A stretch of 64,000 nt of DNA from assembly GCA_025359905.1 (NCBI GenBank), contig JANYDF010000113.1:124001-188000 (forward strand). Reading direction: 5' to 3'. Numbering within the stretch: position 1 is the first letter of the stretch; each line of letters begins with the position of its first letter. This document shows positions 1 to 64,000 of this stretch, in pieces. The translations under genes and the position numbers were made by a program. The stretch comes from Rhodospirillales bacterium (GTDB lineage: Bacteria; Pseudomonadota; Alphaproteobacteria; Acetobacterales; Acetobacteraceae). The notes beneath the pieces are model-generated. The model was given only the letters and a program-made list of their open reading frames with translations. It did not search any database and was not told the DNA's origin.

Positions 1-173
1 ACGGTGCCGCCAGTACGCGGCTGGAGGCATTCGAGCGGGTGTTCGACCTGTTCGACGGCGGCGATGACAGCGCCGTCGCCGCCGCGCGCAATCGCTGGCG
101 GACAGCCAAGGCAGGCGGACACACGCTGAGCTATTGGCAGCAGGGTGCGCGCGGCTGGGAGCGGAAGGGTTAG
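1..173 (+). CDS. holC: DNA polymerase III subunit chi, 3' end only
   Basis: Partial gene cut by the window start; the reading frame begins at base 3 and ends at TAG 171-173, giving the last 56 residues. The tail has the features of alphaproteobacterial HolC C-termini: a VFDLFDGGDD segment, then AVAAARNRW, a Lys-rich turn, and the closing LSYWQQ...GWERK block. In the family, chi joins psi in the clamp-loader complex and contacts single-strand-binding protein at the replication fork. Nothing can be said about its start or promoter. The 200 bp after it hold no gene I can support. Confidence 0.85.
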   Translation, partial: GAASTRLEAFERVFDLFDGGDDSAVAAARNRWRTAKAGGHTLSYWQQGARGWERKG

Positions 174-372
174 CCGATGTTCGCAGACGCGACCGCAGCC
201 CCAATGCCGGAAAGTGCCGGGCCAAAGACATCCGGCAACGAGGCGGCAACGCCGCGTTGTTGGCCTATAGCCGTGCCGGCACCCTCCTCAGCGCGCGCCC
301 GGACAGCATTGCCGATGCGATCCGCCGGGGCCGCCACCCTATCCGCTGGCGACTGCCCCGGCGGTTAGCGGC

Positions 373-576
373 CTACGGCGCGCGGCGCTCCAGATCAAAC
401 AGCGCCTGGGCGCGCGAGACGCCGATGTCATGCAGCATATGCTCGTCCATTTCGGCAAGATAACGCCGGGTTTCGCGCGTTTTCCGGCGGTGCTGCCAGC
501 GCGCCCAGACAGCGGCAGCGGCGCGGGCCAGTCCGCCAGAGCGTGGCAACGAAAGATGCAGGGCTAACGCGTTCAT
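373..576 (-). CDS. DUF1127 (YjiS-like) small protein
   Basis: A 67-residue protein ending in the DUF1127 signature: RRYLAEMDEHMLHDIGVSRA followed by Glu-Arg-Arg. A longer frame opens at 681, but the start at 576 is preferred because it is preceded by GAAAGGAAA at good spacing and fits the family length. DUF1127 proteins are short, basic and Arg-rich; several are linked to RNA turnover or phosphate and stress responses, but no precise role can be assigned here. It is transcribed away from the LysR gene at 674, a common arrangement that makes it a candidate target of that regulator. Confidence 0.85.
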   Translation of the reverse strand: MNALALHLSLPRSGGLARAAAAVWARWQHRRKTRETRRYLAEMDEHMLHDIGVSRAQALFDLERRAP

Positions 577-673
577 GACCGGTTTCCTTTCGGGTCCATC
601 GGCAGACGCACCATGCTCAATGATACGGAATTCCAAAAACGAATTGCATTGATATGGGTCATCAAGGATACTG
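577..673. promoter_or_regulatory. Divergent promoter region, DUF1127 / LysR
   Basis: This 97-bp gap between two divergent starts is AT-rich compared with its surroundings (about 598-664). LysR regulators usually bind a T-N11-A dyad in such a gap and control both sides. An imperfect GGAATTCC dyad lies near 627-634. No operator can be fixed from one sequence. Confidence 0.4.
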
Positions 674-1564
674 ATGGACATGTCACTCCCCGCCAGCCTT
701 GACCCCGACCTGCTGCGCGCATTCGCCTACATCGCCGAGGAAGGCAGCTTTACCCGCGCCGCCGAGCGTGTCGGCCGCACCCAATCCGCCGTTTCGATGC
801 AGGTGCAGCGGCTGGAGACGGTGCTCGGCCAGAAAGTGCTGTCACGCGGCAAGGGCGGAGCAGTGTCGCTGACGCCGCATGGGCATTATCTGCTCGACCG
901 GGCGCGCGACCTGCTGGCGCTGAACGACGAGATCTGGACCACGTTCCGCACCCCGCAGATGCACGGCACGGTACGGCTGGGCACGCCGGACGACTACGCC
1001 CTGCGCTTCCTGCCGGGCGTGCTGCGCCGCTTCGCCGATTCGCATCCCTCGGTGGATGTCGATGTCACCTGCACCAACTCCGAGCAATTGGTGGGGCGGC
1101 TGAAGGCGGGCGAGCTCGATATCACCCTGTGTTCCAGGGGACTGGAACCGGCCGGCTGGCCGTTCGAGCCGTTATGGCAGGGGCCGCTGCGCTGGATCAC
1201 CTCCGAACGGCACACCCCGCACCGGCTGGACCCGCTGCCGGTGGCGCTGGCGGCAGGCGATTGCTCGTGGCGGCGCGAGGCGACTCAGGCGCTGGACCGC
1301 GCCGGGCGGCGCTACCGGGTGGCCTACACCGCCGAAACCCAGGCCGGAACGCTGACGCCGGTGCTGGCGGGCCTCGCGGTGACCGTCTCGCCGGTCACGC
1401 AACTTCCCGCCGGGCTGCGTGCGCTGCCGATGGACGACGCGCTGCCGCTGCTGGGCGATGCGGGTATTCTGATGTTGAAGGCGCGCGAGCCGCGTCAGCC
1501 GGTGACGGATGCGCTCGCTTCGCACATTATGGAAACCTTCCGGGCCGAACTTATGCGGCCGTAG
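674..1564 (+). CDS. LysR-family transcriptional regulator
   Basis: A 296-residue LysR-type regulator. The winged helix-turn-helix is at residues about 7-66 (LLRAFAYIAEEGSFTRAAE, then QSAVSMQVQRLE) and the periplasmic-binding-protein-like effector domain follows from about 92. Length is typical. AAGGA at 663-667 supports the ATG at 674. It lies divergent from the DUF1127 gene and 13 bp ahead of cdh on the same strand, so it may be co-transcribed with cdh. The ligand is unknown; the family autoregulates and controls neighbouring genes, so the DUF1127 gene and cdh are the natural candidates. Confidence 0.93.
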   Translation: MDMSLPASLDPDLLRAFAYIAEEGSFTRAAERVGRTQSAVSMQVQRLETVLGQKVLSRGKGGAVSLTPHGHYLLDRARDLLALNDEIWTTFRTPQMHGTVRLGTPDDYALRFLPGVLRRFADSHPSVDVDVTCTNSEQLVGRLKAGELDITLCSRGLEPAGWPFEPLWQGPLRWITSERHTPHRLDPLPVALAAGDCSWRREATQALDRAGRRYRVAYTAETQAGTLTPVLAGLAVTVSPVTQLPAGLRALPMDDALPLLGDAGILMLKAREPRQPVTDALASHIMETFRAELMRP

Positions 1565-1577
1565 CAAGGATTGCCTG

Positions 1578-2339
1578 ATGCCCCATGCGCTTCGCTGGCT
1601 CGCCGCGCTGCTGGTTGTGTTCGCAGCCGGCGCGGCCCAGGCGTCCGATCCGGACGCGCTGTGGCATCTGGTGCATGATCGCTGCGCGCCGGGTCTGGCA
1701 GCGAAGGGCGATCCGGCGCCATGCGCACTGGTCGGCTATCCCCAAGGCGAGGCGTCGGGCTATGCGGTGCTGAAGGACCGTAACGGCGCATTCCAATATT
1801 TGCTGATCCCGGCCGCCAAGATCACTGGGATCGAAGACCCGGCGATCCTGGCCAAGGACGCCACCAACTATTTTGCGGCGGCGTGGCAAGCGCGCCGCTT
1901 CTTCCTCGCTCGCATCGGCCACGAACTGCCCCGCGACATGATCTCGCTGGCGATCAATTCGCCTTATGGCCGCTCGCAGAACCAACTGCACATTCACATC
2001 GAATGTATCGATGCCAGCGTGCGCGCCGCCGTTCTCGCCAAGCTCACCGCTATCGGCCCGGCATGGCAGCCGCTTGGCGTGGATCTTATGGGTCATCCGT
2101 ACCGGGCAAGGCGGCTGGACAGCGCAGATTTGACCGGCGTCAACCCGTTCAAGGAACTGGCGGCCGACCCGACGGTGGGGCCGGCGGGCATTCAAACCCA
2201 CACCCTGGTTACGCTCGGTGCGACATTCCCGGATGGGCGCGATGGCTTCGTGCTGCTCGACGACCGCTTCGACATCACAGCCGGAGACGGCGGCAGCGGC
2301 GAGGAATTGCAGGACCACGGCTGCGCCGTCGCCAAGTAG
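1578..2339 (+). CDS. cdh: CDP-diacylglycerol diphosphatase
   Basis: A 253-residue exported protein of the Cdh family (HIT-like fold). The family splits CDP-diacylglycerol into CMP and phosphatidic acid. Residues 1-22 form a signal peptide (hydrophobic LAALLVVFAAGAAQA). The catalytic His cluster is visible as NQLHIHIEC around residue 139, preceded by LAINSPYGRSQNQ, both typical of Cdh. The start at 1578 has AAGGA 8 bp upstream; an in-frame ATG at 1509 lies inside the LysR gene and is rejected. The stop faces the convergent dehydratase gene 8 bp away. Confidence 0.9.
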   Translation: MPHALRWLAALLVVFAAGAAQASDPDALWHLVHDRCAPGLAAKGDPAPCALVGYPQGEASGYAVLKDRNGAFQYLLIPAAKITGIEDPAILAKDATNYFAAAWQARRFFLARIGHELPRDMISLAINSPYGRSQNQLHIHIECIDASVRAAVLAKLTAIGPAWQPLGVDLMGHPYRARRLDSADLTGVNPFKELAADPTVGPAGIQTHTLVTLGATFPDGRDGFVLLDDRFDITAGDGGSGEELQDHGCAVAK

Positions 2340-2347
2340 CGGCTCCA

Positions 2348-4258
2348 TTACGCTCGGACCGCATTGCTCCCGTCGGCGTTGTGGGCGAATTCCGGGATCA
2401 TGTGGCCAAGCTGCGCCAGCGCGAGCCGGGTCTGGCCGCCGTGGCAAGCGACAGCGATTTCGTCAATGGCGCGTCCGACCAGCGCCGGGTCGACCGTGCG
2501 CGGGGTGGCCATCAGCAAGCCCGGCGTCGCGGTCGGCACCGCCGGCTCGCGGCCATGGAACAACTCCTCGAACAGTTTTTCGCCAGGGCGCAGGCCGGTG
2601 AAATGGATGCCGACGTCCACATCCGGGCGCAGCCCGGCCAAGCGGATCATTTGCCGGGCCAGATCGACGATCTTCACCGGCGGCCCCATGTCGAGCACAA
2701 AAATGCCGCCATCCGGCAATGCCGCGCCGTCCGCTGCCCCCACCACGCTGGCTTGCAGCACGAGACCAACCGCCTCGCGCACCGTCATGAAGTAGCGGAG
2801 CATGTCGGGATGGGTGACGGTCAATGGCCCGCCGCGCGCCAACTGGCGCTGGAACAGCGGCACCACCGAGCCGGTGCTGCCCAGCACGTTGCCGAAGCGC
2901 ACGGTCATGCAGCGCATGCCGCCGCTACCCGCCTTTATCGAGCGCCGCGCGGCGGTATCCAGCCCCTGGCAATACATCTCGGCCAGCCGCTTAGACGCGC
3001 CCATGACGCTGCTGGGGTTCACTGCCTTGTCGGTGGAAATCACCACCATCGCCTTGGCTCCGGCCGCCCTGGCGGCATCGGCCACGATCCGAGTGCCCGC
3101 CGCATTGGTCAGCAGCGCCTCGAGCGGGTTGGCTTCCACCATTGGCACATGCTTCAGGGCTGCGGCGTGGAACACCAGATCGGGCAGCACTTCGGCCATG
3201 ACCGCACGCATTCGCGCCGCATCGCGCACGTCGGCCAGCACCGCGCGGCGCCCCACGCCTGGCAGGGACTCGCCCAATTCCAGGTCGATCTGCCATAGCG
3301 CAAACTCGCCATTGTCGAGCAGCACCAGCAGCTCCGGCCCCAGTGCCGCCACCTGCCGCGACAATTCGCTGCCAATCGAGCCGCCTGCGCCGGTGATGAT
3401 AACCCGGCGGCCCTGCACCAGCCGCGCCATGCCGGCGCGGTCGAGCGGCACCTGCGGCCGGTTCAGCAAATCCTCAATGGCCACCGGCCTTAGTTCCAGC
3501 CGCTCATTGTGCCGTCCGGCCGGGTCCAGCGTGGTCAGGCGTGGCGCGCGCGCGACGCGCAGCCCCGCCTGCTCGGCGACATCCATCAGTGTGGCCAGCA
3601 CCGCGCCGGGCAGTTCGGCCTCCGTCACCACCAGGGCAGCAGGCAATGCATCGTCATCGCGCAATCGCGCCAGAACGGCGGCGGCTTCGTCCACGCTGCC
3701 AAGGATCGGGCAGGTGTGCATGCGCCGTCCCGTTTGCGCTTTGCCAAGCGACAGCAGCCCGGTCACCCGGTATGGCGCATCGCGGTCGGCAGCCACGGCG
3801 CGCAGGAACAGGTCCGCCCCTTCGCCCGCTCCGACCAGAAGGACAGGTTGCGCGCCATTGCCTCCGGCAGCGCCTTCTTGCAGCAGACGGTACAGGATGC
3901 GCGGCGCGCCCAGCACTACGATCAAGCACAATGCATGCACCGCCGGGAACGTCAGCGACGGCCCGCCCTGCCCGGCCGCGTGCAGCACCAAGGTGAACAG
4001 CGCCGCCGCCGTTACGCTGGCGGCCCCCACGCCGAGCAGGTCCGCACTGCCGGCGAAGCGCCAATACTGCACCGGCAAACGGAACGGCAGTCCGGCCAGC
4101 AGCAATGCCACCGCGGCCCACAATAGGGTCCAGAGCGGCGACAGTGGGTCAGCGGCCGGGGCCAGCAGCAGCCGGGCGGCCACGACCGCGCCGGCGGCCA
4201 GCAGCCCATCCAGCGCCACGTTCACGGCAATGCGAAAGCCTGAGCGTCGAGTGGCCAT
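2348..4258 (-). CDS. Membrane nucleotide-sugar 4,6-dehydratase (CapD/WbpM/FlaA1 type)
   Basis: A 636-residue polysaccharide biosynthesis protein. Four N-terminal membrane segments (about residues 10-110) precede a CoA-binding-like domain and then a short-chain dehydrogenase domain: NAD-binding GAGGSIGSE near residue 290, HAAALKHVP, the STDKAVNPS block and MGASKR. As in FlaA1 and WbpM, Met replaces the usual Tyr of the YxxxK motif. These enzymes convert UDP-GlcNAc-type sugars to 4-keto-6-deoxy sugars for O-antigen or capsule. The neighbouring divergent WecA-like gene (4357) would load such a sugar onto undecaprenyl phosphate, so the pair probably starts one surface glycan. Confidence 0.92.
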   Translation of the reverse strand: MATRRSGFRIAVNVALDGLLAAGAVVAARLLLAPAADPLSPLWTLLWAAVALLLAGLPFRLPVQYWRFAGSADLLGVGAASVTAAALFTLVLHAAGQGGPSLTFPAVHALCLIVVLGAPRILYRLLQEGAAGGNGAQPVLLVGAGEGADLFLRAVAADRDAPYRVTGLLSLGKAQTGRRMHTCPILGSVDEAAAVLARLRDDDALPAALVVTEAELPGAVLATLMDVAEQAGLRVARAPRLTTLDPAGRHNERLELRPVAIEDLLNRPQVPLDRAGMARLVQGRRVIITGAGGSIGSELSRQVAALGPELLVLLDNGEFALWQIDLELGESLPGVGRRAVLADVRDAARMRAVMAEVLPDLVFHAAALKHVPMVEANPLEALLTNAAGTRIVADAARAAGAKAMVVISTDKAVNPSSVMGASKRLAEMYCQGLDTAARRSIKAGSGGMRCMTVRFGNVLGSTGSVVPLFQRQLARGGPLTVTHPDMLRYFMTVREAVGLVLQASVVGAADGAALPDGGIFVLDMGPPVKIVDLARQMIRLAGLRPDVDVGIHFTGLRPGEKLFEELFHGREPAVPTATPGLLMATPRTVDPALVGRAIDEIAVACHGGQTRLALAQLGHMIPEFAHNADGSNAVRA

Positions 4259-4356
4259 GCCGAGTTGTAGCGCGAACCGAGCAACGAAGCGACATTACGA
4301 TACGTTAGTCTGCCTGGGGGCTGGGCGGGCTGCCGCAGCCCAGCTAAGCAGGCCGC

Positions 4357-5409
4357 ATGACGCTAATTGCCTTTTTTCGCCATCTGGCATTCTGCGGCGC
4401 ATTGGCGCTGGTATCGGCCATCGTAGTGGTCGCGATGATGTCGGCGCGCATCATGGACACCCCGAATGCCCGCAAGGCCCATATCCGGCCAACCCCCAAG
4501 GGCGGCGGTGTTGGCGTGGTGGTGGCGTTTATGCTCGGCATTGCCGTGCTGTACGGCTACGCCGATTTCGCCCGGCTCGGCGAGAGCTACTTTCGCGGCG
4601 TGATCGTCGCAGCGCTCGCCATCGCCGTCGTGTCGTTTCTCGACGACCTGTACGACTGGCCATTCACCATCAAACTGGTCACGCAAGCCCTTGCGGCAAC
4701 CGCGGCGGTCGGCAGCGGGCTTTATTTGCGCGAGGTGCATCTGCCGTATGCGGGCATCGTGCAGATCGGCTGGCTGGGCGCCGCCGCCACCCTCGCATGG
4801 ATTGTGTTCGTCACCAATGCGATGAACTTCATCGACGGGCTGAACGGGCTGGCGGCAGGGACTACGCTGGTGGCGTGCGGCTTCCTGGCGTTCCTTGCCG
4901 AAAGCCAGGGCGGCTGGTTCGTGTATTTCGCCGCCATGCTGCTCGCTGCCGGGCTGATCGGCTTCCTACCGTTCAACTTCCCGCGCGCGCGCATATTCCT
5001 CGGCGATGTCGGCAGCCAGTTCTGCGGCTTTGTGCTGGCGGTGCTCGGCGTCGCCGCCGCACGGTTCGACGCAGTGGAAATGTCGTTTCTGCTGGTGCCG
5101 TGCCTGTTGAACGGCGTGCTGTTCGACGTGGCCTTCACCCTGGTGCGCCGCGTGCTGGCGGGCGAGCGCATCACCCAGCCGCACCGCAGCCATATTTATC
5201 AAGTCGCCCACCGCAGCGGCATGGACCCGCGCGCCATCGCGGTTCTGCATTGGGGATTTGCCGGGCTCGGCGGGTTGGTCGGCGTGGCCTTTGTCCATGC
5301 CGATGCCGACTGGAAAGCGGTGCTGCCCTTGTTGCTGCTGGGGCCGCAACTGGTCTGGCTCAGCTACGTGGCACTACGCGCCCGCCGCACCGGGCTCGGC
5401 CGCTGGTGA
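4357..5409 (+). CDS. Undecaprenyl-phosphate sugar-1-phosphate transferase (WecA/MraY family)
   Basis: A 350-residue integral membrane glycosyltransferase family 4 protein with about ten hydrophobic segments. Family motifs are present in order: PTPKGGGVG, the metal-binding SFLDDLYDWP, NAMNFIDGLNGLAAG, FLGDVGSQFCG and the HRSHIYQ loop. It should transfer a HexNAc-1-phosphate from a UDP-sugar to undecaprenyl phosphate at the inner membrane. The exact sugar cannot be read. The 98-bp gap to the divergent dehydratase holds a 7-bp-stem hairpin (4320-4344) just ahead of this start. Its last 36 bp overlap the end of the convergent MFS gene. Confidence 0.92.
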   Translation: MTLIAFFRHLAFCGALALVSAIVVVAMMSARIMDTPNARKAHIRPTPKGGGVGVVVAFMLGIAVLYGYADFARLGESYFRGVIVAALAIAVVSFLDDLYDWPFTIKLVTQALAATAAVGSGLYLREVHLPYAGIVQIGWLGAAATLAWIVFVTNAMNFIDGLNGLAAGTTLVACGFLAFLAESQGGWFVYFAAMLLAAGLIGFLPFNFPRARIFLGDVGSQFCGFVLAVLGVAAARFDAVEMSFLLVPCLLNGVLFDVAFTLVRRVLAGERITQPHRSHIYQVAHRSGMDPRAIAVLHWGFAGLGGLVGVAFVHADADWKAVLPLLLLGPQLVWLSYVALRARRTGLGRW

Positions 5410-6675
5410 AGGCACGCGGCGCAGCAGCAGCGCGCCGGTCACCAGCAGCACCACAATCACCGCCATGCCGGCCCGCTGGCTGGCGAACGCGGCGGTGGCG
5501 AGGCTGAGCAGCAGCGGGCCGAGAAACCCGGTAACCCGGCCAGACAGTGCGAACAGCCCAAAATACGCCGCCCGCGCCTCCGGCGGGGCCATCCGCGCCA
5601 TCAAGCTGCGGCTGGCCGCCTGCGCCGGGCCAACGAAGATGCCGACCGCGTGGCCGAGCACCCAGAACGCCGTCCGGTCATGCGTGAGCAGCAACGCCAT
5701 GCCAAGAAGGGCCAAAGCGGCGAGCGACACCAGCACCGTGGTCTTGGCGCCAATGCGATCCTCGATAAACGCAAAGCCCAGCGCGCCGAGCCCGGCGGTG
5801 ACATTCAGGCCGATGCCGAAGATTAGAACCTCAGTGGCTGACAGGCCGAATTGCCCGGCAGCGTAGATGCCCCCGAAGGCGAACAGCGTGGTCAACCCGT
5901 CCATGTAGAGCAACCGGGCGATCAGGAACTGCCGCAGCGCGGCCTGCCGCCACGCGTCGCGCAGCACTTGGCGCAATTCGGCGGTGCCCTCGGCAAGCGC
6001 TTGCCTCCAACCGCGCCGCCCGCCGCGCTCCGGCACGAACACCGCCACCGGCCAGCCGAACAGCAACACCCAGCCACCCGCAAGCAGTGCGGTGGCGCGC
6101 ACCTGCTCGGACTGCGCCCGATCCAAGCCAAAATGCGGCGGATCGGGGAACACCAGCAGCACGAGACACAGCCCGAGGCAGATCAGACCGCCGGCATATC
6201 CCGCCCCCCAGGCCAGCATCGACAAGCGGCCGATATGCCGCCGCTCGACCAATCCAGGCAGCATCGCGTTGTAAAACACGGTGGCGACCTCGAACCCGAC
6301 GCTCGCAATGCCGGCGAGCACCAAGGCGAGGGTGACGTCATCGGTCACCGGGCGGACAAACCATAAGCCGAGTGTCGCCAGCGCCATCACCAGCGTCGCC
6401 AGCCCCAGCATCTGCCGCCGCCGTCCCGCCCGGTCGGCCACCGCCCCGAGCGGCACCGACAGCATGGCAATGCAGAATCCGGCAATGGCCTGCATGGCCG
6501 CCCATTGCGACGCGCCACTGGCCGGATCGGCGGCGACCTTCTGGGTGAAATAGGTGGCGAACACAAAGGTGGTCACCACCGTGTTGAACGCGCCATACGC
6601 CCAGTCGTACAGCACCCAGGCGGCGATTGCCCGCTTGCCCGCCTGCGGCATGGTCTCCAGTTGCGGCGCTGTCAT
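5374..6675 (-). CDS. MFS transporter, UMF1/Atg22-like family
   Basis: A 433-residue, 12-helix permease. The opening AWVLYDWAYGAFNTVVTTFVF is characteristic of the UMF1 (Atg22-like) branch of the major facilitator superfamily, followed by the MFS loop GAVADRAGRRRQ. The substrate is unknown; yeast Atg22 exports amino acids from the vacuole, but that should not be transferred to a bacterial inner-membrane protein. The start at 6675 is chosen because AGGAG lies just upstream and the motif begins at about residue 20; a frame open to 6828 adds an unsupported Arg-rich extension. The 3' end overlaps the glycosyltransferase by 36 bp. Confidence 0.9.
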   Translation of the reverse strand: MTAPQLETMPQAGKRAIAAWVLYDWAYGAFNTVVTTFVFATYFTQKVAADPASGASQWAAMQAIAGFCIAMLSVPLGAVADRAGRRRQMLGLATLVMALATLGLWFVRPVTDDVTLALVLAGIASVGFEVATVFYNAMLPGLVERRHIGRLSMLAWGAGYAGGLICLGLCLVLLVFPDPPHFGLDRAQSEQVRATALLAGGWVLLFGWPVAVFVPERGGRRGWRQALAEGTAELRQVLRDAWRQAALRQFLIARLLYMDGLTTLFAFGGIYAAGQFGLSATEVLIFGIGLNVTAGLGALGFAFIEDRIGAKTTVLVSLAALALLGMALLLTHDRTAFWVLGHAVGIFVGPAQAASRSLMARMAPPEARAAYFGLFALSGRVTGFLGPLLLSLATAAFASQRAGMAVIVVLLVTGALLLRRVPSPAAEPGAAGA

Positions 6676-6764
6676 CGCGTCTCCTGCTTGCCGCGCTTCA
6701 CCGGGCTGCAGCAGGCAGGCTATCGTCCGCAGCACCAGCCCGCCACCACGGATAGGACCCCGGC

Positions 6765-7388
6765 ATGCATCATCGTTTGTTTTCCGGCTTGATGGCATTG
6801 CTGGCGCTCGCCGCCGTGGCCGCGCCACTCAGCGCCCAGGCGCAAAGCCGGGATGCCTCGTTCACCTTGGTCAATCGCGGGCAGGTTCCGGTGCGCGAGC
6901 TTTACGTTACCCCGGCGGGAGACGCCAATTGGGGACAAAACCGGCTGAATCGCGGCGCGCTGCCGCCCGGCGGGCGGTTCGAGGTGCTGCGCCGCCGCGA
7001 CGGCAACTGCATTTTGGACATGCGTGCGGTCTTCGCCGACGGCCATGCCGAAGACAGGCGCGGCTTGAATACCTGTACGCTCGACGCGGTGGCGGTGGGC
7101 AACCCGGCCAGCAGCCCGCTTGGCAAGCAGGCCGACGATCCGTCGTTCCGGCTGATCAATCGCGGCGATACAGCAATCGCCGAATTGTTCGCCACCCCGG
7201 CAGGCATGACCAATTGGGGCCAGAACCGGCTGCCAGACGGGCCGCTACCGCAGGCCGCCGAACGTATGGTGCGCATCCCGCGGTCCGGCGATTGCCTGTT
7301 CGACCTGCGCGTGGTGTTCGACGGAGGTAAGGCGCTGGTAAAGCGCCGCACCAATCTGTGCCGCACCACAGAACTCGCGGTGCCGTAA
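6765..7388 (+). CDS. Secreted protein with two tandem repeats, function unknown
   Basis: A 207-residue protein with a signal peptide (residues 1-27, cleavage near AQAQS) and two copies of an approximately 85-residue module. Each copy runs D-x-SF-x-L-[VI]NRG, then a TPAG..NWGQNRL core, then LPxG, R..G.C..D.R.VF and closes with a Cys. Each repeat carries a conserved pair of cysteines (C78/C99 and C174/C194), suggesting a disulfide per module in the periplasm. I do not recognise the family. A strong hairpin terminator follows at 7402-7432. The gene is monocistronic. Confidence 0.8.
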   Translation: MHHRLFSGLMALLALAAVAAPLSAQAQSRDASFTLVNRGQVPVRELYVTPAGDANWGQNRLNRGALPPGGRFEVLRRRDGNCILDMRAVFADGHAEDRRGLNTCTLDAVAVGNPASSPLGKQADDPSFRLINRGDTAIAELFATPAGMTNWGQNRLPDGPLPQAAERMVRIPRSGDCLFDLRVVFDGGKALVKRRTNLCRTTELAVP

Positions 7389-7401
7389 ATCGTCCGCAAG
7401 C

Positions 7402-7432
7402 CCTGCCCGGCGGCATGCATCCGCCGGGCAGG
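7402..7432. terminator. Bidirectional hairpin between convergent genes
   Basis: A perfect 12-bp GC-rich stem (7402-7413 with 7421-7432) with the 7-nt loop CATGCAT. It can be extended to about 7397-7437 through one bulged C. It sits between the two-repeat protein and the convergent MarR gene and probably ends both transcripts. No T-run follows on either strand. Confidence 0.8.
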
Positions 7433-7437
7433 CTTGA

Positions 7438-7836
7438 TCAAGCGCCCGCAACTGTCTTGCGCACCGACGCTGGCGCTTCAGCGGCCGGTTTCTTGGCCGT
7501 CGACGACGCCTCGGTCATGATGCTGCGCAGATCGCGCAGGAACGCGGTACCCTTTAGGGTGCGTTGTACCAGCACACTGCGGCGGTCCATCGGGTCAACT
7601 TTGCGCCGCGCGAGATCAAGTTCCCCAAGCCGGTCGAGCGCGCGGGTGATGGCAGGCTTCGACACGTTCAACTCTGCGGCAAGCCCGCGCACTGTATGCG
7701 CGCCATCCTGCAAGTAGCATGTAAGGAACACGCCAAGCTGCCGGGCAGACAGATCGGGCCCGTCACGGCGCACCAGGGCAACGACGGTATCGCGCAATAT
7801 TCCAACCAACTGGTCGGCAGACGGGGTTGTGGGCAT
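7438..7836 (-). CDS. MarR-family winged-helix regulator
   Basis: A 132-residue protein with a winged helix typical of MarR regulators: LSARQLGVFLTCYL, the recognition region AELNVSKPAITRALDRLGELDLARR and the wing around DPMDRRSVLV. The last 25 residues are an Ala/Lys/Ser tail not seen in most MarR proteins. No target is evident; the aminopeptidase gene upstream is on the same strand about 146 bp away across an AT-rich gap (about 7880-7980) that could hold its own promoter. Confidence 0.88.
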   Translation of the reverse strand: MPTTPSADQLVGILRDTVVALVRRDGPDLSARQLGVFLTCYLQDGAHTVRGLAAELNVSKPAITRALDRLGELDLARRKVDPMDRRSVLVQRTLKGTAFLRDLRSIMTEASSTAKKPAAEAPASVRKTVAGA

Positions 7837-7982
7837 GACTGGATCCTTTGCTTCGCTGCGGCGGAGAATTCCGCCAATCTATCGCAAGTTAAACTGTCAC
7901 TGTTAGCCGTATAAACGCCAAGCTAAACAATTTTGCATCTAGTCTAGTCACGACGAATTGTAATTCAGACATTTGCTCGCGC

Positions 7983-9398
7983 TTAAGTCTTTTGTTCTCG
8001 CAATTCCGCCAAATATCTCTCAATTGCAAAGAAAATTGCTCGCAACCCTTGCGCATCGCCGCCTTCAGGGCGTCCGGGGCGCGTCGTATCGCTCCACGCA
8101 TACATATCGAGGTGAATCCACGGCGTGTTACGCGCCACAAACCGTCGCATAAACAATGCCGCTGTAACTGCTCCAGCGAACGGCTTGGATGAAACGTTAT
8201 TAATGTCTGCCACAGCCGATTCTAGGTACGCATCATATCCATCGAACAGCGGTAGACGCCAGAGTGGATCGTGACGTTCTCCGCCAGATGTGATCAGCCG
8301 TTGCGCCCAATCGTCGCTGTTGGAAAACATAGTAACGAGATCCGGCCCCAGCGCCACGCGCGCGGCTCCGGTCAACGTAGCGCAATCGATCAACAGATCG
8401 GGATGAGCGTCGGAAGCTTCCGCCAGAAGATCCGCGAGCACCAAGCGGCCTTCGGCATCGGTATTGCCGACCTCGACGGACAGGCCGCGCCGGGTGCGGA
8501 TCACGTCAGACGGCCGCATGGCATGGCCTGAAATGCTGTTTTCAACACACCCGGTGCGCACCAGCAGCCGCAACGGCAGGTCTGCTTGCATCAGCGCCCT
8601 GGCAACGCCAAGCACGCAAGCGGCCCCGCCCATGTCTTTCTTCATCTTGAGCATGCCATCGGCGGGCTTGATGTCGTAGCCGCCGGTGTCGAACACCACG
8701 CCCTTGCCGCACAGCGCTATCAATGGGCTGTCGTCGTGCGCAGCGCTCCCGCGCCAGGAAAACCCAGCGACCACGGGAAGGCGCTGCGAGCCGGCGCCCA
8801 CCGCTGCGACGGCCGGGTAATCCTGCGCGAGCGCTGCGCCCTCAACACGAAATGGCGCCGCACCATGCCGCGCGGCCAGCGCCAGCACGGCATCGGCAAG
8901 CTCTGCTGGCCCCAGCAGGTTGGCCGGTGTATTGATGAGGTCACGGACCATCCAAATCGAGGACGCCAGCGTCTTGGTCAGCGCCGCCGCACCATCGGCG
9001 CAGAGCGAGGCCGGTTCGCGCGGCACCTTCTTGAACGTGCGGAAGCGGTATGCACCCATGCAATAACCCAGCACCGCCGCATCCATGTCGAAGCTGCTGG
9101 CCCCTTCAGCGGCATCCGCCAACCGCCATGGCAGCGCCGCTGGCAAGCGGTACGGCAGATCGCCGAACAGCAGTGGCGAGGCATCGTCGCCCAGCCCAAA
9201 CACCGCGCCATTGATGCCATCGGCATCGGAAAGTAACGTCAGCTCAAGTTTCTTGGCGGCAAAGCCAATGTCGCGAAGCTGCGCCTGAGCGCCCTCGGGC
9301 AAACTTGCAAGCAGCGCCGCAAGTTCTCCTGGACGCACCGCGTAGACCGGTCGCGCTGTTGAGTCGGCAGATACAAGCGGCAAAGCTTCATCAAACAT
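7983..9398 (-). CDS. Leucyl aminopeptidase family protein (M17)
   Basis: A 471-residue cytosolic metallopeptidase. The two-metal active site is visible: GKGVVFDTGGYDIKPADGM, the Lys-containing block KKDMGGAA, and the family signature VGNTDAEGRLVLAD. In M17 enzymes these residues bind two divalent metals and release N-terminal amino acids from peptides. The more divergent N-terminal third and the length suggest the PepB-like alphaproteobacterial subgroup rather than classical PepA. The start at 9398 (MFDEALP) is chosen because upstream sequence in the same frame to 9509 looks non-coding. Confidence 0.9.
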   Translation of the reverse strand: MFDEALPLVSADSTARPVYAVRPGELAALLASLPEGAQAQLRDIGFAAKKLELTLLSDADGINGAVFGLGDDASPLLFGDLPYRLPAALPWRLADAAEGASSFDMDAAVLGYCMGAYRFRTFKKVPREPASLCADGAAALTKTLASSIWMVRDLINTPANLLGPAELADAVLALAARHGAAPFRVEGAALAQDYPAVAAVGAGSQRLPVVAGFSWRGSAAHDDSPLIALCGKGVVFDTGGYDIKPADGMLKMKKDMGGAACVLGVARALMQADLPLRLLVRTGCVENSISGHAMRPSDVIRTRRGLSVEVGNTDAEGRLVLADLLAEASDAHPDLLIDCATLTGAARVALGPDLVTMFSNSDDWAQRLITSGGERHDPLWRLPLFDGYDAYLESAVADINNVSSKPFAGAVTAALFMRRFVARNTPWIHLDMYAWSDTTRPGRPEGGDAQGLRAIFFAIERYLAELREQKT

Positions 9399-9625
9399 TG
9401 AGCAATCCCGAATCCAGCCGCGCGCCGCAGTGGCCGCGCAGTATTCATGACATTTTGGTGATGAGAAAACAACCATAACGCGGGTAAATAACACCCGGTC
9501 CGCCGCCACTACTCGGGTGTGAATTCAAAGCGGTTCACGCCTAGTAATGTCATATTTTGTCAGCCAATCCGGCGCCGCAGCGAGGCAGACGCAATCAAAC
9601 GACCGCGCCCGCCCCTTTGTTACGT
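9399..9625. other. Intergenic region between pepA-like gene and htpG
   Basis: 227 bp with lower GC than the genes. It holds an imperfect hairpin (about 9501-9528, arms ACCCGG and CGGGTG) and should contain the aminopeptidase promoter and the htpG 3' end. No RNA gene or repeat was recognised. Confidence 0.4.
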
Positions 9626-11479
9626 TTAACCGAAGGCAGCCGCCAGGGCCGCCTCGATTTGGCGGGCAAATGCCGCCGGATCACGCGGCAAATCGCCATC
9701 TTGCACATGCGCCAAATCGAGCAAGATGCTCGCCTGAGCGGCAATATCCTCGCCTCTGGCATGTCGAGCCAGCAATGCTCCGATCAAGGCGTGGCGAGGG
9801 TTCAGCTCCAGCACCGGTGCCGTGGCGAAGCTTTGCCGCCCAGACCGGCGCAGCAGCCGCTGCATCTGCAAGTCCGGCCCGCCCGCCCCGGCCGCCAGTA
9901 CCACCGCACTTTCCACCAGCCGCTCGGTGGTCCGCACCTCCGACACCGCCTCGCCGAGTGCAGCCTTCAACGCCTTGACCAGTTCCGCCGCATCCGGCGC
10001 CGGTTCCAGCGCCTCGCCTTCCAGCGGCAGCTTGGCCAGATCGGCGGCGCCCAGCGTGACGCTGCGGATCGGCTTGCCGTCGAACTCGGTCATCCGGTCC
10101 GGCCAGAACGCATCGATCGGGTCGGACAGCAGCAGCACTTCCACGCCGCGCGCCCGGAAGCCTTCCAGTTGCGCCGAGCGGGCCACCACCTCGGCCGAAT
10201 CGCCCGCCAGCACATAAATGGCTTCCTGGCCCGGCTTCATCCGCTCGACATAGGCGGGCAGCGACACCCAGCCCTCGGCCGCACTCGACCTGAAGCGCAG
10301 CAGCGGGGCGAGGTCCTTGCGGTGGTCGTTATCCTCCCACACGCCTTCCTTCAGCGTGGCGCCGAAATTGTCCCAGAACTTGGCGTAGTCCTCGGCGTCC
10401 TTGGCCTTGCTTTTCAGCTCGGTCAGCACCCGGTTGGTCACCGCCTTGCGGATGCGCGCCAGCACCGGGGTGGCTTGCAGCATTTCGCGCGACACGTTCA
10501 GCGGCAGGTCTTCGGTATCGACGATGCCCTTCACGAAGCGCAGCCACGGCGGCAGCAACTCCGCCTGATCGGTGATGAACATGCGCCGCACATGCAGCCG
10601 CACCTTACTGGCGCGCTCCTGCTCGACCGCCTCGAACGGCTTCATGCCGGGGAAGAACAGCAGCGCGTAGAACTCCAGCGCCCCCTCCGCCCGCCAATGC
10701 AGCGTCGTCCACGGATCGTCGAACATCGCGCCGAGGTGGCGGTACAGATCCTTGTAGGCCTCCGGCGTCACCTCGTTCTTGGCCTTGCGCCACAGCGCGG
10801 TGCCCTCATTGGCCGCCACATCCTTGCCATCGCGCTCGATGGTCACCGGGATCGTGATGTGGTCGGCCCATTTACGGACCACGGTTTCGACCCGGTAGGC
10901 GTCCAGGTATTCCTCGGCATCCGCCTTCAACCGCAGCACCACATCGGTGCCCGCCGTGGCCCGCGTGGCCGGCGCGATGGTGTAGCTGCCGCGCCCGTCC
11001 GAGGCCCAGGTCCACGCCTCCTCCGAGCCTGCCCGGCGCGAGGTAACCTCGACCTTATCGGCGACCATGAACGCCGAATAGAAACCCACACCGAACTGGC
11101 CGATCAGGCTCGGCCGCTCCTCCGGCGTGGCACTGGCCAGGGTCTCGCCAAAAGCGCGGGTGCCGGAGCGGGCAATGGTGCCCAGATTGGCGATCATATC
11201 TTCGCGGGACATGCCGATGCCCGAATCGGACACGCTCAGCGACTGGGCCGGCCGATCGGGCACGATGCGCACCTTGGCCTCACCGGCGAAGGCCAGCGCC
11301 GGGTGGGTCAGCGACTCGAAACGCCGGCGGTCCATCGCGTCCGCCGCGTTGGCGACCAGCTCACGCAGGAAGATTTCACGCTCCGAATACAGCGAATAGA
11401 CCACCAGATCGAGCAGCCGCCCAACCTCGGCACCAAACTCGTGCCGTTCAGCCTGAATCTCGCCGGTTGTTTCACTCAT
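9626..11479 (-). CDS. htpG: Molecular chaperone HtpG (Hsp90)
   Basis: A 617-residue Hsp90. The N-terminal GHKL ATPase domain shows [26 protein letters not shown] and [11 protein letters not shown]; the middle domain has LYRHLG and [17 protein letters not shown]; the C-terminal dimerisation domain is complete. Length is usual for the family. The frame stays open on to 12502, but the start at 11479 has GGAGGGCC upstream and begins the conserved protein. It is divergent from the SUV3 helicase gene, 129 bp away. HtpG is an ATP-driven, stress-induced cytosolic chaperone; no heat-shock promoter was identified. Confidence 0.97.
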
Positions 11480-11608
11480 CGCCGAAGGCCCTCCGTTGCG
11501 GCGCGGCATATGCGGCCGGGAGAGCTGGGTTTCAACGGTTTGGACCGGGTTACGTTGCAACACGTTTGCCGCTTGCATTCCGCGCCGCAGCATCCAACCA
11601 TTCTTGCC

Positions 11609-14116
11609 ATGTCCGGATTCGCTCCCAGGGTGAAGGCTGTGCTGGGCCCCACCAACACGGGCAAGACGCATTTGGCGATGGAGCGCCTGCTGGCGCATGC
11701 CTCCGGCATCATCGGGTTTCCGTTGCGCTTGTTGGCGCGCGAAAACTACGACCGGATGGTGGCGCGCAAGGGTGTGCGCAACGTGGCACTCATCACCGGC
11801 GAGGAAAAAATCGTCCCGCCTGGCGCACGCTGGTTCGCGTGCACGGTCGAAGCGATGCCGCTCGACCGCCCGGTGGAGTTCGTCGCGGTCGACGAAATCC
11901 AGCTCTGCGCCGACCCGGATCGCGGCCACGTGTTCACCGAACGCCTGCTGCACGCGCGCGGGCTGGCGGAAACCATGTTCCTGGGGGCGGAGACCATTCG
12001 CGGCCGGCTGCAACGGCTGGTGCCGCAGATCGAGATCGAAACCCGCCCCCGGCTCAGCCAACTCACCTATGCCGGGCCCGCCAAGCTCACCCGCCTGCCG
12101 CCGCGTTCGGCGGTGGTCGCGTTCAGCGCCGCCGAGGTCTACGCAATTGCCGAGGCCATTAGGCGGCGGCGCGGCGGCTGCGCCGTGGTGATGGGCCGCC
12201 TCAGCCCGCGCACCCGCAACGCCCAGGTGCAGTTGTATCAGGAAAAAGAGGTCGACTTCCTGGTCGCCACCGACGCCATTGGCATGGGCCTGAACATGGA
12301 CGTCGATCACGTGGCGTTCGCCCGGCTGTCCAAGTTCGACGGTCACCGCCCCCGCCCGCTGGCCGCCGCCGAGATGGCGCAGATTGCCGGGCGGGCCGGG
12401 CGCGGCATGCGCGACGGCACCTTCGGCACCACTGCCGAATGCCCGCCGCTCGATGACGATCTGGTCGAGCAGGTCGAGAACCATCAGTTCGAACCACTGC
12501 AACAGCTCTGCTGGCGCAATAACAGCCTGGATTTCTCCAATCTCGACGGGCTGCTCGAGTCACTGACACTGCCGCCGCCCGGCCCTGGGCTGATCCGTGG
12601 CAACGATGCGAGCGACCTGGAAACCCTGGCGGCGTTGGCGCGCGAGCCGGAAATCCGCGATCTGGCGCGCGGCCGCCAGCGGGTGCGGCTGCTGTGGGAA
12701 GCCTGCCAGATCCCGGATTTCCGCAAGCTGGCCGACGACACCCACACACGGCTGTGCGCCCGCATCTTCGGCCATGTGGTGCGCGACGGTACCATCCCGA
12801 CCGACTGGGTGGCTGGGCAGATCGACGGGCTGGCCCGCGCCGACGGCGACATCGACACGCTGATGCAGCGGCTGTCCGGTGTGCGGGTGTGGACCTACAT
12901 CGCCGCCCGCGCCGACTGGGTGCGCGACGCGGTGCATTGGCAGGAACGCGCCCGCGCGGTGGAGGACCTGCTGTCCGACGCGCTGCACGAGCGGCTGACC
13001 ACGCGGTTCGTGGATCGCCGCGCGGCACAACTGATGCGCCGCCTGGACGCCGGCGACACCGAGGAATTGTTCTCCGCCGTCACCCGCCGGGGCGAAGTGG
13101 TGGTGGAAGGCCATCCGGTCGGCCACATCGAAGGCTTCGGCTTCGTGCCCGACCCGATGGCGGTCGGCGACGAAAAGCGGCTGGTGCTGCGCGCCGCCCG
13201 CCGCGCGCTGCGCGAGGAAATGCCGCGCCGGGTGACGCGGCTGGAAGAAGCCGCCGATGCCGCCCTGGCCTGGCTGCCGAGCCAGCGGCTGGCGTGGGAG
13301 GGCGCGGCTATCGCCCGGCTGCGCCCCGGCCCCACCGCGCTGCGCCCGCAGGTCGAGGTCAGCGGCAGCGAGTTTCTCGACGGCGCCCAGCGCGAGCGGG
13401 TGCGCCAACGGCTGCAACGCTTCGTCGATGCCGAAGTGCAGGACGCGCTGGCCCCGCTGCTGGCGGCGTCAGCGGCGGCGGATGCCGAGGCCAGCTTGCG
13501 CGGCCCGCTGCACCGGCTGGTCGAGGATCTCGGCGTCGTGACCGGCGCCACCGAGCAGGACGTGCCGCCCGCGTTGCGCGGACGCCTGAAAACCCTCGGC
13601 GTGCGCGCCGGGCGATTCGCGCTGTTCATGCCAGCCGCGCTGAAACCGCGCGCCGTCAGCCGCCGCGCCGCGTTGTGGGCCATTCGCCACGGCGTGAAGC
13701 AGCCGCCGCTGCCGCCGCCCAGCCAGATCAGCCTGCTGGACCCGTTGCCGGGCTGGACCGAGGGCTTCGCGCAGGCCATGGGCTGGGTGCAAGCCGGGCC
13801 GGTGCTGCTGCGTCTGGACATCGCCGAGCGCATCGCCGCCGAAATGGCCTATGCCAGCCGCTCGCGCCCAGTGCCGATCCCTGGCGATCTAGGGCAGCGT
13901 CTGGCGGTGAAAGCCGATGTGCTGCCGGCCGTGCTGCGCGGCCTCGGCTTTCGCCTGCTGCCCGCCGCCACGCTGGCCCCGGACGCGTTCGGCCCGCCCA
14001 GCCCGCCGCTGCTGGCCGCCCCGCGCCGCCTGCCACCGCCCGCCCCGGCACCGGAGCCGGTGGCGGTGCGCGACGGCCCATTCGCTGCCCTCGCCGCATT
14101 GCGGCGCAATCGCTGA
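11609..14116 (+). CDS. SUV3-type ATP-dependent RNA helicase
   Basis: An 835-residue superfamily 2 helicase of the mitochondrial SUV3/alphaproteobacterial type. It begins almost at once with Walker A ([18 protein letters not shown]), followed by [16 protein letters not shown], the DEIQ Walker B box (AVDEIQLC) in place of DExH, and helicase motif [15 protein letters not shown]. The C-terminal part ends in a Pro/Ala-rich tail. Family members unwind RNA and assist 3'-5' decay; the mitochondrial protein works with PNPase, and the bacterial partner is not visible here. The S4-domain protein follows 12 bp later, consistent with an RNA-metabolism operon. Confidence 0.93.
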
Positions 14117-14128
14117 CGGCGCCGGGTC

Positions 14129-14467
14129 GTGCAGCAGGAAGACCGCGACTGGCAGCGGCTCGACAAATGGCTGTGGTGCGCCCGTTTCATGAAAGCGCGC
14201 TCGGATTGCGCCGAATTGGTCGTGCAGGGCGGGCTGCGCCTCAACCGGCAGCAGACCAGCAAACCCCACGCCAAGCTGCGGGTGGGCGATGTGCTCACCC
14301 TGCCATTGCGCGGGCAGGTGCTGGTGGTGAAAGTTCTGGCGCTGGCGGCACGGCGTGGGCCCGCTGCGGAGGCGCAGTTGCTGTATCGCGAAATACCGAG
14401 CGGTGCTGCGTTGCAACCGGACCCTTGCGGCAATGCTGAATCGACGGCATATCCGCCGACTAGCTGA
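14129..14467 (+). CDS. S4-domain RNA-binding protein (Hsp15-like)
   Basis: A 112-residue protein starting with GTG. The S4 RNA-binding domain occupies the N-terminal half (RLDKWLWCARFMKARSDCAELV, then LRLNR and KLRVGDVLTL). This matches HslR/Hsp15, which in E. coli binds 50S subunits carrying stalled peptidyl-tRNA. The tail after residue 85 is variable. It lies 12 bp behind the SUV3 helicase and is probably translated from the same mRNA; no strong ribosome-binding site is visible. Confidence 0.88.
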   Translation: MQQEDRDWQRLDKWLWCARFMKARSDCAELVVQGGLRLNRQQTSKPHAKLRVGDVLTLPLRGQVLVVKVLALAARRGPAAEAQLLYREIPSGAALQPDPCGNAESTAYPPTS

Positions 14468-14509
14468 GCCGTCGCTGCAAATCCGTTACCGAACGATCAG
14501 GAGCCCGCG

Positions 14510-14842
14510 ATGACCTACGTGGTCACCGAGAACTGCATTCGCTGCAAATATATGGACTGCGTGGAAGTCTGCCCCGTCGACTGCTTCTATGTCGGCGAAA
14601 ACATGCTGGTGATCCATCCGGACGAGTGCATCGACTGCGGCGTGTGCGAACCGGAATGCCCTGCCGAAGCTATTGTGCCCGACAGCGACGACCGGTCATC
14701 GGCATGGGCCGAGTTGAACCGCACGTATGCCGCGACGTGGCCGAATATCACACGCAAGGGCGAGGCCCCGGCTGACGCCGACGCGTGGAAAGACAAGCCG
14801 GGCAAAGATAAGTTGTTCTCGCCGGAACCCGGCACGCCGTAA
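14510..14842 (+). CDS. fdxA: Seven-iron ferredoxin (FdxA)
   Basis: A 110-residue ferredoxin with two Cys clusters near the N-terminus: [18 protein letters not shown] and [17 protein letters not shown]. This spacing is that of the 3Fe-4S/4Fe-4S FdxA family, in which the first cluster lacks one Cys ligand through an altered CxxCxxxxC. A conserved Trp-rich segment (ATWPNIT) and a charged tail follow as in other alphaproteobacterial FdxA. AGGAG at 14499-14503 precedes the start. The electron partner is not defined; the ferredoxin-NADP reductase at 45569 is a possible one. Confidence 0.95.
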
Positions 14843-15252
14843 ACTGCTTCGCGGCTAAATGAAGGCACGGGTAGCGATATGCCGCCCGTTACCTGTAACC
14901 CTGCCATGCAATAGCCGGGCAGCGCTTGGTTTTCTGCCCCTTGCAGCCGATGACGCCGCCACCAAGCTATGTTACGGTATTGTGAGGGTGGAAAAGTCGT
15001 CTCCCCGGCACCCCCTGTCCTGCTCCAAGGCAGTCTTGTTTGGGCTGCACTTGGCAGTTCGTTGCTGGCGTAAGCCAGTGGCGGCGCTTTGGCGTGGGAT
15101 ATCTGTAGCTCCGACAGCTCACGAGGTTCGGCATGAAGGCGTACGCCACGTCTGACGTCCCTAATCGCACCGTCGATGCCATGTCGTCCGGGGAGGCGGA
15201 ATTCGCCCCGGCCCAGCCGTCGGCGAATGAAGCCGTTGCGAAGGAGACCACG
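14843..15252. other. 410-bp stretch before carD
   Basis: The region holds the carD promoter and possibly a long leader. A second in-frame ATG for carD at 15133 with GAGG ahead leaves part of it (15133-15252) possibly coding. I looked for 6S, SRP and RNase P RNA signatures and saw none. The segment around 14960-15000 is less GC-rich than the rest and is the likeliest promoter site. Confidence 0.4.
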
Positions 15253-15990
15253 ATGAGCGGTACCGCAATCCTGTCCAGCGCAGAAGCCGCGCCGGCAGGC
15301 GATCAAACCCTCGCTGCGCCAGCCGCCAGCGTGTCCGCGCCGGAGGTTGCGCCGGACACGGCCGGCGAGGATGCCGCCGAAGCCCCCCCCGTTGCCCCGG
15401 TGGCGGCAGTGGCGACCCCGGCCGCGCGCCCGTCGCAGAACCATAACCCGGTAATGATGAACGGCCGTCCGCCGCAAATCAGCCGCGCCAGCACCAAGGA
15501 CGAGACCTTCGCCCAGGGTGACCATGTGGTTTATCCCACGCACGGCGTGGGCCGCGTCGACCGCATCGCGGTCGAGGAGATTGCCGGCCACAAGCTGGAA
15601 CTGATCCACATCACCTTCGAGGAAAACCGGATGACGCTGCGCGTCCCGGTCGCGAAGGCAAAAACGGCCGGTCTGCGCAAGCTTGCCACCCGCAAGCTGT
15701 TCGATGAGGCGCTGGCCGTTCTGAAGGGCCGGGCGCGCGTGAAGCGCACCATGTGGTCGCGCCGGGCGCAGGAATACGAAGCCAAGATCAACTCCGGCGA
15801 CCCGCTGGCCATCGCCGAAGTGGTGCGCGACCTGCACCGCAACGCCGGGCAGCCGGACCAGAGCTTTTCGGAGCGGCAGATCTATGAAGCCGCGATGGAC
15901 CGGCTGGCCGCTGAACTGGCGGCGCTGGACCAGACCGACAAGACGACGGCCATCACCAAGCTGACCAACCACATCAAGACCATCGCCTGA
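15253..15990 (+). CDS. carD: CarD-family transcription regulator
   Basis: A 245-residue protein in two parts. Residues 1-77 are an Ala/Pro/Glu-rich, apparently disordered leader. From about residue 83 comes the RNA-polymerase-interacting CarD domain (FAQGDHVVYPTHGVGRVDRI, then ELIHITFEENRMTLRVPV) and then the helical DNA-binding part (RRAQEYEAKINSGDPLAIAEVVRDL). The family binds the polymerase beta subunit and stabilises open complexes, notably at rRNA promoters. The start at 15253 has AAGGAG 6 bp upstream; ATG 15133 is possible and would add 40 residues. A strong terminator follows at 16021. Confidence 0.93.
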   Translation: MSGTAILSSAEAAPAGDQTLAAPAASVSAPEVAPDTAGEDAAEAPPVAPVAAVATPAARPSQNHNPVMMNGRPPQISRASTKDETFAQGDHVVYPTHGVGRVDRIAVEEIAGHKLELIHITFEENRMTLRVPVAKAKTAGLRKLATRKLFDEALAVLKGRARVKRTMWSRRAQEYEAKINSGDPLAIAEVVRDLHRNAGQPDQSFSERQIYEAAMDRLAAELAALDQTDKTTAITKLTNHIKTIA

Positions 15991-16020
15991 TCGCTGCATC
16001 GCGGACAGCTGTGGCAATGA

Positions 16021-16052
16021 AAAAAGGCCCCGGAGCGATCCGGGGCCTTTTT
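16021..16052. terminator. Bidirectional intrinsic terminator
   Basis: A perfect 13-bp stem (16021-16033 with 16040-16052) and a 6-nt loop. The arms begin with AAAAA and end with TTTTT, so it works as a Rho-independent terminator in both directions, serving carD (+) and the Bax-inhibitor gene (-). Confidence 0.95.
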
Positions 16053-16076
16053 CGTATCCGAGGGGCGTCGTGCAGC

Positions 16077-16850
16077 TTAGTTGTTGCTGTTGCGGTTACC
16101 CGTCAGTTGCAGCAGCAGCATGAACAGGTTGATGAAGTTCAGCAGCAGGCCGAGCGCATCGTAAACGCTGCGCCGGGCGGCGATGTCCGAACCCTGCGCG
16201 TACGAGAACTGCACGTAGTCGGACTTGATTCGCTGGGTGTCGTAGGCGGTGAGACCAACGAACACCAGCACGCCGATAATGCTGATGGCGAACTGCAAGC
16301 CGGCGCTGCCCAGGAACATGTTCACCACGCCCGCGATGATGACGCCCATCAGGCCCATCATCAGGAAACTGCCCATCTTGGTCAGGTCGGCCTTGGTGGC
16401 GTAACCGTACAGGCTCATGCCGCCGAAGGTCGCCGCCGTGATGAAGAAGGTGCGGACGATGCTTTCGCCGGTGTATTGCAGGAAGATGTTGGTCAGGCTG
16501 GCGCCCATCGCCACGCAGAACGCCCAGAACAGCGCCTGCACGGTCGTGGTTTTCAGCTTGTTGACGCCGAAGCTCAGCACCATCACGAACGCCAGCGGCG
16601 CGAAGATCGCGACGTACGCGAGGCCGGTCGGCTGGATAGCGATACCGCGCGCCGTCTGCACCGGGGCGTAGAACGACGAGATCAAGCCGGTATTGGCGAT
16701 GCCGTAGGCGACGATGCCGGTCAGCAGCAGGCCAGATGTCATCCAGTTGTAAACGCGCAGCATGTAAGCGCGCAGGCCCGCGTCCAAGACCGCCGCGGAT
16801 TGGGCGGTCTGCGCACCCGTGTAGGTCCGATAGTCGGGACTGATAGCCAT
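16077..16850 (-). CDS. Bax inhibitor-1/YccA family membrane protein
   Basis: A 257-residue protein with seven hydrophobic segments between residues about 30 and 250, typical of the BI-1 (TMBIM) superfamily. Conserved pieces include FITAATFGGMSLYGY, VGLTAYDTQRIKSDY and the closing LGLLLNFINLFMLLLQL. Bacterial members such as YetJ act as pH-sensitive calcium leak channels; YccA modulates FtsH. The function here is not settled. The start at 16850 follows AAGGGG; a frame to 16889 adds only 13 unsupported residues. Confidence 0.92.
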   Translation of the reverse strand: MAISPDYRTYTGAQTAQSAAVLDAGLRAYMLRVYNWMTSGLLLTGIVAYGIANTGLISSFYAPVQTARGIAIQPTGLAYVAIFAPLAFVMVLSFGVNKLKTTTVQALFWAFCVAMGASLTNIFLQYTGESIVRTFFITAATFGGMSLYGYATKADLTKMGSFLMMGLMGVIIAGVVNMFLGSAGLQFAISIIGVLVFVGLTAYDTQRIKSDYVQFSYAQGSDIAARRSVYDALGLLLNFINLFMLLLQLTGNRNSNN

Positions 16851-16960
16851 GGTTTCCGGTTCCCCTTGCGGGCAACTCTGCCCGTTCATTCAACAAATCT
16901 GGAACGGCCAAGCCGCCGTTCAAGCTAATTCGCCGCAATCCAGGCGCAAGCCGCGCGCCA

Positions 16961-19474
16961 CTATTCGTTGCGTAACAGCGGTGCCGCCTTGGCGCGCAAG
17001 GCTGCCGCTGTGCCAGCATAGCCGAAACCTAGCATCAGCGCCACGCAGGACAGCACGGTCACTGCCAGGGTCAGCGGCAGGAACGCCCAATCGGTGTGCA
17101 TCACGAAATGCACCACCCCCCAACTGGCCGCCGTGCCCACCGCAGACGCGATCAGCCCAGCGGTGAGACCCAAAATACCAAACTCGACCAGCCACGCCGC
17201 TCGGATTTGAGACCGCGTAGCGCCGAGGCTTTTTAGGATGACCGCTTCCTGCACCCGCCGCCGCTGCCCTGCCGCCACCGCGCCCGCCAGCACCAAGGCG
17301 CCGGAGGCCAGCGTCAGCGACCCGGTTGCCGCCAGGGCGCCCGCGATCTGGCCGAGCAGCACTGAGACGGCTTGCAGCACATCGGCCACCCGGATGCCGG
17401 ACACGTTGGGAAATGCGTCGGTGACCGCGCGCAGCAACGCGCCGTGCACCGCAGGCGCGGCGCGCACCGTGGCGATATGGGTGTGCGGCGCGTGCTCCAG
17501 CAATCCGGGGCTAGCAACCATGGTGAAGTTGATGCCGAGCGTGCGCCACGCGATGTCGCGCAGGCTGGCCACGGTCAGGTCGATGTCGCGGCCCAGCACA
17601 TTGACCCGGATGACGTCGCCCACCGCAACACCCCAGCCCTTGGCCAGCCCAGCATCGAACGAGACCAACGGCTTGCCGCTGTAATCGGCCGGCCACCAAG
17701 CGCCCGCCGTCAACCGCGTGCCCTCGGGCATGGCGCCCGCGTAGGTCAGCCCACGGTCGCCGCGCAATGCCCAGGCGGTTTCCGGCGCGACATGCAACTG
17801 GTCCACCGGCACGCCCTTCACCGCCACTACCCGCGCCCGCAGGCTGGGCACTTCGTCGACGGCGGTAACGCCTTTGGTCGCCTCGGTCAGCGCGCGGAAC
17901 GCCGGCATCTGGCTGTTCTGGATGTCGATGAAGAAAAAGCTCGGCGCCCGCGCGGGCATCTGCTCCAGCACCTGCCGCTGCACGTTGCCTTGCACCAGCG
18001 CCACGGCGGCCAGCGTGGTCAGCCCCAGCCCCACCGAGACCAGCATCAGCGGCGTGGATGCCCCCGGACGGTGCAAGTTAGCGATGCCAAGCCGGGCCCA
18101 CGGCGCGCGCAGGCGCGGCGCGTGCGCGGCGATCCGCATCAGCGCCCAGCCGCCGCCGCGAAACAACGCCAGCGTGGCCAAAGCCGCGCCGCAGAAACCG
18201 AGCGCAAAACCGCGCTCGGCCGAGGTGACGACTGTCAGCGCCACCAGCGCCAGCGCCAGCGCCGCGTTCACCGCCAGCAGCGCGCGGGGCGGCCAGCCGC
18301 CCACGGGCAGCAGCGCGTCGCGGAACAGCGCAGCACCGGAAATCCGCATGGCGCGCGACAGCGGCCACAGCGCGAACGCCGCCGCCGTCAGCAAACCGTA
18401 CGCCGCCGCCAACGCCAGCGGCCCGGCGAACACGCCCAAACGCGGCGGCACCGGCAGCACATCGGCCAGCAGATGCACCGCCGCCACCGGCAACAACACC
18501 CCGGCCAGCAGTCCGCAAAACACGCCCAGGGCGGCCAGCGCCATCACCTGGATCAAGCAAACGATGAACACCAAACGCGGCGACGCGCCCAGGCAGCGCA
18601 GCGTGGCAATCCCTCTCGCCCGTGCCTCCAGCCACGCCCGCACGCCATTGGCCACGCCGATGCCGCCGACCAGCAGCGAGGTCAGCCCGACCAGGGTCAT
18701 GAACAGACTGGTCTGCTCGATGAATTGCGTCACCCCTGGGGCGGCGTTGCTGGTGTCGCGGATGCGCCAGCCGGTGTCCGGAAATGCCGCGCGCAACGCG
18801 GTCACGGTCGCGGCAATGTCAGCACCCGGCGGCAAGGCCACGCGCAGATGATGCTCGACGATGGCGCCCGGTTGCAGCAGTCCGGTGGCAGGCAGCGCCG
18901 CCGCGCCGATCAGCACGCGCGGCCCGAGAATGGACGGGCTGGCCACCCGGTCCGGCTCGGATGCCAGCAACCCGCGCCATTGCAGCGTGGCGGCCCCCAG
19001 CCGCACCCGGTCGCCGGGATGCAAGCCGAGCCGCTCGGCGACCAGCGCCTCGGTGGCGATACCGTATGTGTTATCACTATTGCCAATCGCGCTGGAAACC
19101 GGCTGCGCCGGGGTGAACGCGGCGCTGCCAACCAGCGGCCAGGCTTCATCGACCGCCTTCAATTCGACCAGCATCCGCTCGCCGGACGGAGCGATCAACA
19201 TCGAGCGCATGGTCACCGTTTCGGACACGCGCGCGCCGCGCCCGCGCAGCCAGTCGCGCAGCGTGTCCGGCAACGGCTGCGAACCGCCCTGCACTTCCAG
19301 ATCGCCGCCGAGGATTTGCCGCCCGTCCGCCGCCAGCCCGCGCGCGATGCCCTCGCGCAGCGTGCCGACTGCGGCAATCGCGGTCACGCCGAGCGCCAGA
19401 CACGCGAGCACGATCCACAGCCCGCGCATCCCGCCGCGCAGCTCGCGCCGCGCCAGCGTAAGAGCGAGCTTCAA
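16961..19474 (-). CDS. ABC transporter permease, FtsX/YbbP family
   Basis: An 837-residue permease with ten predicted membrane segments in the FtsX arrangement: one at the N-terminus, groups near residues 265-460 and about 710-830, and large periplasmic loops between. It begins with a TTG codon that overlaps the TGA of the ATPase (sequence TTGA at 19471-19474), a sign of translational coupling. The frame runs open much further upstream through GC bias and should not be used. It pairs with the ATPase at 19471-20187 as the YbbA/YbbP system next to tesA, an order shared with E. coli. Substrate is unknown; export or extraction of lipids or lipoproteins is inferred. Confidence 0.9.
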   Translation of the reverse strand: MKLALTLARRELRGGMRGLWIVLACLALGVTAIAAVGTLREGIARGLAADGRQILGGDLEVQGGSQPLPDTLRDWLRGRGARVSETVTMRSMLIAPSGERMLVELKAVDEAWPLVGSAAFTPAQPVSSAIGNSDNTYGIATEALVAERLGLHPGDRVRLGAATLQWRGLLASEPDRVASPSILGPRVLIGAAALPATGLLQPGAIVEHHLRVALPPGADIAATVTALRAAFPDTGWRIRDTSNAAPGVTQFIEQTSLFMTLVGLTSLLVGGIGVANGVRAWLEARARGIATLRCLGASPRLVFIVCLIQVMALAALGVFCGLLAGVLLPVAAVHLLADVLPVPPRLGVFAGPLALAAAYGLLTAAAFALWPLSRAMRISGAALFRDALLPVGGWPPRALLAVNAALALALVALTVVTSAERGFALGFCGAALATLALFRGGGWALMRIAAHAPRLRAPWARLGIANLHRPGASTPLMLVSVGLGLTTLAAVALVQGNVQRQVLEQMPARAPSFFFIDIQNSQMPAFRALTEATKGVTAVDEVPSLRARVVAVKGVPVDQLHVAPETAWALRGDRGLTYAGAMPEGTRLTAGAWWPADYSGKPLVSFDAGLAKGWGVAVGDVIRVNVLGRDIDLTVASLRDIAWRTLGINFTMVASPGLLEHAPHTHIATVRAAPAVHGALLRAVTDAFPNVSGIRVADVLQAVSVLLGQIAGALAATGSLTLASGALVLAGAVAAGQRRRVQEAVILKSLGATRSQIRAAWLVEFGILGLTAGLIASAVGTAASWGVVHFVMHTDWAFLPLTLAVTVLSCVALMLGFGYAGTAAALRAKAAPLLRNE

Positions 19475-20187
19475 ACCACCCGCCCGTCGGCCAGCGACAC
19501 GATGCGGCTGCAACGCGCGGCCAGTCCGGCATCGTGCGTTATCAATAAGAGTGTGGTGCCCGCCTGGGCCCGCAGGTCGAACAGCAGATCCATCACTGCG
19601 GCTCCGGTGGCACGGTCCAGATTCCCAGTCGGTTCGTCGGCCAGCAGCAGGCGCGGGCGGGGCGCGAAGGCGCGGGCCAGCGCCACGCGCTGCTGCTCGC
19701 CGCCCGAAAGCTGGCCGGGCAGGTGGGTCAGCCGGTGCCCCAGGCCAACCGCTTTCAAGCTGGCCTCGGCGCGCGCCATCGCATCGGCCACGCCCGCCAG
19801 TTCTAACGGCACCGCGACGTTTTCCAACGCCGTCATGCTGGCCATCAGATGGAACGCCTGGAACACGATGCCGACATGCTCGCGCCGCAGCCTGGCCAGC
19901 GTGTCTTCGTTCATCCTGGTCAGTTCGTGCCCGGCGACCTGCACGCTGCCGCCGCTGGCCCGCTCCAGCCCGGCCAGCACCATCAGCAGGCTGGTCTTGC
20001 CGGACCCGGACGGACCGACGATCCCCACCGCTTCGCCCGCCGCGACATCGAGGTCGATACCGCGCAGAATGTTGACCGGCCCAGCCGAGGCGGGCACGGT
20101 CAGTTGCAGATCCCGCACCCGCACCAGGCTCGATGACGATGAGATGGCGGTGGCATTCGGGGCCGGAGGTGTCGCGATGATATCCAT
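19471..20187 (-). CDS. ABC transporter ATP-binding protein (YbbA/LolD type)
   Basis: A 238-residue nucleotide-binding subunit. Walker A GPSGSGKTSLL, Q-loop FQAFHLM, signature LSGGEQQRVALARAF, Walker B LLLADEPTGNLD and the switch His (LLITHD) are all intact, and the sequence is of the MacB/LolD subfamily that works with FtsX-like permeases. The start codon at 20187 lies inside the 5' end of tesA on the other strand, so the two genes overlap by 11 bp head to head. Confidence 0.93.
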   Translation of the reverse strand: MDIIATPPAPNATAISSSSSLVRVRDLQLTVPASAGPVNILRGIDLDVAAGEAVGIVGPSGSGKTSLLMVLAGLERASGGSVQVAGHELTRMNEDTLARLRREHVGIVFQAFHLMASMTALENVAVPLELAGVADAMARAEASLKAVGLGHRLTHLPGQLSGGEQQRVALARAFAPRPRLLLADEPTGNLDRATGAAVMDLLFDLRAQAGTTLLLITHDAGLAARCSRIVSLADGRVV

Positions 20188-20854
20188 GGCAGCACGATAT
20201 GGCCTGCATGCCCGGTTGCGGGAAGCCTTGCTGGCGTTGGCTTTCGCATTGTTCACCTGGACCGAAGCACAGGCCGCGCCGCCGCGCCTGCTGGTGCTGG
20301 GCGATTCGCTGTCGGCGGGCTACGGCCTTGCCGCCGCCGATGGCTTCGAGGTGCAGTTGGCCGCCGCGCTGCGCCGTGCTGGGCAAGACGTGACCATTAT
20401 CGACGGCGCGGTGTCCGGCGACACCACGGCAGGCGGACGGGCGCGACTCGACTGGACACTGGGAGATGGGGCGCTGGGAGATGGGGCGGACGCAGCGCTG
20501 GTCGAGCTCGGCGGCAACGACGCGCTGCGCGGCACCGACCCGAAGGAAACCCGCGACAATCTGACGGCGATTCTGGATGCGCTGGCCGCCAAGCACATCC
20601 CGGTACTGCTGACTGGCATGTATGCGCCGCCGAATATGGGGGCCGAGTACGGGGCAGAGTTCCGCGCCGTGTTCGACCAGCTCGGCGGGCGGCCAGGGTT
20701 GATCTACGACCCGTTCTTTCTGGAGGGCGTGGCCGCAGTGGCCGATTTGAACCAGCCCGACCATATCCACCCCAACCCCGCCGGCGTGCGGCGCGTGGTG
20801 GCGCGGATACTGCCGCTGGTCGTGCAACTGCTTGCCAAGGCCGCCGTGCGGTGA
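20177..20854 (+). CDS. tesA: Arylesterase / thioesterase I (GDSL family)
   Basis: A 225-residue periplasmic SGNH hydrolase. After a signal peptide (about residues 1-33) come the four family blocks: GDSLSAGYGL with the nucleophile Ser, a Gly in block II, GGNDALRG, and DHIHPN carrying the catalytic Asp and His. TesA hydrolyses acyl esters and acyl thioesters. GGAGG at 20165-20169 supports the start. A perfect 15-bp tandem duplication (20459-20488) repeats the five residues LGDGA in frame. The gene is divergent from the ABC ATPase and overlaps thpR by GTGA. Confidence 0.93.
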   Translation: MISMAARYGLHARLREALLALAFALFTWTEAQAAPPRLLVLGDSLSAGYGLAAADGFEVQLAAALRRAGQDVTIIDGAVSGDTTAGGRARLDWTLGDGALGDGADAALVELGGNDALRGTDPKETRDNLTAILDALAAKHIPVLLTGMYAPPNMGAEYGAEFRAVFDQLGGRPGLIYDPFFLEGVAAVADLNQPDHIHPNPAGVRRVVARILPLVVQLLAKAAVR

Positions 20855-21384
20855 GGCTGTTCGCCGGGCTGGATCTGCCGTGGGAGCTGCGCGAGCGTCT
20901 GTCCGGACTGGCGGGCGGCATTCCGGGCGCGCGCTGGGTTCCGCCGGAAAATTACCACATCACGCTGCGATTCATTGGGGAAGTCGTGGCGCATCAGGCT
21001 GAAGAGATCGACCACGCGCTGGCGGCCCTGCGAGTCCGGCGGTTCACGGTGTCGTTGACCGGAATCGGGACCTTTGAGAAGGCCGGACGGCCAGTGCAGC
21101 TATGGGCCGGCGTTGAACGCAACCCACAACTCTATTTGTTGCAGAGCAAGATCGAAACCGCCTGCCAGCGCGCCGGGCTGGAGCGAGAGCGCCGCCGGTT
21201 TGCGCCGCACGTGACGCTGGCGCGGCTGGAAAACGCGGCTGAAGCCAAACTTGCCAGCTTCGTTCAGGCGAACAATCTGTTCCGCGCCGCCCCGGTGGCG
21301 GTGGAGCACTTTACCTTGTTCAGTTCGCAGCTCGGCAAGGAAGCCTCGGTCTACACCGCGGAAGTCGAATATTCGCTGGTCTGA
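20851..21384 (+). CDS. thpR: RNA 2',3'-cyclic phosphodiesterase
   Basis: A 177-residue member of the 2H phosphoesterase superfamily. The two catalytic HxT motifs are HITLRF (about residue 36) and HVTLAR (about 118), symmetric as in LigT/ThpR. The family opens 2',3'-cyclic phosphates on RNA ends. The GTG start overlaps the tesA stop by 4 bp, so translation is probably coupled. The following 140 bp have no gene I can support before the puc promoter region. Confidence 0.93.
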   Translation: MRLFAGLDLPWELRERLSGLAGGIPGARWVPPENYHITLRFIGEVVAHQAEEIDHALAALRVRRFTVSLTGIGTFEKAGRPVQLWAGVERNPQLYLLQSKIETACQRAGLERERRRFAPHVTLARLENAAEAKLASFVQANNLFRAAPVAVEHFTLFSSQLGKEASVYTAEVEYSLV

Positions 21385-21529
21385 TGCGCTGAGCACGCAG
21401 GGTTCGATTTGCTGGCATGGCGGACCTGCCGGCCGCTCAGCGAACGGCGCTCGACCAAGCGCGCGCCAACGCGACGGCAATGAATTGGAATCCTTGGCGT
21501 TTTCGATGCCGTATAGCTGCTAAATTTTT

Positions 21530-21547
21530 TGTAAGACCGAGTTGACA
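21530..21547. promoter_or_regulatory. PpsR/CrtJ-type box 1 of the lone pucB promoter
   Basis: TGTAAGACCGAGTTGACA matches the TGT-N12-ACA consensus bound by PpsR/CrtJ, the aerobic repressor of photosynthesis genes. It covers the -35 hexamer TTGACA at 21542-21547. Confidence 0.75.
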
Positions 21548-21569
21548 GAGTGGAGTGTCAGGCTATGCT
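21542..21569 (+). promoter_or_regulatory. Sigma-70-like promoter of the lone pucB
   Basis: -35 TTGACA (21542-21547), 16-bp spacer, -10 TATGCT (21564-21569). Predicted transcript start near 21577, which gives a leader of about 226 nt before pucB. Both hexamers lie inside PpsR-type boxes. Confidence 0.7.
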
Positions 21570-21573
21570 GACA
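21556..21573. promoter_or_regulatory. PpsR/CrtJ-type box 2 of the lone pucB promoter
   Basis: TGTCAGGCTATGCTGACA is a full TGTC-N10-GACA palindrome. It begins exactly 26 bp after box 1 and overlaps the -10 hexamer, a layout suited to cooperative repression. Confidence 0.85.
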
Positions 21574-21802
21574 CTGTCATGAACGCTTGGTACAACTAAC
21601 AGTACGCCAGCATGCCACAATGATTCCCGGCGAGCACCGGATTGGGCGAATTGGCGCGGTGGGGGTTGCTGCGATTGTTCATGCGGCAGCCGTCTTGGCC
21701 GAATTGGGAGTGCAGATAAAGCACTCGCGTTGGTTCGGTCACAAAGACCCACGTGCGGGTGAAGTACGAGTGTCGTTTGCGATGTTCTAGGGAGTTCATG
21801 CT
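21574..21802 (+). promoter_or_regulatory. Long 5' leader of the lone pucB
   Basis: About 226 nt of untranslated leader. Its 3' part is related to the leader of the second puc operon: 21748-21778 matches 22305-22335 at 26 of 31 positions, and both blocks end 23-24 nt before their start codons. The core contains CCCACGTGCGGG. GGGAG at 21790-21794 is the pucB ribosome-binding site. Confidence 0.55.
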
Positions 21803-21967
21803 ATGTCCGGTGATCCCGACAAAGTCTACCCGACCGGTCTGACGTTTGCTGAAGCAGAAGAGCTTCACAAGCATATTATCGAAGGCACTCGCGCATTCGG
21901 GGTGATCGCTCTGTTTGCTCACTTCTTCGCTGCGATATTCTCGCCCTGGCTGCATCTGTCGCAATGA
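21803..21967 (+). CDS. pucB: Light-harvesting antenna beta polypeptide, without alpha partner
   Basis: A 54-residue LH2-type beta chain. Family landmarks: [12 protein letters not shown], where His22 is the conserved N-terminal His and Arg30 the residue that in LH2 contacts B800, then one membrane helix with the bacteriochlorophyll ligand His40 (ALFAHFF) and the closing SPWLH. It is about 75% identical by eye to the beta chain at 22359. No pucA follows; a hairpin begins 2 bp after the stop. It has its own PpsR-controlled promoter. The product should insert in the inner membrane and pair with an alpha chain made elsewhere, perhaps from 22531. Confidence 0.93.
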   Translation: MSGDPDKVYPTGLTFAEAEELHKHIIEGTRAFGVIALFAHFFAAIFSPWLHLSQ

Positions 21968-21969
21968 TG

Positions 21970-21997
21970 GCAGATGCTCGGTCCAACGAGCGTCTGC
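21970..21997 (+). terminator. 3' hairpin of the lone pucB transcript
   Basis: An 11-bp stem (21970-21980 with 21987-21997, one G-U pair) and loop GTCCAA, starting 2 bp after the pucB stop. There is no U-run, so it may stabilise the 3' end rather than terminate. Either way it points to a monocistronic pucB message. Confidence 0.7.
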
Positions 21998-22091
21998 AGA
22001 TGGGAATCGGTTGGTTCGGACGTGGCAGAACGCCAATCGGGCGATGCGCGCAACGCCAGCCAGATAAATTCGGCACGGAATTTTGCGCTAG

Positions 22092-22109
22092 TGTCAGATT
22101 AGATTGACA
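22092..22109. promoter_or_regulatory. PpsR/CrtJ-type box 1 of the pucBAC promoter
   Basis: TGTCAGATTAGATTGACA, a full TGTC-N10-GACA match. It covers the -35 hexamer TTGACA (22104-22109). Confidence 0.85.
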
Positions 22110-22131
22110 GCTTATGTCGTCAGATTAGAAT
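22104..22131 (+). promoter_or_regulatory. Sigma-70-like promoter of pucBAC
   Basis: -35 TTGACA (22104-22109), 16-bp spacer, -10 TAGAAT (22126-22131). Predicted start near 22138. Spacing and geometry are the same as in the promoter 562 bp upstream. Confidence 0.75.
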
Positions 22132-22135
22132 GACA
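22118..22135. promoter_or_regulatory. PpsR/CrtJ-type box 2 of the pucBAC promoter
   Basis: CGTCAGATTAGAATGACA, one base from consensus (C for T at position 1). It starts 26 bp after box 1 and overlaps the -10. Confidence 0.75.
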
Positions 22136-22358
22136 CTGGCGAAAATACGAGGTTACTAACAAGGCGCATCTCATCGGACATTCCGCATCAGGATCTCTCT
22201 TCAGACCCAGATGTGTGAGGCGACTGAAGCCATCGGCGCCACGAGGGGACGCGAAATAGCTTGCTGCTGTCATGGCGGCGTTCGCGTGGCAGCGGCCAAT
22301 CGACCCCGCGTGCGGGTTAAGCACGATTGTCGTCTCGGTCCTTGATGGAGGTTTGTTT
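22136..22358 (+). promoter_or_regulatory. Long 5' leader of pucBAC
   Basis: About 220 nt between the predicted transcript start and pucB. Block 22305-22335 is shared with the leader of the lone pucB; its core CCCGCGTGCGGG is a perfect dyad. TGGAGG at 22345-22350 is the ribosome-binding site. No pucA remnant was found between the two pucB genes. Confidence 0.55.
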
Positions 22359-22517
22359 ATGTCGGGTGATGCTTCCAAAGTCTGGCCAACTGGCCTGACG
22401 CTCGCCGAAGCCGAAGAGCTTCACAAGCATATTATCGATGGCACGCGCACCTTCGGCTTTATAGCCCTGCTGGCGCACGTCCTTGCCTTCGCCTTCTCGC
22501 CCTGGCTGCACTACTAA
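22359..22517 (+). CDS. pucB: Light-harvesting antenna beta polypeptide (LH2 type)
   Basis: A 52-residue LH2 beta chain: [12 protein letters not shown] with His22 and Arg30, one membrane helix with His40 (ALLAHVLAF) and the terminal SPWLHY. The start at 22359 follows TGGAGG by 8 bp; an upstream in-frame ATG (22272) lies in the leader and has no ribosome-binding site. It is followed 13 bp later by pucA and then pucC. Beta and alpha chains pair and oligomerise into the peripheral antenna ring that passes light energy to LH1. Confidence 0.96.
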
Positions 22518-22530
22518 TAGGGAGTTAGAC

Positions 22531-22740
22531 ATGAACCAAGCTCGTATTTGGCTGGTGGTGAAGCCGAGCATCGGCGTGCCCCTGATGCTGGGCGCCGTTG
22601 CCATCACCGCACTGCTCGTGCATGCCGCCGTCCTCACGCACACCGCGTGGTATCCGGCGTTCCTGAACGGCAAGGCCAAGATCTCGACCAGCATGATCGT
22701 GCCGGCCGCGCCGAGCATTCCCGGCGTGACGATCGGCTAA
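22531..22740 (+). CDS. pucA: Light-harvesting antenna alpha polypeptide, B800-820-like signature
   Basis: A 69-residue LH2-type alpha chain. [10 protein letters not shown] at the N-terminus, one membrane helix, and the bacteriochlorophyll ligand His31 (LLVHAAVL) match Rhodoblastus/Rhodopseudomonas alpha chains residue for residue. Residues 44-45 are Phe-Leu; in B800-850 complexes they are usually Tyr-Trp, whose hydrogen bonds to the B850 acetyl groups shift absorption to the red. Phe-Leu is typical of B800-820 (LH3) antennae. The C-terminus is extended and hydrophobic ([15 protein letters not shown]). GGGAG at 22520-22524 is the ribosome-binding site. Confidence 0.96.
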
Positions 22741-22771
22741 GGCCGCCGGACGCTGGACAGGTTGCCAGAGT

Positions 22772-22793
22772 GCCGGGATCGCACGGTCCCGGC
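22772..22793 (+). terminator. Hairpin between pucA and pucC
   Basis: A 7-bp GC-rich stem (22772-22778 with 22787-22793) and 8-nt loop, 31 bp after pucA, followed by CTTTGG. Intercistronic hairpins here usually let the abundant pucBA message accumulate over the pucC message, by partial termination or 3' protection. Confidence 0.65.
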
Positions 22794-22846
22794 CTTTGGC
22801 TGTCTGGTTGGCGCGTTAGTCCGCAGCTGCGGGAGTTGCATGACCG

Positions 22847-24235
22847 ATGAATCGTGTCAGCGAAAAGGTGATGCGGACCTGGGTTGAACTCGGTCCTCGC
22901 TTTCTGCCGTTTGCTGATGCCGCCACCGATGATCTGCCGCTGTCGCGCTTGCTGCGGCTGTCGCTATTTCAAGTTTCCGTCGGCATGGCGCTGGTGCTGC
23001 TGATCGGCACCCTCAATCGCGTCATGATCGTCGAGTTGGATGTCCCGGCCTCGCTGGTCGGCATCATGATCTCGCTGCCGCTGGTGTTCGCACCGTTTCG
23101 CGCGCTGATCGGCTTCCGTTCCGACAATCACAGCTCTGCTCTTGGCTGGCGCCGGGTGCCATTTATCTGGCGCGGCACGATGGTGCAATTCGGTGGCTTG
23201 GCCATCATGCCGTTCGCGCTGCTGGTGCTGTCCGGCGGTGGCGAGTCGCACAACGCACCTGCTTGGCTTGGCCATGCCGGTGCCGCTCTGTCATTTCTTT
23301 TGGTTGGTGCTGGGCTGCACACGGTGCAGACCGTGGGTTTGGCGCTGGCCACGGATTTGGCCCCTGCCGAGGCGCGGCCGAAAGTCGTGGGCCTGATGTA
23401 TGTCATGCTGCTATTCGGCATGATCGCCAGCGCGCTGATCTTCGGTCTGTTGCTGGCGGATTTCACCCCGGCCCGCTTGGTGCAGGTGATCCAGGGGGCT
23501 GCCGTGGTGACCATGGTGCTGAACTCAATAGCGCTGTGGAAACAGGAAACCCGCAATCCCAATCGCGCAAGATCGACCAGGACGCAGCCAACCTTCAAGG
23601 AATCGTGGGATAATTTCGTCCAAGGCGGCCACGCGGTGCGCCGCCTCGTCGCCGTGGGTCTGGGCACCATGGGTTTCAGCATGGAAGACGTGCTGCTGGA
23701 GCCGTACGGCGGCCAAATCCTGCACCTGACGGTTGGCTCCACCACCAAACTGACGGCCACTTTGGCGATTGGCGGCCTGCTCGGCTTCGCCTGGGCCTCG
23801 CGGGTGTTAAGCCGGGGCGCTGACCCGTTCCGCATGGCCAGCTACGGCGCATTGCTAGGGGTGCCGGCGTTTATCGCGGTGATTGCCGCCGCACCGGCCG
23901 ACTCGGCGTTGCTGTTCGGCGTGGGTACTGCGTTGATCGGCTTCGGCGGCGGCTTGTTCGGCCATGGCACGCTAACGGCGACGATGAACTTGGCGCCGCA
24001 GGACCAAACCGGACTGGCGCTCGGCGCCTGGGGCGCGGTGCAAGCAACTGCGGCCGGTGTCGGCGTGGCGCTCGGCGGCATCATCCGCGATGTGGTGGCG
24101 GCCCAGCAGGCCGGTGCGGCGTTCGGCCCGGCGGCGGGCTACGATCTGGTGTATGTGATCGAAGTGGTGCTGCTGTTCGCAGCCTTGGCCGCCATGCTGC
24201 CGCTGATGCGCCCGGTGCGGCTGGCCAGCCGCTAG
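22847..24235 (+). CDS. pucC: PucC-family LH2 assembly protein (BCH MFS family)
   Basis: A 462-residue membrane protein with about 12 helices, of the PucC/LhaA/Bch2 family. Typical pieces: LPLSRLLRLSLFQVSVGMALVLLIGTLNRVMIVEL at the start, FRALIGFRSDNH, GWRRVPFIWRGTM, GFSMEDVLLEPYGGQ and a Gly-rich GFGGGLFGHGTL. PucC is needed to assemble or stabilise the LH2 antenna, possibly by handling bacteriochlorophyll. It is the third gene of the pucBAC unit, about 106 bp behind pucA with a hairpin between. GGGAG lies ahead of its ATG. Confidence 0.95.
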   Translation: MNRVSEKVMRTWVELGPRFLPFADAATDDLPLSRLLRLSLFQVSVGMALVLLIGTLNRVMIVELDVPASLVGIMISLPLVFAPFRALIGFRSDNHSSALGWRRVPFIWRGTMVQFGGLAIMPFALLVLSGGGESHNAPAWLGHAGAALSFLLVGAGLHTVQTVGLALATDLAPAEARPKVVGLMYVMLLFGMIASALIFGLLLADFTPARLVQVIQGAAVVTMVLNSIALWKQETRNPNRARSTRTQPTFKESWDNFVQGGHAVRRLVAVGLGTMGFSMEDVLLEPYGGQILHLTVGSTTKLTATLAIGGLLGFAWASRVLSRGADPFRMASYGALLGVPAFIAVIAAAPADSALLFGVGTALIGFGGGLFGHGTLTATMNLAPQDQTGLALGAWGAVQATAAGVGVALGGIIRDVVAAQQAGAAFGPAAGYDLVYVIEVVLLFAALAAMLPLMRPVRLASR

Positions 24236-24281
24236 CGCCAATATTTGCTGTGGCCGCCCCGCCGCGTGGTATATTGTCGGC

Positions 24282-24872
24282 ATGAGCATGTCCCTCGGCA
24301 GGCCGCGCATGACGCGGGCGGCCTTTTTCGACTGGGCCGAGGCCCAGGGCGAACGCTTCGAGTTCGATGGCTTCGAACCGGTGGCGATGACCGGCGGCAC
24401 GGTAAGACACAGCCAAATCGCTATGAATCTTTACGCGGCGCTGCGCGAGCGCCTCTGCGGCGGCACATGCCGCCCGCTTGGTCCGGATGCTGGCCTGCGC
24501 ACGGTGGGCGATGCCGTTCGCTACCCGGATGCTCTGGTGACTTGCACCAAAGTCGATGACATGGCCCGTGAAGTACCGGGCTTGGTCGTCGTGTTCGAGG
24601 TGCTCAGCCCCCCATCCGGCCACATCGACCGCATCGTCAAACTGTTGGAATACCGCGCGGTCGCCTCGATCCGCCGCTACATCATCATCGAATACGCCAG
24701 CGCCGCGCTGACGGTGCACGCGCGCGCTGAGGCGGGTGCCGACTGGACCACGACCGCGTTGACTGCTGGAGACACGCTGCATTTGCCGGAAATCGGGATT
24801 GAAATCCCGGTGGCGGCGCTGTTCGTCAACACCGGGCTGGAGCCGGGCGGCGAGCAGCACGCCGCCGGTTGA
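24282..24872 (+). CDS. Uma2 family protein (DUF820, restriction-endonuclease fold)
   Basis: A 196-residue Uma2 protein. The family core is seen as ERFEFDGFEPVAM (N-terminal strand pair), HSQIAMNLYAAL, the acidic RYPDALVTC, VFEVLSPPSGHIDRIVKLLEYR with the Glu...Lys pair of the PD-(D/E)xK-like site, and RRYIIIE. Uma2 proteins are abundant in cyanobacteria and other phototrophs, and their role is undefined. The end of the gene overlaps a broken DUF4258 gene on the other strand. It has no operon partner. Confidence 0.9.
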   Translation: MSMSLGRPRMTRAAFFDWAEAQGERFEFDGFEPVAMTGGTVRHSQIAMNLYAALRERLCGGTCRPLGPDAGLRTVGDAVRYPDALVTCTKVDDMAREVPGLVVVFEVLSPPSGHIDRIVKLLEYRAVASIRRYIIIEYASAALTVHARAEAGADWTTTALTAGDTLHLPEIGIEIPVAALFVNTGLEPGGEQHAAG

Positions 24873-25048
24873 CCCTGCGGCCTGTTCGGCGGCGGTCCGC
24901 ACCAGCGGCGGATCGCCCGCATCCGGCCTGCCAAAGTTGGGCTGCCAAAGTTGGGCTGGATGACCGTTGCTTCGACCCAGCGCACATCCAGCCCACGCCG
25001 CTCTGTCCATTCTTGCGCGTGCAACGCCGGCAGAATGGTGGGACTCAC
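24838..25048 (-). pseudogene. Frameshifted DUF4258-like gene remnant
   Basis: From a GTG at 25048 the frame reads ILPALHAQEWTERRGLDVRW and then VEATVIQP, which resembles the opening of DUF4258 proteins (HAxxR..RG...WVEAT...P). A perfect 14-bp tandem duplication at 24929-24956 then shifts the frame. Removing one copy restores NFGRPDAGDPPLVR, which fits the family pattern P-D-x-x-D-P-x-L-x-R. The expected GGRVLRV core is not clear afterwards, so the 3' end is also decayed. Some DUF4258 proteins are toxin-like. The left limit is approximate and lies inside the Uma2 gene. Confidence 0.4.
24929..24956. repeat. 14-bp perfect tandem duplication
   Basis: CTGCCAAAGTTGGG is present twice in direct succession. 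Its length is not a multiple of three, so it changes frame in any coding sequence that crosses it. Confidence 0.95.
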
Positions 25049-25054
25049 GCAGTT

Positions 25055-25675
25055 CTACACTCCCGGCAATTCGTTCACGCATGCCACCCGCCAGCCGCGC
25101 TCCAGCCGGTCCAGCCGGGTCAGCGAGATATTCTCCACCGAGAAATGCAGCGCGTTGTCTGGGCTCAGCCCGACCGCGTGCGCCACGGCGGCACGTATCA
25201 CGCCGCCATGCGTCAGCGCCACGATGTCCTCGCCGGCATAGGTACGCGCCAGCCGCTCGATGGTCTCGCCCATGCGCGCGATGCCATCGGCCATGCTTTC
25301 GCCGCCGGGCGGACGTTCGGTGCCGGACAGCGGCCAGAAAGCATGCGGCGGCTGTTGCAGCAGCGGCGGCACCTCGTGGTGCTCCATGCCCTGCCAGGTG
25401 CCGAAATCCAGTTCGATCAGGCCCGGGACGATTTCCAGTTCCTGCTCGGGGTAACCCGCCTGGAAGATCGCGGCTGCCGTACGCTGGGTGCGGATCAGCG
25501 GGCTCGCCAGCCAGCGCGCCGGGCGCGGCAGGCGGCGGGCCAGGGCGGCATACATCGCCGTCTGCGCTTGCAGCGTGTGCGGGCACAATTCGACGTCCAT
25601 CGTGCCGTAGACGATCAGGCGGGCGTTCTCCTCCACCAGTGCGTGGCGGATCAGCCAGAGTCTTGTCTCGGTCAT
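25055..25675 (-). CDS. Histidine phosphatase family protein
   Basis: A 206-residue member of the phosphoglycerate-mutase-like superfamily. The catalytic motif is LIRHALVEEN (RHA rather than RHG), with Arg in SPLIRTQRTA, the Glu of ELDFGTWQG, and the second His in ALTHGGVIRA. Candidate roles are alpha-ribazole phosphatase (CobC) or a small-molecule phosphatase; no cobalamin genes are nearby, so it stays general. It is 7 bp downstream of the ABC-2 permease gene on the same strand. Confidence 0.9.
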   Translation of the reverse strand: MTETRLWLIRHALVEENARLIVYGTMDVELCPHTLQAQTAMYAALARRLPRPARWLASPLIRTQRTAAAIFQAGYPEQELEIVPGLIELDFGTWQGMEHHEVPPLLQQPPHAFWPLSGTERPPGGESMADGIARMGETIERLARTYAGEDIVALTHGGVIRAAVAHAVGLSPDNALHFSVENISLTRLDRLERGWRVACVNELPGV

Positions 25676-25682
25676 GCTACGG

Positions 25683-26492
25683 TCACTCGCCGATGGAAAG
25701 CAGGGCGCCGCGATGCCGCGCGGCCCGGAATTGCTGGGCGAACAACACGCCGCCCGCCAGCAGCCAAACTATGTTCAGCCCGGTGGCCCAGGCCAGATGG
25801 TCCCAGGCGACGGCACCGGTGGCCATCGCCGCACGCATTCCCTCGAACACATGCGAGGACGGCAGCGCCAGTGCTATCGGCCGCACCGAGGCGGGCAATA
25901 CGCTGACCGGGTAGAACACGGCGGAAAACGGCGTCAGGCCGAACAGCACCGACCACGCCAGCGCCTCTGCGCCGGCACCGTGGCGCAGAATCAGCGAGAT
26001 CACGCCGAGCGACACCCACCAGCCCATCGCCATCAGATTGAGCACGAACGGGATCAACACCAGCCCGAGGCTGAAGATGTTGAAGGCATACAGCGCCCAC
26101 GCCAGCAGCACCGCCGGGATCAAGCCGACCAGCAAGCGCAGGGCGGACATGCCGACCAAGGCCGCGACCAATTCCAGCGGCCGCAACGGGCTGACGAAAA
26201 CGTGGCCCAGATTGCGCGACCAGATTTCCTCCAGAAATCCCATCGCGAGGCCCATTTGGGTGCGCAGCGCCACTTCCCACAGCAGCACGCCGCCGAGCAG
26301 CCCGCCTGCCGCCACCATGCCGGGGCTGCCGAGCCGGGCGGCGAAGAAGCTGGCGGTGAAACCCCAAATGCACACTTGCAGCGTCGGCCAGTAAGCCAGT
26401 TCCAGCAGGCGCGGCCAGGAAGCGCGATACAGCGAGATGTGCCGATACATCAGGCCCCAGATGCGCCGCGCCGAGGCATATATGCCGAGCAT
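25683..26492 (-). CDS. ABC-2 type transporter permease
   Basis: A 269-residue membrane subunit with six helices, resembling the ABC-2/NodJ class (SRNLGHVFVSPLRPLELVAAL; GLTPFSAVFYPVSVLP; ALPSSHVFEGMRAAM). Its ATG shares one base with the TGA of the ATPase gene (TGATG), so the two are translated together. The substrate is unknown; the class exports drugs, lipids or polysaccharides. The upstream frame to 26639 is an artefact of high GC. Confidence 0.9.
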   Translation of the reverse strand: MLGIYASARRIWGLMYRHISLYRASWPRLLELAYWPTLQVCIWGFTASFFAARLGSPGMVAAGGLLGGVLLWEVALRTQMGLAMGFLEEIWSRNLGHVFVSPLRPLELVAALVGMSALRLLVGLIPAVLLAWALYAFNIFSLGLVLIPFVLNLMAMGWWVSLGVISLILRHGAGAEALAWSVLFGLTPFSAVFYPVSVLPASVRPIALALPSSHVFEGMRAAMATGAVAWDHLAWATGLNIVWLLAGGVLFAQQFRAARHRGALLSIGE

Positions 26493-27235
26493 CACAGCGC
26501 CTCCGCCACAGCACCCCGATTGCGGGCGATGTCGAGGAACACCTCTTCCAGATTCTCCCGCCCATAGCGCGCCAGCAAATCGGCCGGGGTGCCACGGTCG
26601 ACGATGCGGCCCTGCTTCATCATCAATACCGTCGAGCACAGCCGCTCGACCTCCGGCATGTTGTGCGAGGCGAGCAGAATAGTGCAGCCGCTGGCAGCCC
26701 GGTAACGCTCCAGCCAGGTCCGCACCAGATCGCCGGTGTCCGGGTCCAGGCTCGCGGTCGGCTCGTCGAGCAGCAGCACATCTGGCTTGTTGATCAACGA
26801 CTTGGCCAGTGCCACGCGGGTCTTCTGCCCCGCCGACAACTCGCCCGCCATGCGCTTCAGAAGGCCGTGCAGGTCCAACTCGTCGGCCAATTCGCCGATC
26901 CGGCGGGTGGCGTGCGGCACATTGTACAGGTGGCAGTAAACCCGCAGATTTTGCTCCACCGTCAGCCGGTGCGGCAGCGAGACGTAGGGCGAGGAGAAAT
27001 TCATCCGCGCCAGCGCCGCGAAGCGGTCCTTGGCCATATCGTGGCCGAGCATATGGACGCTGCCCGAGGTCGGGATCAGCAGGCCGAGCAGCATGGCAAT
27101 CGTGGTGGTCTTGCCCGCGCCATTTCCGCCAAGCAACCCGACCGTCTCGCCTTGCGGCACGGAGAAACTGATCCCATCCACCGCGAGTGTCGCGCCGTAG
27201 CGCTTGGTGAGGGAGTCGGCGGCGATCACGTCCAT
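26492..27235 (-). CDS. ABC-2 transporter ATP-binding protein
   Basis: A 247-residue ATPase with Walker A GGNGAGKTTTIAML, signature LSAGQKTRVALAKSL, Walker B VLLLDEPTASLDPDT and switch LLASHNMPEVE. The subfamily is that of drug, NodI-like and polysaccharide exporters. The start at 27235 begins the conserved MDVIAADSLTKRYG block. It forms a two-gene unit with the permease; the histidine phosphatase may belong to the same transcript. Confidence 0.92.
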   Translation of the reverse strand: MDVIAADSLTKRYGATLAVDGISFSVPQGETVGLLGGNGAGKTTTIAMLLGLLIPTSGSVHMLGHDMAKDRFAALARMNFSSPYVSLPHRLTVEQNLRVYCHLYNVPHATRRIGELADELDLHGLLKRMAGELSAGQKTRVALAKSLINKPDVLLLDEPTASLDPDTGDLVRTWLERYRAASGCTILLASHNMPEVERLCSTVLMMKQGRIVDRGTPADLLARYGRENLEEVFLDIARNRGAVAEAL

Positions 27236-27292
27236 AACGCGGGCATTAGGACCGCTGCCCTGCCGCGCCAAGGGCAATGTTTGGTGACAGGC

Positions 27293-28471
27293 CTACGCCT
27301 GCGCATCCCCGGCCCGCTCGCGGCGGCTTTCGGTGCGAAGCTGGCCGCAAGCGGCCAGAATGTCGCGCCCGCGCGGCGTGCGCACCGGCGAGGAAAATCC
27401 AGCGTCCATCACGATACCGGCGAAGCGGTCGATGGCGTTGCCGGAACTGGTCTCGTACGGGCTGCCGGGCCACGGGTTGAACGGGATCAGGTTCACCTTG
27501 GCCGGAATGCCGGCAATCAGCCGGATCAGTTCATGCGCGTCGGCCGGGCTGTCGTTGATGCCCCTCAGCATCACGTACTCGAAGGTGATGCGGCGCGCGT
27601 TGGACGCGGCCGGGTAGCGGCGGCAGGCAGCCATCAACTCGGCGATGGGGTATTTGCGGTTCAGCGGCACGATCTCATCACGCAGGTCGTCGCGCACCGC
27701 GTGCAGCGATACCGCAAGGTTGACCGCCAGTTCCGCCCCGGCGCGGTCCATCATCGGCACCACGCCTGACGTGGACAGGGTGATGCGGCGGCGCGACAGG
27801 CCGATGCCCTCGCCGTCCATCACGATGCGCATCGCCTTGGCGACATTCTCATAATTGTACAACGGCTCGCCCATGCCCATCAGCACGATGGTGGACAGCA
27901 GGCGCGGGGTTTCGCCGTGCGGGCTGGGCCATTCGCCGTAGCTGTCGCGCGCGGCCATGAACTGGCCGACGATCTCCGCCGCCCCCAGGTTGCGCACCAG
28001 CGTCTGCGTGCCGGTGTGGCAGAAGCGGCAGGACAGCGTGCAGCCGACCTGCGAGGAGATGCACACCGCGCCGCGATCCTGCTCGCGGTCCGGGATGTAG
28101 ACGGTCTCGGCCTCCTGCCCGTCGCGGAAGCGGAACAGGAACTTGCGGGTGTCGTCCTCGCTGGTCTGCACGATGGCGGGTTCGGGACGGCCGACGATGA
28201 ACTGCTCGGCAAGCTTTTCCTGCAACGGCCGCGCGATGGTGGACATCTTGCCGAAATCGGTGACGCCCTGGTGGTAGATCCAGTGCCACAACTGCTTGGC
28301 GCGGAACGGTTTTTCGCCGATGGCGGCGAGTTCGGCGATCAGTTCCTCGCGCGACAGCCCAACCAGATCGCGCCGCCCATCGGCGAGTTGCGCGGGCGGC
28401 GGGTTGAAGCGGGCGGTCTTGGCGAGGATGCGGACCCGTTCGGCCTCGGTCAGATCGAGAGCGGCGCTCAT
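27293..28471 (-). CDS. rlmN: 23S rRNA (adenine2503-C2)-methyltransferase RlmN
   Basis: A 392-residue radical-SAM enzyme. The 4Fe-4S cluster is bound by Cys144, Cys148 and Cys151 ([13 protein letters not shown]); [15 protein letters not shown] and [22 protein letters not shown] follow, and the C-terminal Cys that carries the methyl intermediate lies in ILAACGQLR. RlmN methylates A2503 of 23S rRNA and A37 of some tRNAs. The ATG overlaps the stop of the upstream IalB-like gene (ATGA at 28468-28471), and the chain continues to the TrmH-like gene, so three genes form one coupled unit. Confidence 0.97.
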
Positions 28472-29097
28472 GGCGCGGCTTTGCCGGCCGGGCAGGCCTT
28501 CACGATGGCGGCGTAAGCGGCGGAGAAACCTTTCAGGCTGAATGCGTCGTTGACCGCACCCTTCGGCCCCGGCGAGTGCGCCACCGCCTGCTTGCCCTTG
28601 GCAAACGCCAGCACCGCCGCATGGCCGTCGCGGGCGAAGGCCGAGCGCTGCGACGTGTAGAAATCCAGCGTCACCGGATCGACCGACACGGTCACGGCGG
28701 CGTTGGCGGCATAGGTGAACCCGGCGCTGATCGCCACCGCGTCGCGGCCGCCCTGGCGTTCGGTCACGGTCAGCACCACGTCGCCGCGTCCGGCAATCGC
28801 AGTCCCGGCGGCCGGAGGCAACGCGCGGGTAAAAGCGTAGCACACGGTCTGCCCGGCTTCCTTGTTGGTCGCCACCGTCCAATCATCGAACGCGCCGACC
28901 TTCTTCGGCCCCGCGGGCTTGGCCGGGGACTTGGCGGCTTTGGCCGTGCTGGCGGCGCTGGCGGTCCCGGGCAGCACGGGGGCCAAGGCGGACACGAACA
29001 CGAGCCCGGCGAGGCCGAGGCGGATGGCAAAAGGGCAATGGCGCATGGCGGCAGAAATACGTGCTGCACCCGCGCCGAACAAGCGCGGGTGCGTCAT
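28468..29097 (-). CDS. Secreted IalB-like (invasion associated locus B) protein
   Basis: A 209-residue exported protein. A long signal region ends near TASAAS (residue about 48); the mature part has [20 protein letters not shown], a Lys/Ala-rich N-terminal linker, [19 protein letters not shown], and a closing Cys. This is the IalB family (PF06776), periplasmic proteins of unclear function, named after Bartonella. The start at 29097 overlaps the TrmH stop by 4 bp and has GGAG ahead; ATG 29046 would give a more usual signal peptide and is the alternative. Confidence 0.85.
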
Positions 29098-29687
29098 GTC
29101 TCCGCGTCGTTCGCAGGTTCACCGCGTTTGGCCACCCAGCCAGGGAAATAGCGGCGGAACACCGGGTCGCCGTGGCTCGCGGCCGGCGGCGGGGGCGGCG
29201 CGCCGCCACTGGCCACCGGGCGCTCGGCAAAACGGCCGTGCTGCAACATCCGGTCGTACAGCACCAGCGCCCCGGCCACCGCCAGATTGAGCGAAAACTT
29301 GGTGGGGATGCGCACCACATGGCGGCACTGCGCCAGTACCTCGGGCGACAGGCCGGAGCGTTCCGGGCCGAGCACATAGGCCGCACTCAGCGGATGACGG
29401 AAACTCGGCAGTTCGGTGGCCTCGTCGAGCAGTTCGACGCCGACCAGGATGCAGCCCTGCGGCAGCGCCAGCGCGCCGGAATTAGGGTAGCGCCACAGCG
29501 GCACATGCACCGGGGTATCGGCGGTGTCGGCGGTGCGCCCGGCGCGGGCGTCGAATCCGGCGCCAATGGTGAAGCAGAACGAGGCGCCGAAGGCATGCGC
29601 CGTGCGCAGCAGCGCGCCGACGTTGGCCGACTTGGAGACGCCCTCGACCCCGATCCCGAAATAGCCGCGTGTATTGGCTTGCCGCAT
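29094..29687 (-). CDS. TrmH/SpoU family RNA 2'-O-methyltransferase
   Basis: A 197-residue SPOUT enzyme. The three family motifs are seen: GVSKSANVGALLRTAHAFG, AYVLGPERSGLS and the knot region VVRIPTKFSLNLAVAGALVLYDRML. Members methylate ribose 2'-OH in tRNA or rRNA; the target cannot be read from sequence. A Pro-rich stretch and a 20-residue extension follow the knot. It leads a coupled cluster with the IalB-like gene and rlmN. Confidence 0.9.
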   Translation of the reverse strand: MRQANTRGYFGIGVEGVSKSANVGALLRTAHAFGASFCFTIGAGFDARAGRTADTADTPVHVPLWRYPNSGALALPQGCILVGVELLDEATELPSFRHPLSAAYVLGPERSGLSPEVLAQCRHVVRIPTKFSLNLAVAGALVLYDRMLQHGRFAERPVASGGAPPPPPAASHGDPVFRRYFPGWVAKRGEPANDAET

Positions 29688-29708
29688 GGCATCGGTCTAA
29701 GCGGACGC

Positions 29709-30260
29709 ATGGCCTTTGTCACACCCCCTGCTGGCAGCCCGCTGCCCGGCGCTCCCGCAATCGTGATTTTCGGTGCGGCGGTGCGCGCCGATGGCAGCCC
29801 CAGCGGCGCGCTGCGGCGGCGAGTGGAGGCGGCGGCACGGTTCGGCCAGCGGTTGCAGTCGGCAGGCCAGCATCCGCTGTATGTGCCGACCGGCGGGATT
29901 GGCCGCCATGGCGATGCCGAAGCGGCAGTGATGACGCGGCTGCTCGGCCAGCTTGGCGTACCGGCCACGGATATTCTGCCCGACCCGGCGTCGCGCGACA
30001 CCGTCGCCTCGGTGCGCGCGGTGCGCCGCCTGCTCGCGGGACGGACTGGGACCGTGTTCGCGGCCACCGACCGCTACCATCTGCCGCGCTGCGTGGTGTT
30101 GCTGTGGCTCGCCGGGTTGAAGGCCTGGCCCGCCACTCCGCCGCCCGGCCCTGCGGCGCGCGATACCTGCCGCCGCTGGTATTGGCGGCTGCGCGAAATA
30201 CCGGCGCTGCCCTGGGATGCCGCCTATGTTGTGCTTCTGCGGCTGTTACGCAAACTTTAG
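29709..30260 (+). CDS. YdcF/SanA family protein (DUF218)
   Basis: A 183-residue protein of the DUF218 fold. Conserved pieces: IVIFGAAVRADGSPSGALRRRVE, YVPTGGIGRHGDAEAAVM, the SRDTVASVRAVRRLL block and FAATDRYHLPRCVVL. DUF218 proteins such as SanA and ElyC affect the cell envelope; the chemistry is not firmly known. It is divergent from the TrmH gene, with only 21 bp between starts. No following partner; the cys operon promoter lies in the next 108 bp. Confidence 0.87.
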   Translation: MAFVTPPAGSPLPGAPAIVIFGAAVRADGSPSGALRRRVEAAARFGQRLQSAGQHPLYVPTGGIGRHGDAEAAVMTRLLGQLGVPATDILPDPASRDTVASVRAVRRLLAGRTGTVFAATDRYHLPRCVVLLWLAGLKAWPATPPPGPAARDTCRRWYWRLREIPALPWDAAYVVLLRLLRKL

Positions 30261-30368
30261 GGCCAGCAGTCAGCATGGCTGGGCGGCGTCATATTCCGCT
30301 TTTGTCTGCGTGGATTTTCTTATATGACATGCGACAGCGTAATTCTACGATAAAGGTCTGTGATATCC

Positions 30369-30695
30369 ATGCAAGCCAAGGTGAAAGCCAAGGGTGCCGC
30401 GCAGCCGCTGGTGATTACCGCCAACCGTCTTGGCGATGGCCGCGTGGTATGGCTGGCCGGGGCCAGCCTCGGCGCCGAAGGCCAATGGAGCGAGCGCGTG
30501 GCTGACGCCGCCATTTTCCTCGGCGACGCCGCCGACGCGGGCATGGCCGTGGCCGCCAAGGCCGAGGCGGCGCAAATGGTGGTTGGCGCTTACGTCGTCG
30601 AAGTGGCCGCGACCCCGGCCGGCCCTGCGCCGCTGCGCTCGCGCGAACGCTTCCGCGCCGACGGACCGAGCATCCTCACCGCCGCAGCCGCCTGA
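30369..30695 (+). CDS. DUF2849 protein, first gene of the sulfite-reductase operon
   Basis: A 108-residue DUF2849 protein (PLVITANRLGDGRVVWLAG, then VADAAIFLGDAADAG). In alphaproteobacteria this family sits directly upstream of cysI and is thought to assist sulfite reduction, without a defined activity. The ATG at 30369 begins the conserved protein; a GTG nine bases earlier (30360) is possible because AAAGG at 30352-30356 lies between both. cysI follows after 17 bp. The AT-rich block 30305-30350 is the likely operon promoter. Confidence 0.87.
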   Translation: MQAKVKAKGAAQPLVITANRLGDGRVVWLAGASLGAEGQWSERVADAAIFLGDAADAGMAVAAKAEAAQMVVGAYVVEVAATPAGPAPLRSRERFRADGPSILTAAAA

Positions 30696-30712
30696 CCGGA
30701 TCGGGACCGCAC

Positions 30713-32431
30713 ATGGATATCGCCGACAGCTTCGCCGAGCTCGCCATTCCGCAGCAAAGCACCCGCGCCGGAATCTACCACTACGACGCGTATGACCGGG
30801 CGTTCCTGCAAGAACGCATCGCCGAGTTTCGCGGCCAGGTGGAGCGCCGGCTGGCCGGCGCGCTGACCGAGGACGAGTTCAAGCCGCTGCGGCTGATGAA
30901 CGGGCTGTATTTGCAGTTGCACGCCTACATGCTGCGCTGCGCGGTGCCGTACGGCATTCTCAGCTCGCAGCAGATGCGCCAGTTCGCCCATGTCGCGCGC
31001 ACCTACGACCGGGGCTACGGCCACTTCACCACCCGGCAGAATCTGCAATTCAACTGGATCAAACTGGTCGAAGCGCCCGACGCGCTGGCCGCGTTGGCCG
31101 AAGCTGACCTGCACGCCATCCAAACCAGCGGCAACTGCATCCGCAATGTCACCACCGACGAATATGCCGGCGCGGCGGCGGACGAGAGCGTCGATCCGCG
31201 CGTCTATGCCGAAATTCTGCGGCAATGGTCGACGCTGCACCCGGAATTCAGCTTTCTGCCCCGTAAGTTCAAGATCGCCATCACCGGCGCCGCGGTGGAC
31301 CGCGCCGCTATTCAAGTGCACGACATCGGCCTCGCGGTGAAGCGCGACGCCGAGGGCCGGATTGGCTTTGAAGTGTGGGTCGGCGGCGGGCTAGGCAGGG
31401 TGCCGGTGATCGGCAACAAGATCCGCGACTGGCTCGGCGAGGACGATTTCCTTGCCTACATGGAAGCCGTGCTGCGCGTGTACAACGCACTCGGCGGGCG
31501 CGAGAACATTCACAAGGCGCGCATCAAGATTCTGCTGCGCGATGTGGGCCCAGCGAAGTTCACCGAGATGGTGGAGCGCGAATTCTCCTGGATCCCGAAG
31601 GAAAAATTCCGCATCGACCCCGAAGTGATCGCGGCGATCCGCGCGCATTTCGATCCACCCCCGTTTGCTGTGCTGCCCAACGCGGCAGCCACGCTGGCGC
31701 AGCAGGTGGCGGCGAACGCGGCATTCGCCGCGTGGGTGGAGCACAACACCCACCCACACAAGCAGCCGGGCTATGTTTCGGCGGTAATCTCGCTCAAGCC
31801 GATTGGGGGGGTGCCCGGCGACGCCTCGGCGGATCAGATGGATGCGGTGGCCGATCTGGCCGACCGCTATTCGTTCGATGAAGTGCGCGTCAGCCACATT
31901 CAGAACCTGGTGCTGCCCCATGTGCGCCAGGACGAGTTGTTCGAAGTGTGGCAAGCGCTTGCTACGCTCGATCTGGCGACGCCGAATATTGGGACGGTGA
32001 CCGACATCATCGCCTGCCCGGGCCTGGACTATTGCAGCCTTGCCAATGCGCGCGCCATTCCGGTGGCGCAGAACCTGTCAGAGCGGTTCCGCAGCCTGGA
32101 ACGGCAATACGATATCGGCCAATTGTTCCTGAACATTTCCGGCTGCATCAACGCCTGCGGCCATCACCATGTGGCGCATATCGGCATTCTCGGCGTCGAT
32201 AAGAAAGGCGAGGAATTCTACCAGATCACGCTCGGCGGCTCGGCCACCAACGACGCCGCCATTGGCGATATCGTTGGTGCGGCGTTGTCGTACGACAAAG
32301 TGGTCGATGCGGTGGAGACCATCATCCAGACCTATCTGGGCCTGCGCACCAGCGCCGCCGAGAAGTTCATCGACGCCTACCGCCGGGTCGGCATGGCCCC
32401 GTTCAAGGATGCTTTGTATGCCGTTGCTTGA
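30713..32431 (+). CDS. cysI: Nitrite/sulfite reductase, siroheme protein
   Basis: A 572-residue siroheme/4Fe-4S reductase. The cluster ligands are Cys435 and Cys441 (ACPGLDYCSLA) and Cys478 and Cys482 (SGCINACGHHH), the CX5C...CX3C pattern. RGYGHFTTRQNLQFNWI and GGGLGRVPVIG are the substrate and cofactor regions. It reduces sulfite to sulfide for cysteine synthesis with six electrons. Placement with DUF2849 and DUF934 favours assimilatory sulfite reductase over nitrite reductase. The gene ends 14 bp inside the next gene. Confidence 0.95.
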   Translation: MDIADSFAELAIPQQSTRAGIYHYDAYDRAFLQERIAEFRGQVERRLAGALTEDEFKPLRLMNGLYLQLHAYMLRCAVPYGILSSQQMRQFAHVARTYDRGYGHFTTRQNLQFNWIKLVEAPDALAALAEADLHAIQTSGNCIRNVTTDEYAGAAADESVDPRVYAEILRQWSTLHPEFSFLPRKFKIAITGAAVDRAAIQVHDIGLAVKRDAEGRIGFEVWVGGGLGRVPVIGNKIRDWLGEDDFLAYMEAVLRVYNALGGRENIHKARIKILLRDVGPAKFTEMVEREFSWIPKEKFRIDPEVIAAIRAHFDPPPFAVLPNAAATLAQQVAANAAFAAWVEHNTHPHKQPGYVSAVISLKPIGGVPGDASADQMDAVADLADRYSFDEVRVSHIQNLVLPHVRQDELFEVWQALATLDLATPNIGTVTDIIACPGLDYCSLANARAIPVAQNLSERFRSLERQYDIGQLFLNISGCINACGHHHVAHIGILGVDKKGEEFYQITLGGSATNDAAIGDIVGAALSYDKVVDAVETIIQTYLGLRTSAAEKFIDAYRRVGMAPFKDALYAVA

Positions 32432-32906
32432 GTCTGGCCAGCCAGTCGCCGACCGCTTCACCGCCGTTGCCGACGACGCGGTGCTGCCCGACGCCCCCGC
32501 GCTGATCCCGCTGGCCCGCATCGCATCGGTGGATGCGGGCCGCAATGCCGAATTGGGCGTGCAAGTAACCTCCAGCACTGCGCCCGAGGCCATCGCGCCG
32601 TATCTGGACCGGGTCACGCTGGTGGCCATCGAGTTCCCGAAATTCCGCGATGGCCGCGGCTTCACCATCGCCCGCACGCTGCGCGAGCGATACGGCTACA
32701 CCGGCGAAATCCGCGCGGTCGGGCATTTGCTGCCCGACCAGTACAGCCACGCGCTGCGCTGCGGCTTTACCAGCGCCGTGGTACCGGACGGTGCGGACCT
32801 CGCGCCGTGGCGGGCAGCGTTGCAGGTAGTGACGTTGGCGTATCAGCCGGATGTGACGGGCTCCGACCCGCTGGACGGGCTGCGCCGCCATCGGCGTTAC
32901 GGGTAG
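32418..32906 (+). CDS. DUF934 protein, sulfite-reductase associated
   Basis: A 162-residue DUF934 protein: [40 protein letters not shown] is the family core. It is found next to cysI in many proteobacteria and is regarded as an accessory or electron-transfer factor of sulfite reduction. The ATG at 32418 lies inside the cysI 3' end (14-bp overlap). A 9-bp hairpin follows at 32915-32937 and probably closes the operon. Confidence 0.9.
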
Positions 32907-32914
32907 TTTTCGGC

Positions 32915-32937
32915 GCCGATGGGTTGCCCCCATCGGC
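32915..32937 (+). terminator. Hairpin at the end of the cys operon
   Basis: A perfect 9-bp stem (32915-32923 with 32929-32937) and 5-nt loop TTGCC, 8 bp after the DUF934 stop. No T-run follows. It separates the cys operon from trpB. Confidence 0.7.
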
Positions 32938-33004
32938 ACTCATCCGCCCCCCTGTCCCACACCGGACAACTGCGCTAAACCGCGCGCTTGCCCGGAGGTT
33001 TGCC

Positions 33005-34254
<1,250 letters not shown>

Positions 34255-34258
<4 letters not shown>

Positions 34259-35100
34259 CCCACGCTTTCCCGCATCGCATTGCCGCCCGCTTTGCCGCGC
34301 TGAAGGCCGAGGGCCGGGGCGCGCTGATTCCGTTCCTGGAAGCCTGGGACCCGGATGCCGCCACCTCGATGGCGATCCTGCGCGGCATGCCCGGCGCCGG
34401 GGCCGATTTGATCGAGATCGGCTGCCCGTTCACCGACCCGATGGCCGACGGGCCGACCATTCAGCGCGCCGGGCAGCGGGCGCTGAAGGCGGGTGCGAAG
34501 ATGGTGCACACGCTGGCGATGGTGCGCGAATTCCGCCGTGAGAACACCACCATCCCGGTCATTCTGATGGGCTACCTGAACCCGATCCTGTCGTATGGCG
34601 CGGAACGCTTCTGCGTCGATGCCGCCGCATCGGGTGTCGATGGCTTGATCGTGGTCGATCTGCCGACCGAGGAAGCCGATATGATGGCGCCGTTCGCGGC
34701 GGCCAACGGGCTGGATATCATCCGGCTGGTAGCGCCGACCACGGACGCACAGCGGCTGCCCAAGGTGCTCGATGGCAGTTCGGGCTTTGTCTATTACGTC
34801 AGCATCACCGGCATCACCGGCACGCGCAGTGCCAGCCTCGCCGATCTGCACACCGCGCTGCCCAAGGTGCGCGCCCACACCGATCTGCCGATTGCCATCG
34901 GCTTTGGCGTGCGCACCCCGGCGCAGGCGGCGGAAGCCGTGCAGGTGGCCGACGCGGCGGTGGTCGCGTCGGCGTTGATCGACACGCTGCAAGGCAGCCT
35001 GGATGCTGATGGCCGCCCCGGCCCGAACACGGTGCGGCTGGTGCTGGACCAGATTCGCGGCTTGGCCGACGCAGTGCGCGGCGCGCGCGTGGCGGCTTAG
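34255..35100 (+). CDS. trpA: Tryptophan synthase alpha chain
   Basis: A 281-residue TIM-barrel protein starting with GTG that overlaps the trpB stop. The catalytic acids are Glu54 (DLIEIG) and Asp65 (PMADGPTIQ); [12 protein letters not shown] and [10 protein letters not shown] form the phosphate site. It splits indole-3-glycerol phosphate and passes indole to TrpB through a tunnel. accD follows after 10 bp, the conserved trpBA-accD-folC order. Confidence 0.98.
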
Positions 35101-35110
35101 GGGAGCGACG

Positions 35111-35977
35111 ATGAGCTGGCTGACCGAATACGTCCGTCCGAAAATCCGCACGCTGCTTGGCCGGCGCGACGTGCCGGAGAACCTGTGGGTCCAGTGCCCA
35201 TCCTGCCAGCAGATGATGTTTCACGCCGAGCTTGAAAAGGCGATGAAGGTCTGTTCGTCCTGCGGCCACCACATGCGTCCCTCGGTGGCCGAGCGGTTAC
35301 GCTGGACCTTCGACGACGGCGCGTTCACCCGCATCGAACTGCCAAAGGTGCCGGCCGACCCGCTGCGCTTCCGCGACAGCCAGCGTTACACCGACCGGCT
35401 TAAAACGGCGCGCGACAAGAACCAGTCCGACGACGCGCTGGCCGTGGCGCATGGCAGCATCGGCGGCCAGCGTGCGGTGGCCGCCGTGATGGATTTCGAC
35501 TTCATGGGCGGCTCGATGGGTGCGGCCGTGGGCGAAGGCATCGTCGCCGCCGCCAAGCTGGCGGTGCTGCAAGATGCGCCGCTGGTGGTGTTCACCGCAT
35601 CTGGCGGCGCGCGCATGCAGGAAGGCGCCGTCTCGCTGATGCAGATGCCGCGCACCATCATCGCAACAAGGTTGGTCAAGGAAGCCGGGCTGCCGTTCAT
35701 TGTGGTGCTGACCGATCCGACCACTGGCGGCGTGACCGCGAGTTTCGCCATGCTGGGCGACATTCAAATCGCCGAGCCCGGCGCGTTGATCGGTTTCGCC
35801 GGGGCCCGGGTGATCGAGCAGACGGTGCGCGAAAAACTGCCAGACGGCTTTCAGCGCGCCGAATACCTGCACCAGCACGGCATCGTCGATCTGGTGGCCA
35901 AGCGCGGCGATCTTCAGGCTACGCTCGGGCGCATCATCGGCTTACTGCGGGTCAAGGAACTCGCGCAGGCGGCCTGA
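35111..35977 (+). CDS. accD: Acetyl-CoA carboxylase carboxyltransferase subunit beta
   Basis: A 288-residue subunit. The N-terminal zinc ribbon uses Cys29, Cys32, Cys48 and Cys51 (CPSC and CSSC), and the crotonase-like core shows GGSMGAAVGEGIVAAAK, FTASGGARMQEGAVSLMQM and DPTTGGVTASFA. With AccA it moves the carboxyl group from biotin to acetyl-CoA, the first step of fatty-acid synthesis. folC starts 2 bp after its stop. Confidence 0.98.
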   Translation: MSWLTEYVRPKIRTLLGRRDVPENLWVQCPSCQQMMFHAELEKAMKVCSSCGHHMRPSVAERLRWTFDDGAFTRIELPKVPADPLRFRDSQRYTDRLKTARDKNQSDDALAVAHGSIGGQRAVAAVMDFDFMGGSMGAAVGEGIVAAAKLAVLQDAPLVVFTASGGARMQEGAVSLMQMPRTIIATRLVKEAGLPFIVVLTDPTTGGVTASFAMLGDIQIAEPGALIGFAGARVIEQTVREKLPDGFQRAEYLHQHGIVDLVAKRGDLQATLGRIIGLLRVKELAQAA

Positions 35978-35979
35978 GG

Positions 35980-37266
35980 ATGAGCGACGCTCCGCGCGGC
36001 GGGCGGTTCGACGCCATCGTCGAGCGCCTGCACGCGCTGCATCCGCGCATGATCGACCTGAGCCTGGAGCGGCTGGAACGGCTGCTAGCAACGCTCGGCA
36101 ATCCCGAGCGGCGGCTGCCGCCGGTGATCCATGTGGCGGGCACCAACGGCAAGGGCAGCACCTGCGCCTTTCTGCGCGCGATGGCCGAGGCGGCCGGGCT
36201 GCGCGTGCATGTCTACACTTCGCCGCATCTGGTGCGCTTCAACGAGCGCATCCGCATCGCGGGCGCGCTGGTGAGCGACGCCGATCTGGCCGACGCGCTG
36301 GAGCAGATCGAGCAAGTCAACGCCGGCGCCTCGATCACGGTGTTCGAGGTCATCACCGCCGCCGCCCTGTTGCTGTTCGCCCGTGCGCCGGCCGAGCTTT
36401 GCGTGCTGGAAGTCGGCCTCGGCGGGCGGCTGGACGCCACCAACGTCATTCCCCCGGCAGCGGCGGGCGCCATCACGTCGATTTCCATCGACCATCAGGA
36501 TTGGCTGGGCGACACGCTGGCACAGATCGCCGCTGAAAAGGCTGGGATCATCAAGCCGGGCATGTGGGTCGCCACCGGGGCCCAGCCAGCCGAGGCCCTG
36601 GCGGTGATCCAGGCCACCGCGGACCGGGTTGCCGCCACGCTGCTGGCGCGCGGCCGGGATTGGACGGCCGAGGCAACGGCGGAAGGGATGCGCTACGCCG
36701 ATGGTTCCGGCGTGCTTGACCTACCGCGCCCGGCGCTGCCGGGGCCGCACCAGATCGACAACGCGGGCATTGCGCTGACGGCAATGCGGGCAAGCGGCCT
36801 GCTGATACCGCCAACGGCGCAGGCGCGCGGTTTGGCCAGCGCCGAGTGGCCTGCACGGATGCAGCGGCTGCACGGTCGGCTGGCCGCCATGCTGCCGGCG
36901 GGCTGGGAGATGTGGCTCGATGGCGGGCACAATGCCGGGGCGGGCGAAATTCTCGGCCAGCACTTGGCATCGTGGCGCGATCGCCCATTGCACGTCCTCG
37001 CCGGCATGAAACGCTCCAAGGATGCCGGAGGCTTCATCCGCCCGCTGCTGGCGCACGCCACCACGCTGTGGGCGGTGGCTGAACCGGGGCAGCATCTGGC
37101 GCAGCCGGTGGAAGATATTGTGGCGGCGTCCGGCGGGGTGGCCCGCATTGGCCCGACCGTCACCGATGCGCTGCGTGCCATCCCAAAATTTGGCGAACCG
37201 GCACGGGTGCTGATTTGCGGCAGTCTGTATCTGGCGGGCGAAGTGCTGAAGGCCGACGCCAGCTAG
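35980..37266 (+). CDS. folC: Bifunctional folylpolyglutamate / dihydrofolate synthase
   Basis: A 428-residue Mur-ligase-type enzyme. HVAGTNGKGSTCAFLRAM is the P-loop; YTSPHLVRFNERIRI, LEVGLGGRLDATNVI and DHQDWLGDTLAQIAAEKAGIIK are folate-ligase signatures. It adds glutamate to dihydropteroate and tetrahydrofolates. It ends 1 bp from the convergent TauE/SafE gene. It is the last gene of the trpB-trpA-accD-folC run. Confidence 0.96.
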   Translation: MSDAPRGGRFDAIVERLHALHPRMIDLSLERLERLLATLGNPERRLPPVIHVAGTNGKGSTCAFLRAMAEAAGLRVHVYTSPHLVRFNERIRIAGALVSDADLADALEQIEQVNAGASITVFEVITAAALLLFARAPAELCVLEVGLGGRLDATNVIPPAAAGAITSISIDHQDWLGDTLAQIAAEKAGIIKPGMWVATGAQPAEALAVIQATADRVAATLLARGRDWTAEATAEGMRYADGSGVLDLPRPALPGPHQIDNAGIALTAMRASGLLIPPTAQARGLASAEWPARMQRLHGRLAAMLPAGWEMWLDGGHNAGAGEILGQHLASWRDRPLHVLAGMKRSKDAGGFIRPLLAHATTLWAVAEPGQHLAQPVEDIVAASGGVARIGPTVTDALRAIPKFGEPARVLICGSLYLAGEVLKADAS

Positions 37267-37267
37267 T

Positions 37268-38053
37268 TCAAAACACCAGCCGCCCGCCGACCAGTAACAG
37301 CACGCAGGCCAGCGCCGGACGGATAAACCCATCCGGCACCCGTACCGCAATGATGCTGCCCACAATGATGCCGGGGATCGAGCCGGTCAGCAGCGAGGCC
37401 AGCAAATTCCAGTCGATATGGCCGAGCCAGAAATGCCCCGCACCCGCCAGCAGCGTCAGCGGCACGGCGTGGGCGATGTCCGAGCCAACAATGCGGCTGG
37501 CCGGCATACGCGGATACATCAGGAACAGCGCCGTCACCCCGAGCGCCCCGGCGCCGACCGACGACAGCGACACCAGCACGCCCAGCACCACGCCGGTCAG
37601 CACGGTCAGCCCGGCGGCATTGCGCGGCCCTTCGGACGGGACAAACCGGGCGAGGTACGACAGCAGCCAGCCGCGCGTCAGCAACAGCACGGCGGTGATC
37701 AGCACCGCAACACCCAGCACCGTGGTGATCAGCTTGGTGGCGCCGCCGCCGCCGCCCAGTTGCGACAGCACCAGCACGGTGACCGCAGTCGCCGGAATGC
37801 TGCCGCTGGCCAGCCGGGCGACGACCCGCCAGTCGATGTTCTTGTTGAAGCCGTGCACCGCCGTGCCGACGCTTTTGGTCATCGCCGCGTACAGCAGATC
37901 GGTCCCAACGGCGGTGGACGGATGGATGCCGAATAGCAGCACCAACAGCGGCGTCATCAACGAACCGCCGCCCACCCCGGTTAGCCCGACCAGCAGCCCT
38001 ACGGCGAACCCCGATACCGAATAGAGCGGGTTGATCGCAGCCAACAATCCCAT
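37268..38053 (-). CDS. TauE/SafE family sulfite or organosulfonate exporter
   Basis: A 261-residue permease with eight hydrophobic segments arranged in two halves, each with the TauE/SafE hallmark: GLLVGLTGVGGGSLMTPLL in the first and SLSSVGAGALG in the second. The family exports sulfite, sulfoacetate or related anions. It lies between folC and trxA, a spot where many alphaproteobacteria have no gene, and a few kilobases from the sulfite-reductase operon, which fits a role in removing excess sulfite. The link is inference. Confidence 0.9.
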   Translation of the reverse strand: MGLLAAINPLYSVSGFAVGLLVGLTGVGGGSLMTPLLVLLFGIHPSTAVGTDLLYAAMTKSVGTAVHGFNKNIDWRVVARLASGSIPATAVTVLVLSQLGGGGGATKLITTVLGVAVLITAVLLLTRGWLLSYLARFVPSEGPRNAAGLTVLTGVVLGVLVSLSSVGAGALGVTALFLMYPRMPASRIVGSDIAHAVPLTLLAGAGHFWLGHIDWNLLASLLTGSIPGIIVGSIIAVRVPDGFIRPALACVLLLVGGRLVF

Positions 38054-38237
38054 GCTTTCGCCTACAATGACCGTTCAGCGGACAGTGGCGGAATCATGGC
38101 AACGAAGCAATCACGATGCTGCGAGCCTCAAACTCCGCGATTTCCTTGTATTTTCGATACGATCAAAAATTGCCTAGCTTTCCGCTGGAATTTTATCTGA
38201 TCCGCGAAATATAACCGGCAGCATTGCGGCGCAAGCA

Positions 38238-38259
38238 GCCGCCGGACGGTCCCGGCGGC
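38238..38259 (-). terminator. Hairpin after trxA
   Basis: An 8-bp GC stem (38238-38245 with 38252-38259) and 6-nt loop, 15 bp after the trxA stop. The gap 38054-38237 is AT-rich and otherwise empty; it must hold the TauE promoter. Confidence 0.6.
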
Positions 38260-38274
38260 TATCGCGGATGGGTT

Positions 38275-38601
38275 TCAGAGCGCCGAGGCGACCCATTCCT
38301 TCAGCACGCTTTTCGGCGCGGCGCCGACCTTGGTGGCAACCTGCTTGCCGTCCTTGAACAGGATCAGCGTTGGGATGCCGCGCACGCCGTAGGTGTTCGG
38401 CGTATTCGGGTTCTCGTCGATGTTCACCTTGGCCACGGTCAACTTACCGGCGTATTCGGCGCCGATTTCTTCCAGCGACGGCGCGATGGCGCGGCACGGG
38501 CCGCACCATTCGGCCCAAAAATCCACCAGCACCGCGCCCTCGGCCTTCAACACGTCGGTGGCGAAGCTGGCATCGGTAACCGGCTTGGTGTTCGCGCTCA
38601 T
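38275..38601 (-). CDS. trxA: Thioredoxin 1
   Basis: A 108-residue thioredoxin with the redox site WCGPC (Cys33 and Cys36), the cis-Pro loop [13 protein letters not shown] and [12 protein letters not shown]. It reduces protein disulfides in the cytosol with thioredoxin reductase. GAAAGGTTC precedes the ATG. It follows addA at a 60-bp gap, as in many alphaproteobacteria (addB-addA-trxA). Confidence 0.98.
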
Positions 38602-38661
38602 TCTAGGAACCTTTCGAAGAATTCTGGTTGGCGAGGGAGTTGGGCGGCCTGCGGCGCAAGA

Positions 38662-41600
38662 TCAAGCTGGCGACTCCGCGCCGGGGGCATGGCGGTCCAG
38701 CAAGGCTGCGGGAAGGTGCATGACGCGCGGGCCGCTCGTCCAGACCAGCGCGCAACTCACGGCGCGCTGCGGGTAGATCGCTTGCAGCACGGCACGGTAG
38801 GCGGCCATCTGGCGCAGATAAAGCACCGGCACCTGCGCCACGCTGGCGGGCGCCGCGCGGTTGGTCTTGTAGTCGGCGATCAGCACGCGGCCTGGCAGCA
38901 CCGCGAGCCGGTCCACCAGACCGCCGACGATGCGCCCCGCCACCATGCCGGTCAGCGGCACCTCGGCGCGCCCGTGTGGGCCGAACAGGTCGGTCAAATC
39001 CGGATGCGCCAGCACCGCCAGCACGTCGCCGGTCAGTTCCGCCGCATCGGCTTTGCCCAATCCGTGCCCCGGCCCTGACAGGTAGCGCAGCGCAGCATCC
39101 CGGCGATCCGCCTCGGGCAGTTCGGGAAGATGCTGCAGCAGCGCGTGCGCCAACTGGCCGCGCCGGAAGCGTGGCGCGCTGCCCAGTTCATCGAGCGGCG
39201 AGGCCGCCTGCGGCACCGGGCCGAGCGCTGCATCCTGCGGACGGCTCGGCGCCAGCGGCTGCGGCACCGCCGGTTCGGCGGGCGGTGCGGCCGGTTGCCA
39301 CAGCGGCGCGCCGCCGGTCCAGCCGGGCAGCGGGGCAGCACTGCTGTCTTGCGCCCTGGCGGTGGCGTGTTCGGGCGCGCGGGCCTGCGGCGCGGCATGG
39401 GTCAGCAGCGCGCCCTCCCACGGCTCCGGCACCGCGTCGAACGGCACGGCCTCGGCTTCGAGCGCCGCGAACCCGGCGCTGACCAGATTGTACCAGCAAC
39501 CGCCCGGCGGCGTGCGCCGTGGCTGCCAGCCGCACACCACCAGCCGGTCCTCGGCGCGGGTCAGCGCCACGTACAGCAGCCGGTTATGTTCCTCGGCGCG
39601 GCGCGCGGCGGCAGCGGCGCGCAGCGCGTCCAGACTGGCGCAGTAGAACTCCTTGCGCGGAGCCCAGACCGGCAATCCGTTCTCCGTCCACAGCAGCGGC
39701 CCGTCGTCCGGCGGCAGCGCCGTGGTGTCGGGCAGGATCACCAGCGGGGCCTGCAAGCCCTTGGCGCCATGCACCGTCATAATGCGCACCTGATCGCCCG
39801 CCCCTTCGGCCTCGCGCTTCACCTCGGCCCCCGACTGGCGCAGCCAGTGCACGAAGCCCTGCAGCGACGGCGGGTGGCTTTGCGCGTAGGCCAGGGCGGC
39901 GTTCAGCAGTTCGTCCACCGGCTCCGCCGCCTCCGGCCCCAGCCGTGCCAGCAGCTTGGCTCGTCCGCCCAACGGGCCGAGCGCCTCCACCAGCAGCGCG
40001 TGCGGTGTTGCGTAATCCACCCGGGCCAGCAACGTGGCGATCAGATCCGCCGCCGCGCGCCATTCGGGGCGCTCATCCGCCCGGCTGCGCAGCGCATCCC
40101 ACAAGCTGCCCCGGCGCTGCGCCGCAAGATCGAGCAGCGAGTCGTCGTCAATGCCGCCGAGCGGGCTGGTCAGCACGCAGGCCAGCGACAAATCGTCGTC
40201 CGGCAGCAACAGCGTGTCGCACAGCACCAATAGATCGGCGACCGCCGGTTGCGCGGTCAGCACCATGCGGTCCAGGCCCGCCACCTTGACGCCGCGCACC
40301 TTCAAGGCCCGCACCAGCGCGCGGGTAAAATCGTTGCGCCGCCGCACGAGCACCAGCACGTCGCCAGCGGCGAGCGGCCGGCCTTTGCTTTCCAGCAGCA
40401 CGCCGCCGCCGGTCTGCTCGGCGATCCAGGCCGCCAGCCCGTCGGCCAGTCGCTGCATGGCGCTGCGGGCGCTCAGATTCTTATCCGGCACCGACCACGC
40501 TTCGGCCGCCGCCACATCCGGCGCAGGCGTCAGCGGCCACAACTCAACCCGCCCGGCATGGCCCGCCCGGTCGGCGAAATGGCGCAGCGTCTCGCCCGGC
40601 GGCACCACGCCCGCTGCCGCCTCCGGGCTGGCGAACACCGCATCGGCCAGCGCCAGTACAGGCGCGGTGGATCGGAACGACACATCCAGCGCCACGTCGC
40701 GCCACGCCGCCCCGGCATCCATGACGCGCTGGCGCAGCAAGCCGCGCCAGCGCTCGAACTCATCCGGGTCGGCGCCCTGGAACGAGTAGATCGACTGCTT
40801 GCGGTCGCCGACAGCGAACACCGTGCGCGGCCGGTCCTGGGAGCCTTCGCCCGCGAAAAACTCGGCGGTCAGGGCGCCCGCGATGTCCCATTGCGCCGGT
40901 GCGGTGTCCTGCACCTCGTCGAGCAGCAAATGGTCCAGGCCGCCATCGAGCTTGTACAGCACCCAGGCGGCCCCCGGATCGATCAGCAGGCCGGAACTGG
41001 CGGCGATCAAATCATCGTAGTCGAGCAACGCGGCGCGGGACTTGCGCGCCGCGTATCCGTCGATCACCGGGGCAGCCAGACTGGCGAGTGCAGCGGAAAT
41101 CGCGGCGGTTCCGGCGGCCCGGCGGGCGTCCTCGATGCCGGCGATGCGCTGCTGTTCCTCCGCCAGAATATCGGCCAACTCGGGGCGGTCCTTGGCCAGC
41201 TTGACGTTCAGCAGCGCCCCCATGCCGCGCGGCTCGCCATCGCCGCGCATGAATTCCTCGCACCACTTGCCCCAGCAATCGCCGCGCTGCTCGGCATCCA
41301 GTGCAAGCCACGCCAGCATCCGCGCCCCGCGCTCAGCCGTGGCGGGCGACGCCTTTTCTGCGATGACCTTGCAGGCAGCGCGCAGCTTCGCCTCGCCCGG
41401 CCAGTTCACCGCGCGCGCCATCAGCGCCGCTTCGTCCGGCTCGCCGCCCAGCGCCGCCGCCAGCCGGTGCCGCAATGGCTCCGCACCGTCCGCGAGGGCA
41501 GCATGCAGCCGCTCGCGATGCTTCTGCATCCCGGCGGCAAGCTTGCCGAAACCATCCGCCGTCGCCAGCCCAGCCAGGGTTTGCAGGGCGGCGGCGCGTT

Positions 41601-42126
41601 CCACCGAATGCGCCTGCCCCAGCATGTCCTCGCGCGCATCGCGCAGCGCCAGCCGCGCCTCGATGTCGTCCACCAGTTGAAAATGCGGCGACAGCCGGGC
41701 TTCGAGCGGAAAACGGCGCAGCAGCGACTGGCAGAAGGCGTGGATGGTGCCGATCCGCATGCCGCCCGGCAGGTCCAGCACGCGGGCGAACAGCGCGCGC
41801 GCGGCGGTGCGGCGGGCCTCGTCCGGTGCAATGTTCAAATCGCGCAACGCCTTGTCCAGCGCCGCATCCGGCATCGTCACCCAATGGCCCAGCGTGTGCT
41901 GCAAGCGCAGCGCCATTTCGGCGGCGGCGGCCTTGGTGAAAGTCAGACACTGAATACGCGACGGATCGGTGCCAGGCTGCAACATCAGCCGCAGCAGCCG
42001 GTCGGTCAGCAGCTTGGTTTTGCCCGACCCCGCCGAAGCGGCGACGAAGGCCGATACGCCGGGGTCGGACGCCAGCCGTTGCTCGGCCTGCGCGCGCTCG
42101 CGGGCGCTGACGGCAAGAGTGGTCAT
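38662..42126 (-). CDS. addA: Double-strand break repair helicase-nuclease AddA
   Basis: A 1154-residue UvrD-type helicase. Walker A is AASAGSGKTKLLTDRLLRLML (Lys36), Walker B LLLDEVQDTAPAQW, motif III AVGDRKQSIYSFQGADP, motif VI VALTRAEDRLVVCG; the C-terminal RecB-like nuclease has VLIADYKTNRAAP. With AddB it processes broken ends for RecA. The ATG overlaps the addB stop (ATGA at 42123-42126). Confidence 0.97.
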   Translation of the reverse strand: MTTLAVSARERAQAEQRLASDPGVSAFVAASAGSGKTKLLTDRLLRLMLQPGTDPSRIQCLTFTKAAAAEMALRLQHTLGHWVTMPDAALDKALRDLNIAPDEARRTAARALFARVLDLPGGMRIGTIHAFCQSLLRRFPLEARLSPHFQLVDDIEARLALRDAREDMLGQAHSVERAAALQTLAGLATADGFGKLAAGMQKHRERLHAALADGAEPLRHRLAAALGGEPDEAALMARAVNWPGEAKLRAACKVIAEKASPATAERGARMLAWLALDAEQRGDCWGKWCEEFMRGDGEPRGMGALLNVKLAKDRPELADILAEEQQRIAGIEDARRAAGTAAISAALASLAAPVIDGYAARKSRAALLDYDDLIAASSGLLIDPGAAWVLYKLDGGLDHLLLDEVQDTAPAQWDIAGALTAEFFAGEGSQDRPRTVFAVGDRKQSIYSFQGADPDEFERWRGLLRQRVMDAGAAWRDVALDVSFRSTAPVLALADAVFASPEAAAGVVPPGETLRHFADRAGHAGRVELWPLTPAPDVAAAEAWSVPDKNLSARSAMQRLADGLAAWIAEQTGGGVLLESKGRPLAAGDVLVLVRRRNDFTRALVRALKVRGVKVAGLDRMVLTAQPAVADLLVLCDTLLLPDDDLSLACVLTSPLGGIDDDSLLDLAAQRRGSLWDALRSRADERPEWRAAADLIATLLARVDYATPHALLVEALGPLGGRAKLLARLGPEAAEPVDELLNAALAYAQSHPPSLQGFVHWLRQSGAEVKREAEGAGDQVRIMTVHGAKGLQAPLVILPDTTALPPDDGPLLWTENGLPVWAPRKEFYCASLDALRAAAAARRAEEHNRLLYVALTRAEDRLVVCGWQPRRTPPGGCWYNLVSAGFAALEAEAVPFDAVPEPWEGALLTHAAPQARAPEHATARAQDSSAAPLPGWTGGAPLWQPAAPPAEPAVPQPLAPSRPQDAALGPVPQAASPLDELGSAPRFRRGQLAHALLQHLPELPEADRRDAALRYLSGPGHGLGKADAAELTGDVLAVLAHPDLTDLFGPHGRAEVPLTGMVAGRIVGGLVDRLAVLPGRVLIADYKTNRAAPASVAQVPVLYLRQMAAYRAVLQAIYPQRAVSCALVWTSGPRVMHLPAALLDRHAPGAESPA

Positions 42127-45062
42127 TCGGCGTCTCCCGATACATCCCACTCGGCACGGCGCGCCAACTGCCCGTAATCGGAAAAGCGCGGCACCCGGCC
42201 GGGATGCGGGGTGCTCAAATACGGCTGTTCAACCCTGTCGAAGGCGGCGATCAACTCGCCCAGCTTTTCGGCGGCGACGCGCACCACCTCGGCGATCTGG
42301 TCCGGCTTGCCTTGAAACAGCGAGCGCGCCTCGCCCGGCTCGAAACCGCCGGTCAGGTGCCAATACACCAGTTCATCGACCATGCCGGTGAACGCCGCGC
42401 CAAAGGCACCGTCCTGCGCCATCGCTGCCTCCAGCGGCAATTGCGGCGCGAACCCCGCTTCGACAGCCTTTTGCGCGGGCAGCGCGCCGGTTTTGTAGTC
42501 CAGCACGGCAATGCGGCCGTCAGCGAAGCGTTCCAGCCGGTCGGCGCGGCCGCGCAGCACGAAATCGAGCGGGGCGGGCAGCCGCCATTCGCCGGTCTGT
42601 TCGCTGACGATGGCGGCGGGCGGGCGCAGGCTGCGGCGCAGCACCTCCTGCCCGGCCACCCAATCGGCGATGCGCAGCAAACGCGGCAGCCACCATTCGT
42701 ACAGCGCCCGGCGCACGCCAGCCTGGGACAGGGCCAGTTCCATCGACCGGCCAAGCCGCGCCGCGCCGTCGGCAGGCCAGCCCGCCCCCACGTCAGCAAG
42801 GAACAACTCCAAGCCCTTATGCACCAGCGCGCCGTAGTCGATGGCGTCGGTTTCCTGTTCCAGCGGATCGAGCGGGCGCAGCTTCAGGATGTGCTTGGCG
42901 TAGATCGCATACGGATCGGCCAGCAGCGTCTCGATCTCGGTCACACTCAGGCGATGCGGCCGCAACGCCACCGCCGGGCGCGGTTGCGGCGGGCGCACCG
43001 GGCGCGGGCCGCCCTGTGGCTGGTCCAGTTGCCGGGCCCAATCCGCCGCCGGATGGCGTGGCAGCGCCGCGTTGCGCCCGGCCAGGAACGCATCCAGCCG
43101 CGCCAGCCAGCGCGACGGCACCGAGGGCGCGCCGTCGCGGCGGCGCGGGCAGGACAGCACTGCCACCGGTGCCGCGCAGGCGATCTGCACGAAATCATGC
43201 GCCGCGAGACCGATCCGCTCCTCCGGGCTGGGCAGCTTGGCGGCCTTGCGCATCGGGCGGCTGAGCCATGGGCCGGGGTCGGTCGTGGGCGGCCAAACGC
43301 CCTCGGCCAGCCCGCCCAGCACCACGACATCGACCGCTTGCAGCCGGGCTTCCAGCAGGCCCCAGATGAACACGCGCGGATGCTCGGCGGCGGCATCGCG
43401 CCCACGCAATGCCCGGCGGCTACGCACAGTTTCGCCGTCGAGCAGCGCATCGAGCAGCCCCGGCAGCGCGCCTGGCGGCTGATCCGGCAGCACCGCCAAG
43501 GCTGCGCGCGCCTCGGCAAGCAGCGTGGCCAGCGCCTCGCCTTCCTCATGCGTCCACAACCGCGCCGCACCCGGCGTCTCGCCGGTGGAGGCCAGCGCCT
43601 CGGCGGCTTGCAGCAGCGCTACCAGTGCGGCTTCGGGCGGCACGCTGGCGCTGGCCATCACCCGCAACAGCGGATCGAGCGCGGTTTCGACGGCGCTCAG
43701 CAGCGTTTGCGCGACGTCCGGGGCGCGTCCGTTCTGGTCCAGATGGCGGCGCAAACCCGCCACACCGGGCGGCGGGCGTGGGCCGCGCAGTGCCGCGCGT
43801 TCCAGCGCCCGGGTCGCCGCGCGGCAGGCAGCAGGCGCAATGCCGGCGGCGGCCAGCGGATGTTTCAGCAGCGCCAGCAGCGGCACCGGGGCCAAGCCTT
43901 CGGCCACCGCGCGGGCAAGCAATCGGAGGAACACGGCGGGCGGGGTGTGGCCCAGCGGCTCGCCGGCGCTGTCGTCGGCCACCACGCCCCAGCGCAACAG
44001 TTCGGCGGCGACGCGGCCCGCCAGCACCCGATCCGGCGTCACCAGGGCGGCGCGCTGACCGGGGATTTCCAGCGCATTGCGCAATATCAACGCGATGGCG
44101 GCGGCTTCCTCCTGCTGGTCGGCTGGTTCCAGCCTTGTCAGGCCGCTGCAATCGGCCGGCGCCGGGTCGCGCCACACCGGCAGTGCGGCGGCGGGCAGCA
44201 ACGCCTTGGCCAGCATGGCCACGCGGCCCGCTGGCGCGACGCTGGCTGCGTCCCACGGTTGCACGTCCGCCCGCGTCGCGTGCAAATCGGCCAGCAGCCG
44301 CCGCAACGCCGCTTGCGGATGCGCCGCGTCCAGCGCCTCCCAAGTTTCGGCGGGCAAATCGTGATCCAGCCCGGGCAGCACGACCAAGCCGTGCGGCAGC
44401 CGCGCCACCACACTTAGCAGGTGCGCGACGGCCGGAATCGCCGCCGTGGTGCCCGCGATCCACACCGGATCGGCGGGCGGCACGTGCTGCCACGCCGCCG
44501 CCTGGGCGCGCAGCAATTGCACCTGCCGATCCGCTGGGTTCAGCATCCGCTGATCGGCGAGCCATGCGGGCCACGCCTCGGTGACGATTTTGAGGAAATC
44601 CAGCGTGATCCGCCAATGGTCGGCAAACGCCGCGTCGGCCGCGGCATCCAGCGCCTGCGGCAAATCCACCCCGGCCCGCTCGGCCTCATCCATCAGCACC
44701 GCCAGTTCGCGCGCCAGCATCCAGGCGCGGTCGGCAGTACGGGCGCCGCCCTGTGTCTCGGGCAATGCAAGGACCATGCGCGACAACGCGGCCAGCCGCA
44801 GCATGTCTGGCACCGGCGGCAGCAGATCGAGCGCCCCGCTCAGCGCCAGCGGGGTTTCATCCAGCGCGCCCAGGGCGGTGATGCGCGGCAGCAGCAGCGG
44901 GCGGCCGCCGGACACGCGCAAAAACGCCTCGGCCAGCGCGCGGGCGGCGCGGCGGGTTGGCAGCAGGATCAGCCCCCGGCTGCGGTCGCCCGGCGCAGCC
45001 AGCCAGCGCGCGGCCAGCGTGTCGAGAAACGGCAGGTTGGCGGCGATCGAGCGCAGATTCAT
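42123..45062 (-). CDS. addB: Double-strand break repair protein AddB
   Basis: A 979-residue partner of AddA. As usual for alphaproteobacterial AddB, the N-terminal helicase-like half has a degenerate P-loop (GLILLPTRRAARALAEAFL), while the C-terminal RecB-like nuclease keeps IAVLDYKTGALP. I did not see the full four-Cys iron-sulfur pattern known from Bacillus AddB. Its start overlaps the tsaE stop by 4 bp, and addA overlaps its end, so tsaE-addB-addA are translated in series. Confidence 0.95.
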   Translation of the reverse strand: MNLRSIAANLPFLDTLAARWLAAPGDRSRGLILLPTRRAARALAEAFLRVSGGRPLLLPRITALGALDETPLALSGALDLLPPVPDMLRLAALSRMVLALPETQGGARTADRAWMLARELAVLMDEAERAGVDLPQALDAAADAAFADHWRITLDFLKIVTEAWPAWLADQRMLNPADRQVQLLRAQAAAWQHVPPADPVWIAGTTAAIPAVAHLLSVVARLPHGLVVLPGLDHDLPAETWEALDAAHPQAALRRLLADLHATRADVQPWDAASVAPAGRVAMLAKALLPAAALPVWRDPAPADCSGLTRLEPADQQEEAAAIALILRNALEIPGQRAALVTPDRVLAGRVAAELLRWGVVADDSAGEPLGHTPPAVFLRLLARAVAEGLAPVPLLALLKHPLAAAGIAPAACRAATRALERAALRGPRPPPGVAGLRRHLDQNGRAPDVAQTLLSAVETALDPLLRVMASASVPPEAALVALLQAAEALASTGETPGAARLWTHEEGEALATLLAEARAALAVLPDQPPGALPGLLDALLDGETVRSRRALRGRDAAAEHPRVFIWGLLEARLQAVDVVVLGGLAEGVWPPTTDPGPWLSRPMRKAAKLPSPEERIGLAAHDFVQIACAAPVAVLSCPRRRDGAPSVPSRWLARLDAFLAGRNAALPRHPAADWARQLDQPQGGPRPVRPPQPRPAVALRPHRLSVTEIETLLADPYAIYAKHILKLRPLDPLEQETDAIDYGALVHKGLELFLADVGAGWPADGAARLGRSMELALSQAGVRRALYEWWLPRLLRIADWVAGQEVLRRSLRPPAAIVSEQTGEWRLPAPLDFVLRGRADRLERFADGRIAVLDYKTGALPAQKAVEAGFAPQLPLEAAMAQDGAFGAAFTGMVDELVYWHLTGGFEPGEARSLFQGKPDQIAEVVRVAAEKLGELIAAFDRVEQPYLSTPHPGRVPRFSDYGQLARRAEWDVSGDAE

Positions 45063-45493
45063 GGCAATCGCTCTGGCCAGCCGGTCAGCGTGGCGATGCG
45101 TTCATCGCCGCTGCCATGCGCGAAGGCGATAGTCAGCGCGTGCGCTGGCCGCAGATGGCCAAGCCGGTCCGGCCATTCCACCAGCACCACATCGCCCGCC
45201 GCCTCATCCCAGCCGAGTTCGTCCACCGCCGCCGGACCGTCCAGCCGCCACAGGTCGAAATGATGCACCCGCCAAAGCGGCAGATCGTAGCTTTGCACCA
45301 GGGTGTAGCTCGGGCTGGGCACCTCCAGCACCGGATTGCCCGCCGCCGCGCGCAGAAATGCCCGGGCAAACGCCGATTTCCCAGCGCCAAGCGGACCTTC
45401 CAGCAGAATGGCATCCCCAGCCTGGGTCAGTGCCGCGATGCGCGCGGCCAGCGCCTCGGTGTCAGCCAAAGTGGGGAGAATCGTTTGCACCAC
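45059..45493 (-). CDS. tsaE: tRNA threonylcarbamoyladenosine synthesis ATPase TsaE
   Basis: A 144-residue P-loop protein with GPLGAGKSAFARAFL (Walker A), VPSPSYTLVQSYD and HHFDLWRL, then VVLVEWPDRL. These are TsaE signatures; the protein drives the TsaB/TsaD complex that makes t6A37 on tRNAs reading ANN codons. It heads the addB-addA-trxA run and is divergent from the reductase gene with a 75-bp gap. Confidence 0.96.
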   Translation of the reverse strand: MVQTILPTLADTEALAARIAALTQAGDAILLEGPLGAGKSAFARAFLRAAAGNPVLEVPSPSYTLVQSYDLPLWRVHHFDLWRLDGPAAVDELGWDEAAGDVVLVEWPDRLGHLRPAHALTIAFAHGSGDERIATLTGWPERLP

Positions 45494-45568
45494 CGCAGTC
45501 TGCCCCAGCGCCGCCAGCGGGAACAGGCGCGGCTTTGCGGCGCGGCGTGGCGCGGTTAGGCTGGGCCC

Positions 45569-46585
45569 ATGACAGACGCAATTACGGCCGACGTGGCCAT
45601 CATCGGCGCAGGCCCCGTGGGCCTGTTCGCCGTGTTCGAGTGCGGCATGCTGAAGCTGACCACCGTCGTGGTGGACGCGCTAGCGGAGGCCGGCGGGCAA
45701 TGCACCGCGCTTTATCCGGAGAAGCCGATCTACGACATTCCTGCGCATCCGGCCATCGAAGCAGGCGAGTTGATCGCGCAACTGGAACGGCAGATCGCGC
45801 CGTTCAATCCGCACATGCTGCTCGGCCGCCGGGTCGAGCATTTGTCCGGCGGTCCCGGCGATTTCACCCTGCGCACCGACAAGGGCGAGACCATCCGTGC
45901 CAAAGCCGTGGTGCTGGCCGCAGGGGCCGGTGCGTTCGGCCCCAATCGTCCGCCGCTGGACGGATTGCCGGGGTTCGAGGCATCGGGCGGCGTGCAGTAC
46001 TATGTTCGCCGCCGTGAGGATTTGCGCGGCAAGCGGGTGGTGATCGCCGGTGGCGGCGACTCGGCGGTGGATTGGGCGCTGGCGCTGCGCGGCATCGCCG
46101 CCAGCATTTCGGTGGTGCATCGTCGCGCCAAATTCCGCGCTGCACCGGAAAGTGCTGCCCAACTCGACGCGGCCGCCGCTCGTGATGAGGTCGAGATGGT
46201 GATCCCGTATCAGTTACACGCGCTGCACGGCGCGGCCGGGCAATTGGCGTCCGTCGAGGTCGCCGATCTGGAGGGTGCCACCAGGCACCTGCCCGCCGAC
46301 GTGCTGCTGCCGTTCTTCGGGCTGTCGATGGACCTCGGCCCGATCACCGGTTGGGGCCTGGCGCTGGAGCGGCATCATGTCGCCGTCACCCCGGCGACCT
46401 GCGAAACCAGCGCGCCGGGCGTGTTTGCGGTGGGCGACGTGGCGACCTATCCGGGCAAGCTGAAACTGATTTTGCAGGGGTTTTCCGAAGCGGCGATGGC
46501 GGCGCACGCCATCCATCCGATCGTGCATCCCGGCACCGCGCTGCACTTCGAATACTCGACCAGCAAGGGCGTGCCGGGTGGCTGA
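45569..46585 (+). CDS. Ferredoxin-NADP+ reductase, thioredoxin-reductase-like type
   Basis: A 338-residue flavoprotein with FAD-binding IIGAGPVGLFAVFECGML and ALAEAGGQCTALYPEKPIYD, NADP-binding VVIAGGGDSAVDWALAL, and the second FAD block VFAVGDVATYPGKLKLILQG. It lacks the CxxC of thioredoxin reductases, which with the YPEKPIYDIP segment marks the TrxR-like FNR class (as in Chlorobium and Rhodopseudomonas). It should shuttle electrons between NADPH and ferredoxin; fdxA at 14510 is a candidate partner. Confidence 0.92.
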   Translation: MTDAITADVAIIGAGPVGLFAVFECGMLKLTTVVVDALAEAGGQCTALYPEKPIYDIPAHPAIEAGELIAQLERQIAPFNPHMLLGRRVEHLSGGPGDFTLRTDKGETIRAKAVVLAAGAGAFGPNRPPLDGLPGFEASGGVQYYVRRREDLRGKRVVIAGGGDSAVDWALALRGIAASISVVHRRAKFRAAPESAAQLDAAAARDEVEMVIPYQLHALHGAAGQLASVEVADLEGATRHLPADVLLPFFGLSMDLGPITGWGLALERHHVAVTPATCETSAPGVFAVGDVATYPGKLKLILQGFSEAAMAAHAIHPIVHPGTALHFEYSTSKGVPGG

Positions 46586-46627
46586 CGGCCATTTGACTTC
46601 GCGCTCCGGCATCCCAACGTGTAACGC

Positions 46628-47260
46628 ATGAAACGCCGCATCCTGCTCGCCAGCGCGCTGTCCGTGTTTGCCCGCAACGCCCGCGCCGCCGACGCGGTGC
46701 TGGGCGCGCAAGACCGCGCCGATATTGCGCGGATCGAGAATTATCTGGACGGGTTGCGCACGCTGAAGGCCCGCTTCCTGCAAATCGCGCCGGACGGCAG
46801 CACCAGCCAGGGCACCACCTGGATGGACCGGCCCGGCAAGATGCGCTTTCAGTACGACCCGCCGAGCCCGCTGCTGCTGGTGGCAGGCCACGGACTGTTC
46901 GTGTTCTACGACCGGCAATTGAAGCAAATCAGTAACTTGCCGCTCGGCCAGACGCCGCTGGGTTTGTTGCTGCGCGAGAATTTGCGGCTGTCCGGCGACG
47001 TCACCGTCAGCGAGGTCTACCGGGAACCGGGCGAAATCCAGGTCAGCCTGACCCGCACCAGCAGCCCCGGCGATGGCAGCATTACGCTGGTATTCGCCGA
47101 CAAGCCGCTGGCGCTACGGCAATGGTCGGTGTTCGACGGCCAGCGCCAGGAAACCCGGGTCAGCCTGTTCGAGATCCAGACCGGCGGCAGCTTCGACCCG
47201 GATATGTTCACGTTCGTCGATCCGAAAGTCGTTCCGGGCGGGGATAAATACTACCAATAG
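46628..47260 (+). CDS. LolA-like outer-membrane lipoprotein carrier protein
   Basis: A 210-residue periplasmic protein with a signal peptide (residues 1-20, ARAAD). The LolA fold pattern is visible: YLDGLRTLKARFLQI, GTTWMDRPGKMRFQYDPPSPLLLVAGHGLFVFYD, and GLLLRENLRL. Family members ferry lipoproteins from the inner to the outer membrane. It is short and complete, with no LolB or FtsK neighbour. It follows the reductase gene by 42 bp on the same strand. Confidence 0.88.
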   Translation: MKRRILLASALSVFARNARAADAVLGAQDRADIARIENYLDGLRTLKARFLQIAPDGSTSQGTTWMDRPGKMRFQYDPPSPLLLVAGHGLFVFYDRQLKQISNLPLGQTPLGLLLRENLRLSGDVTVSEVYREPGEIQVSLTRTSSPGDGSITLVFADKPLALRQWSVFDGQRQETRVSLFEIQTGGSFDPDMFTFVDPKVVPGGDKYYQ

Positions 47261-47335
47261 CGGCGGCGGGCTCCGATTGCTGCACCGCAAAAACAGCTTC
47301 ATTTTTTTTTCACGATGCCCGATCATGTTCTTCTC

Positions 47336-48109
47336 ATGAAACCGCTCGTTGGCATCTCCTGCTGCACCAAGCTGTTCGGCCTGTATGGCATGGCCAACCA
47401 TGCCGCGTCGGACACCTATATCCGCGCCACCGATCTCGTGGTCGGCGCGGTGCCGGTGCTGGTGCCCGCCAACGGAGAGACCTGCGATATCGCAACGTTG
47501 CTGGCGCGGCTCGATGGGCTGATTCTCACCGGCAGCCGCTCCAACGTGCAACCCGCTGCGTATGGCGGCCCGGCGCATCCGGACGGCACGCCGGAGGACA
47601 CCAAGCGCGACGCGGTGACGCTGCCGCTGATCCGCGCGGCCATTGCCGCTGGTTTGCCAGTGCTGGCCATCTGCCGGGGGTTGCAGGAATTAAATGTCGC
47701 ACTCGGCGGCTCGCTGCACCAGCGGCTGCAAGACCTCCACGGCCGCATCGACCATTCCACGCCGTTGCAACCCTCGTCCAAAGTGCGCACCGGCAAGGCG
47801 CACGCGGTGCGCGTCGTGCCCGGCAGTTGGCTGCACCGGGTGGCGGGCGCGCGGGACATCCCGGTCAACTCGCTGCACAATCAGGGCATCGACCGGCTGG
47901 CTCCTGGCCTCGTGGTCGAAGGCACCGCGCCGGACGGCACCGTCGAGGCAGTTCGCGTGGCCAGCGCCCCCGGATTTGCGGTGGGGGTGCAATGGCACCC
48001 GGAATACGACTGGCAGCACGACGCCGTGTCGCGCCGTATTTTTGAGGCGTTCGGCAACGCGGTGGCCGAACGGCTGTCGCCCGGCGCACGCGCTGCGGCG
48101 GCGGACTGA
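47336..48109 (+). CDS. Gamma-glutamyl-GABA hydrolase-like class I amidotransferase
   Basis: A 257-residue peptidase C26 protein (PuuD-like). The nucleophile Cys lies in LAICRGLQELNVALGG, and the His-Glu pair in GVQWHPEYD. In PuuD the enzyme frees GABA from gamma-glutamyl-GABA; here no polyamine genes are near, so the substrate is open. The start at 47336 (MKPLVGISCC) fits the family; ATG 47315 would add seven residues. Neither has a clear ribosome-binding site. The upstream run of nine T (47302-47312) may belong to a terminator of the LolA gene. Confidence 0.87.
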   Translation: MKPLVGISCCTKLFGLYGMANHAASDTYIRATDLVVGAVPVLVPANGETCDIATLLARLDGLILTGSRSNVQPAAYGGPAHPDGTPEDTKRDAVTLPLIRAAIAAGLPVLAICRGLQELNVALGGSLHQRLQDLHGRIDHSTPLQPSSKVRTGKAHAVRVVPGSWLHRVAGARDIPVNSLHNQGIDRLAPGLVVEGTAPDGTVEAVRVASAPGFAVGVQWHPEYDWQHDAVSRRIFEAFGNAVAERLSPGARAAAAD

Positions 48110-48111
48110 CG

Positions 48112-48771
48112 CTACTCGAAAGCGTTCGCCGCCGGACCGCGAATCATCGCCAAAAATTCGCGCCGCGTCGCCGGATCGTCGCGGAAGGCACCGAGCATCC
48201 GGCTGGTCACCATCGAGACGCCCGGCTGGTGCACGCCGCGCGTGGTCATGCACTGGTGCCCAGCCTCGATCACCACCGCGACGCCGCGCGGCTGCAATAC
48301 GTCCTTGATGGTGTTGGCGATCTGCGCCGTCAGCTTTTCCTGAATTTGCAGCCGCTTCGAATAGGCTTCGACCACGCGGGCCAGCTTGCTGATGCCAACC
48401 ACCCGCCTATCCGGCAAGTAAGCCACGTGGGCGCGCCCGACGATGGGCACCATATGGTGCTCGCAATAGCTTTCCACGCGAATGTCGCGCAGCACGACCA
48501 TCTCGTCGTATCCGTCGGTTTCGTCGAAGGTCCGCTCCAGCAGCGCGACCGGATCGGTATGGTAGCCGGCGAAGAATTCCTCGTACGACCGCACCACGCG
48601 CGACGGGGTATCGAGCAGCCCTTCGCGGGCCGGGTCGTCGCACGCCCAGCGCAACAGCGTGCGAACGGCCGCCTCCGCTTCCTCGCGGGTTGGGCGGCTT
48701 GTTGCGTCGGCCTTCCCAGCCTTCTCGTTGGTCGAGGTGATCACGTTCACCGTTCTGTATCTTCCTGACAT
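48112..48771 (-). CDS. folE: GTP cyclohydrolase I
   Basis: A 219-residue FolE. Zinc ligands are Cys103, His106 ([10 protein letters not shown]) and Cys174 (GHQCMTTRG), matching E. coli Cys110/His113/Cys181. [23 protein letters not shown] is the other signature. It converts GTP to dihydroneopterin triphosphate, the first step of folate synthesis. The start at 48771 follows AGGA; a GTG at 48750 is the alternative. It meets the convergent amidotransferase gene at a 2-bp gap. Confidence 0.96.
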
Positions 48772-48838
48772 CACACGTCCTACGGACCCGCCCCGTATCG
48801 ACCGATGTGGGGGGGAGGTCAATCTCCACAAGGCACAC

Positions 48839-49243
48839 TCAGTGCAATCGTCCACCCTGATGCGGGCTGTCCAAACTGAACGCTGGAATCACCACATCGA
48901 ACGGCTCACCGGTCTGCGTCCATATCATGTGATACGCGCCAGACATAAATCCAGTTGGCGTATCGAGTGGTGTGCCGGAGGTGTATTCGAAACGCCCGCC
49001 CGGCTTCAGCACTGGCTGCTGGCCGATGACGCCGGGGCCGTGCACACGCTGCACACGTCCCCGCGCATCGGTGATTTCCCAGGTGCGCAGCATCAGCTGC
49101 GCCTCCCCGGTCCCCGTGTTCGTTATGCGGACGCGATAAGCCCACACGTACTTGCCCGCGTCCGGCTCGGACTGCTCCGGCAGAAAGAAACTGCGCACGG
49201 TCACGGCGATGCCGTACGTCGTTTGGGTGTAACCGTCGTCCAT
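48839..49243 (-). CDS. apaG: ApaG protein
   Basis: A 134-residue ApaG domain protein: [52 protein letters not shown] and GFMSGAYHM are all present. ApaG has a fibronectin-III fold and is linked to cobalt/magnesium resistance in enterobacteria, with no proven biochemical role. The start at 49243 begins the conserved part; the frame open to 49471 overlaps metZ and is rejected. It lies 43 bp downstream of metZ, a pairing common in alphaproteobacteria. Confidence 0.94.
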
Positions 49244-49286
49244 TGCGGCTATCAGACCGGCAGAATTGCCCAGCTGTCTAGCCCCG

Positions 49287-50483
49287 CTATGCCGAATCTC
49301 GCATGCCGGCCAGCGCCCCAGCCAAATCGTCAAGCAGGTCGGCGGCGTCCTCCAATCCGACCGACAGGCGCACCACGCCGTCGCCAATTCCCAGCCGCGC
49401 CCGCTCCTCGGCACCGATGCGCATGTGCGTGGTGGTGGCAGGATGGGTAGCCAGCGACTTCGAGTCGCCAAGATTGTTGGAAATCTTCACCAGCCGCAGC
49501 GCGTTCATCACCTTGAACGCGGCGTCCTTGCCGCCGGCGACATCGAAGGTCACCAGCGAGCCGCCAGCCGACATTTGCGACATCGCCAGCCGATGCTGCG
49601 GGTGATCGCTGCGCTCGGGGTACAGCACCCGCACGATGCCCGGCTGAGCGGCAAGGAAATCAGCCACGGCTCCGGCGCTGGCGGTGGCGGCGTTGACACG
49701 CAAGGGCAGCGTCTCCAGCCCTTTCAGCAGCATCCATGCATTGAACGGCGACAGCGCCGGGCCGGTGTTGCGGATGAACGGCTGCAACGTGTCTTCGATC
49801 CATTTGCGCGGGCCTAGCACGGCGCCGCCCAGCACGCGGCCCTGACCGTCGATGTGCTTGGTACACGAATAGATTACGATGTCCGCGCCGAGCGTCAGCG
49901 GCTGTTGCAGCAACGGCGTGGCGAACACATTGTCGACCGCCACAAGGGCGCCGGCCTTATGAGCGAGCTCGCTGACCGCCGCGAGGTCGATGATGTCCAG
50001 CATCGGGTTGGACGGCGTTTCCAGCAGCACCATCTGAGTGGGCTTGGAAAGCGCCGTGCGCCACTGCTCCAGATCGCCGCCATCGACGAACACGCCTTCG
50101 ATGCCGTAGCGCGGCAGCAGCGTGGAGACGATCCAGTGGCACGAGCCGAACAGCGCGCGCGAAGCCACCAGCCGGTCGCCACGCTTCAGATGGCTCATCA
50201 ACGTCGCGTGAACTGCGGCCATGCCGGTGGCGGTCACCCGGCACGCCTCGGCGTTTTCCAGTAGCGCCAGGCGCTGTTCCAGCATCACCACCGTTGGGTT
50301 GCCGAACCGCGAATACTGGTAGTGCTGCACGGTGCCGACGAAGGTCGCCTCGGCCTGTTCGGCGTTGTCGTAGACAAAGCCCGAGGTGAGAAACAGCGCT
50401 TCGGATGTTTCGCCGTACGGCGTTCGCTCGGTGCCACCATGCACCAGCAATGTCGCGGGACGGAAACGGGGAGGAACGGTCAT
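49287..50483 (-). CDS. metZ: O-succinylhomoserine sulfhydrylase
   Basis: A 398-residue PLP enzyme of the Cys/Met metabolism family. The cofactor Lys is Lys209 in IVIYSCTKHIDG; YQYSRFGNPTVVMLEQRLALLE and ETPSNPMLDIIDL are typical of MetZ. It makes homocysteine from O-succinylhomoserine and sulfide, so it consumes the sulfide produced by cysI (30713). Upstream (50484-50700) I saw no convincing SAM riboswitch. Confidence 0.95.
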   Translation of the reverse strand: MTVPPRFRPATLLVHGGTERTPYGETSEALFLTSGFVYDNAEQAEATFVGTVQHYQYSRFGNPTVVMLEQRLALLENAEACRVTATGMAAVHATLMSHLKRGDRLVASRALFGSCHWIVSTLLPRYGIEGVFVDGGDLEQWRTALSKPTQMVLLETPSNPMLDIIDLAAVSELAHKAGALVAVDNVFATPLLQQPLTLGADIVIYSCTKHIDGQGRVLGGAVLGPRKWIEDTLQPFIRNTGPALSPFNAWMLLKGLETLPLRVNAATASAGAVADFLAAQPGIVRVLYPERSDHPQHRLAMSQMSAGGSLVTFDVAGGKDAAFKVMNALRLVKISNNLGDSKSLATHPATTTHMRIGAEERARLGIGDGVVRLSVGLEDAADLLDDLAGALAGMRDSA

Positions 50484-50711
50484 CGTGCGGGCCCTGTGAA
50501 CAAATGGGCCGGCCGTAGCTGCGAGCAGCCGTCCGGACCATTTCCGGCAACTGCTGGCCTCTTTAGCGCGTTTATTTTACCTCGCCGCAATCCGGCCGGA
50601 CAAATCACGAGGGGCAGCCGAGGCTGACACCGGCACCGTATGGCTGGCGGGTTGCGCCGTCAACGGCACTTTCCTATACATGGGGTTGCGCGCGGCGGGC
50701 CGCTCGGCGGC

Positions 50712-50785
50712 GCGGGTGTAGTTCAATGGTAGAACGGCAGCTTCCCAAGCTGCATACGAGGGTTCGATTCCCTTCACCCGCTCCA
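50712..50785 (+). tRNA. tRNA-Gly(CCC)
   Basis: A complete cloverleaf of 74 nt with encoded CCA. Acceptor GCGGGTG pairs with CACCCGC, the D arm holds TTCAATGGTAGAA, the anticodon arm is GCAGC-TTCCCAA-GCTGC, and the T arm AGGG-TTCGATT-CCCT. The loop TTCCCAA gives anticodon CCC, reading GGG. It lies between metZ and the bcs-like locus. Confidence 0.97.
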
Positions 50786-50912
50786 AGCCTTGCCAGCTTT
50801 GGCGCGCTCTCCTGTTAACATGGGCGTGACCGCAGCCGCCGGACCCGGCACAATCGTGCGGGGGAACGCTGCACGCGGCGCGGCCGGGCAAAACGAACGG
50901 CGGGAGAGATAT

Positions 50913-52244
50913 GTGGCCGACACAGTCAACGCCGACACACTGAACGCTGACCGCATCAACGACGACGTAGACCGCGCGGCGGCGGCGTTCGGCGGCGGCC
51001 CTTTCCACTACCGCACATTCAGTCCCGTCAGAATCGGGCCGGCAATGGTTGGGGAACGCTTGGCCGGGGCCATGACAATCCCCGCAAGGCAGGCTGGCGA
51101 CGTGGGAGGGCGGGCCGGTGTGGAACAATTCGCCGACGGCATGGCCGCGGAAGGAACGGTCAAGATCGGGAGCGCCCGGATATGGCCGGCCAACCGGACC
51201 GGGCTGATGGCCCGCGCGGCGGCCCCCCGCGCGGTGGACCCAGTGCCGCCAGCCGAAAGTAGCCCGGGCGCCACATCATTCCCATCGCCGGAGGCTGCTC
51301 CCGCAACTGCGGTATCCGAGCCGGTCGCGGCGCCACCGCCGGCCATCGTCTCCAACTTGTTGCTTGCCCCGCCAGAGTTGCCGCCGGCGCCGTTGGCGGA
51401 AACTGTCGAATCGGAACGCGCCGAACCGGAATTGGCTGCGCCAGCGCCGCCCGAACCACCACCGGCAGAGGCAGAAGTCTGCGAGCCGGGGCCAGCCGAG
51501 CCTGAGTTGGCCGAACCTGAGTTGGCCGAACCTGAGTTTGCCGGGCCGGAATTAGCTACGCCGCAAGCCGCGTTGCCCGAAACGGCGGTGGAGGCGGCAG
51601 CTTTCCCCGCATCGCCCGATCCGGTGGAGCGCGCGCCCAGCCTGGATTCGCCAACATTGGACGATCCCATGTTGGACGAACCGGCGTTGCACCAGCCGGA
51701 GACGGCAGAAACCAGTGCCGCCAAGGTATCGCCGCCGCAATTGATCGGGCCGGGCTTTCCCACTTTGGTCGATACCCTGCCCAATATTCCGCTCAGCGAG
51801 TTTGTTGAACCGCCGCTGGCACAGACCGCGTTGGCGCTGTCACCTGGCTTCAGCTTGGCTGACCGGGTCATAGCCGCCGCATCCGCGCTGCCTGCGGCCC
51901 CGGCTGTAGCATTCGCCCCAGCGCTACAGCCCGCCGGCCAGCCGGTCGATCGGCCAGCATTCACTATGGCGCTCCTCTTTGCGGAGCCGGGTGTCTTTGC
52001 AGCCCCGCCAATGCGTGCTTGGCCTCAATCACCACCGCCATTGCGCCGCCCGCCGGAACGGCCAGCCAGCCCGTCGCGTGCGGATCAACAGGCACTGCAA
52101 ATGAACTGGGGCAACGCCGATGGCGCAGATAGTCCGGCGACCGACGTGCCAGCGTTCGAACCCATCGCCGTCCAAGCTGTGGCGGCCCCGGTTCCGCCAC
52201 CTGCCGCCGCCCTCGACGAGTCCGCACTCTTCCGCCGGCTTTGA
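50913..52244 (+). CDS. Proline/alanine-rich protein, candidate BcsH/CcpAx-like
   Basis: A 443-residue low-complexity protein directly upstream of bcsAB. A GTG at 50913 with GGGAGAG 4 bp upstream is the chosen start; ATGs at 50790 and 50820 lie farther up without good sites. The only order-like part is the N-terminus: AAAAFGGGPFHYRTF at residues 22-36. As I recall it, CcpAx/BcsH of Komagataeibacter has a similar F-G...Y-R-x-F element at the same distance from its start and the same position before bcsAB; there it forms a scaffold with BcsD. The rest is Pro/Ala/Glu-rich with PELAE repeats and no membrane segment. Homology is inferred. Confidence 0.6.
   Translation: MADTVNADTLNADRINDDVDRAAAAFGGGPFHYRTFSPVRIGPAMVGERLAGAMTIPARQAGDVGGRAGVEQFADGMAAEGTVKIGSARIWPANRTGLMARAAAPRAVDPVPPAESSPGATSFPSPEAAPATAVSEPVAAPPPAIVSNLLLAPPELPPAPLAETVESERAEPELAAPAPPEPPPAEAEVCEPGPAEPELAEPELAEPEFAGPELATPQAALPETAVEAAAFPASPDPVERAPSLDSPTLDDPMLDEPALHQPETAETSAAKVSPPQLIGPGFPTLVDTLPNIPLSEFVEPPLAQTALALSPGFSLADRVIAAASALPAAPAVAFAPALQPAGQPVDRPAFTMALLFAEPGVFAAPPMRAWPQSPPPLRRPPERPASPSRADQQALQMNWGNADGADSPATDVPAFEPIAVQAVAAPVPPPAAALDESALFRRL
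51501..51545 (+). repeat. Three 15-bp coding repeats
   Basis: Two identical copies of CCTGAGTTGGCCGAA and a third differing copy, encoding PELAE-PELAE-PEFAG in the BcsH-like protein. Confidence 0.9.
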
Positions 52245-52283
52245 TCTGTCATCGCGCCACGCCGCCACCGTCTAGGCAATCGA

Positions 52284-52423
52284 TGCAGAAACGGGCATTG
52301 CAGCAGCAGCGCGCCGCCACTGCCGCGCGGCGCGGGCGGCGGGCCGGCAGCAGGACGTTGAGCGACATGCATTTATTGCGACCAGTCATCGCAATCGGCC
52401 CAGCCGCAAGCCCGCAAGCATGA
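52284..52423 (+). CDS. Possible 46-residue upstream ORF, coupled to bcsAB
   Basis: A basic Gln/Arg/Ala-rich frame, MQKRALQQQRAATAARRG at its start. Its TGA overlaps the ATG of bcsAB (ATGA at 52420-52423), a layout typical of translational coupling. A weak AGG precedes its start, while bcsAB itself has no good ribosome-binding site. I know no homologue. It may be a chance frame in GC-rich sequence. Confidence 0.3.
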
Positions 52424-55400
52424 CGGCTGCGAATCGCGCCGCTGTCCGCTTGGCCGCCGCCGATGCCGCGATGGCCGGTCTTGGGCTGTTGCTATTGCTG
52501 GGCATCGCCAGCGTTCCGCTCGATGCCAGCCAGCAGGTCTGGTTCGGGGCCGGCGCGTTGCTGCTGTCCCTGGCGCTGAACCGCCGGCCTGGGCGATTTG
52601 TCAGTGTGCTGCTGGTGACGATCTCGCTCGCAGTCACCGGGCGTTACGTTTTTTGGCGGCTTAGCGAAACGCTGCAATTCGACACGTGGCTGGAGGCCAT
52701 CCTCGGCACCGGACTGCTGCTCGCCGAGGCGTATGCGGCGGTAATGCTGCTGCTGGATTATCTGCAAAATGCCTGGCCGCGCGGCCGCCAACCGCGCGCG
52801 TTGCCGGACGACCCGGGGAATTGGCCGGTGGTGGATGTATTCATCGCCACTTTCAATGAGCCGCTGCCCAGCGTGCGCGCCACCGTGCTGGCGGCGATGC
52901 TGATGGATTGGCCGCAGGGCAAGTTGCACGTGCATATCGTCGACCGCGCCAAGCGGGACGATGTGCACAATTTCGCAGTCGAAGCTGGCTGCAGCTACCT
53001 TACCGAACGGAGGACCCAGCCGCGCGGGCTCGACCGCAATCCGCTGGATATGCTGCCCAGCAGGGCCGACACGCTGAACGCGGCACGCGGACAAACGACC
53101 GGCCCGTTCATCGCCGTGTTCGACTGCGGCCATATCCCGACCCGCGCCTTTCTACAGTTCACGCTGGGTTGGCTGGCGGCAGATTCCAATTTGGCCTTGG
53201 TGCAAACGCCGCGCTATTGCTACCTCGCCGATCCGTTCCAACGCAGCCTCGCCGACGAAACGCGCGTGCCGCCGCAAGCCAATCTGGTCGAAGGCTTGCT
53301 GCAAGACGCCAGCGATGCGTGGGGGGCAACACTCTTCTGCGGCTCGGGCGCCGTATTGCGCCGCAGCGCACTCGACGCAGCGCGCGGGTTTGCTCTTGAA
53401 CCGGCGAGCGCCGATGCGATCACCACGTTCCAGTTGCACCGGCTCGGCTGGGATAGCGCTTACTTGCGCTGGCCGCTCGCCGCCTGGACGCGCGCTGAGT
53501 CGCTGGCGCAGTTCATCGGGCGGCGCCAGTTGCAGGTGCGCGGCATGTTGCAATTGCTGCGCCTGCACAACCCGCTGATAGCGCGCGGCCTAACCATGGG
53601 CCAGCGGCTCTGCTACGCCCAGGGCATCACGCAAGCGCTGTTCGCGCTGCCCCGGCTGACGTTCCTGACGGCACCGCTGGCCTACCTGCTGCTGGGCCAG
53701 ACCATCATTCCTGCCGCCCCGCTGGCCGTGGCTGCCTACGCGCTGCCGCATTTGGCGCTGGCAGTGGCGGCCCGGTCGCGGCTGCGCGGCCGCTGGCGGC
53801 ACGCGTTCTGGACGCCGGTGTATGAATTGGCGCAGGCGCCGTTCATGCTCCGCACGGCGTTTGAAGCGCTCATTCGGCCACAGCGGCCGGCCACCGTGCT
53901 CACCGCGCCACCGGCCGCACCGGTCGGCAGCAACAAATTTGCGGGCGATACCAAGGCCCAAGTGCGCGCGGCACTGCCGCAACTGTTTCTGGCGACGCTG
54001 CTGAGCGCCGGCATTCTGCGCGGCTTGGTCGGCATTGCGCTATCCGGCGGCGAATCGCTTGGATCCCAGGCGATGTTGCTGAACACCGCCTGGGCCTGCG
54101 CCAGCTTGCTCACCGTGCTGGCCGTGCTGGCAGCCCGTGGTGAGGCGCCCGAAGGCATGAACGCCGTTCCCGCAGCGCTGCCGGTCGACATCGTGTTGCC
54201 GGACGGGCGCAATCTGAGCGGCGAGAGCCAAACTCTGTCGCTCTCCGGCGGCAACCTGCTGGCGGCGCGGCCGATTGGCTTGATGGAAGGCGCCAGCCTG
54301 CGGCTGACGTTCACCATCGGCGGGACGCCGATATCGCTGACAGCTCGCGTCGCAAGCTGGGAAGCCAACGGCGCCTTGAATATCGAGTGGCGAACCGGAT
54401 CGCTGGACGACGAAGCGCGGCTGATCCGCGTCGTGTACGGCCGGGCCGACGCCTGGACCGGCTGGGCTGCGCAAGCGGCCGATAAGCCTTGGCTCAGCCT
54501 ATGGCGGCTGGCAAGCGCTGCGGGCGGGCTGTTCCGGCGGCGCAAGGCGGAGGTGGGCGGCGTGCTGCTGTGGGCGCTGCTGGCAACAGCGCCCGCGCTG
54601 GCGCAGCAAAATGCGCCGTCACCCAAGCCAGCAAGACCTGCGGTGAGCGGCATGACAGTGCGCGTGATCCCGCAAGCGATTGCGCCGCAAGGCTTGCCGA
54701 CGATTATTGAATCCGCGCCGCTGCCGCCGCTTCCCGCGCCAGCTCCGGCACCGCAGCCAGTGGCGCATCCCGTGGTCGCAACGCCTCCCGTTGCCGCTCC
54801 CACGGCAGCGGCGCCGGCCGCCGCTGAGCCAGTGATCCGCACCAGCGTGCGCCGGGCGGTCTATTCACTGCGGCAGCTCGGCGCGGCCGGGCCGCTGGCG
54901 CTGCGTGGCACGAACCCGATGCAAAGCGTCGCGTTCGGCGTGCGCGCCGATGAAGTGGTAACCTCGGCCAGGCTGACGTTGCGCGGCGCGCTGTCGCCAT
55001 CGCTGATCGCCGATGCCAGCAACATCACGGTGACACTGAACGACCAATTTGCCGGCACTATCCCGGTGACGCCCGATCAGCCGGCTTACGTGCTGGAAAT
55101 GCCAATCAGTCCGGTGTTCTTCCAAGACGCCAACCAGCTGAGTTTCCGCCTGACCGGACGGACCGCCGACGCCTGCAACGACCCGCTGAGCGGACTGCTG
55201 TGGGGCACGGTCTACGCCACCTCGACCCTGACGATGACCCTCGAACGGTTGCCGCCGCAGCGCGATCTGGCCCGCCTGCCGCAGCCGTTCTTCGATCCGG
55301 CCAGCCCGGAATTGCTGTCGCTGCCGTTCGTGCTGCCCGCCAGCCCCGGCAACGATGCGCTGCGCGCCGCCGGGATCGCCGCGTCATGGTTCGGCCAGCT

Positions 55401-56910
55401 TGCCGGGACGCGGGGCGCGAATTTCCCGGTGCTGTCCGAGCCGCCGCCGGAAGGCAACGCCGTGATTGTGGTCGCGGGTGACGCCAAGGATGCCGCCGGG
55501 CTGTCCGCCATTGGCGGCCCGACGCTCGCGGTCATCCCCAATCCGAACGACAGGTTGTCCAGCCTGCTGGTCATCGCCGGGCGCACCGGCGAGGAAGCCG
55601 TGGCAGCCGCCACGGCCCTAGCGGCAGGCAGCCGCACGCTGAGTTCGGCGCTAGCGCTGGTGCAAGCGCCGCCGCTCGCGGCCCGCCAGCCGTACGATGC
55701 GCCAGCGTGGATCGCCACCGACCGGCCGGTAAAGCTCGGTGAATTGGCCGGCGCGGCGGCATTGCAGTTCAGCGGCTATTCCGGGCAGTTGCATGTGCCG
55801 TTCCGGACTGCGCCGGATTTCTACACGTGGCGCGGGCGGCCCTTCGACTTGACGTTGCGCTATCGCGCGCCGGGCGCCCCGGCGATCGACCCCGGGCCAT
55901 CGCGGCTCGATGCCGGGTTGAACGGGGTCTATCTGGACACGCTGCCGCTGTCCGGCGGCGGGGGGTTGCTCAGCGCGCATGTCGCGGTGCCGCCCGGGAC
56001 GCTGACCGGCGCCAACGATCTGCAATTGATGTTCGACGCCCGGCCCGTTCGGCGCAGCGCTTGCGATACGCCGCCGCAAGACCTGCACATGGCCGTCAGC
56101 GCGGACAGCACCATCGACCTCAGCCGTGGCTACCGGTTCACCCAATTGCCAAATTTGGCGTTCTTCGTCAGCGCTGGTTTTCCGTTCACCCGCATGGCGG
56201 ACCTAGCAGAGACCGCGATCGTGCTGCCGGAGCGGCCGAGCGGAATCGAGTTGAGTGCGTTCCTCGGCCAAATGGGCCGATTCGGCGCGCTAACCGGCAC
56301 CCCCTCGGTCAGCGTGGCGGTGACTCGGCCCGACGGCATTGCCGCGTTCGCCGGGCGGGACGTGCTGCTGCTGGGCGCTGTGCAGCATCTTGGGACGGCG
56401 GCCGCCGCATTGCTGACCGAGTCGGCCGTGCGCCTCGACGGTGCGCAAGTGTCCGCAGCGGCGTCCGGGCTGGTCGAGCGCTTATTGGGCAACAGCGGCA
56501 GCGGCCAAGCGGCAGCGGCCCTGGGCAGCGGTCTGACCGGCGGTGCCGTGGCGCTCGCGGGGGGGCAAAGCCCTCTGGAACATGGACGATCCGTGGTCGC
56601 ACTGCTCGCTGCAACGCCTGAAGGGTTAGACAATGCGGGCACAATGCTGCGCGACCCGGCGCTGGCTGGGCAAGTTCAGGGCGATCTGGCGCTGTTCAAT
56701 GGCGGCAAAGTGTATTCGTATCGCGTGACAACGCCGTTCACGGTTGGCACGCTGCCCGTCTGGCTGTGGCCGTCTTGGTATTTGCGCGACCAACCGATCG
56801 GTCTGTTGCTGCTGATGCTGGCTGGGTCAGTGCTGTTCGCTGCTGGCTGTTACCGGGCGTTGCTACGGCGGCGGACCTCGCCGCCCGAGAGCGGCAACCC
56901 CAGGACATGA
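52420..56910 (+). CDS. bcsAB: BcsAB fusion, cellulose-synthase-like with degenerate catalytic motifs
   Basis: An intact 1496-residue fusion. Residues 1-710 resemble BcsA: membrane helices, then a GT2 core from VDVFIATFNEP (138-148). Yet key residues differ from active synthases: DDGG is D175-R-A-K, FDCDH is FDCGH (Gly237), HAKAGN is PSRADT (213-218), FCGSC is FCGSG (Gly310), TED is S330-A-D332, and QRIRW is RRQLQ (368-372). The PilZ region lacks RxxxR and has TLSLSG where (D/N)xSxxG is expected. A BcsB signal-like segment (712-728, APALA) joins the halves. The BcsB part keeps ADACNDPLSGLLW and RDLARLPQPFFDP and ends in a membrane helix. Expected role: inner-membrane part of a glycan export machine, probably without synthesis. 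Confidence 0.9.
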   Translation: MTAANRAAVRLAAADAAMAGLGLLLLLGIASVPLDASQQVWFGAGALLLSLALNRRPGRFVSVLLVTISLAVTGRYVFWRLSETLQFDTWLEAILGTGLLLAEAYAAVMLLLDYLQNAWPRGRQPRALPDDPGNWPVVDVFIATFNEPLPSVRATVLAAMLMDWPQGKLHVHIVDRAKRDDVHNFAVEAGCSYLTERRTQPRGLDRNPLDMLPSRADTLNAARGQTTGPFIAVFDCGHIPTRAFLQFTLGWLAADSNLALVQTPRYCYLADPFQRSLADETRVPPQANLVEGLLQDASDAWGATLFCGSGAVLRRSALDAARGFALEPASADAITTFQLHRLGWDSAYLRWPLAAWTRAESLAQFIGRRQLQVRGMLQLLRLHNPLIARGLTMGQRLCYAQGITQALFALPRLTFLTAPLAYLLLGQTIIPAAPLAVAAYALPHLALAVAARSRLRGRWRHAFWTPVYELAQAPFMLRTAFEALIRPQRPATVLTAPPAAPVGSNKFAGDTKAQVRAALPQLFLATLLSAGILRGLVGIALSGGESLGSQAMLLNTAWACASLLTVLAVLAARGEAPEGMNAVPAALPVDIVLPDGRNLSGESQTLSLSGGNLLAARPIGLMEGASLRLTFTIGGTPISLTARVASWEANGALNIEWRTGSLDDEARLIRVVYGRADAWTGWAAQAADKPWLSLWRLASAAGGLFRRRKAEVGGVLLWALLATAPALAQQNAPSPKPARPAVSGMTVRVIPQAIAPQGLPTIIESAPLPPLPAPAPAPQPVAHPVVATPPVAAPTAAAPAAAEPVIRTSVRRAVYSLRQLGAAGPLALRGTNPMQSVAFGVRADEVVTSARLTLRGALSPSLIADASNITVTLNDQFAGTIPVTPDQPAYVLEMPISPVFFQDANQLSFRLTGRTADACNDPLSGLLWGTVYATSTLTMTLERLPPQRDLARLPQPFFDPASPELLSLPFVLPASPGNDALRAAGIAASWFGQLAGTRGANFPVLSEPPPEGNAVIVVAGDAKDAAGLSAIGGPTLAVIPNPNDRLSSLLVIAGRTGEEAVAAATALAAGSRTLSSALALVQAPPLAARQPYDAPAWIATDRPVKLGELAGAAALQFSGYSGQLHVPFRTAPDFYTWRGRPFDLTLRYRAPGAPAIDPGPSRLDAGLNGVYLDTLPLSGGGGLLSAHVAVPPGTLTGANDLQLMFDARPVRRSACDTPPQDLHMAVSADSTIDLSRGYRFTQLPNLAFFVSAGFPFTRMADLAETAIVLPERPSGIELSAFLGQMGRFGALTGTPSVSVAVTRPDGIAAFAGRDVLLLGAVQHLGTAAAALLTESAVRLDGAQVSAAASGLVERLLGNSGSGQAAAALGSGLTGGAVALAGGQSPLEHGRSVVALLAATPEGLDNAGTMLRDPALAGQVQGDLALFNGGKVYSYRVTTPFTVGTLPVWLWPSWYLRDQPIGLLLLMLAGSVLFAAGCYRALLRRRTSPPESGNPRT

Positions 56911-56920
56911 GGAGGGCGCG

Positions 56921-59812
56921 GTGAAAACTTCCAATTCGCAGCGCTCAACGCTCAGCGGCCGGGTCGCGCGGCGGCTGGTCATGCTCTGTCCGGCAGCCAT
57001 GTTCATTGTCACGATCTGGCTGGTGCTGCCACCGGGCGCGGCGCCGCGCTCCGCCGCGCCGGCGCAGGCCGCAGGCGAACCGCAAACCGCTGCGGCTGCG
57101 ATGGCGACTGCACCCGACAGCCAAGCCGTTCCGCCAAGCGCGCTCAGCGTGCTGTTGCTGCGCGCGCGCTATTGGCGTGACCAACAGCAGTTCGATCAGG
57201 CATTGGTGAGTCTGGATCGGGCGCTCAGCTTGGCGCCGGATAGTGCCGAGGCATTGACCTTGCTGGCTGAAGTGCAGGCCGCGATTGGCAATGTGGCGGC
57301 GGCCGACGCGGCGCGCGCCCGGCTCTCGCACAGCATTGCCAATGCCACCGCCGCATCGCCCGCTGTGGCTACCCCAGTTGTGCCCGCCACCCCTTCGAAA
57401 GACACCCTGCTGGCTGAGGCGCAGGAACTGGCACGGGCAGGCAAGACCGGCGAGGCGTTGCAGCGCTATGACGCCGCACTGCAAGGCATCCCGCCGCCCG
57501 CCGCGTTCGCCGACGGCTACTACAAGACCTTGGCCGGCTCGCCGGACGGGTTAGATCGCTTGGCAAGTCTGACGCAGGATCCCGCCACGCCACCGCAGGC
57601 CACGCAGGCTTGGCGGCGCGCGTTGCTGGCACTGCCAGACGCACCTGAGTCGGCAGCGCCGATCAATGCCTATCTCGCACGGCATCCGGCAGACGGCGAG
57701 GTTGCCGCGAAACTTAACGCACGCCAGCAGCCGCAACCTCTGACGCCCCCGGCCGCCACCGCCGAGGCTGACACGGCCGAGGCTGCCACGGCTGGCGGAC
57801 TTGGGTTGCTTAAACTGCGCGAAAAGAAGCTCGACGAGGCCAAGAGGTTGCTGGCGCGGGCCATGCAGCTCGATCCGGCGCATCAAACCCGGTGGCAGCC
57901 GGCGTTGGCTGCCGCCAGCGCGCCGGCGACCGCCGCGCCGCCGGCGATCGCCGCGGCTAAGCCCCGTGCCGCACTTCGCGTCCCTGCCGCTGCCCCTGCA
58001 TCAGCTTCTGCGCCCATCGCGGCCGCCCCTGCGGTGTTTGACAATCAACCCATGGCCATCGCGACGGCGTTACCAGATGACGACGCCCGGGCGACAAGCC
58101 TGGCCGGCGAGGCCCGGCTGCGCCGCCACCCAGGCGACCCGGAAGCGTGGCGCGCCGCCATTTCCGAGGCCTTGCTGCGCGGCGACCGCGAAGCTGCTGG
58201 CGTGCTGCTGCGCGACGGTCTGATCGTCTCGCCCAATGAACCCAGCCTGTGGGTCCAGTCGGCCGAATTGGCGGAGGCCTACGGCGACGTCGGCCGGGCG
58301 ATGCGCGACCTGCGCCGCGCCCGAGAGTTGCGCACGCAGCAGCTTGGCGAAACCGCCGCCGGTGATCCGGCGGCAAGTCTAGCGGTGCCGCCTTTGCTGC
58401 AGGCTGAGCAGGCTGCTCCGTTTACCCCGCAACAGATAACTGCGGCGGGACGGCCTCCGGCCTATCAACCAAGTGCTACGGAACGGCCGCCGCAGCGTGG
58501 CTTGCTCGACCTGCATGCCGCACCCATCACCGCACCGGTCGCGGGCAGCCGCCTGGCGCCGGCAGCCAACGATCCGCTGACCCGCGAGATCGATAGTTCG
58601 ATGGCACTACTGCAAGGCCTCACGCCACCGAGCGGCGCGCAGTCCGCTGAAGCAGCGTCCGCTGAGGCAGCGTCCGCTGTCGCAGCGGACAAGAACGAAC
58701 ATAGTGCCCCGGCGCTGGGTTTGCAGACCGGCGTGACGCTCCGCGCGCGCGACGGCAATTCAAGCCTGGACCGCCTGGGTGAACTCGCGATGCCGTTGGA
58801 AGCGTCCTACTCGCGCGACGGGTTTGGCCGGCTGAAATTCAGCGCGATACCCACCGCGCTGTATGGCAGCGCGCCCAACGGCGCGGCGCAGCGCTTCGGC
58901 AGCACCGCGCTCGGCATGGCTGGCTCAGCCGCCGGACGCCAATCAGCCGAAGGTGTCGGGCTGGCCCTGGCGTTCAGCGTGCCCAGCCTGACCGTGGACG
59001 CAGGCACCACGCCGCTGGGTTTTCGGACCGAAAATGTGGTGGGCGGGGTGAATTGGACCCCGCAACTCTCTGACCACGCCCGGCTGCAAGTCAGCGCTGA
59101 GCGCAGGGCGGTCACCGACAGCGTGTTGTCATATGCCGGAGCCGCCGACCCGCGCACCGGCGAGGTTTGGGGCGGCGTGACGCGCGCACGCGGCGGACTG
59201 AAAGCCACGTTCGACGTGGGGCCAGCCGAGATTTACGCCAGCGGCGGGTTCAGTGTGCTGACCGGCACTCATGTGCAGAACAACACTGGTTTCGACCTGG
59301 GAGCCGGTGGCAGCCTGCCGGTGTACAAGACGTCAACGCAAGAATTGCGCGCCGGACTCGATCTTATATATTTCGGATACAAAAATAACGCGCGGTATTA
59401 CACATTCGGTCAGGGCGGCTACTTCAGTCCGCAATCCTACATGGCGGCAATGTTACCGGTAACTTACCGCTATCAGGTCAACCCAGACCTTTCCTACGAG
59501 GCCAGCGCGGCCGTCGGGCTGCAAACGTTCCGCGAAGGCGCATCGCCCTACTTCCCAGCCGACGCATCCCTGCAAGCGCAACTTGCCGCCCAGCAGGCCA
59601 ATCCTGCCACCGCCGTGCCGGGCGCGCAGACGGCATACAGCGCCCGCCGCCAGACCGGTGTCGCAGGCAACGCGCATTTGTCCGCCGACTACCGCGTGTC
59701 CGCCGGCCTGCATCTGGGGGCCGAACTGGACTACGCGCGGATGGGGGATTTCGACAGTGCGCGGGCAATGCTGTTCGCCCGCTACCTGTTCAACACGCCG
59801 GGCCAACCGTAA
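56921..59812 (+). CDS. bcsC: BcsC-like outer-membrane TPR/porin protein
   Basis: A 963-residue protein starting with GTG after GGAGGG (56911-56916), 10 bp behind bcsAB. A signal-type segment (residues about 19-47) leads into TPR-like helices (LLRARYWRDQQQFDQALVSL; LLKLREKKLDEAKRLL; LREDP-type repeats to about 480). From TREIDSSMALL (about 562) on comes the BCSC_C beta-barrel domain, with LEASYSRDGFGRLKF and GYKNNARYYTFGQGGYFSPQSY well kept. BcsC normally guides cellulose through the periplasm and outer membrane. At 963 residues it is shorter than usual BcsC (1100-1300), mainly through fewer TPRs and Ala/Pro linkers. Confidence 0.88.
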   Translation: MKTSNSQRSTLSGRVARRLVMLCPAAMFIVTIWLVLPPGAAPRSAAPAQAAGEPQTAAAAMATAPDSQAVPPSALSVLLLRARYWRDQQQFDQALVSLDRALSLAPDSAEALTLLAEVQAAIGNVAAADAARARLSHSIANATAASPAVATPVVPATPSKDTLLAEAQELARAGKTGEALQRYDAALQGIPPPAAFADGYYKTLAGSPDGLDRLASLTQDPATPPQATQAWRRALLALPDAPESAAPINAYLARHPADGEVAAKLNARQQPQPLTPPAATAEADTAEAATAGGLGLLKLREKKLDEAKRLLARAMQLDPAHQTRWQPALAAASAPATAAPPAIAAAKPRAALRVPAAAPASASAPIAAAPAVFDNQPMAIATALPDDDARATSLAGEARLRRHPGDPEAWRAAISEALLRGDREAAGVLLRDGLIVSPNEPSLWVQSAELAEAYGDVGRAMRDLRRARELRTQQLGETAAGDPAASLAVPPLLQAEQAAPFTPQQITAAGRPPAYQPSATERPPQRGLLDLHAAPITAPVAGSRLAPAANDPLTREIDSSMALLQGLTPPSGAQSAEAASAEAASAVAADKNEHSAPALGLQTGVTLRARDGNSSLDRLGELAMPLEASYSRDGFGRLKFSAIPTALYGSAPNGAAQRFGSTALGMAGSAAGRQSAEGVGLALAFSVPSLTVDAGTTPLGFRTENVVGGVNWTPQLSDHARLQVSAERRAVTDSVLSYAGAADPRTGEVWGGVTRARGGLKATFDVGPAEIYASGGFSVLTGTHVQNNTGFDLGAGGSLPVYKTSTQELRAGLDLIYFGYKNNARYYTFGQGGYFSPQSYMAAMLPVTYRYQVNPDLSYEASAAVGLQTFREGASPYFPADASLQAQLAAQQANPATAVPGAQTAYSARRQTGVAGNAHLSADYRVSAGLHLGAELDYARMGDFDSARAMLFARYLFNTPGQP
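58643..58687 (+). repeat. Three 15-bp coding repeats in bcsC
   Basis: Three near-identical copies of TCCGCTGAAGCAGCG encoding SAEAA-SAEAA-SAVAA in the linker before the beta-barrel domain. Confidence 0.9.
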
Positions 59813-59817
59813 CCGGG

Positions 59818-60483
59818 CTACTCCGCCGCACTGCGCAACGCCGACCCAGCCGCCAGCGGGCAAAGCGGTATCGCGGCCGCAAGCAGAGCGGCCAGCAGCA
59901 ACAGATGCGGCCGCGCGGTCAGCCCGCCGCTGGCGGCGTCCGCCGCGCCCACGCCGAAAATCAACACCGGCACAGTCAGCGGCAGCACCAGCAACGGCAG
60001 CAGCACGCCGCCGCGCCGCGCGCCGAGCACAATGGCGGCACCGACGGTGCCGAACAGGCTCAGCAGCAGCGTGGCGGGCAGCAGGCCGAGCAACAGCACC
60101 GGCAACGCGTCGTCGTTGATCCGCAGCATCGTGGCGATGGGGGCGGCGGCGATCAGCAGCGGCAGGCCGGTGGTCAGCCAGTGCGCGGCGGATTTGGCCA
60201 GCGCCACCAGCGGCGCAGGCAGGCCAGACAGTAGCAGGTGATCGAGCGAGCCATCCTCCAGATCGGCGCCGAACAGCCGGTCGAGCGGCAGCAGGGCGGC
60301 GAGCAGCGCGCAGACATAGACAATGCCGGGCGCCATGCGGCCGAGGGTTTCCGGGGCCGGGCCGATGGCCAGCGGAAACAGGGCTGCGGCCAGCACGAAG
60401 AACAGCAGGGCCGCGACGGTATCACTGCCGTGGCGCAGCGACAGGCGCAGTTCGCGCCGCAGGACGATCAGGAACATGCCCAT
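59818..60483 (-). CDS. ccmB: Heme exporter protein CcmB
   Basis: A 221-residue permease with six membrane helices; FLIVLRRELRLSLRHGSDTVAALLFFVL, FPLAIGPAPETLGRMAPGI and FGADLEDGSLDHLLLSGLP are CcmB signatures. It works with CcmA and CcmC in loading heme onto CcmE for c-type cytochromes. The ATG shares a base with the ccmA stop (TGATG). It ends 5 bp from the convergent bcsC; no ccmC or ccmD follows. Confidence 0.95.
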   Translation of the reverse strand: MGMFLIVLRRELRLSLRHGSDTVAALLFFVLAAALFPLAIGPAPETLGRMAPGIVYVCALLAALLPLDRLFGADLEDGSLDHLLLSGLPAPLVALAKSAAHWLTTGLPLLIAAAPIATMLRINDDALPVLLLGLLPATLLLSLFGTVGAAIVLGARRGGVLLPLLVLPLTVPVLIFGVGAADAASGGLTARPHLLLLAALLAAAIPLCPLAAGSALRSAAE

Positions 60484-61079
60484 CACGCCAGCGCCAGTTC
60501 GCCGGCATCCGGCAACGGCAACGGCAAATGCGTCGCCGCCAGCACCACGCCGCCGCCTGCCCGATGTTGCGCCAACATGCTGCCGAACCGTTCCACCGAC
60601 GCGGTATCCAGCCCCAGCGTCGGTTCGTCCAGTAGCCAAATCGCCGCTGGGCGCAGGACCAGCCTTGCCAGCGCCAGCCGCCGCCGCTGCCCAGCCGACA
60701 GCATCTTGGCTGGCAGATCGGCAAGCTGGGTTAATCCCACCGCCGCCAGGGCGGGCTCCAGCGCCACGCGATTGCCCCACACCGCGAGATTTTCCGCCAC
60801 CGTCAGGCCGGGTTTGATCGCGTCCAGATGGCCGACATAGGTCACCCGCGCCGCGTGTTCGGCGAGATCGGCGAACACGTCCTGACCGCCCCACAGCAAC
60901 CGCCCGGCCTCGGCGCGCACCAGCCCCGCGATCAGTCGCAGCAATGTGCTTTTGCCCGATCCGTTCGGCCCGACCAGCAACAGCGCGCCGCCGTTCGCCA
61001 CCTTGAACGACAGCCCGGCAAACACCAGCCGCTCACCCCGGAATGCCGCCAGCCCGTCCGCTTCCAACACCCGGCACAT
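60483..61079 (-). CDS. ccmA: Heme exporter ATP-binding protein CcmA
   Basis: A 198-residue ABC ATPase: Walker [35 protein letters not shown] (typical of CcmA), signature [14 protein letters not shown] and Walker [13 protein letters not shown]. It powers release of heme-loaded CcmE during cytochrome c maturation at the inner membrane. It is divergent from acnA with a 151-bp gap, an order shared by many alphaproteobacteria. Confidence 0.96.
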
Positions 61080-61230
61080 TCCCCTTGCTGCGCTGCATCA
61101 AATACGGCGAACGGCGAGTGGACCCGCCGCCGCCGCTGTGGTTAAAGCCATCCGCCGGTAACAAACACCGCCCGCCCGCCGCGTGGAATACCTCGCGGCC
61201 CGCCGCTGGGCGCATAGAGGGCTTCGCCGC

Positions 61231-63918
61231 ATGAAAGCAATCGGGCAGGACACCCTGAACACCCGCCGCACGCTGACGGTGGAGGGACGGGACTATGAGT
61301 ATTTCTCCCTGCCCGAAGCCGCCAAGACGCTTGGCGACATTTCCCGCCTGCCGGTCAGCCTGAAAGTGCTGTTGGAAAACGTGCTGCGGTTCGAGGACGG
61401 GCATACCTACCATGTCGCCGACGCGCAGTCGGTGGCCGATTGGCTGAAGGCCGCGTCGTCGGCCAACGAAGTGCCGTTCAAGCCCGCCCGCATCCTGATG
61501 CAGGACTTTACCGGCGTTCCCGCCGTGGTCGATCTCGCGGCGATGCGTGACGGCATCCTGCGGCTCGGCGGCAACCCGGCGCAGGTGAACCCGCTGGTGC
61601 CGGTCGATCTGGTGATCGACCATTCGGTGATGGTGGACGTGTCGGCCACGCCCGATTCGCTGCAAAAGAACGTCGAAATCGAGTTTGAGCGCAACGCCGA
61701 GCGCTACACGTTTCTGCGCTGGGGCCAGACCGCGTTCGACAATTTCCGCGTCGTGCCGCCCGGCACCGGCATCTGCCATCAGGTCAACCTGGAATATCTG
61801 GCCCAGGCGGTGTGGACCGCCGAGTTGGACGGCCACACCTTTGCCTATCCGGACACGCTGTACGGCACCGACAGCCACACCACCATGGTCAATGGCATGG
61901 GCGTGCTGGGCTGGGGCGTCGGCGGGATCGAGGCGGAGGCGGCCATGCTGGGCCAGCCGATCGCCATGCTGATCCCGGACGTGATCGGCGTCCGGCTGAC
62001 CGGCAAGCTGCCCGAGGGGGCGACGGCGACCGATCTGGTGCTGACCGTCACCCAGATGCTGCGCAAGCACGGCGTCGTCGGCAAGTTTGTTGAATTCTAT
62101 GGCCCCGGTCTGGAAGACCTGCCGCTGGCCGACCGTGCCACCATCGCCAACATGGCGCCGGAATACGGTGCCACCTGCGGCTTCTTCCCGGTGGACAAGC
62201 ACACGCTGACCTATCTGCATCTGTCGGGACGCGACACCCACCGCATCGCGCTGGTGGAAGCCTATTGCCGCGCGCAGGGCATGTGGCATGACGCCGAAAC
62301 GCCGGACCCGGTGTTCACCGCCACGCTGGACCTCGATCTGTCCTCGGTGCTGCCGAGCCTGGCCGGCCCGAAGCGGCCGCAGGACCGGGTGCTGCTGAAG
62401 GACGCATCCACCGCGTTGCAGACCGAACTGACCAAAAGCCTGGGCGTGGCCGCCGATGCGCTCGGCACCAGGGCCGCGGTGGCCGGGACCAATTACGAGA
62501 TCGGCCATGGCGACGTGGTGATCGCGGCCATTACCTCCTGCACCAACACCTCCAACCCGTCGGTGCTGGTGGCCGCCGGACTGGTGGCGCGCAAGGCCCG
62601 CGCGCTGGGGCTGACGCCGAAGCCGTGGGTGAAGACCTCGCTGGCGCCCGGCTCCCAGGTGGTGACCGAGTATCTCGACCGCGCCGGGCTGACCGAGGAC
62701 CTCGACGCGCTGGGCTTCAACACGGTGGGCTATGGCTGCACCACCTGCATCGGCAATTCCGGCCCGCTGCCGGACGCCATTGTCGACGCCATTGAGGACA
62801 ACAAGCTGGTCGCGGTGTCGGTGCTGTCGGGCAACCGCAATTTTGAGGGCCGGGTGCACGCCAACGTGCGCGCCAACTACCTCGCCTCGCCGCCGCTGGT
62901 GGTGGCGTATGCGATCCTCGGCACCATGACCGTGGACATCAGCACGGCACCGCTCGGCACCGGCAAGGACGGCAAGCCGGTGTTCCTGAAGGACATCTGG
63001 CCCAGCAATCAGGAAATCGCGGCACTGGTCGCCGCCAGCCTGACCCGGGCGCAGTTCCTGGCGCGCTACGGCGAGGTGTTCAAAGGCCCGCAGCAGTGGC
63101 AGGCCATCGCGGTGGAAGGCGGCTCCAGCACCTATCGCTGGCAGCCGGGCAGCACCTACGTGAAGAACCCGCCGTATTTCGACGGGATGACCATGGAGCC
63201 GGCCGCCAAGGGCGACATCAAAGGGGCGCGCATCCTAGCGGTGCTGGGCGACAGCATCACCACCGACCACATCAGCCCGGCCGGCAACATCAAGAAATCC
63301 TCGCCCGCCGGTGAGTTCCTGCTGGAGCATCAGGTTCGCCCGGCCGACTTCAACAGCTACGGCGCGCGGCGCGGCAACGACGAGGTGATGGTGCGCGGCA
63401 CCTTCGCCAACATCCGCATCAAGAACGAGATGCTGGGCGGCGTGGAGGGCGGCCTGACGCGCTACGCGGGCCAGGAGATGCCGATCTACGACGCGGCGCG
63501 GCGCCATGCGGCGGACGGTGTGCCACTGGTGGTGATCGGCGGCAAGGAATACGGCACCGGGTCGTCACGCGACTGGGCGGCCAAGGGCACCATGCTGCTG
63601 GGCGTGAAGGCGGTGATCGTGGAAAGCTTCGAGCGCATCCACCGCTCCAACCTCGTTGGCATGGGCGTGCTGCCGTTGACCTTCAAGGACGGCATGGACC
63701 GCAGGAGCCTCGGCCTGACCGGCGAGGACGTGCTGGACATCGTCGGGCTGGACGATCTGCGCCCGCGCATGGATTTGTCGCTGGTGATCCATCGCCCGGA
63801 TGGCTCGGTGGACACGGTGCCGGTGCTGTGCCGCGTCGATACGCTGGATGAGGTGGCGTATTACCGCCACGGCGGCATTCTGCACTACGTGCTGCGCGGC
63901 ATGGCCAAGGCGGCCTGA
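61231..63918 (+). CDS. acnA: Aconitate hydratase A
   Basis: An 895-residue aconitase of the AcnA/IRP type. Cluster ligands are Cys437 ([10 protein letters not shown]), Cys503 and Cys506 ([10 protein letters not shown]), matching E. coli Acn[31 protein letters not shown] and [11 protein letters not shown] complete the active site. It interconverts citrate and isocitrate in the TCA cycle. The ATG at 61231 begins the conserved [15 protein letters not shown]; the frame open to 61183 is not used. Confidence 0.98.
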
Positions 63919-64000
63919 TCCGGCGGGCGCCGCCGCATAGCGGGGCGCTCGGGGGCTTCCGGGCGCTCATCGCTGTCGATCTGCGGCAGGCCAGCGTCGC
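63885..64000 (-). CDS. Possible 3' end of a gene entering from the right
   Basis: On the minus strand an open frame runs from the window edge to TAG at 63887-63885, reading [19 protein letters not shown], a Pro/Glu-rich tail. It would overlap the acnA end by 34 bp. Too short to identify and could be a chance frame. Confidence 0.25.

Follow-up and report, generated by a model that had tools for sequence, protein, structure and literature searches.

The bcs locus and its accessory parts

The window, by which we mean the whole 64,000-nucleotide stretch of DNA that was analysed (contig C63, 124001–188000), contains three co-oriented open reading frames on the forward strand between a tRNA-Gly gene (50712–50785) and ccmB/ccmA-like genes. 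They encode a proline-rich protein (50913–52244), a BcsA-BcsB fusion (52420–56910) and BcsC (56921–59812). The fusion gene comprises 1496 codons without an internal stop, and in its 1496-residue product the GT2 domain, as used in the residue counts, spans residues 134–400 (52819–53619) and the BcsB half residues 815–1484 (54862–56871). Homology to BcsA extends over the whole chain, and the gene is linked to bcsB and bcsC. The BcsB half matches the Pfam BcsB profile with 528.9 bits (cut-off 21). The NCBIfam model TIGR03030 (CelA) gives the protein 522.5 bits, below its cut-off of 699.1, which is also narrowly missed, with 685.9 bits, by the canonical-motif homologue from the one further genome of the genus in the comparison (L015 in the metagenome-assembled genome G001, hereafter the congener). 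The neighbours assigned by Pfam on either side (46628–50483 and 59818–63918) are ordinary: LolA, peptidase C26, GTP cyclohydrolase I, an ApaG domain, a Cys/Met-metabolism enzyme, CcmB, a CcmA-like ABC ATPase and aconitase.

BcsC consists of a TPR part and an outer-membrane barrel, and its match to Pfam BCSC_C reaches 307.7 bits (cut-off 23.5). The barrel retains 53 of the 58 residues that are invariant in 14 other sequences, and that of the congener 56; these sequences were left from 19 loci after four without a match and one ending at a contig end (L072) had been set apart.

The proline-rich protein has 443 residues when read from a chosen GTG start, with DDVDRAAAAFGG at the N-terminus and LFRRL at the C-terminus, and has no Pfam or NCBIfam match. 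An N-terminal DDVDRA..AFGG and the C-terminal LFRRL are common to it and the corresponding protein of the congener, and similar ends occur at L076 (3 of the 21 loci scanned). The window and congener proteins could be aligned by MAFFT, but the blastp match between them covers only 5 residues. In excerpts of PMC11470070, proline-rich BcsP and BcsH are described as recruiting BcsD, and the N-terminus of BcsP is likened to BcsR, which contacts BcsA. The BcsR-like N-terminus of the window protein is a short motif only, with no profile match, and the co-occurrence with BcsD looked for in BcsP/BcsH is not seen, there being no PF03500 match in either genome of the genus (G000 and G001). We suggest that this protein is related to BcsP/BcsH, and it may be a partner of that kind. 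BcsD and GH8 are both absent from the two genomes of the genus and both present in seven of the eight other family genomes searched; the eighth (G092) likewise has neither, and in an unrooted tree it branches beside the genus. The two genomes of the genus contain 5 and 3 GGDEF matches, compared with 8–14 in four relatives.

Active-site substitutions in the BcsA half

The fusion was aligned with 18 family homologues and the congener; twenty regions had been requested, one of which was too short (L055) and another of which ended inside bcsAB (L079). A preliminary description of this DNA had listed the GT2 motifs as mutated, and the translation of 52420–56910 together with the alignment columns of DDG, DxD, TED, QxxRW and FFCGSC bears this out. 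The DDGx of the relatives is replaced by DRAK (residues 175–178; 52942–52953), DCDH by DCGH with loss of the second Asp of DxD (residues 235–238; 53122–53133), TED by SAD (residues 330–332; 53407–53415) and QRxRW by RRQLQ (residues 368–372; 53521–53535). With the relatives as reference the substitutions are D176R, G177A, D237G, T330S, E331A, Q368R, R371L and W372Q. The window protein also reads LFCGSG (F-C-G-S-G310) where the 18 homologues mostly have FFCGSC. None of DDG, DxD, TED and QxxRW, by which BcsA is recognised, is thus complete. The earlier wording was too strong for TED, where Thr and Glu are replaced but the Asp remains.

Further features escaped that description. An insert of about 12 codons, absent in the 18 relatives and the congener and positioned by the alignment, lies at residues 198–209 (53011–53046), and PSRADT replaces HAKAGN at residues 213–218 (53056–53073); the first position of this motif is not invariant among 54 homologues, 32 having His and 22 Gly. 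The gating loop at residues 490–501 (53887–53922) is degenerate and FxVTxK is gone through F492T, V494L and K499A, the last of these subject to the alignment of a 2-residue insertion. The PilZ linker at residues 574–590 (54139–54189) has no c-di-GMP arginine motif. Retained, on the other side, are D175 (the first Asp of DDG), D235, H238 and D332. According to excerpts of PMC10592267, BcsA becomes inactive when Phe503 is exchanged for Ala or Ile and is likewise inactive with Ala or Arg in place of Lys508, and Arg382 within QxxRW is critical; T492, A499 and L371 are the window residues aligned with these three.

Altogether 13 of the 19 core GT motif residues are lost, the motif sets having been chosen by us from known BcsA motifs. 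A compensated frameshift was rejected as the cause at the six motif blocks other than the gating loop, where the other two frames are without the motifs. Structure prediction by AlphaFold with two-row alignments gave mean pLDDT values of 40.1 and 39.0 and was set aside, and the hydropathy of the protein is too crude for argument.

Gene order and neighbours at the congener locus match those of the window. Its BcsAB (L015:1447–6078) carries canonical DDG, HAKAGN, DxD, TED, QxxRW and FxVTxK, the last as FDVTAK; it has lost the PilZ arginine motif too, and has FSGTG in place of FCGSC. Possibly, this protein synthesises cellulose without being controlled by c-di-GMP. Its BcsA half is also unusually fast-evolving.

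Distribution of the motif loss and constraint on the two halves

BcsA matches were found in 182 of 397 family genomes, and 54 homologues were read, some of them second copies within one genome and a few of them remote (28–33% identity). DDG with D176 is intact in all 53 that have sequence there (one row is truncated), and D237, E331, Q368, R371 and W372 of DxD, TED and QxxRW are intact in 54 of 54. None of the 54 shares the window substitutions, with the genus represented by one other genome, so that an outcome which the preliminary description had named as refuting its reading was obtained. As far as these sequences can tell, and on present data, the active-site loss is specific to the window lineage.

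Some relatives carry two BcsA copies. The window genome (4.63 Mb, 162 contigs, 97.6% complete) gave one BcsA match by protein search, and the second, canonical bcsA that had been considered earlier was not found there. A 1560-residue GT2 frame on contig C20 was rejected as a second BcsA; by eye it resembles a multi-domain surface-sugar transferase. A scan for the Q..RW pattern among frames of at least 150 residues at the 18 loci with other PF13641 matches returned five matches, in frames of 171–320 residues. Among plasmids, 498 records matched by protein search, all below 60% identity; phage DNA gave no match. No inactive or degenerate BcsA was found among the matches listed from the open-access literature.

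Of the residues invariant in the 18 relatives, the window protein retains 156 of 242 in BcsA (congener 187), with 84 of 129 in the GT domain; the BcsB half retains 106 of its 115, compared with 103 in the congener. The earlier statement that the BcsB half and BcsC are well kept therefore holds, for BcsC as regards the barrel. When only invariants that the congener retains are counted, the losses in the window protein are concentrated in the core GT motifs (13 of 19) versus 19 of 83 in the rest of the GT domain (p=0.00026); a wider motif set gives 14 of 25 versus 18 of 77 (p=0.0054). The two membrane parts have lost 5 of 27 and 13 of 42, the PilZ domain 5 of 16 and BcsB 6 of 103, and the non-core GT losses exceed those of BcsB (p=0.0009). 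Under the same free drift as the core residues, BcsB would be expected to show about 70 losses among its 103 residues (45 at the low 95% bound). The congener, counted in the same way over window-retained invariants, has lost 9 of 106 in BcsB.

The usual order of conservation is reversed in this pair. The mean identity among the 18 relatives is 67.6% in BcsA and 57.1% in BcsB, whereas the window and congener share 46.6% in BcsA and 62.9% in BcsB, so that BcsA is the more conserved half in the relatives and the less conserved one here. Excerpts of PMC7112194 likewise describe BcsA as less diverse than other Bcs subunits. On a fixed tree the terminal BcsA branches are 0.98 (window) and 0.715 (congener) substitutions per site versus at most 0.394 in the 18 others. 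The corresponding BcsB branches measure 0.36 and 0.31, with a maximum of 0.60 among the others.

Rate ratios were estimated with a custom codon-model script from 8 sequences; synonymous sites are saturated (branches of 4–5 neutral changes per codon), so the omega values are rough. With this saturation, omega in the GT domain is 0.138 for the window, 0.117 for the congener and 0.047 for the background. The window value is about three times the background, equality with which is rejected (p=1.5e-5), and a value of 1 is rejected as well (p=3.8e-22), although the estimate is a mean taken along the entire branch and suffers from the saturation; a ratio near 1, which the preliminary description had named as refuting its reading, is not seen. 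Window and congener do not differ in GT omega (p=0.58). In the membrane part after the GT domain the values are 0.164, 0.191 and 0.054 for window, congener and background, and omega of BcsB is not different from background (p=0.3).

Interpretation and comparison with known systems

Among the residues lost are ones with known roles in binding UDP, metal and acceptor, and the substitutions make it very probable that the window BcsA is inactive as a cellulose synthase. The earlier proposal of a pseudo-synthase stands in this respect, with the qualification that no orthologue shares the substitutions; the companion suggestion of a synthase with quite different chemistry found no positive support. 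It is also probable, at lower confidence, that the BcsA half is nevertheless kept by selection. Taken as a whole, the explanation that we prefer, and to which we give an even chance, is that a catalytically dead BcsA half persists as the membrane-inserted leading part of a BcsB-BcsC assembly that is still under selection. The concentration of losses at the active site, with BcsB and the BcsC barrel spared, fits a BcsA that has been freed from catalysis and is carried before a needed BcsB. Uniform decay of the whole gene was rejected, as it would affect the active site, the remaining GT residues and BcsB to a similar extent, which the BcsB and BcsC counts contradict.

The likely course, as we infer it, is a stepwise simplification in which accessories and PilZ control went first and catalysis later. 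The ancestor of the genus would already have been without PilZ c-di-GMP control, BcsD and the BcsZ hydrolase, and cellulose polymerisation would then have been lost in the window species. The congener BcsA is accelerated despite its canonical core motifs, with a GT omega like that of the window, and therefore the relaxation of BcsA began without loss of catalysis. The BcsA half would still be present as the membrane-inserted leading part of the chain that yields BcsB. In the last and least certain step, the selected BcsB and BcsC, perhaps with the BcsP-like protein, would persist as an envelope-spanning scaffold or an exit route for a different product, BcsA serving as inner-membrane front only; such a repurposing of the cellulose secretion machine after death of the synthase is put forward tentatively. 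No cargo or partner enzyme was identified.

Several observations run against the preferred explanation. The congener BcsA, with its canonical core motifs, is also accelerated, and the membrane part, though expected to be conserved in an anchor, is relaxed in window and congener alike, 13 of 42 invariants being lost in the window. Losses in the GT domain outside the core exceed those of BcsB, no orthologue is in the same state, D175, D235 and D332 are retained, and synonymous sites are saturated.

The alternative that survives best, although we consider it rather unlikely, is an ongoing loss of cellulose production, with the operon on its way out, the catalytic half going first and BcsB and BcsC yet to decay. 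It is favoured by the absence of BcsD and GH8 from both genomes of the genus, the loss of the PilZ motif in window and congener, the smaller number of GGDEF matches, the relaxation of BcsA in both lineages and the lack of any orthologue sharing the substitutions. The light losses in BcsB next to those in the GT core, the retention of the BcsC barrel and the unchanged omega of BcsB argue against it. The uninterrupted frame, confirmed over its full length, had been taken earlier as a sign against decay; it is weak evidence for this with bcsB fused downstream. Nor is it evidence that the GT domain works, because translation reaches bcsB through bcsA and a stop codon in the bcsA part would abolish bcsB as well.

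A GT domain that still works, on another substrate or as a non-processive transferase, appears improbable. Three widely spaced Asp (D175, D235 and D332) remain, only QxxRW and the second DxD Asp being missing on this reading, and GT omega is well below 1. Non-processive GT2 enzymes may be without QxxRW, and the absence of this motif from the window protein would agree with that. Against this, HAKAGN, R371, the second DxD Asp and the gating loop are all lost together, and with 84 of 129 GT invariants retained the three Asp would be kept by chance about one time in four. That a canonical BcsA lies in sequence missing from the assembly and the window copy is a spare is very improbable: the assembly is incomplete and fragmented and some relatives have two copies, but the genome holds a single BcsA match and the window gene occupies the position at which the congener has its one matched copy. 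An assembly or sequencing artefact, conceivable in a draft assembly, is extremely improbable in view of the 191-kb contig, on which the gene order to either side is that of the congener, and of the many in-frame changes within one open frame.

As a rule BcsA is better conserved than the other parts of the machine, and in the window fusion this order is reversed, the catalytic site being gone and BcsB held. The fusion thereby separates the secretion parts from synthesis in nature, and it offers a testable case for the role of BcsB and BcsC without a working synthase. The pattern suggests a machine kept for something other than cellulose making; a slow decay of the locus is less likely.

Among known systems the closest are the BcsA-BcsB fusions of the family, such as the plasmid copy of Kozakia baliensis and that of the congener, which are like the window fusion in domain order, in the BcsB half and in the bcsC downstream; the congener also has the same neighbours and a proline-rich frame upstream. 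These relatives differ in retaining DDG, HAKAGN (or GAKAGN), DxD, TED and QxxRW, and BcsD and GH8 are present as well in the majority of those searched. With pseudoenzymes in general (reviews PMC5106787 and PMC10211241) the window protein shares the loss of catalytic motifs alongside conservation of its partners and of much of the chain. The Orphan synthases of pseudomonads, as presented in excerpts of PMC10237404, resemble the window protein as BcsA-like proteins proposed to serve another purpose; they differ in being proposed as active cyclic beta-glucan synthases with a GH17 domain, whereas the window protein has lost its GT motifs and has BcsB fused to it.
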